Part shown: positions 1-24,824 of the stretch, piece after piece
Layout: each line of letters starts with the position of its first letter
Numbering within the stretch: position 1 is the stretch's first letter
DNA from: a virus
Strand: one strand, 5' to 3'
DNA: 24,824 bases
Virus record (IMG/VR): IMGVR_UViG_3300000553_000318
Location: 1-24,824 of that record
Program-made: the position numbers and the translations under genes
The notes under the pieces: model-generated
The model's database searches: none
Seen by the model: the letters and a program-made list of their open reading frames with translations, nothing else
What the model was told of the DNA's origin: nothing

Positions 1-425
1 GTAATTGTAGAACCGCCCGTTGCGCCTGCGGTATAAGCGACAGTTGCGGATGCATTTCCGCCCGTTGCCGTACCTATGGTAGGGGCTTGCGGAACAGTTG
101 TCGCCGTAACGGAAGAAGTCGCAGACGAAGCCGCGCTCGTTCCTTGTGCGTTAGTCGCCGTGACTGTATAAGTATAGGAAGTGCTTGAAGCCAAGCCTGT
201 AACGAGAATTGGTGAAGAAGAACCTGTACCTGTAAAACCAGTAGGGCTTGAAGTTACTGTGAATGATGTTGCAGTACCGCCCGTTAATGCAGGCGTAAAG
301 GAAACGGATGCTTGACCATTATTGTAAGGACGACTTGTTCCTTGGTCGGTAGCGACGCCAATAGTAGGCGCGTCAGGAGCAAGGTGTCCTGAAACAGATG
401 AAGCAACAATTCCCAATATAGGCAT
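1..425 (-). CDS. Fibronectin type III / Ig-like tail protein (3' end outside window)
   Basis: An open frame starts at ATG 425-423, which shares one base with the stop of the upstream gene (TAATG), and runs 141 codons to the left edge without a stop, so the C-terminal part is missing. The visible part begins MPILGIVASSVSGHLAPDAP and is rich in Thr, Ser, Gly and Ala. Around residues 75-105 it has the fibronectin type III signature ILVTGLASSTSYTYTVTATN followed by A-x-G-T-S, and a second domain begins after VPQAPTIGTA. Such tandem beta-sandwich domains are common in phage tail-tip and adsorption proteins, and the position after Dit and a minor tail protein fits. The receptor or binding partner is unknown. 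The fold assignment is by motif only. Confidence 0.8.
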   Translation of the reverse strand, partial: MPILGIVASSVSGHLAPDAPTIGVATDQGTSRPYNNGQASVSFTPALTGGTATSFTVTSSPTGFTGTGSSSPILVTGLASSTSYTYTVTATNAQGTSAASSATSSVTATTVPQAPTIGTATGGNASATVAYTAGATGGSTI

Positions 426-1252
426 TAAACGATATCTCCCGTAACAAGCCAAGTGTTAGTAGTAGGAGAAAGAACTGCAGTTGCGGCTGAGTATGTGGTG
501 CGAAGTTTAGGTGCGGTTGAAGTTGCACCCGTTGAATAAATAGTTACACCAGCACCGCCTGAAATAGTTACCTGTCCTGCTCCATACTGACTAAAATGTA
601 ATTCAGTTCCAGCAATATAAGCGACGGAAGAAGCAGGCGGAATAGTCACGGCAATAGTGCCAGCATTATTGAGAGTAATAACTTTGAATGCATCAGGAAG
701 CGTAGTCGTGTAGGTCGTTCCTGTTTGCGTATTAAAAGCAATATAAGAAGATGAAGTTAAGTTAGAAGTTGCCGCAACTCTACGATCTGTAATGTTTGCA
801 GTAAGGATAGAAGTTACTGCGGCTCCAACTGCAATCTGAGCAAGAACAATTGCGTTTGTAGGTGTTGTAGGAACTACGGGTGATACTGACGGCGTTCCCG
901 TGACTACGGTAAGGGAAACAGTATTTGTAGCACCTGTATAAAAAGAATCAGCAATAGTAAGACAAACCAAATCAATACGTGGATTCGTTGCGTTAGCAGT
1001 TGCGATAGTTGCATTAACGGAAGCGTCGTTGTAAACCATATACACGCCCATATTGCTTTGATAAGTTCCAACAATAGCCGCCCAACCTGCCGCGATATTG
1101 ACGGACATATTGGGCGTACCGTTTTGCGTTGGAGCAAGAGAAGAAGCACCGAGAGTTCCAGTTGCGGAAACGATTCCTTGCATGGTAAGGCGGTCATTTT
1201 CGGCAGGATGAGAACCGTTCTGTAACCAACTTGGCGGTGTTCTTAATGCCAT
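425..1252 (-). CDS. Minor tail protein / upper fibre protein
   Basis: This 275-residue protein has a good ribosome site (AAGGAG about 6 bases before ATG 1252). Its N-terminus, with PPSWLQNGSHPAENDRLTMQ at residues 6-25, resembles minor tail proteins that follow Dit/Tal genes in siphophages. The middle contains the pattern AIVLAQIAVGAAVTSILTAN followed by I-x-D-R-R, typical of an attachment domain of tail-associated fibres. The last ~85 residues form a beta-rich module ending WLVTGDIV. That module closely matches the C-terminus of the 199-residue protein at 15763-16362. The gene lies between Dit and the fibronectin protein, so it is probably part of the tail tip. Exact role unknown. Confidence 0.75.
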   Translation of the reverse strand: MALRTPPSWLQNGSHPAENDRLTMQGIVSATGTLGASSLAPTQNGTPNMSVNIAAGWAAIVGTYQSNMGVYMVYNDASVNATIATANATNPRIDLVCLTIADSFYTGATNTVSLTVVTGTPSVSPVVPTTPTNAIVLAQIAVGAAVTSILTANITDRRVAATSNLTSSSYIAFNTQTGTTYTTTLPDAFKVITLNNAGTIAVTIPPASSVAYIAGTELHFSQYGAGQVTISGGAGVTIYSTGATSTAPKLRTTYSAATAVLSPTTNTWLVTGDIV

Positions 1253-1262
1253 TTCTTACTCC

Positions 1263-2132
1263 TTAGATATACGCGTTGTACCATTGTACCGTTGCATAAG
1301 TCGTGCCTGCTGTTGTGCCTGAGCCATAAAAGTAAAATGAACTATTGCCCGCGCCTGCCGCGAACCATTGAGATGAGCCTAGCAATAAATTGCGAGCAGG
1401 TGCGCCATTTAGAAGAATTGTTCTATTAAGTAAATCAATAACAATTACATCAGACGCTCCCATTACATAATTAAACGAAAGAGTTTGACCTGTTGTAACG
1501 CTTCCAATAATCGGATTCGTTACGGGACCATTAACGGTAATTGTTGGATATGTCGTAGTCCAACCTGCGTTAGCGACAAGAGCAGTTGAAGTTTGAGTAC
1601 CGCCACCAAAAGTTAATGGATAAACACGCGGATAAGTTCGACCTGGAGGCGAAGCAGAAATACCCATTGTTGCCGAGAGTTGCGAATTGTCATAATAACG
1701 TGGGTCAGGACAAAAGAAAGTAATTTGGCTAACGATATAACCGTAAGTATATTCAGGGTCAACCGTTGTTGAATTACCGCGTACACGTGCGTTAATAAAT
1801 TGCAATCCGCCCGAAGCACTTAATTGAAATTGTAAAGGTGTTGTGCCTTGCTGTTGCGGCTGTAATGCTTTTTGTAAAGAGTTGTAATTGGCTTGTGCTG
1901 AAGCAGTTGAAGACCCAACTGTTAGAACATTAATAACAATTGTTCTTCCGCCTAAAAAATCACGCCCTGAAAACATTCCATCAAAGTATCCACGATTATC
2001 ATCTTGGTTGCGGATTCCAGGAAGTGCTTCCAAACCTACAACATTTGTAATTTGATGAGGGCTATCTGAACCACCAAAAACATAACCATTAAAAGCAAAA
2101 GAATAATTATTGAGAGAAGTAACAGTTGTCAT
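1263..2132 (-). CDS. Distal tail (Dit-like) protein
   Basis: A 289-residue protein whose ATG overlaps the tape-measure stop (ATGA). Position immediately after the tape measure is where siphophages encode the distal tail protein, the hub between tail tube and tip. Internal sequence supports this: an early FNGYVFGGSDSPHQIT stretch, then FSGRDFLGGRTIVINV (residues ~54-70), and later YGYIVSQITFFCPDPRYYDN. The last matches the common tail-family pattern in which an N-terminal beta-sandwich ends with a phrase like F-x-A-x-DPR-x-Y. The C-terminal half is Gly/Ser/Thr-rich and may form the galectin-like or an additional beta domain. Family assignment rests on synteny plus these motifs. Confidence 0.75.
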   Translation of the reverse strand: MTTVTSLNNYSFAFNGYVFGGSDSPHQITNVVGLEALPGIRNQDDNRGYFDGMFSGRDFLGGRTIVINVLTVGSSTASAQANYNSLQKALQPQQQGTTPLQFQLSASGGLQFINARVRGNSTTVDPEYTYGYIVSQITFFCPDPRYYDNSQLSATMGISASPPGRTYPRVYPLTFGGGTQTSTALVANAGWTTTYPTITVNGPVTNPIIGSVTTGQTLSFNYVMGASDVIVIDLLNRTILLNGAPARNLLLGSSQWFAAGAGNSSFYFYGSGTTAGTTYATVQWYNAYI

Positions 2133-5100
2133 TGTACTAACACTCCCATTTTCGCTATCTTACTAGAAAGCACTGATGGAGTACCTAAAGAAATTGCACC
2201 TAATGTCGCGTTGGTAAGTGCTGTTGTATCTGTTGCAGTTGTTGTCACGTTATTAGTGACGGTAATGGTAGGGGCGTTTGGTGCTGGCGTAAACGCTCCT
2301 CCAGGATTAGATATAGCACCACTAGATAATAATGTCCCGCCTGTTCCCGCAATATAACCAGCGGCAGGTGAATTAGCCAATGCCGCTACTCCCGCGCTTG
2401 CACCTGCAAGAGTTTTAATCTTTGCCGCAGTTGCCGCTAATTGAACTTGAAGCGCCGCAAGTTGTGCAATTGTAGCGTCAGTAATACTTGTAATCTGCGT
2501 ATTGTATGCAGTTAATGAATCTGCAAGTGCTTTCTTTAATACCGCTTGAGCATCATAAGTTGCGTTACTAAGAGCCGTATTTAAATCTTGAAGCGAATTC
2601 TTATAAGCAGTCGCTTCATCCGCGAGTGCATTGTTACGCGTTTGCGCGGCGGAAGCATAAGAATCTTGTTGCGCTTTCAAAAGGTCAGCCATTGAAGTTG
2701 CAAAGATTTGTGCCTGTTTTACTTGCGCGTCTGTTTGTGCTTGCGCGGCGGCGGCTAGTTCACTAGAAAAAGTAACGGCTTGTTTAGCCTGTGCGTCTTG
2801 CATGGCTGTATTTGCTTCGGCAAGAGCGGCATCTAATGTTGTTTGAACGTTTGCATATTCTGCTGTCAGCGCGGCAGTTGCAAGCGAAGTGCCTGTACTC
2901 ATTTGGGTTGCAAGAGCAGTAACGCCAGTTGCAGATACAGTTTGTAATTGATCGAATAATGTTTTTAATTGCGCTTGAGTTGCGGGAGAAGCGTTGAGAA
3001 TAGCCTGAGCCATTTGGTCGCCAACAACGCTACCTTGTGAAACGACTTGTTGAATAAATGTTTGGGAATAACCCATAGCCGCAAGTTTTGCCGCATCCGA
3101 AGCAAGTGTTTGCGCGCCAAGTAATTTAGTTTGCATTGATGCAATAAGTCCGTCAATGCCTGCGCTTTGACTTTGACCCCACCAAGAAACAGAAGAAGTA
3201 ACGCCATTTTTGACTTGATTAAATAAAGCGTTAGTTATGGAAGTATCGCTTGCGGGAAGCATTGAAGCAAACAGGCTTCCAATATCAACGTTGGTAGCAC
3301 TTTGGAAAGCATTAACAAGTAAGTCAATAGACTTTTGAATAATAGCCTGACGTTGGTCTACAGCCGCTTGTGTCGCGGACGTAACTGCGTCTTGATACGT
3401 TTGCTGTAGCGCGGCAAGTGCGTCCGTGTTCTTTTTTTCAGCCGCTAACTTTGCGTCTGCATAAGTTTTATCTATTGCGGCAAGGGCATCAATATTAGAC
3501 TGTTCTAATTTTAATTTAGCATCTGCATAAGTTTTATCTGCGGCGGCAATTGCGTCATTATATGTGCGCCAAATGTTTGCAATTCTATCCGCACTATCAC
3601 GATTAAGTTTGAAAAGGTCATCATTAAAAGTACGGGTAGCCTTAAACATTGTATCTTGGAACGTGGCTTGAGCGGCTTCGTCGCGCGTGTTTTTATCTGT
3701 TAATGCTTGACTTTGTTGGTCGTATGCGTCATGAATAACTTTGTTCATATCGCTGTAATACTTTTGAACTTCAGTATTTAAATTTGCTAATTCTGCTTTA
3801 ATCTTTGCGGCGGCGGCGGCGGCTTTCTTAGCGGCGGCGTCTGCACCCGTATAAGAATTTAAGTTTATTTTGGAAGTATCAGGAGTTGTAACGCTAGAAC
3901 TTGCTCCCCCACCTGCACCAAGTTTATCAATAACTTTTTTAAGACTTTCGATTTTGTTTGCAACAGTATCCGCGACATTACCAATACCGTTAATGCCATC
4001 ACGAATAAAATTGAGTCCTTGCCGTGCCATATCTCCAACGCCAGGAAGATAAGATAAAACTTTCAAAAAACCTTGCATTGGACCTGTAATGATATTAACA
4101 ATAATTTCGATTAAGCCGCCAAAGGCTCTGACTAAATTAGCAATAAATGTTATAACGGAATCAACAACAACTTTTACAGTTTCCCTAAATCCTTCACTGT
4201 GTTTCCACGCTTCAACAAATAATGCTGAAACAATAGTTAGCCCTGTAATAATTAAGCCAATCATGTTTTCTTTCATGGCTGTATTAAGTGCTTCTTGAGC
4301 AATCGCCATGCGTGTTAAACCATCTGCTGTTTCGATAGTTAACACATCCCAAACTTTTTGTGCGGTAGTAACTAAAAACATTGTGGCTTCATAGGATTTC
4401 CATACAGTTATTGCTATCGCAACAATAGTTAGTAATGCTTTCAATGCGTCTGCATTATTTTGTATCCATTGAACAATATCTTTGACCGCGCTTGCAAGTG
4501 TTTTAAGCACGGGCAATAATGCGTTTCCAATAGCGGCAGTTATCTTTTCAAACTCTGCTCCTAAAATACTAAGTTGACCTGCAAAAGTTTGCAGATACTT
4601 GGCATTCTCGCCTTTAAGTCTGTCCTGCAATTCATCAAACGCTTTATTAATCGCTTGTTGCTTAGGCAAACTTGTATCTAAAGTTACGCCCAATTCCTTA
4701 AATGCTTTAGCCGCACCTTGCGTACCGCGAGCCACAATGGAAGCGGCATCAGCCAAATTCATATGTTGTTCGCGAGCAAAATCCATTGTTACGCCTAATA
4801 AATTTTGCGCCTCACTAGCAGAATGTGTAGCGGTAACTAATGTTCCTAATGCGGTAGCGGTATCTGTAACCTTAAAACCTAAGTTTGGAGCCTGCTCTGC
4901 CAACTGTTTCATGGCTTCTGTTTGAGCCTGAGTAGCGGTATGAGTATCTGTTAGCGCAACATCTAAACGCGCAAAAGCGGTTTCTGTTTGAGCGGCGGCT
5001 GTTATAGATATCTTGCCAAGTTCAAAAAGTGCTACACCTGCGGCGGCAATACCAGCCTTCATTAAAATTGCTTTACCACCAAGAGAATCTAATGATGTTC

Positions 5101-5218
5101 CCGCAACGCCTGACTTTTCTGCAACACGAGTTAACTCTGCTTCAATTTCTTTGAATTGTGCTATGGCGGCTCCCGCAATTACCTCAACGGTAAATACGGC
5201 AGGTTCAAAAAACGCCAT
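2129..5218 (-). CDS. Tape measure protein
   Basis: The largest gene in the window (1029 residues), located after the chaperone and an HK97 gp10-like protein and before Dit. The first ~230 residues look like the TP901-type tape-measure head region (Ala-rich helices; AKAFKELGVTLDTSLPKQQA). Hydrophobic segments follow near residues 258-285, 315-335 and 348-378, as in tape measures that insert in the host membrane on ejection. The next part is Ala/Gln/Lys-rich coiled coil with three 22-residue repeats built on KTYADAKL (residues ~560-620) and a poly-Ala run. At the usual ~0.15 nm per residue, this would set a tail of roughly 150 nm. The start overlaps the preceding stop (TAATG). No lysozyme or peptidase domain was recognised. 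Confidence 0.93.
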   Translation of the reverse strand: MAFFEPAVFTVEVIAGAAIAQFKEIEAELTRVAEKSGVAGTSLDSLGGKAILMKAGIAAAGVALFELGKISITAAAQTETAFARLDVALTDTHTATQAQTEAMKQLAEQAPNLGFKVTDTATALGTLVTATHSASEAQNLLGVTMDFAREQHMNLADAASIVARGTQGAAKAFKELGVTLDTSLPKQQAINKAFDELQDRLKGENAKYLQTFAGQLSILGAEFEKITAAIGNALLPVLKTLASAVKDIVQWIQNNADALKALLTIVAIAITVWKSYEATMFLVTTAQKVWDVLTIETADGLTRMAIAQEALNTAMKENMIGLIITGLTIVSALFVEAWKHSEGFRETVKVVVDSVITFIANLVRAFGGLIEIIVNIITGPMQGFLKVLSYLPGVGDMARQGLNFIRDGINGIGNVADTVANKIESLKKVIDKLGAGGGASSSVTTPDTSKINLNSYTGADAAAKKAAAAAAKIKAELANLNTEVQKYYSDMNKVIHDAYDQQSQALTDKNTRDEAAQATFQDTMFKATRTFNDDLFKLNRDSADRIANIWRTYNDAIAAADKTYADAKLKLEQSNIDALAAIDKTYADAKLAAEKKNTDALAALQQTYQDAVTSATQAAVDQRQAIIQKSIDLLVNAFQSATNVDIGSLFASMLPASDTSITNALFNQVKNGVTSSVSWWGQSQSAGIDGLIASMQTKLLGAQTLASDAAKLAAMGYSQTFIQQVVSQGSVVGDQMAQAILNASPATQAQLKTLFDQLQTVSATGVTALATQMSTGTSLATAALTAEYANVQTTLDAALAEANTAMQDAQAKQAVTFSSELAAAAQAQTDAQVKQAQIFATSMADLLKAQQDSYASAAQTRNNALADEATAYKNSLQDLNTALSNATYDAQAVLKKALADSLTAYNTQITSITDATIAQLAALQVQLAATAAKIKTLAGASAGVAALANSPAAGYIAGTGGTLLSSGAISNPGGAFTPAPNAPTITVTNNVTTTATDTTALTNATLGAISLGTPSVLSSKIAKMGVLVQ
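3375..3560 (-). repeat. Three degenerate 66-bp (22-aa) repeats in tape measure
   Basis: The encoded units start near residues 559, 581 and 603: ADKTYADAKLKLEQSNIDAL, IDKTYADAKLAAEKKNTDAL and LQQTYQDAVTSATQAA. The first two are nearly identical for the first ten residues and the third has diverged. The 22-residue spacing (two 11-residue, three-turn coiled-coil units) is as expected for a lengthened helical rod. Confidence 0.75.
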
Positions 5219-5610
5219 TACAAACTCCCTGTCAATACGTGTTTACGAATGATACCAGCGTAAACAGTCCTGAACTTGTTAAAAGCAGGAGTCATGTATG
5301 GATACTTGTTACCGTTAGAGAAACCTTGTTCAAGTACGCGACCATAAATAACTCCAGGACCTATGAGCGCGCTGTACTTAGCAAAACCTTGTGTGCTTTT
5401 TTCTACATGAATAGAGCCACGCAATCTTCCAGTTCTACTAACAGGCGGACCATCTGCTTGCGCCGCTCCGCCACCTGATCGAATTTCTTCTTTTGCTAAT
5501 TGCTGTAACGTCATAGCCATTTCATCTCGTGCCATACGTGAACGCACATCAAGATTTTTTTCAAAAGTGTTAACGCTCTTGATGACTAAACCAAGATTAG
5601 ACGTTATCAC
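5218..5610 (-). CDS. HK97 gp10-like tail/neck protein
   Basis: A 130-residue protein starting at GTG 5610; the start lies inside the end of the -1 frame of the tail-assembly chaperone (14-base overlap with its stop at 5597-5599). The pattern S-R-T-G-R-L-R-G-S-I followed by YSALIGPGVIYGRVLEQG and a YPYMTPAF near the end fits the HK97 gp10-like family, in which aromatic and Gly residues close a compact alpha/beta fold. That family usually sits in the head-tail joining cluster before the tail tube gene. Here it is placed between the chaperone and the tape measure, so it could serve as a tail completion or tail-tip accessory factor instead. Role inferred. Confidence 0.7.
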   Translation of the reverse strand: MITSNLGLVIKSVNTFEKNLDVRSRMARDEMAMTLQQLAKEEIRSGGGAAQADGPPVSRTGRLRGSIHVEKSTQGFAKYSALIGPGVIYGRVLEQGFSNGNKYPYMTPAFNKFRTVYAGIIRKHVLTGSL

Positions 5611-6135
5611 TTTCTACCTCTTTAACTGTTTGACTAATAGCGAGAATCCACTCGACTGTATTAACGGGCTGTTCATCTACTTCCGCAGGTGTCCAACCAA
5701 AACGGTCTGCACACAAATAGTAAAACCACTCCCTATCGGGATACTTAAAATCTGCATGTCGTTCACCGCCTTTAAGTACGTGCTTTAGTCGTTGGAGTTC
5801 TCGATAAGGGCTTTTGGGTCTTGTTCCGCTTCAATCGTTTTTGCTAGTGCAGGAAATAGAACATTTTGCGCTTCTTCGGAAGCAGTTTTTAATGCGTCAT
5901 AATCGGCAAGGTCAAGTTCGCCTAGTGATTCAATTTTGATAGAAGGTAAAATCAAATCAAACGACCATGCTTCAACCGAGATTGCAATAATGCCATCAAT
6001 CAAACCGATTGCTTGCATAATGCCTTCACCCGTTGCGGCAGACGCGTAAACCTTGTTGCGGTCTTTTACTTTTAATGTTTTTGCATCTTTAATTGTTGCC
6101 TTTGCTCCTGATGGGAGTACCACTTCTTTACTCAT
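5597..6135 (-). CDS. Tail assembly chaperone, -1 frameshift (GT-type) product
   Basis: Reading the first 108 codons from ATG 6135, slipping back one base on the heptamer C-CCA-AAA at 5818-5812, then continuing in the -1 frame gives a 179-residue protein. The added 71 residues begin SPYRELQRLK and contain DREWFYYLCADRFGWTPAEV and EQPVNTVEWIL, ending VESDNV before TAA at 5599-5597. The W-F-Y-x-L-x-x-x-x-GWTP-x-E-V-D pattern is typical of the C-terminal half of siphophage tail chaperones. The -1 extension has no good start codon of its own near its beginning, and it ends just inside the next gene. The long form normally binds the tape measure, and the short form coats or recruits tube subunits. 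Confidence 0.88.
5785..6135 (-). CDS. Tail assembly chaperone, short (G-type) product
   Basis: The zero-frame product is 116 residues, beginning MSKEVVLPSGAKATIKDAKT and ending DPKALIENSND. It is acidic toward the C-terminus, with little similarity visible to any enzyme. Position (after the tail tube, before the tape measure) and the overlapping -1 frame identify it as the abundant N-terminal form of the tail assembly chaperone. A GGAAAG ribosome site precedes the ATG, after the putative terminator at 6166-6232. Confidence 0.87.
   Translation of the reverse strand: MSKEVVLPSGAKATIKDAKTLKVKDRNKVYASAATGEGIMQAIGLIDGIIAISVEAWSFDLILPSIKIESLGELDLADYDALKTASEEAQNVLFPALAKTIEAEQDPKALIENSND
5812..5818 (-). 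promoter_or_regulatory. Programmed -1 ribosomal frameshift slippery heptamer
   Basis: On the minus strand the sequence is CCCAAAA, in the zero frame C-CCA-AAA, a canonical X-XXY-YYZ heptamer at codons 106-108 of the chaperone. Both tRNAs can re-pair in the -1 frame (CCC, AAA). The zero-frame stop lies 8 codons further on, and the -1 frame stays open for 71 codons with a family-typical sequence. Confidence 0.88.
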
Positions 6136-6165
6136 TTTGCTTTCCTTTGTTTGGAGTGCCTTCCG

Positions 6166-6232
6166 AAAAAGAGGTGTTGCGGATAGCGGGAACAGGGAAG
6201 GCGACTGCTCAACCGTTGACTATCCGCAACAC
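6166..6232 (-). terminator. Rho-independent terminator after tail tube gene
   Basis: A perfect 13-bp inverted repeat (left arm 6174-6186 GTGTTGCGGATAG, right arm 6220-6232) encloses a 33-base loop. On the minus strand it is followed at once by CTCTTTTT (T run at 6170-6166). It starts 14 bases after the tail-tube stop codon and 30 bases before the chaperone start. It is probably a partial terminator, because the downstream tail genes have no other visible promoter. Confidence 0.8.
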
Positions 6233-6246
6233 TATTGTTCTAGTAC

Positions 6247-7236
6247 TTACTGATAAGTACCAGAAGTCTTTGCATTTTGCAGAGTCCACTTGATAGGGGA
6301 ATAACCAACAGTTCCTTTATCCGTGACGTTACCTTGTGCGTTTAGGTCAATTGCAATTTCAACATATTCCTTAGAGCGTTCAATGGAGGCGGCTACATAA
6401 GCACCCTTGGTCATTGTCGCTTGGATTTGTGTTGCAGTTGCACCTGTTCCGTTAGTCCAGTTGATAGTAATTGCTGGCTGTGTATTTGTAATGAAGCGAG
6501 TAAGTTCTGTATCCGCTTCCATAATAAACGTAATCTTTCCAGTTACTTCAAGCGCACCCAAGAAAACTTGATATGGATTCTGTGTGTTTGAAATACCAAA
6601 AATTGGGGTAACAGGTCGCTTCATGTCAATGTTTCCATCAACGGCATACGAAACTTGAGTTCCGCCAATTGTCACTGTGGCTTGCCACACGGGAGTTGGA
6701 AGGATAGTTGAAAAGGTAGGCGTCGGAGCAGAAGTCGTTGCCGAAGCCCAACCTGTTGATTTGGCGTCATAGTCAAGAAGTCCTTCAGAAGTAAACTTCA
6801 AAGAAAAATCACTAACCATAATGCCTGCGTATGCACGAACAGCCGCACCATAAAAATCAACTAGTGTGAATGATGTTGGCTGAGCATCTGCGGCGACACC
6901 AGCGTTATTTTCCAAAGACACGACGTGCGTGTATGGAGCAGAAGCACCAGTTGTAACTACTTCACCAAGAATGCCACCAATTGAATAACCAATTGTGTCT
7001 GCGAATACAGGACCACCAAAATCAAAAGTGGAATATGTGCGACCTGGAATGTAGCCGTAGTTCTTTACCATTGAGCCGCGAAGACCCTCATCATAAAGTG
7101 CTCCAACTAAATCAACTGGCTTCATCTTGCTTGCAAGAACGGGAATATAATCAGTCGGTGTTACTACTGCAGTTCCGCGTGTAGTTTCCTTAGCGATACC
7201 AAGATAACTGCGGGCGGTATTTTGTACAGTTGCCAT
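6247..7236 (-). CDS. Major tail tube protein
   Basis: A 329-residue protein beginning MATVQNTARSYLGIAKETTR, with RGTAVVTPTDYIPVLASKM after that. This N-terminus (SYLGIAKE-x-T-x-GTAV-x-P-T-x-Y-I-P) is the recurring form of siphophage tail-tube proteins of the Gram-positive-infecting type. The rest is beta-rich with many Thr/Gly and no catalytic motifs, and it ends KWTLQNAKTSGTYQ. Neighbours fit: small connector genes before, terminator and frameshifted chaperone after. It would polymerise as stacked hexamers around the tape measure. The strong hairpin just downstream suggests that it is made in excess. Confidence 0.87.
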   Translation of the reverse strand: MATVQNTARSYLGIAKETTRGTAVVTPTDYIPVLASKMKPVDLVGALYDEGLRGSMVKNYGYIPGRTYSTFDFGGPVFADTIGYSIGGILGEVVTTGASAPYTHVVSLENNAGVAADAQPTSFTLVDFYGAAVRAYAGIMVSDFSLKFTSEGLLDYDAKSTGWASATTSAPTPTFSTILPTPVWQATVTIGGTQVSYAVDGNIDMKRPVTPIFGISNTQNPYQVFLGALEVTGKITFIMEADTELTRFITNTQPAITINWTNGTGATATQIQATMTKGAYVAASIERSKEYVEIAIDLNAQGNVTDKGTVGYSPIKWTLQNAKTSGTYQ

Positions 7237-7239
7237 TTG

Positions 7240-7446
7240 TTATTTCACCTCATCTACGGTTGGGTCTGCGATATCAGACGGTGTTGTTGCAACCGCTTGG
7301 GCGGTGCTTTTTTTATTGTTAGTGACAACAGAGAAGCCGTAAGCATTAAAATCTTCGGGGGCTTCAAACGTATCACCCTGTTGAACGGTAATTCCGAGCG
7401 TGGCAATAACGCGCTCATCTTCTCCGTTGTATTGGAACGTACTCAC
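7240..7446 (-). CDS. Small structural-cluster protein of unknown function
   Basis: A 68-residue acidic protein, MSTFQYNGEDERVIATLGIT onward, ending PTVDEVK. It lies between the tail terminator and the tail tube, with 9 bases before it and 3 after. The phrase F-x-YNGEDERV, then LGI-x-V-x-x-GDTFEAPEDF, suggests a short beta-barrel-like domain of the kind found as a small accessory protein near connectors in several phages. I cannot name a function. The location suggests a head-tail joining or tail accessory role. Confidence 0.6.
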   Translation of the reverse strand: MSTFQYNGEDERVIATLGITVQQGDTFEAPEDFNAYGFSVVTNNKKSTAQAVATTPSDIADPTVDEVK

Positions 7447-7455
7447 GGTTTCTCC

Positions 7456-7959
7456 TTATGCTTGAATCATTTGAGTGACGGTAAATCTAACGGAAGCCCA
7501 CGTTTCAGTAGCACCACCATTATTAGTAACAGGCTCACCATAGTTAACGCTTATGGATGGCTCTGCCGCTTGCCAAATGATTGACCCATCTGGCAATCCT
7601 AGTCTATGCCCACCTGCCCTTAACCTATCTTTAACGCCATCAATTAACGCGTCAAAGTTATCCATAACATCTTCTGATTCTCGTAACATTGAATGATGAA
7701 AGATTTGAAAATCAATTGTGTAGTCAATGCGTTTCCAGCCATGACCTACGCCTGCGTTATCAACTCCGCCTACTGCAATACGGGCTTCAGTTTCATCTGT
7801 AATGAATACGACACCAGCCGCGCGGCTTTGTTGTCCTGCTTTTGAATTAATTTGAAAGTTAATGCGTTTTGCAAATGACGTTAACACTTGATTTAGATCA
7901 TCAATGTTTCCATCTGAAATGTAAGTTGCAATAGCCGCGCGGACTTCTTTGCGTGACAT
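7456..7959 (-). CDS. Tail terminator / tail completion protein
   Basis: This 167-residue protein starts at ATG 7959, overlapping by one base the stop of the connector gene (TAATG). It has the length and layout of tail terminator proteins: an N-terminal helix (VRAAIATYISDGNIDDLNQV), a central strand pair (IDYTIDFQIFHHSMLRESED), a helix with FDALIDGVKDRLRAGGHRLG, and a final strand set ETWASVRFTVTQMIQA. Such proteins cap the tail tube and join it to the head connector. There is no catalytic motif. The call is by gene order and secondary-structure pattern. Confidence 0.68.
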   Translation of the reverse strand: MSRKEVRAAIATYISDGNIDDLNQVLTSFAKRINFQINSKAGQQSRAAGVVFITDETEARIAVGGVDNAGVGHGWKRIDYTIDFQIFHHSMLRESEDVMDNFDALIDGVKDRLRAGGHRLGLPDGSIIWQAAEPSISVNYGEPVTNNGGATETWASVRFTVTQMIQA

Positions 7960-8852
7960 TAACGGATACGCCTAAACGGCTTTAGCAAATCTTGGGCAAG
8001 TGTTAAATCTGAACCGATACGTTGCGTTCCTGCGGCTTCTTGTACTCCACGAGTTGCAACTGCCATCACTAAACTGTTATCTCCGCGCACCTTTAAAAAA
8101 GCCGTTGTAGCAAGGATTGTGGCTTCTTTTATTGCGGCTGGTAATGCACTTACGGAAGCGCCGATATCGTGGCTGAAAAGGCAACCTGAGGCTAATGGGA
8201 CGGTGTTTGAGCCGAAGGTGTAAGTACTTGCAACGGTAATGTTTTCCGTATATGTGCCGTCATAAATTCGTAACATTTGACCCGCAGTAATACCAGTTCC
8301 ATTTGTAACAGAAATAGTTACATCTCCTGCCGTTACAGCAGTTGAGTTTGTTGTATTCGTGTAACCATTAACATAAGAGTATTTCAAATAAACTTCGGAT
8401 TGAGGCGTTGTAGGAAAGCCAAATTGTAACGGACCTTGTGACGAGTAAGCCAAGTTCATTTGTGCATAAGGAAAGATGATGGCGCTTTCTTCAATCCATG
8501 CAAGTGAATTATCAATAGATGTAAGAATGTTTGTTAAGTCTGTTCCGTAACTAAATGCTGTAAGCGCAACAATAGGAGCATATTTAGGGTGAAGGCGTAT
8601 CGTGCCGTCTTTGTTAATGCGTGAACGTTGTTGCTCTACATCCGTTGTTGCGCCCAATATTTGACCGCAGTACTGATCTACCCATGAAGAAGCGCGAAGA
8701 ATAACGTTTGCCAGTTCCGCGTCTTGTGCGCTTTGATTTCCGCCGATAACAATGTTATCAATATCAATTGCCGTAGGTGCATTTTTGTATTCTTGAATAG
8801 TTAAGTACGGCTCAGAGAATTGCTGTGTTGTATAGGCGTAACCGTTAGCCAT
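7959..8852 (-). CDS. Head-tail connector (adaptor) protein
   Basis: This 297-residue protein begins MANGYAYTTQQFSEPYLTIQ and contains an early helical part (AELANVILRASSWVDQYCGQ) matching gp6/gp15-like adaptors, where a Y-L-T/S-x-x-E/Q motif is followed by helices that pack on the portal. A beta-rich insertion lies in the middle (AVTAGDVTISVTNGTGITAG, residues ~173-192; a small barrel that recurs in phage connectors). The C-terminal helix ALPAAIKEATILATTAFLKV is followed by LLKPFRRIR, a common ending of this family (polar, Arg-rich). It follows a capsid-zinc ribbon pair and precedes the tail terminator, as expected for a dodecameric adaptor ring. Confidence 0.75.
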   Translation of the reverse strand: MANGYAYTTQQFSEPYLTIQEYKNAPTAIDIDNIVIGGNQSAQDAELANVILRASSWVDQYCGQILGATTDVEQQRSRINKDGTIRLHPKYAPIVALTAFSYGTDLTNILTSIDNSLAWIEESAIIFPYAQMNLAYSSQGPLQFGFPTTPQSEVYLKYSYVNGYTNTTNSTAVTAGDVTISVTNGTGITAGQMLRIYDGTYTENITVASTYTFGSNTVPLASGCLFSHDIGASVSALPAAIKEATILATTAFLKVRGDNSLVMAVATRGVQEAAGTQRIGSDLTLAQDLLKPFRRIR

Positions 8853-8853
8853 T

Positions 8854-9144
8854 TTAATCTCCGTCTGTTTTAATGTTTGCGCTCATATCGTGACCGCATC
8901 TACTACACTTTTTAAACCAACTGCCGAATCCGCACTCAATACAAGTGTATCCGAGATTTTCGCTATTAAGAGTTGCACCATTAAGCGAAGCCTCAAAAAA
9001 ACCTTCTGCTTTCATTTGCCTTGCATGTTTAGGATTTTCAACTTCAATAACGCCTTTACGATTAACATCATATTTTCTTGTACCGCGTTCTGTCGTTACA
9101 TCAATACCGCGTACACCTTTATCGGGAGCAACGAGCCTTGCCAT
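8854..9144 (-). CDS. Small zinc-ribbon protein downstream of capsid gene
   Basis: A 96-residue protein (MARLVAPDKGVRGIDVTTER) with an AAAGG ribosome site. The first ~55 residues form a beta-rich part that contains GVIEVENPKHARQMKAEGFF, a pattern seen in small head-completion or capsid-adjacent proteins. The C-terminal part has C-I-E-C then C-S-R-C-G-H (C-x2-C-x9-C-x2-C) and would bind one zinc. It lies after the terminator-like hairpin downstream of the major capsid gene and just before the connector. It may be a capsid-to-connector factor or decoration protein, but the function is not recognised. Confidence 0.65.
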   Translation of the reverse strand: MARLVAPDKGVRGIDVTTERGTRKYDVNRKGVIEVENPKHARQMKAEGFFEASLNGATLNSENLGYTCIECGFGSWFKKCSRCGHDMSANIKTDGD

Positions 9145-9168
9145 ATTAGTAACCTTTCATTAGAAGAA

Positions 9169-9194
9169 AGAGCGGTGCGCCTTAACACCGCTCT
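9169..9194 (-). terminator. Terminator-like hairpin after major capsid gene
   Basis: A perfect 9-bp inverted repeat AGAGCGGTG / CACCGCTCT (arms 9169-9177 and 9186-9194, 8-base loop) sits 18 bases after the capsid stop codon. On the minus strand the stem is followed by TTCTTCTA, a moderately T-rich tail. The location after the most highly expressed head gene is typical of an intra-operon terminator or 3' stabiliser. Confidence 0.65.
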
Positions 9195-9211
9195 CCTTAT
9201 TTGTTTATTTC

Positions 9212-10900
9212 TTATGCAGAAACGATACCTGAAACAACACCGTTCCAAGCAGGTGCGTAGCAACCAAATGTTCCACGGAAATAAACTGACGTATCGTACG
9301 AGTACTGAATTACAGGCCATTGAATACCCATGTAATCCTGAACCATGAAGTTAGCCCATACATCCGAAACCTCAGTATCAGGAATTGGAAGCGTGTATGA
9401 GAGAACAGGTGCAACACCTTGAGTCAGCCAAGGGTGAACAGTGAGATCAACTAACTTACCTGTTGTTTCGTTATGAAGCCCTGTAACAACTGCTCCGCCG
9501 ACATATCCGCCAGTTTCAGTCTGTGTTAGGTTCAAACGATAGTTGGCAGTTGAGCCATTCTTAATTGCATCAGACAACTGACGGCGATCATTTCCGTTAA
9601 GAAGGATTTCGTCAGGGTCAGCCTTTACTCCGTCATACAAAGAAGCAAAAACAACTTGAAATTCTGTTCCTGGATTAGAGGTAGAGAATGACGTGTTGAT
9701 TTCGTTAATTGCACCAGAGTTAGGACCAAGAACAGTAGGCAAGATTCCGTCATAACCAGTTGCATATGAAGAAGTGTCGCCAGTAATTGTTGAAGCAAGA
9801 GTTCCTGTTGTATTAAATACAACGTTATCTCCAAGTGTCGCTCCACCAACTCCGTTGATGTAACCCGTAAGGCTAGTAATACGACCAACATAGTGAGCGT
9901 TAGCCGCACCAGTTGTTGTACCAACATAAATCTTTGTAGCAAGAGCACCAGCGACATTGTTAACAACAATCTTAACAACTTGACCTGTAGTAATTGCTTG
10001 TGACTGAACTGTTGAAAGAACAGACTCACCGAAAGCACCTGCATCTGATGTTACATAGACGTAGTAGGTAGTTCCGTTTGTAAGTCCGACCTGTGAGCCT
10101 GTGGCAGATACGGCGGAAAGAGTTACTGTTGGAGCGGCAAGAGCACCTGAATAACCTGCGGCGGTTGCGCCACGTGCGAACAACATCATGCGTTCTTCCA
10201 TAAGCATTGAAGCGTACAGAGTAGAAGTAGATGAAAGTTGACGAAGGTCTTGGTAACCCATGCCTGAGAAGTTAGCGTCAAACGAAACGCTATCAGATAG
10301 TGAATAGGTGTTATATGGCAAGGTAATGTCATCAGCAGTGTAAGAAATCTTCGGACCACGCTCTAGGTTAAGTCCACCAAAAGCAGTCTGTGAGGTTTCT
10401 GTAATTCCAGGCCAGATGTTTCCTTGTCCACCAGTACCCGTACCTGTGTAACCAGTAATGCGCTTAATTCTGTGCGCGGTTCCTACGCCCTTTTTACGAA
10501 CGATTTTGTTACGGAGTGGTGTTGGGCGAGGTGTGAGCAACTTAGCAGGGGCTTCGAGATCGTAAGCAGCAAACGAAGTTGAAAGTGGAACGGTGAGGGA
10601 AATGTCTTTGTTGATATCTGACATTGCTTGGCGTTGAGTTGCAAGTGCAGAGTTCAGCATACCAAGAGCATCAGGTGTCATTGACTTATTTGAAGCGAGT
10701 GCTTCTAGTCCAGCAAGCGGGTCGCTTGAACCAAAACGGACAGAGCCAGTTTGGATTTGATTAAGAACTGTTGGGTCGGTCGTAGCATTACTAAACGACT
10801 TAGAAAGTTCGTGAATCAATTCCTCTTGACGCTTTGCCGCTTTCTTTGGGCTATCTGCATCTGAAAACAATTCAGTAGCCTTAGGGGCTGTAAGAGCCAT
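9212..10900 (-). CDS. Major capsid protein (HK97 fold, with Ig-like insertion)
   Basis: 562 residues, larger than the ~300-400 of a bare HK97 capsid protein. Residues ~15-100 form an N-terminal helical delta-like region rich in Lys, Glu and Gln. The fold begins near YDLEAPAKLLTPRPTPLRNK (113-132), a phrase typical of actinophage-type capsids, and continues with IVRKKGVGTAHRIKRITGY. Residues ~255-375 (APTVTLSAVSATGSQVGLTN onward, with TTYYVYVTSDAG) look like an inserted Ig/fibronectin domain, probably exposed on the capsid surface. The C-terminal part is PVIQYSYDTSVYFRGTFGCY. The gene follows the prohead protease and precedes the hairpin. I do not see a clear protease cleavage site. Confidence 0.88.
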   Translation of the reverse strand: MALTAPKATELFSDADSPKKAAKRQEELIHELSKSFSNATTDPTVLNQIQTGSVRFGSSDPLAGLEALASNKSMTPDALGMLNSALATQRQAMSDINKDISLTVPLSTSFAAYDLEAPAKLLTPRPTPLRNKIVRKKGVGTAHRIKRITGYTGTGTGGQGNIWPGITETSQTAFGGLNLERGPKISYTADDITLPYNTYSLSDSVSFDANFSGMGYQDLRQLSSTSTLYASMLMEERMMLFARGATAAGYSGALAAPTVTLSAVSATGSQVGLTNGTTYYVYVTSDAGAFGESVLSTVQSQAITTGQVVKIVVNNVAGALATKIYVGTTTGAANAHYVGRITSLTGYINGVGGATLGDNVVFNTTGTLASTITGDTSSYATGYDGILPTVLGPNSGAINEINTSFSTSNPGTEFQVVFASLYDGVKADPDEILLNGNDRRQLSDAIKNGSTANYRLNLTQTETGGYVGGAVVTGLHNETTGKLVDLTVHPWLTQGVAPVLSYTLPIPDTEVSDVWANFMVQDYMGIQWPVIQYSYDTSVYFRGTFGCYAPAWNGVVSGIVSA

Positions 10901-10930
10901 TAGGTAAATCCTTTCGTAAAGAGTTAGTTG

Positions 10931-12247
10931 TTATTTAGTTAGTTGTGCTTCTACGGCTTTGGCTTCAAAATCTTCAGCCAATTCTTTGTAACCGAGAGCA
11001 AGTTCTTTGTCCTCAGTTCCAGCGGCTTTGCGACGGTAATCATTAGCAATACGGGTGAACTCACTTACGTTCGCCTGTTGCTGATTGATAACTGCACGCT
11101 TGGGACCGCCGCTTACTGCTTTTTGATTTGCCGTTGCCAACTCTTGTTCCAACTTAATTACTACGCTCTCTGCCGCCTCTTTTGCGGACTTCAGGGCAGT
11201 AACTTCGCTGGTAACACTCTCAATGGCACTCTTTACGGCTTTCTCAATGATAGCGTTAATATCGTTATCACTTGTAGCAGACTTATCCGAAGTTTTATCT
11301 TCGGAATCTTCGTATGCGTCTTCGTCTTGAATGTCACCAACGCGTTCTACGGTTGGGAGAGGGACGATAGACGACTTAGGTGTATCAACAGGCGAAACTA
11401 TTTCAGCAGTTGTTACATCTGCGCGTCCGTGCGAATCATCTGGAATATGGCAACCACACTCTAGGCACTTATTAACGCTGTCAGATTTCTCTGCTTCTTC
11501 TGTTTCAACAATAGGCGTTTCTGTTACTGCTCCCTCAATGATAGGTGCGTCAGTAACTTCTGCGGTTTCTGCAACAGGCAGTTCTTGTTCGATCATTTCT
11601 TCCACTTGGATTACTTCCGTTCCATCAGATTTAGCCAACATAAGTTTGGCGTTAGGGTTTGCAGGGCGGTCAACTAAAGACACTTCAACGATTTGTCCAT
11701 CTACAATGCGACCGTTAGCGGCTTTGTTATCACGCACAATTCTAGGTGCGCGAATTCCAATTGAAAAGCCTTTAAGTACTCCTGCTTCAACTTTCTTAAC
11801 GCTTTGCGCGTCAACAACATGTGCAGTTACATAAAAGCCATCATCTTTACTGTCAAGTTCTTTTGCAACGCCTGCCGCAATATTAGAATGTTGTTCACGG
11901 ATATTTCCGCCCGTCTTGAACCAATCAGGCATAGCCTTTGCAAGCCAAGTCATGTCGCAGATTTGATTATCGCTATCAATAGCGTCATCAGTAGCCTTGC
12001 CATAAACCATTAGTGAGCCATCTTCTTGCTTCTCGCTTTTAGTAATAGCGGCGTATGAAGTTGCGAAAGTATTAGCCATTGTTTTTTCCTTTTCTTTTAC
12101 ATCAGGGACATTTGCGTATAATGCTTGTAATTGTTTTGTTGCTTTCTTTTTACTTACGTGACACCCGACAACTTTACCGCTTTCATTAGCAATAACAGGA
12201 TAACCAGCACACCCGCTAGTTCCTTTATTTCCAATGTGATAAGGCAT
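10931..12247 (-). CDS. Prohead protease fused to scaffold-like C-terminus
   Basis: 438 residues. Residues 1-50 are a small N-terminal domain (PYHIGNK, C13, then GKVVGCHVSKKKATKQLQAL) often attached to phage head proteases. Residues ~60-210 are a protease of the HK97/U35-type: His120 in GNIREQHS and Ser162 in KGFSIGIR are the likely catalytic residues, and EVSLVDRPANPNA follows. Residues ~210-330 are an acidic linker that contains a Cys/His cluster CLECGCHIPDDSH (261-273). Residues ~330-438 are a predicted coiled coil (IIEKAVKSAIESVTSEVTAL), as expected for a scaffold domain. I see no separate scaffold gene, which supports the fusion. Start ATG 12247 directly follows the upstream stop (TAAATG). 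Confidence 0.85.
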   Translation of the reverse strand: MPYHIGNKGTSGCAGYPVIANESGKVVGCHVSKKKATKQLQALYANVPDVKEKEKTMANTFATSYAAITKSEKQEDGSLMVYGKATDDAIDSDNQICDMTWLAKAMPDWFKTGGNIREQHSNIAAGVAKELDSKDDGFYVTAHVVDAQSVKKVEAGVLKGFSIGIRAPRIVRDNKAANGRIVDGQIVEVSLVDRPANPNAKLMLAKSDGTEVIQVEEMIEQELPVAETAEVTDAPIIEGAVTETPIVETEEAEKSDSVNKCLECGCHIPDDSHGRADVTTAEIVSPVDTPKSSIVPLPTVERVGDIQDEDAYEDSEDKTSDKSATSDNDINAIIEKAVKSAIESVTSEVTALKSAKEAAESVVIKLEQELATANQKAVSGGPKRAVINQQQANVSEFTRIANDYRRKAAGTEDKELALGYKELAEDFEAKAVEAQLTK

Positions 12248-12529
12248 TTAGACACCTGAATAAATAATTGAAATTGCTCCTGTTGCAGAAGCCGCCGCAG
12301 TAACGGCCCAAACGGTATCCCCACTATTAAGCCAAATCTGCTGGCTTGCATTAACCGCAATTTGACTGCCGCGCGTTGCTCCTGTTGTTGATACAGATGC
12401 ATCTCCAATATAAAGAACTGCAGTGTGGTTATTGCAAATCTGAACGGCGGTTGACTGAAGTCCGCTAGGCAAAGTAAATAGAGGTTGCGGAGTTGTTGCT
12501 GTGGTTGCGTTTACGTGTGCTAAAGCCAT
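12248..12529 (-). CDS. Small beta-rich surface/decoration-like protein
   Basis: A 93-residue protein, MALAHVNATTATTPQPLFTL, ending AISIIYSGV. The sequence is Thr/Ala/Val-rich with ICNNHTAVLYIGDASVSTTG and IWLNSGDTVWAV. This is a small single-domain beta fold seen in phage head-fibre or decoration proteins (pattern: V-x-I-x-N-x-x-x-x-x-V-Y-I-G-x-x-x-V-T). It overlaps the MuF gene stop (TAATG) and is adjacent to the prohead protease. A capsid-associated role is inferred and no partner is visible. Confidence 0.6.
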   Translation of the reverse strand: MALAHVNATTATTPQPLFTLPSGLQSTAVQICNNHTAVLYIGDASVSTTGATRGSQIAVNASQQIWLNSGDTVWAVTAAASATGAISIIYSGV

Positions 12530-13854
12530 TATTCTTGCTCCTTAATTAACCAAACGGGTGCGGTGTCTAAGCCTAACAGCCATAATGCCATTAAACGGTG
12601 ATGCCCATCAATAATAACAAGATCGGAACCTACTTCGGCAATTAAAGCATAACTTCTTTTTGGCAATTCTGACTGACCCATATTCTCAATATGGCTTTCA
12701 ACTTTTTTGCGTTTTAAGTAAGGGTCAGTTGCAGATAAATCTTGTAACGCAATTAACTCTAGTTGTGCTTTGTTCCAACTGTTAGGGTCAATAGTGGGAA
12801 CATCAACTACGCGCCAAGGTGATTCAACATATTTTTCAATCTTCTTTTCGGGTATATCGGGATGGTTTGGATTGGGAAGTATTTCAAGACGTGCAATAGC
12901 GCGTTCAACATCTAACGCGTCGGGAACACCATCTTTATTAATAGTTGGGTGTAACGCTAATTGCGAATCTGCAAGTATTTGGTCAATTGCGTCACTACCC
13001 AATCCCATAGTATCAATAACGTAAGGAGATAAGTCGCAAACGCAATTAGGATGAGCGGGCGGTTCTGTATCTCCGCTAGGAAATGTTTCGTTAATTCCAA
13101 TTGGGCTTACGCTATTATTTTCTTCGCATTCAGGGCAAGGGTCGCTTACTAACCACTCCACTAATTCAACGCCGCTTTGTGTATACATGTCACGGCTTGC
13201 GACATTAACTGCACGTGTTAATTCTGTTTGCGCAATCATCAAGGCGCGTTCGCTATCGCTTAACATCAACGTTATATCTCCGTTCATACTGTCTGCTATT
13301 TGTTGACGTAACGGAGAAAGCACGTTAGCAATTTGAGGGGCAACTGCATTAGCGGGTAAGCCTGCCTTTAATGCTTTTGCAAGTATTACACCAATGCGAT
13401 CTTTTGTAGTGTTATCTAAACCAACAAGAGTTGTCCCGCGCGATTGCAACAATTTAGATAGCGCACCGCTTGGTCGTATTAATGCGGCGGCGGCTCTATT
13501 GCCTACTATCCAATTACCCCAAGGCATAGTTAATGCACTTGCTTGCGCGGTAGGTGCTTTGTTTGCTTCAAGTAATGCAAGCGCATTTAAAGCCGCATCT
13601 TTACCAAAAACTATTCCGTCTGCATAAAGATTTGTTAATGCTTCATTTAGTTTCGTGTCGTTTGTATAAACATTAACTGCTGTCCAAGCACGTGCTTCGT
13701 CATTTGTTACAGGGCGATCAAAATGACTGTTAATAAAATCATCAACAATTTGTTTAACATCAACGGAACTGCGTATTGCATCTCTAATTGTGTCTGCGTG
13801 TGTAGCCGCTAATCTAACTTTTGCGGCTTGCCTCTGTCGCCATAGCGCATCCAT
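12529..13854 (-). CDS. MuF-like head morphogenesis protein with C-terminal ParB-like domain
   Basis: I choose ATG 13854, which overlaps the portal stop (TAATG), giving 441 residues; an ATG 27 bases earlier would overlap the portal. Residues ~1-285 are the minor head protein: the helix MIAQTELTRAVNVASRDMYT near 206, C-P-E-C (240-243), then HPNCVCDL (268-275), the zinc-type cluster that closes MuF domains. Residues ~340-441 are an extra domain that ends with VIIDGHHRLMALWLLGLDTA, a D-G-H-H-R-x-x-A-L phrase of the ParB/Srx-like fold (nuclease or NTP-dependent clamp families). MuF proteins sit at the portal inside the head, and some have C-terminal effector domains delivered with the DNA. The domain's activity is inferred. 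Confidence 0.85.
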   Translation of the reverse strand: MDALWRQRQAAKVRLAATHADTIRDAIRSSVDVKQIVDDFINSHFDRPVTNDEARAWTAVNVYTNDTKLNEALTNLYADGIVFGKDAALNALALLEANKAPTAQASALTMPWGNWIVGNRAAAALIRPSGALSKLLQSRGTTLVGLDNTTKDRIGVILAKALKAGLPANAVAPQIANVLSPLRQQIADSMNGDITLMLSDSERALMIAQTELTRAVNVASRDMYTQSGVELVEWLVSDPCPECEENNSVSPIGINETFPSGDTEPPAHPNCVCDLSPYVIDTMGLGSDAIDQILADSQLALHPTINKDGVPDALDVERAIARLEILPNPNHPDIPEKKIEKYVESPWRVVDVPTIDPNSWNKAQLELIALQDLSATDPYLKRKKVESHIENMGQSELPKRSYALIAEVGSDLVIIDGHHRLMALWLLGLDTAPVWLIKEQE

Positions 13855-15719
13855 TAGGGTAAGTAACGCTCCGCATACCAACGCGCTCCATCATAATCTT
13901 GTACTGCTAAGAATTTATTAAGAGTATTGGCATAAGTTGTTGGTACATATTCAAAGTTGAAATTACGGTCAGGCGACTTACGCAAGAAACGTAAGAAGTT
14001 TTTAAGTTCTTTTGCAACCTTATCGCTAGCGTTATCTGTACTTTGCGGCGTTACTTCTTCCTCTTGTGAGTTAGCAGGATTTTCATTTGCGTTATTAGGT
14101 AATGCGCTTGGGTTATTAGGGTCAACGCCATCAATGGCAGGGTCTTGATCTGCATCCCCTTCTTCTTGCCCGAACAATTTAACGCCTTCATCTGTAAATA
14201 GATAGGCAGTTGTTCCAGCAATAACGATTGGCATATCTGCTTCAGGCGCATCAATAAGTGGGCGACCTGCTTCGCTACGCATTTCATTCATTGTGATTGA
14301 ACCATTTTTCAGTTCAATGTCACGAGCCATAGCAGTCTTTTGCATATCTTCACGAACGCTGTCCATAAACTTAAATTCAAGTTCGCGTGGCATACCTAAG
14401 AAAACATAAGAAAGATTAGAAAGCATTTTGCCAACCCAATTGGCTAGCGGTACAACTCCAATAACTTCTGAACTATCGGCTTGTCCACTTTGGAAACCTG
14501 CTCCACCAAGTCCGTGCTTAGGGTTGAATCCGATTTCACTTGGTTGTACTCCGAAATGACCGCATATAGAGTTAACAAGATACTCATCTAACGTGTCCTT
14601 AAACTTCTCGCCGTAGCCATCAAATTGAATTGGTTCCATACCAGCAGGAAGCAAGCGAACGCGCTTACGCTGTTCTGTTTGTCCTGATAAATCGTTATTA
14701 AATACATCTTCAAAGCGGCGCAATAGATCAGGGTTATTGCCAAAGTTGGCATCTGTTTTCATTAACAATTCAGGTGTAACGCCATCTGTATATTCAGCGC
14801 GTAACCATTGTTGTCTGCGTAAATAAATATCTGCAACCATAAGCGAACGCTCAACAGGCGAGTAGCCATAAACAGAAGTTGTACGGCGATTCTTTACCAT
14901 GTATGCAAGTTGATCTGCTGTAAATACTCCATCCGCATCTTCGTTTTCATCAGTTGCAGCAAACTCTGAACGTGGGAATCCGTAAAGGATTTGTTGGAAG
15001 GCAGGATTAGGAGTCATTGGGCGCATACCGCGCTCATCAATAAGTGGCTTAATGGTTCCGCCATCTAAGATTTGTAATCCGTACAGGTCGCCATTAACTG
15101 CCATCTGAGGCCATACTGCCCAAGCATCCAATACTAGGATTTCTTCGAGAGCAATATTGAGCCAATCAGCAAAAATTAAACCATTTGATTTATCAGGCTG
15201 TTCCCAAAATTGTTTAGCGTTATTTATATCTTCTGTGTAACGTTCGCGGGCTTCGATCATAGCGCGAGCGCGCGTACCACCAATTTCGCTAATAAGTTTT
15301 TCAGCCGCATCTTCACCAAGAACAATATCCCAATCAAGTCCAACCAATTTAGATTTCATTACCTCAATGCAACGGCGCAGAATATCAATTTGATCTGCGG
15401 CGGCGCGCAATGTTTTAAATGGTGTTAAGCGTGTTTCGGTAATGTTGATATTTTGTGCAACTTGAAATTCATAACGGCGTGGTTCAGGTCTTCCACCATC
15501 AACGAATGGATTGATAGCCCCTGGAATAATTGGGCGACCTGGAGAAAATGGAACAGTTGGTGTTATATCGTTACGTGGTAATGGATTACTTTGTCCGTAA
15601 CTTTGCGTAGCGGTGTTGCGCATTTCTTGTTCTGAAAGAGTTGTTGTTCCAGCAGGTAAAGAAGGTGCTTTGTTAATGCGTTCAGCAATTGCTTTTGCAA
15701 GCGTATCTAGTGCGCCCAT
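13854..15719 (-). CDS. Portal protein
   Basis: A 621-residue portal, slightly longer than typical HK97/SPP1-like ones. It follows an AAAGGAGAAATA ribosome site. The conserved block is in the C-terminal half: LLPAGMEPIQFDGYGEKF, then LVNSICGHFGVQPSEIGFNP and LGGAGFQSGQ, the usual core-helix and tunnel-loop region of Gram-positive-type portals. The N-terminus is proline-rich (PFSPGRPIIPGAINPF), and the extreme C-terminus is acidic and Asn-rich before KNFLRFLRKSPDRNFNFEYV. It would form the dodecameric DNA gate and bind terminase. The neighbour upstream is not terminase as usual, but a group of fibre genes. Confidence 0.93.
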   Translation of the reverse strand: MGALDTLAKAIAERINKAPSLPAGTTTLSEQEMRNTATQSYGQSNPLPRNDITPTVPFSPGRPIIPGAINPFVDGGRPEPRRYEFQVAQNINITETRLTPFKTLRAAADQIDILRRCIEVMKSKLVGLDWDIVLGEDAAEKLISEIGGTRARAMIEARERYTEDINNAKQFWEQPDKSNGLIFADWLNIALEEILVLDAWAVWPQMAVNGDLYGLQILDGGTIKPLIDERGMRPMTPNPAFQQILYGFPRSEFAATDENEDADGVFTADQLAYMVKNRRTTSVYGYSPVERSLMVADIYLRRQQWLRAEYTDGVTPELLMKTDANFGNNPDLLRRFEDVFNNDLSGQTEQRKRVRLLPAGMEPIQFDGYGEKFKDTLDEYLVNSICGHFGVQPSEIGFNPKHGLGGAGFQSGQADSSEVIGVVPLANWVGKMLSNLSYVFLGMPRELEFKFMDSVREDMQKTAMARDIELKNGSITMNEMRSEAGRPLIDAPEADMPIVIAGTTAYLFTDEGVKLFGQEEGDADQDPAIDGVDPNNPSALPNNANENPANSQEEEVTPQSTDNASDKVAKELKNFLRFLRKSPDRNFNFEYVPTTYANTLNKFLAVQDYDGARWYAERYLP

Positions 15720-15762
15720 TATTTCTCCTTTGACCTAATGTTGTAAATCATATCGTTATGTA

Positions 15763-16362
15763 TTAAACAATGTCGCCAGTTACGACCCAAGAGTTAGCGG
15801 CTATCTTTAAGATTGAAGCCATAGAGTTAGCGGCGCGAAGTTTAGGTGTAGCAGATGTAGCACCTGTTGAAATAACGGTTGTAGTTCCTGGAGTTACTGC
15901 CGAGATAGTTGGGTGCCCTGCACCTGTAATCCAAAACAGATTAAACTCTGTGCCAATACCAAAGTTAAAAGTAGCATCAACAGGAACGGTAAATGCTTGA
16001 GTTGCGGCGTTGTTCATTGAAAAGATATTGCCTTCGTCGCCTGATACAAATGTATATGCGGCGGTCTTGGCTGTATAAGTTTTAACAATTTTAGGTGTTG
16101 TAATTGTCGGAGCAGTACCGAACACAAGTGAGCCAGTTCCAGTCTTGTCGCTCATTACTCCAAGTAGTTGAGCAGACGTAGTTGCAGCAAATTGCGACAA
16201 AGAATTGGCTGTGCTTGCTGAACCAACCCACGCTGAACCCGTATAGGTAAAGACCGTGTTGGACGCTGTATTGAAATACTGGTCGCCTGCAGAAAGCGTT
16301 GGCAAAGTAGGTGCGCTTGCCAACGCGATAACGTTTACAGGGTCAAGAGCCTTCTTACTCAT
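15763..16362 (-). CDS. Fibre-like structural protein (mosaic, 199 aa)
   Basis: A 199-residue protein with no catalytic motif. The N-terminus (ALASAPTLPTLSAGDQYFNT then TYTGSAWVG) closely parallels residues 24-53 of the 539-residue fibre upstream. The C-terminal ~80 residues (TFNFGIGTEFNLFWITGAGH, then STGATSATPKLRAANSMA, ending WVVTGDIV) match the end of the 275-residue tail protein at 425-1252. It is therefore a mosaic of an attachment module from one fibre and a distal module from another. It lies between the fibre gene and portal. It is likely a virion fibre or adsorption accessory; its partner is unknown. Confidence 0.75.
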   Translation of the reverse strand: MSKKALDPVNVIALASAPTLPTLSAGDQYFNTASNTVFTYTGSAWVGSASTANSLSQFAATTSAQLLGVMSDKTGTGSLVFGTAPTITTPKIVKTYTAKTAAYTFVSGDEGNIFSMNNAATQAFTVPVDATFNFGIGTEFNLFWITGAGHPTISAVTPGTTTVISTGATSATPKLRAANSMASILKIAANSWVVTGDIV

Positions 16363-16368
16363 TGACTA

Positions 16369-17988
16369 CTATCCCAAGATAACTACGCGGTAAGCATTGG
16401 CAGTAGGCGCAACTGAGAAGTTAAGCGTTACTGTGTTTGTGCTTGCACGAAGATTATCTACCATTACTTCAGAGCCGTCTGATACGGTATAAACCTGAAC
16501 GAGTACATCAAGCGTTCCAAGGTTATGTGTAATCGTATAAGAAGTAGATGAAGTTGAAAGCAATTGTGAAAACTTACGAGCCACTACTGTTGTATCAACT
16601 GCAACGGTTCCAGTCGAAACTGTGATACCAGTACCAGCACCTACGGCTAATCCGCTTGAAGAAGTTCCAAGTCCTGAATTAGTTGCGAGCAGTACTGCGG
16701 CGGTTGCACCTGTACCACCAACGGTAAGACCACCCGTTGATAATGGAGCGAATGCGAATGTACCTGTTGTAAGTGTCAAGCCTGCACCAGCAATATAAGT
16801 AGCACCTACGGCATATTGAGTATAAGAAAGTGAATCAGTACCAAGTTTGATTCCATTAACAGGAGTTGTTGATGTACCTGTAGAAACTTCAACCCATGAC
16901 GTTGCGGCTTGTGTGCCTGCGGCTACAAAAGTGATATCGCCTGCACCGACTTGTCCTGCTACGTGGTTATCGTAATCAGTTGCGCGGGTCATTGTAATTG
17001 TTGAGCCGCCGATTGTTCCTACAAGGTAAACACCATTTTGTAAGGCGGTTGATTGATTCTTAACAAGAATACGGTCGCCTGTTGCAAGTGCGTGTCCGTC
17101 AATTGTTAGTGTTCCAGCGGCAGAGTAGACAAGTGTTGCACCTACGCCAGTACCGCCGTCTGCTCCTGCGGAACCTGAATTATAAGTCCAGTTAGTCGTA
17201 AGCGAAACAGTAGTAGCGACTTCAACTGCTGGATGTACGTTGAATCCCGAAGCGGTATTGTCGACGTAGTTTTTTGTAGCCGCGTCTTGTGCGGCAGTCG
17301 GGTCGGCAAGACCCGTAATCTTTTGCGCGTTGAATGGGACTGCGCCAGTTGGAACACCGAACGCTGACAATGCAAATCCACTTGGAGTAAATCCGTGAAC
17401 GTGATCATCTTTAGCAGGTGCAGTTCCAGAACCATTTGTTGCAGTTGTGGCTGTTACGTTGCTTGCGGCGTTTGTAGAAAGTGAAGGCGTTCCGTGTGTG
17501 TGGTCTGAATGAAGAACAGTCGTGGCGCTACCCGTTGTTGAAGATAGTCCATAAGTTGTTTGCGCGGTTGGTGTACCAAATCCAGGACCTGAGTGTGCGT
17601 GATCTGCACGTGCATAGTTAGTTGAAGTTCCGTCTGCTGTTGTTCCTGTGATTGTTACAGCAGTTGATAATCCTGTACCAAAATTACTTACCTGTGACCA
17701 AGTAGTTGCATTTGACTCATACATAAGTTGGTTATCGGTTGCATAATAAAATGCACCAGCGCCAGCAGTTGCGGCAGTAGGGCGAGCAGATAAAAGACCA
17801 ACAGTAATTTGTGTACTTGAAGGAGTTACCCAAGCGGAGCCGTTGTAATAAAGGAGACTGTTGCTTCCTGTGTTGTAATAAATCTGTCCAGCGACAGGAG
17901 AAGAAGGTGCTGATGCAAGATTCTGAATACGAGCGTTCTGTAACTCTTGTTGAGTTAAATCAATAGGTACTAAAAACTTGCGTGACAT
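16369..17988 (-). CDS. Tail fibre / receptor-binding protein with HxH repeats
   Basis: A 539-residue protein with a GGAGAAATA ribosome site. Residues ~20-105 hold two short attachment repeats (AGQIYYNTGSNSLLYYNGSA; AGAFYYATDNQLMYESNATT). Residues 130-198 contain three His-x-His motifs (HAH 130, HTH 163, HVH 196) exactly 33 residues apart, as in trimeric fibre regions that bind metal. Next come the fibre phrase QKITGLADPTAAQDAATKNY (222-241), DGHALATGDRILVKNQSTAL and a beta domain, then long Gly/Thr repeats. The C-terminus ends in an HNLG-type module (YTITHNLGTLDVLVQVY) shared with the collagen-like protein upstream. This is probably the main receptor-binding fibre. It has no chaperone or depolymerase motif. 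Confidence 0.82.
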   Translation of the reverse strand: MSRKFLVPIDLTQQELQNARIQNLASAPSSPVAGQIYYNTGSNSLLYYNGSAWVTPSSTQITVGLLSARPTAATAGAGAFYYATDNQLMYESNATTWSQVSNFGTGLSTAVTITGTTADGTSTNYARADHAHSGPGFGTPTAQTTYGLSSTTGSATTVLHSDHTHGTPSLSTNAASNVTATTATNGSGTAPAKDDHVHGFTPSGFALSAFGVPTGAVPFNAQKITGLADPTAAQDAATKNYVDNTASGFNVHPAVEVATTVSLTTNWTYNSGSAGADGGTGVGATLVYSAAGTLTIDGHALATGDRILVKNQSTALQNGVYLVGTIGGSTITMTRATDYDNHVAGQVGAGDITFVAAGTQAATSWVEVSTGTSTTPVNGIKLGTDSLSYTQYAVGATYIAGAGLTLTTGTFAFAPLSTGGLTVGGTGATAAVLLATNSGLGTSSSGLAVGAGTGITVSTGTVAVDTTVVARKFSQLLSTSSTSYTITHNLGTLDVLVQVYTVSDGSEVMVDNLRASTNTVTLNFSVAPTANAYRVVILG

Positions 17989-17996
17989 TATTTCTC

Positions 17997-18341
17997 CTAA
18001 ACTATGTAGGCGTAACCGCTAAACGCCGAACTGAATGTTATCACTATCTGATTTGTACTTGGTTGAGCAATAGCACCTTCGACTTGGTTATTAGCCGAAT
18101 CATAAACGATAGCGGTTGGATAATTACCTAAGTTATGGTTAATTGTCCAAACTGCCGTAGGTGTGTTTTGGTAATGCGTATAGAAAACATTTGTAACCGC
18201 GCCTGCTGGTCCTTGCGGTCCCGTTGCGCCCGTATCTCCTTTAGCACCTTGTGGTCCTGGAGCAGTAATCGAAACAGATGTTACAGATGGTTGCGTTATA
18301 ACATAAGTATTGATTGGCTCAACTACTACTACATCCGTCAT
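17997..18341 (-). CDS. Collagen-like short fibre protein
   Basis: A 114-residue protein starting at ATG 18341, which overlaps the preceding stop (ATGA). Residues 29-47 are six Gly-x-y triplets (GPQGAKGDTGATGPQGPAG), a small collagen-like trimerisation stalk as seen in many phage fibres. The C-terminal head has VWTINHNLGNYPTAIVYD followed by VEGAI, and matches the end of the 539-residue fibre encoded next (HNLG...V-x-V-x-x). The N-terminal ~25 residues probably anchor to a base or neck protein. Function: short trimeric fibre with a small knob; partner unknown. Confidence 0.8.
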   Translation of the reverse strand: MTDVVVVEPINTYVITQPSVTSVSITAPGPQGAKGDTGATGPQGPAGAVTNVFYTHYQNTPTAVWTINHNLGNYPTAIVYDSANNQVEGAIAQPSTNQIVITFSSAFSGYAYIV

Positions 18342-18691
18342 CTTGTTACCGAAGCACTTACTTCAAGTTGACCTTGAATAAGGCGGGTGACAATTCCTGC
18401 ACCGCTAGTAATTTCTAAATCGTATAAATAGTAACCTGCAACAATTGCGGCAGTTTGTATTGCTGTCGCGTGTAATGCAATTGTTCCCGTTGCTCCTGTA
18501 ATTGTAATACCGCTACCAGTAGTCAATGTAAGAACTGCTTTACTATCGCTGACATTAGAACGCGCTTGCATCTTTGCGGTGTAGCCAGTTAAGTTAACAG
18601 GAGTTGTTTGTGCCGCATCTGAATAATAAACGAAATTGCAATACCAATCCGCTCCTTGATCTATTACAAGTTTCTGCGTTCCTGCACTCAT
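18338..18691 (-). CDS. BppU-like baseplate/fibre-adaptor protein
   Basis: I choose ATG 18691, which forms an ATGA overlap with the terL stop, giving 117 residues (MSAGTQKLVIDQGADWYCNF). A longer reading from 18718 would start inside terL. The sequence IDQGADW-x-x-N, then VNLTGYTAKMQARSNVSD and GTIALHATAIQTAAIVAGYY, fits the N-terminal domain family seen in phage upper-baseplate and fibre-adaptor proteins (an Ig-like beta sandwich). It is the first gene of the fibre group and may be the anchor for the collagen-like and large fibres. The precise role is inferred. Confidence 0.65.
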   Translation of the reverse strand: MSAGTQKLVIDQGADWYCNFVYYSDAAQTTPVNLTGYTAKMQARSNVSDSKAVLTLTTGSGITITGATGTIALHATAIQTAAIVAGYYLYDLEITSGAGIVTRLIQGQLEVSASVTR

Positions 18692-20112
18692 GCACTTACT
18701 CCTAACGTATAACCGCACGCGCTACAAATACTTGCACCTTTAGGTGAAGGCATTGTGCAACTAGGACAGATACTAGACATAGCGGCAAGTGCAATCATAC
18801 TCGACCCACCTGTGTTTAATTCCGTTAAAGCCCAAACTAATGCATCAAGCCTATCAGGTGAATCTTTACTTTCGGGAGTCCACTCGCACATTTGTTCTTC
18901 CATTAAACCAAAATATCCAACATGATGAACTCTGCCTTGTTCATACAATGAGGAGATAGGTTCGGCGCGTAACTGTTTGCCTCTTGTAGCCGTTACCTTT
19001 TTTGTTGAAACGTTTCTATCTACTTGTTGCATTAATAGAATAATCATGTCGCCACCGTTATTAGTTTCGGCAACTATTCGGTCAGCGTTATGTTTATGGT
19101 AAGCCTCAACTGCAACACGCGCCCATGCATCAGGAGTAGCACGTAACGATTTATCATCTAAAACATAATAATGTCCAGCGTTATCAATACCAGCGACAAC
19201 AATTCCTGTTTCATCACTTTCATCTGTACTTGTAACGGCAGGGTCAACGCCTACAACAATACGGATTAACGGCGGTGTTTTTGTAATTCTTGCTTTATCA
19301 ATAATGGTGCGAGTCCATAATGCACCTTCAACATCCTCTAATAACTCACCGTATAACTCTTGGCGACCTATTCGCGTGTTTTCATATCGGGCTTTTAATT
19401 CCAGCAAAGCCGTAGGGGAAAGATTGTTAGCATTATCAAAAGTAGAACCACGCGTCACATGAACAGAGCCGTCTGTGCGTTTCATCCATTCGCGTAACAA
19501 TTTAATAGGTTTAGGTGTTGTTGTAACAACTACTCTTGGGTGTCTGCCGATACGCAAAGCAGGCGCTAATCCTTCTGTCCAAGTTTCATAGGGATAGTTC
19601 CACATAGCCAATTCGTCTAGCCACGCTCCTGAAAGGTTAAGTCCACGACCTGCATCAGGCGTATCCGCGCCGAACATATGTACCACTTGACCGTTGGAAA
19701 ATAATACTTTGTATGAAGATTTGTTGTAAATGTAATCCGTTCCAGCAACTAATCCTTTATAGTCTAACGCTTTAAGAAATCCCGACGGACCTTCCAAGCA
19801 AATGTTTTTAGCATCACCGAATGTTGGTGCGATAATTGCCCATTGAGTAGGTACTCCGTCTGGTGCTTTAGTGTGGCGTAATACTTGTTCGGCTAACCAT
19901 TCACCACCAGTTCGAGTTTTACCCCAACCGCGCCCGCTTAATATAAGCCAAACGCTCCAATTACCTTCAGGCTCTTGTTGTTCAGGTCTTGCAAGATACC
20001 ACCAAGGCTTATGAGCAATCTCTACAACAGTCTTTTCAGGTAACTTGGCTAACCAATCAAGACGTTCCTGCTTGGGCTTCGTCTTCATCTGTTCGTATAG
20101 AGATAGACCCAT
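18688..20112 (-). CDS. terL: Terminase large subunit with C-terminal zinc ribbon
   Basis: 474 residues; a GGAAGG ribosome site 7-8 bases upstream supports ATG 20112, inside the terS end (56-base overlap). The ATPase part has Walker A SGRGWGKTR (59-67), Walker B AWLDEL (163-168) and coupling motif TTTP (197-200). The nuclease has acidic residues D290 (VGVDPA), E349 (AETN) and D423 (RLDAL). It drives packaging and cuts concatemeric DNA at the portal. After the nuclease a short tail carries C449-x2-C452 and C463-x2-C466, a zinc ribbon not usual for TerL, which may contact DNA, portal or small terminase. The glf/GT cassette lies directly upstream. Confidence 0.95.
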   Translation of the reverse strand: MGLSLYEQMKTKPKQERLDWLAKLPEKTVVEIAHKPWWYLARPEQQEPEGNWSVWLILSGRGWGKTRTGGEWLAEQVLRHTKAPDGVPTQWAIIAPTFGDAKNICLEGPSGFLKALDYKGLVAGTDYIYNKSSYKVLFSNGQVVHMFGADTPDAGRGLNLSGAWLDELAMWNYPYETWTEGLAPALRIGRHPRVVVTTTPKPIKLLREWMKRTDGSVHVTRGSTFDNANNLSPTALLELKARYENTRIGRQELYGELLEDVEGALWTRTIIDKARITKTPPLIRIVVGVDPAVTSTDESDETGIVVAGIDNAGHYYVLDDKSLRATPDAWARVAVEAYHKHNADRIVAETNNGGDMIILLMQQVDRNVSTKKVTATRGKQLRAEPISSLYEQGRVHHVGYFGLMEEQMCEWTPESKDSPDRLDALVWALTELNTGGSSMIALAAMSSICPSCTMPSPKGASICSACGYTLGVSA

Positions 20113-20536
20113 AATCTTCGCCTTCCAAGAAATCTAGCACAGCCTTCTTAGCCTCATCTATTGTTACAAATATGTTAGCACCGTTCGCGCCAGTTATCTC
20201 TTGCTTAATCATATCTTTGCGACCCCAACGATCTGAATGCTTACGCTCTAAATACCATTGGGAAGCCCGAAGCGAACCGTTATTAGCCGCTTGCTTAATT
20301 AATGCAACAGCATGAACTTCCGCCTCTGCCTCTGCACGCTCTATTGACTCTACAAATTCTAAATAGATTCCTTTAGCGCCATCTTTCTTGCCCTCTTGAA
20401 GCCAACGGTAATAGATAGCCTCACTAATGCCTGCCATAGCGCAAGCCACCTTAGCGTAATTACCTGCACGAATAGCATTACAAACCTTCTCTACTAGATC
20501 AGGCGTAAGTTTTGTTTGGCGTCCTTTAGTTGCCAT
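20057..20536 (-). CDS. terS: Terminase small subunit
   Basis: I choose ATG 20536 (MATKGRQTKLTPDLVEKVCN): GAAGG lies 6 bases upstream, while the ATG at 20542 would touch that GAAGG. The product is 159 residues. The N-terminal half is a helix-turn-helix (AGNYAKVACAMAGISEAIYY, W-L-Q-E-G), followed by a helical oligomerisation part (FVESIERAEAEAEVHAVALI) and RASQWYLERKHSDRWGRKDM, a common phrase in small terminases and related HTH proteins. The C-terminal tail is acidic. It would recognise the packaging site and regulate TerL. The start overlaps the glycosyltransferase stop by 11 bases, so it is translationally coupled to the cassette. Confidence 0.88.
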   Translation of the reverse strand: MATKGRQTKLTPDLVEKVCNAIRAGNYAKVACAMAGISEAIYYRWLQEGKKDGAKGIYLEFVESIERAEAEAEVHAVALIKQAANNGSLRASQWYLERKHSDRWGRKDMIKQEITGANGANIFVTIDEAKKAVLDFLEGEDYGSISIRTDEDEAQAGTS

Positions 20537-22244
20537 GTTCATCCTTCAAGATAGGCATCTGTGGAAATTTGCCCCACACTTGCGAAGGCGCAATTCTTGG
20601 TGCACCGTTTTTGGTAATCACCTTAAAATCATCTCCCCATTGTGTTACGAGATTCTCGCAACGCTTACGCATAGTGCTACCCACTCTTGCCTCTGCACCC
20701 ATGCCGCCAACATCATTAGGAGTTGTAGGTAGATTAACTAATGCGGTTGCGAATACAAGAGAGCAATAACCAGCATCTAAATACTGCATAGTCATATCAA
20801 TATCGTCGATAATCATTGGGCGAAACCTTAATTCGTTCTCATTATTAAATAACATTGCGGAGGCAACCATCCTGTTTAACTTAATAGGTTGCTTGACTCC
20901 AAACGCCCAAGTGTCGTACATAGGCGCGGCGCATCCAATATTGGTGTAAATGTTAGTAACGCTTTCAACAAGGTTAATGACATGAGAAGGTCTAGTGTTA
21001 ATGTTTTTATCATTCTTTCGGAACTTAAACGCCTTAACATCATCATCAAACTGCCAATGAAACTTAGCATTTAACGATTTAGAATGTTCTTTTGCAAAAT
21101 TGCGGGCGTAATCAATACCCATATCGTTCTTATCCATTACAACTAATTCTTCTTCTTTGTAATTCTTTCTATATTTCTCGGCGTCTTGCGGTTCAATTAA
21201 CACAAAGAAGGGTACGCCATCTTTCTGAAATAATTTTGCGGTTGTTCCGCTATCTGCCCTTCCCTTAGAAGGTATGTAAATCGGATACATGACTTTACTA
21301 TCGGGGCTTTCGACTAACTTATCAGCCAAGTCCAAACCAATTTGTAATGATTCAGATATAACTTTAGAACTTTTAATAGTCTTAACGGATTTAATTTCCG
21401 TTGGGACTAATGGAACTTTTGATTGATCTACTGGAATTAGTTGTTGCTTAAAACTAGAGAAATCAACAACATGATGAACTCTATTGAACTTAATTACCGT
21501 CTTAGAGCAATCAGGATGGGTTCTAACTAATTCAGCAGACTTCTTAATAAATCCGCCTTGAGCATAGAAATCAGTCATGCCGCCAGCAAGTCTATTTTTA
21601 CGGCTTGTTCCCATTTTAACAATTCCAACAATTCGGCTTTCGGCGGTACACCAGTATCCTGTTTTAAGAATATCAAGGCTTACAATCGTGTCGTCATTAA
21701 GCCCTCTGCGCCATTTGATTCCGTATTGGTCTAAATCGTTACGGTAAAGAGTACAACAATATAGGCGAGTGTTAAGCATTATTGCGCTTCCCCGCATAAA
21801 CGGAGCCATCGCAAGTGCTACACCAGCAAGATTTTGATACTTTTTAATAAAATCTTCGTGCCAATGCAGTGCTAATGCATTAGCAACATTAGCCCTTTTG
21901 CCTTTGCTGCGTACGAGAAACCCTCTTATGTTATCGTCCATAATCCAGTGATGAGTAAAGCCATTAGCGCGTGAATGATCCCAAGCGTAATTATGAGCCG
22001 CGCCTGTTGTTGGGTGCGGGTCTAATTCAGGAGTTTTCTCATAATCGTCTAAATAACTTTGAGGCCATACGATTACTTTGCAATCAGGATTAGCCTCTTT
22101 ATAGGCTTCCTCCTCTGCGGCTTCGACAATAAGATAGGGCGATATGCCTAACTTTAATAATGCATTAGCAGTTAATTGCTTTTGCGGACGTCCGCGTGTA
22201 GGAATATAGACAGGAAAATCTAACGGACTATCTATCCCTGCCAT
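20526..22244 (-). CDS. Tandem two-domain glycosyltransferase, TET-associated (TAGT)-like
   Basis: 572 residues, two homologous GT-A-like domains. Domain 1 (~9-265): YIPTRGR 13-19, W100 then MDDN (102-105), NDDT-x-x-x-LDILKTGYWC (183-199), and GGMTDFYAQGG (221-231). Domain 2 (~318-572): YIPSKGR 323-329, WQFDDD (397-402), IDDIDM-x-x-QYLDAGYC (479-494), and VGGMGAEAR (512-520). The paired DD motif plus a second DD with L-D/K-x-GY-C is, as I know it, the pattern of phage TAGT enzymes, which glycosylate hydroxymethylated DNA bases. Most members have one domain; here both copies keep the DD motifs. The gene overlaps ParB (13 bases) and terS. Alternative: a capsid or fibre protein glycosyltransferase. 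Confidence 0.75.
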   Translation of the reverse strand: MAGIDSPLDFPVYIPTRGRPQKQLTANALLKLGISPYLIVEAAEEEAYKEANPDCKVIVWPQSYLDDYEKTPELDPHPTTGAAHNYAWDHSRANGFTHHWIMDDNIRGFLVRSKGKRANVANALALHWHEDFIKKYQNLAGVALAMAPFMRGSAIMLNTRLYCCTLYRNDLDQYGIKWRRGLNDDTIVSLDILKTGYWCTAESRIVGIVKMGTSRKNRLAGGMTDFYAQGGFIKKSAELVRTHPDCSKTVIKFNRVHHVVDFSSFKQQLIPVDQSKVPLVPTEIKSVKTIKSSKVISESLQIGLDLADKLVESPDSKVMYPIYIPSKGRADSGTTAKLFQKDGVPFFVLIEPQDAEKYRKNYKEEELVVMDKNDMGIDYARNFAKEHSKSLNAKFHWQFDDDVKAFKFRKNDKNINTRPSHVINLVESVTNIYTNIGCAAPMYDTWAFGVKQPIKLNRMVASAMLFNNENELRFRPMIIDDIDMTMQYLDAGYCSLVFATALVNLPTTPNDVGGMGAEARVGSTMRKRCENLVTQWGDDFKVITKNGAPRIAPSQVWGKFPQMPILKDEHGN

Positions 22245-22915
22245 ATCTCTGCCGCTTCTCTTACGAATGATGCGGGGTAACGAATAGTTAATTCCTTAGC
22301 ATCATGTTTATATCCAATAGCCTTATAGAAATCTTCTCGTGATTCGGGAGTTTGAAAATAAACACGAAGTACGGTTGAATACTGCATTACAACTCCGCCT
22401 TCATCTACTCCCGTATCGCCAATAAATTCATCAATAGCAGACTTAACATCTACCGTAAATACTTCTTCGGCTTCTAATGCTTTACCAAGATTAGTTAAAT
22501 CTGTTTCAACAAAACCAACGGTGTCTAAAATATTGTTATCGGATAACTCTTGAAGAATTGTTAAAAGGTTTTCACGATTCCATCCGCCTTGTTCCGTTGT
22601 GCGGTTTAACGCAACCAACGCGGCTCTTGCTTCTATATCATCTTGCGAAGCCCAACCAGTAGCAACGGGAACAAGCCATTTGCCGTCTTTAACTGTTATG
22701 CCAGTTGGCGGTTCTTTTCCTTCATCACGCATCTCAGTTAAAACCTCTTTACGCCCATGACCACTAATCATAAAACCTGTGCGCTGATCAACTACAATTG
22801 GTTCAACATAACCAAATGTTGTTAATGATTTATCTAACAACTTCTTATCATGATTTTTAGGATTAGCAGGATTTGGCTTTAAATCATCTAGTGATACTAG
22901 GTCTATATTTCTCAT
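22232..22915 (-). CDS. ParB-like nuclease / DNA-binding protein
   Basis: I choose ATG 22915, which overlaps the glf stop (ATGA) with GGAGG upstream at 22924-22920, giving 227 residues; the extension to 22951 lies inside glf. Residues ~5-130 form the ParB/RepB/Spo0J domain: LKPNPANPKNHDKKLLDKSL, then GYVEPIVVD and MISGHGRKEVL (GHGR 52-55), later ARAALVALNRTTEQGGWNRE. This form resembles phage ParB-like proteins that are often linked to DNA methyltransferases. Residues ~150-227 are a separate acidic, then alpha/beta C-terminal part. No methyltransferase motif is seen. In this cassette it might direct the glycosyltransferase to DNA or act as a nuclease. Inferred. Confidence 0.8.
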   Translation of the reverse strand: MRNIDLVSLDDLKPNPANPKNHDKKLLDKSLTTFGYVEPIVVDQRTGFMISGHGRKEVLTEMRDEGKEPPTGITVKDGKWLVPVATGWASQDDIEARAALVALNRTTEQGGWNRENLLTILQELSDNNILDTVGFVETDLTNLGKALEAEEVFTVDVKSAIDEFIGDTGVDEGGVVMQYSTVLRVYFQTPESREDFYKAIGYKHDAKELTIRYPASFVREAAEIWQG

Positions 22916-24018
22916 TGTGCCTCCAGGTAGGGTTTGATTTCGTTGTTCCACATAGTTAATGCCGAAGCAATTGCCGCGTGCATATCTATATATTTATATG
23001 AGCCAAGCCGACCACCAAACCATACACCTTGCATAACGGAAGCGGCTTCGCGATATTTCTTTAATTTAATTTGATCCGAAATAGTATTAACAGGATATGC
23101 ACCCGTTTCGTCGGGTTGAGCCTCGCGAGAATACTCTTTATGGATAATAGTTCCGCGCGTTTCTCGGTCAGGGCGATAATGTTTATACTCGTGAATGCGA
23201 GTGAATGGCATATTTGAATCAGCATAATTCATAACTGAACAGCCTTGATAATCGTCTATTTCTAATCTTTCTTCTACTAAATCAACGGTACGCCAATTTA
23301 ATCTTCCGTATGAATAATTGAAAAACTTATCTATCGGTCCTGTATAAACATATGGCTGGGTAATTGTTTCTTCTAACACATTAGTATTTAACACAACATT
23401 AATCTTTGCATGGTCAGCCATACGATTCATCCATGTTTGATAGCCGTCTGCGGGAAGCCCTTGATATTTGTCGGTAAAATATCCGTCATCCCAAGTGTAA
23501 CGAATCGGCAATCTTTTAATAGTGCTTACTGGTAACTCTTTAGGGTCACGCCCCCATTGTTTGTATGTATAACCTTCTACTACTGCTTTATACAAATCTT
23601 TGCCAATACAGGAAATGGCTACTTCTTCAAAATTGTCACCTTTTTGCGGAAAAGTTTTAATTAAATCGTGCATCATTTTAGGAGTGAACGCTTTGTTGTA
23701 GTAAGCACTAAAGGTTGCTAAACCAAACGGCAATGGAATCACCGCACCAGTAGAAGTAATAGTTCTTACTCTATGTATGTAAGGAACAAATGATGTGAAA
23801 CGATTTACATATTCCCACACCTTTTCATTGTTAGTGTGAAAAATATGCGAACCGTAAGTATGTACTTCTATGCCAGTTTCTTCATCTATGCGGGAAGCCA
23901 TATTGCCGCCTATTTGATTTTGTTGCTCAATAATGTCAACGCTAAATCCGCACGAAGCCGCTTGCTCTGCGATTGTTAAGCCAAAAATTCCAGCCCCGCC
24001 TATAACTAAATCGCTCAC
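22912..24018 (-). CDS. glf: UDP-galactopyranose mutase
   Basis: 368 residues, of normal length for the family (~365-390). It starts at GTG 24018, overlapping the preceding stop (GTGA). The N-terminal dinucleotide site is VIGGAGIFGLTIAEQAASCG with an acidic loop ending IIEQQNQIGGN. Next come IEVHTYGSHIFHTNNEKVWE (the substrate/FAD region) and PVSTIKRLPIRYTWDDGYFT with PADGYQTWMNRM. The C-terminal part has DYQGCSVMNYADSNMPFTRI and GGRLGSYKYIDMHAAI, which closes the FAD site. It converts UDP-galactopyranose and UDP-galactofuranose using reduced FAD. The reading frame is intact. In a phage packaging operon, beside a glycosyltransferase, it is likely to supply a Galf donor; the acceptor is unproved. 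Confidence 0.95.
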   Translation of the reverse strand: MSDLVIGGAGIFGLTIAEQAASCGFSVDIIEQQNQIGGNMASRIDEETGIEVHTYGSHIFHTNNEKVWEYVNRFTSFVPYIHRVRTITSTGAVIPLPFGLATFSAYYNKAFTPKMMHDLIKTFPQKGDNFEEVAISCIGKDLYKAVVEGYTYKQWGRDPKELPVSTIKRLPIRYTWDDGYFTDKYQGLPADGYQTWMNRMADHAKINVVLNTNVLEETITQPYVYTGPIDKFFNYSYGRLNWRTVDLVEERLEIDDYQGCSVMNYADSNMPFTRIHEYKHYRPDRETRGTIIHKEYSREAQPDETGAYPVNTISDQIKLKKYREAASVMQGVWFGGRLGSYKYIDMHAAIASALTMWNNEIKPYLEAQ

Positions 24019-24185
24019 TTTTTACCAGCCCACCCATCTCCTGTAAATATTGTCGGGGTAGCATGAATTACTTTTCGCATTGGTAAATCGCAGTCATCAC
24101 AATCAACATCCTGCTTTTCCATAAAATTAAAATGCAAGGTTTGTATCACTTTGCATGTATCACACTTAAAATCATATAACGGCAT
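24015..24185 (-). CDS. FmdB-type zinc-ribbon small protein
   Basis: A 56-residue protein found by translating the minus strand from ATG 24185 (GGAGG at 24194-24190). It starts MPLYDFKCDTCKVIQTLHFN, has C-D-D-C at residues 29-32, and ends with FTGDGWAGKK. The pattern C-x2-C (8-11) and C-x2-C (29-32) with a terminal G-D-G-W matches FmdB family zinc ribbons, small regulators or rRNA/transcription-linked proteins also found in phages. Its stop overlaps the GTG of glf, so the two are coupled. A regulatory role is inferred; the partner is unknown. Confidence 0.8.
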   Translation of the reverse strand: MPLYDFKCDTCKVIQTLHFNFMEKQDVDCDDCDLPMRKVIHATPTIFTGDGWAGKK

Positions 24186-24208
24186 TGCGCCTCCTAAAAT
24201 TAGATAGA

Positions 24209-24236
24209 GCGCGGTCGAAAGGGGTTAAGACCGCGC
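24209..24236 (-). promoter_or_regulatory. GC-rich intergenic hairpin upstream of the FmdB-glf cassette
   Basis: A perfect 8-bp stem GCGCGGTC / GACCGCGC (24209-24216 and 24229-24236) with a 12-base loop GAAAGGGGTTAA lies between the helix-turn-helix gene stop and the FmdB ribosome site. On the minus strand it is followed by TCTATCTAATTTT, a weak T-rich tail, so it may be a leaky terminator, processing site or attenuator. It separates the replication-type genes from the late cassette. Confidence 0.55.
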
Positions 24237-24247
24237 CCTACTGCTCG

Positions 24248-24424
24248 CTACTCTTTTGGAGCGCGAGCCGCCTTTACTCGCTCAACATCTGCAAGTTGAA
24301 ACATTGAACGGCGTTTCAACTTTCCAGTAGGAACAAGAAGTTTGCGGTGTACTAATTGACGAAGATTGTTTCCGCTAATGCCAAGAAACTCCGCCGCTTG
24401 TATTGAATCAATTGTTTCGTTCAT
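24248..24424 (-). CDS. Small helix-turn-helix (MerR/excisionase-like) protein
   Basis: A 58-residue protein from ATG 24424 (ribosome site AAGAGAGG). The N-terminal IDSIQAAEFLGISGNNLRQL followed by V-H-R-K-L-L-V-P is a winged-helix DNA-binding motif of the MerR/excisionase type (QAAEFLGIS as the turn; basic K-L-K-R-R wing). It is shorter than full MerR proteins and lacks an effector domain. It lies after SSB and before the hairpin and FmdB-glf cassette, so it may regulate transcription or act in genome management. With no integrase or attachment site seen, I do not call it an excisionase. Confidence 0.78.
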   Translation of the reverse strand: MNETIDSIQAAEFLGISGNNLRQLVHRKLLVPTGKLKRRSMFQLADVERVKAARAPKE

Positions 24425-24440
24425 TTTTTGCCTCTCTTAG

Positions 24441-24824
24441 TTAGAATGGTGCATTCCATGGATCATCAACTGGGTCTTCAGTTCTTATATCAGGATTGCC
24501 TGTTACTGGTTCGGCAACATTTTTTGGTGTAATGCCATAACTATCAACTGCAATTTCTAATGACTTGCGTTCTGCTTGTTCTTTATCAATGAAAGTATTT
24601 TGTGTTAAGCGACCTGTAACAACAACGCGTGAACCTTTGCGAAGTTCGTTAGCCGCTCCTGTTGCATCTTTGCCCCATACGAAACATCTAAACCAAACCG
24701 TTTCGCCATCAATCCATTCATCATTACTTTTTTCGCGTGGAGTGTTCGCAAGACTAAAACTTGTAACTAATTTTCCATTAGGTGTTTTGCGAAGTTCCGC
24801 ATCACTTCCTAAATGACCTGTAAC
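24441..24824 (-). CDS. ssb: Single-stranded DNA-binding protein (5' end outside window)
   Basis: 127 residues plus TAA at 24443-24441 are visible; the N-terminus is cut by the window edge (it starts VTGHLGSDAELRKTPNGKLV, normally preceded by ~8-10 residues). The OB-fold signature is clear: L-V-T-S-F-S-L-A-N, then W-I-D-G-E-T-V-W-F-R-C-F-V-W-G-K, A-A-N-E-L-R-K-G-S-R-V-V-V-T-G-R-L, and a final strand S-L-E-I-A-V-D-S-Y-G. The short acidic tail ends DDPWNAPF, the usual protein-interaction tip. It coats single-stranded DNA during replication and recombination. Confidence 0.93.
   Translation of the reverse strand, partial: VTGHLGSDAELRKTPNGKLVTSFSLANTPREKSNDEWIDGETVWFRCFVWGKDATGAANELRKGSRVVVTGRLTQNTFIDKEQAERKSLEIAVDSYGITPKNVAEPVTGNPDIRTEDPVDDPWNAPF

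Follow-up and report, generated by a model that had tools for sequence, protein, structure and literature searches.

Genes of the Cassette

The window, meaning the whole stretch of 24,824 nucleotides analyzed here, is a 24.8-kb fragment of a virus and carries portal, head, tail-tape-measure, and terminase genes, with nearly all of its genes on the minus strand. On this strand, glf, a ParB-like gene, a gene for a double TAGT glycosyltransferase, terS, and terL follow one another in that order with head-to-tail overlaps. The glf gene (22912–24018) has a GTG start and encodes a predicted UDP-galactopyranose mutase (UGM) of 368 amino acids (Pfam GLF, E = 1.4e-69); the stop codon of a small gene upstream overlaps this start (GTGA, 24018–24015). 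The ParB-like gene (22232–22915; PHROG 620, E = 2.2e-26) shares the bases ATGA (22915–22912) with glf. Its longest open reading frame begins at 22951, and a better ATG, with GGAGG ahead of it, lies at 22915. A 13-base overlap (22232–22244) joins it to the TAGT gene (20526–22244), which encodes 572 amino acids (PHROG 842, E = 7.4e-65). The latter in turn overlaps terS, the gene for the terminase small subunit (20057–20542; PHROG 4102, E = 1.3e-35), by 17 bases counted from the first terS ATG or 11 from the second. The gene for the terminase large subunit, terL, occupies 18688–20112 (Pfam Terminase_6N, E = 3.2e-18; Terminase_6C, E = 7.7e-18). A preliminary description of this DNA had placed a ParB-like gene between glf and the glycosyltransferase gene and given overlaps of ATGA, 13 bases, and 11 bases leading into terS; our coordinates and the PHROG match agree with it. 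The same gene set was found again in relatives, and thus the cassette is no assembly accident.

Genes for WhiB and Lsr2 occur in relatives of the window virus, the window UGM resembles actinobacterial enzymes, and a TAGT was found in a Nanopelagicales MAG. Together, these sequence similarities suggest actinobacterial hosts, and the presumed hosts would point to a fresh-water source. No close cultured phage relative was found.

A Predicted UDP-Galactopyranose Mutase

The glf product passes the NCBIfam equivalog TIGR00031 (314.4 bits, cut-off 303.75) and matches the solved UDP-galactopyranose mutase 5br7 over its full length (phmmer, E = 1.6e-113). The FAD Rossmann motif and the W, R, R, Y, and Y motifs of the UGM family align with 5br7 without loss, and W155, R173, R274, Y308, and Y343, which we take to have the catalytic roles assigned to these Trp, Arg, Arg, Tyr, and Tyr residues in UGMs, are invariant across the window clade. 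By family membership, the product is a true UDP-galactopyranose mutase, intact as originally proposed. It is akin to the bacterial UGMs of Corynebacterium diphtheriae and Mycobacterium tuberculosis in full-length homology, equivalog score, and catalytic motifs, but is phage-borne and coupled to a TAGT rather than to cell-wall galactan transferases.

Of the window-clade records, nine extend far enough upstream to be informative, and every one of these has glf; they represent about five or six distinct lineages, with the window and G001, and likewise G003 and G004, being near-copies. In G003 and G004, a GalE gene that scores above its equivalog cut-off sits directly upstream of glf. GalE followed by UGM is the textbook route from UDP-Glc via UDP-Galp to UDP-Galf, and the route is therefore complete in these two records. 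They also carry a cytidylyltransferase-like gene, and clade members G006 and G008 carry a dTDP-glucose-dehydratase-like gene that scores below cut-off. Because all informative clade members retain glf and one lineage has added GalE, we consider it less likely that glf is a random passenger. Outside the clade, in a very divergent phage (L166), TAGT overlaps glf by 4 bases. The TAGT tree gave no support for an independent gain of this pairing in L166, whose very long branch makes independence impossible to demonstrate.

Two TAGT Domains in One Protein

The preliminary description recognized two TAGT-like domains in the 572-residue protein, and profile search places both in the Pfam TAGT family (PF20691; 200.2 bits, cut-off 27.5, E = 4.6e-59, two matched stretches). 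Domain A (about residues 10–258; 21471–22217, minus strand) has the motifs Asp103-Asp104-Asn105 and Asp185 and resembles TAGTs of T4-like and Vibrio phages. Domain B (residues 320–503; 20736–21287, minus strand) retains the Asp motif at residues 400–401 and is akin to the TAGT of the TET cluster of Nonlabens phage P12024L (24% identity), as well as to TAGTs that other phages encode as genes of their own. For example, A-like and B-like TAGTs are separate genes in G013, one on each side of an epimerase gene, and G006 and G008 have domain A only. Across 44 aligned TAGT domains, including window domain B, the catalytic Asp motifs are invariant or nearly so. Two uncharacterized neighboring genes (387–1247 in L166 and a 306-aa gene in L079) are not TAGT-like by profile comparison.

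An AlphaFold2 model of domain A (mean pLDDT 89.5) has a GT-A fold, and its structural neighbors include cellulose synthase, polypeptide GalNAc-transferases, GnT-I, and the galactofuranosyltransferase GlfT2. These neighbors of the model indicate the GT-A fold and say nothing on the acceptor. There was no DNA glycosyltransferase among the matches listed, an absence that is no evidence either way, and no sequence relative of the TAGT protein was found in the PDB.

A ParB-Like Partner With a Second Conserved Domain

Residues 15–149 of the window ParB-like protein match a local ParB_N profile, which was built partly from this protein itself. The protein stays below a match to Pfam PF02195, which one homolog passes. 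In a Foldseek search with its AlphaFold2 model, ParB-N/CTPase structures came out on top (E = 1.7e-5), in agreement with an N-terminal ParB/CTPase fold. A GHGR motif lies at the expected position of the box-II arginine, and NTP binding is putative.

Of 101 TAGT loci from IMG/VR, counted without dereplication, 70 have a ParB gene that directly adjoins TAGT in the same orientation. The ParB-TAGT pair also occurs in Chryseobacterium prophages. Alignment of the TAGT-adjacent ParB-like proteins revealed a second, C-terminal domain of ~70 residues with the motif EWxGMPEF. A profile of this domain, built without the window clade, matches the C-termini of ParB-like proteins, stand-alone proteins of ~75–120 aa that adjoin TAGT, and, among T4-like and Vibrio isolates, N-terminal regions of TAGT proteins. 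ParB_N, EWxGMPEF, and TAGT are fused in a single chain at four loci (L066, L070, L081, and L096), and a fifth such fusion comes from a bacterial MAG (L240). We also scanned the collection with a degenerate DNA pattern for EWxGMPEF, a selection independent of TAGT. TAGT lies beside or is fused to 71 of the 73 viral, motif-selected ORFs that contain EWxGMPEF, and in the remaining two the motif lies no more than about 250 bases from where the sequence stretch ends. The profile does not match the window ParB-like protein but weakly matches its orthologs in G002 and G006; we therefore assigned the window protein a divergent C-terminal EWxGMPEF-type domain by orthology.

Judged by this adjacency, the fusions, and the motif scan, the ParB-like protein is a near-obligate TAGT partner in the relatives, which supports the functional tie of the two genes within one cassette proposed in the preliminary description. 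Phage ParB-fold proteins are often fused to DNA-methyltransferase domains (PMC12704722), and ParB genes adjoin a phage cytosine-modifying enzyme (PMC12783734). The EWxGMPEF domain offers a sharp sequence handle for ParB-TAGT systems, and with it a partnership of ParB with DNA-modifying enzymes can be put to the test.

Exchangeable Sugar-Nucleotide Genes

Within 8 kb of TAGT, 49 of the 101 loci encode an NAD-dependent epimerase/dehydratase (median distance 949 bp) and 30 of 101 a UDP-glucose dehydrogenase. The order ParB, TAGT, a second TAGT in some cases, epimerase, dehydrogenase, terS, and terL was found again in many phages, and at least eight changes are needed to place the dehydrogenase label on the TAGT tree. 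The window clade yielded no UDP-glucose dehydrogenase in the vicinity of the cassette. Judged from gene content, the sugar-nucleotide genes are exchangeable, with UDP-glucose dehydrogenase and epimerase in many phages and glf in the window clade. Along with the GalE gene of a relative, these counts uphold the view that nucleotide-sugar genes belong to TAGT cassettes.

Search for an Acceptor-Making Enzyme

Clusters that combine TET/JBP, TAGT, and methyltransferase genes are said to have been first described by Iyer et al. in 2013. In Nonlabens phage P12024L, TET, TAGT, and methyltransferase genes stand in a row. The window resembles this cluster in having a TAGT gene within a phage DNA-modification setting, and the P12024L TAGT can be aligned with domain B, but the window lacks TET and methyltransferase; its TAGT protein carries a second TAGT domain and is accompanied by UGM and a ParB-like protein. 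The TET/JBP association implied by the TAGT name does not hold in the window clade; the name is historical, and membership in the Pfam family is clear.

We found no match to TET (PF12851) in 29–30 related records and 50 TAGT records, none to the thymidylate-synthase family (PF00303) in 30 clade or related records and 50 further TAGT records, and none to C5-methyltransferases (PF00145) in 48 records, the clade included. The PF12851 profile does detect the P12024L TET and a Winogradskyella TET, and phmmer with the P12024L TET gave no match to ORFs of the TAGT loci. Many of the searched records are fragments, so that only complete genomes carry full weight. One genome of the window clade (G002) is complete, with an exact terminal repeat of 123 bp and with portal and terminase genes continuous across the junction, and it has no PF12851, PF00303, or PF00145 match. 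A circular TAGT record (G098, 70-bp repeat) likewise has no TET or TS-family match. The non-structural proteins of G006 and G002 include, by Pfam, SSB, RecT, RusA, WhiB, Lsr2, pyrimidine-dimer glycosylase, and DUF932, and there was no recognized hydroxylase among the 25 of 31 Pfam families listed. The preliminary description had linked the TAGT domains to TET and hydroxymethylated bases and suggested a search for a TET or hydroxymethylase gene elsewhere in the genome. The link was not supported in this branch, with no such gene of known families found in the relatives, including complete G002, and this lack of an enzyme to hydroxylate a base speaks in part against the original proposal.

Other TAGT phages differ in this respect. 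Several T4-like ones, for example Aeromonas 65 and Kuja, have thymidylate synthase only, while in PTm1 a pyrimidine hydroxymethylase is also present. In T6-type Tequatrovirus, a TAGT is proposed to add the second sugar on glucosylated cytosine (glucosyl-mdC) in the gentiobiosyl-cytosine system (PMC13390438). This TAGT belongs to the same Pfam family (PF20691) as that of the window, but T6-type phages use a dCMP-hydroxymethylase route and UDP-glucose, and no hydroxymethylase was found in the window clade; T6 was not among the tblastn matches of the window TAGT protein. In the RB69/Mosigvirus arabinosyl-cytosine system (PMC6024577, PMC13390438), RB69 makes the acceptor with a thymidylate-synthase-type enzyme. 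This system works like that of the window in that the phage makes its own nucleotide sugar and a single glycosyltransferase or a pair of them yields bases with a mono- or disaccharide, but the RB69 sugar genes differ, and no acceptor-making enzyme of the RB69 kind was found in the window clade.

A Tentative Role in Phage DNA Modification

The cassette most likely makes galactofuranose and passes it to the double TAGT. Our leading explanation, which we put somewhat short of an even chance, is ParB-guided galactofuranosylation of phage DNA, via an unrecognized hydroxyl-generating step or an unexpected acceptor. UGM would take UDP-galactopyranose, which the host or, in one relative, a phage GalE supplies, and turn it into UDP-galactofuranose. 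The C-terminal domain of the ParB-like protein may bind the TAGT enzyme and bring it to phage DNA, where the two GT-A domains would decorate replicated DNA with galactofuranose before packaging, each perhaps adding a single residue. DNA modified in this way could resist host nucleases. The sequences themselves show the enzyme families, the intact motifs, the gene order, the ParB-TAGT fusions, and the exchangeable sugar modules; we infer that DNA is the acceptor, that Galf is what is transferred, that each domain adds one sugar, and that protection is the purpose. DNA is favored as the target because of the precedents in the family (the T6 TAGT and P12024L) and the ParB fusions, and the missing acceptor enzyme calls for caution.

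The enzymes may instead glycosylate virion proteins, with UGM making UDP-Galf and the TAGT domains attaching Galf to capsid or tail proteins. The cassette does adjoin terS, terL, and structural genes, and in Vibrio phage 1.076.O (a partial-genome record) a TAGT gene without TET/TS lies between portal and head morphogenesis genes. Structurally, the TAGT domain has its neighbors among GT-A enzymes that act on proteins or polysaccharides, including protein O-GalNAc transferases. We count both of the latter observations against a DNA target. However, the near-obligate link or fusion to a ParB-like/EWxGMPEF partner is hard to explain if virion proteins are the target, and the TAGT precedents (P12024L, T6-type) concern DNA, which makes this alternative unlikely. 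That partner, recurring and fused to TAGT, likewise argues against the idea that the enzymes alter glycans of the host wall or surface in infected cells, for instance as a block to superinfection, and we recognized neither a membrane-anchored partner nor a lipid carrier gene. Galf normally occurs in actinobacterial walls, and WhiB and Lsr2 in the relatives suggest actinobacterial hosts, in keeping with such a role; one was also argued for phage UDP-glucose dehydrogenase and glycosyltransferase genes (PMC7029224) and proposed for glycosyltransferase genes of pelagimyophages. We regard it as quite improbable for the window.

A further alternative keeps DNA as the target and changes the sugar: TAGT would add glucose or a pentose, and UGM would act on UDP-arabinopyranose or be a host-derived passenger. 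UGM tolerates UDP-arabinose, and the enzyme could act on another UDP-sugar, a point that we count against Galf on DNA. Most other TAGT cassettes have UDP-glucose dehydrogenase and epimerase, epimerase alone, or no sugar gene, and cytosines that bear arabinose are known from Mosigvirus phages (PMC13390438). The window clade speaks against it with GalE beside UGM in G003/G004, with no sign of UDP-glucose dehydrogenase close to the cassette, and with glf retained in all informative members, leaving a rather slim chance for another sugar. What these four readings leave over falls to something else.

A more specific form of galactofuranosylation of phage DNA seems to us unlikely as a whole: Galf would be put on DNA without the known hydroxyl-generating enzymes, through a new acceptor chemistry (an unknown base hydroxylase or an unmodified DNA position), and the cassette would represent that branch of a widespread ParB-EWxGMPEF-TAGT system which uses galactofuranose. 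The literature searched held no account of phage DNA that carries galactofuranose. Should our leading explanation prove correct, the list of sugars known from phage DNA would grow by galactofuranose, and for an entire branch of TAGT phages the way in which bases are readied for glycosylation would have to be explained anew. The Galf question can be asked in cultured phages, since glf occurs in T4-like phages of Rhizobium, Agrobacterium, and Aeromonas. In favor of the leading explanation, of the T4-like phages with glf, Aeromonas 25 and probably RL38J1 carry a dCMP hydroxymethylase, as does Atu_ph04 (PMC6630229).

Domain architectures and gene content of TAGT-type loci

Several TAGT-type loci pair the glycosyltransferase (PF20691) with a ParB-like protein that has a C-terminal domain of about 70 residues, EWxGMPEF. 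Single-chain fusions of ParB_N, EWxGMPEF and TAGT are encoded at L066 2675-4099, L070 406-1785, L081 9401-10765 and L096 89-1573. No Pfam family matched EWxGMPEF in the scanned homologues; it seems to be an undescribed partner domain of TAGT. The protein encoded at L127 1814-3133, next to TAGT, has a tandem pair of ParB_N domains ahead of EWxGMPEF. In another locus (L306), a ParB-EWxGMPEF gene is followed by four consecutive TAGT genes, perhaps for longer glycans.

Aeromonas phage 25 is a cultured candidate for a galactofuranose-modified genome. At L060 5995-9266 it carries glf followed by two uncharacterized genes of about 350 amino acids, both without a Pfam match, and a dCMP hydroxymethylase is annotated in this phage.

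Among the window's viral relatives, the locus from contig G010 (L011) has the gene order ParB-glf-TAGT. Its TAGT match (53% identity) spans 9062-10153, a region in which gene calling gave no single long ORF, and the TAGT frame may be broken. A pyrimidine-dimer DNA glycosylase family gene (PF03013; L031 9868-10296) has orthologues retained in clade members G004, G006 and G008.

Other genes in the window

Upstream of glf, a small gene (24015-24185) encodes a protein with paired cysteines that resembles an FmdB-type zinc ribbon. Its stop codon and the glf start codon share the bases GTGA, so this gene may be part of the cassette's operon. A 58-aa ORF (24248-24424), located between SSB and the cassette, reads like a small helix-turn-helix protein of the excisionase/MerR type.

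At its C-terminus, TerL (18688-20112) has a segment resembling a zinc ribbon (CPSC...CSAC, residues about 449-470), an unusual feature for a terminase; the Pfam matches to zinc ribbons are weak. Several structural genes (425-1252, 15763-16362, 16369-17988 and 17997-18341) share PHROG matches at their C-termini, some of them tail-fibre-type, which suggests a shuffled decoration domain.
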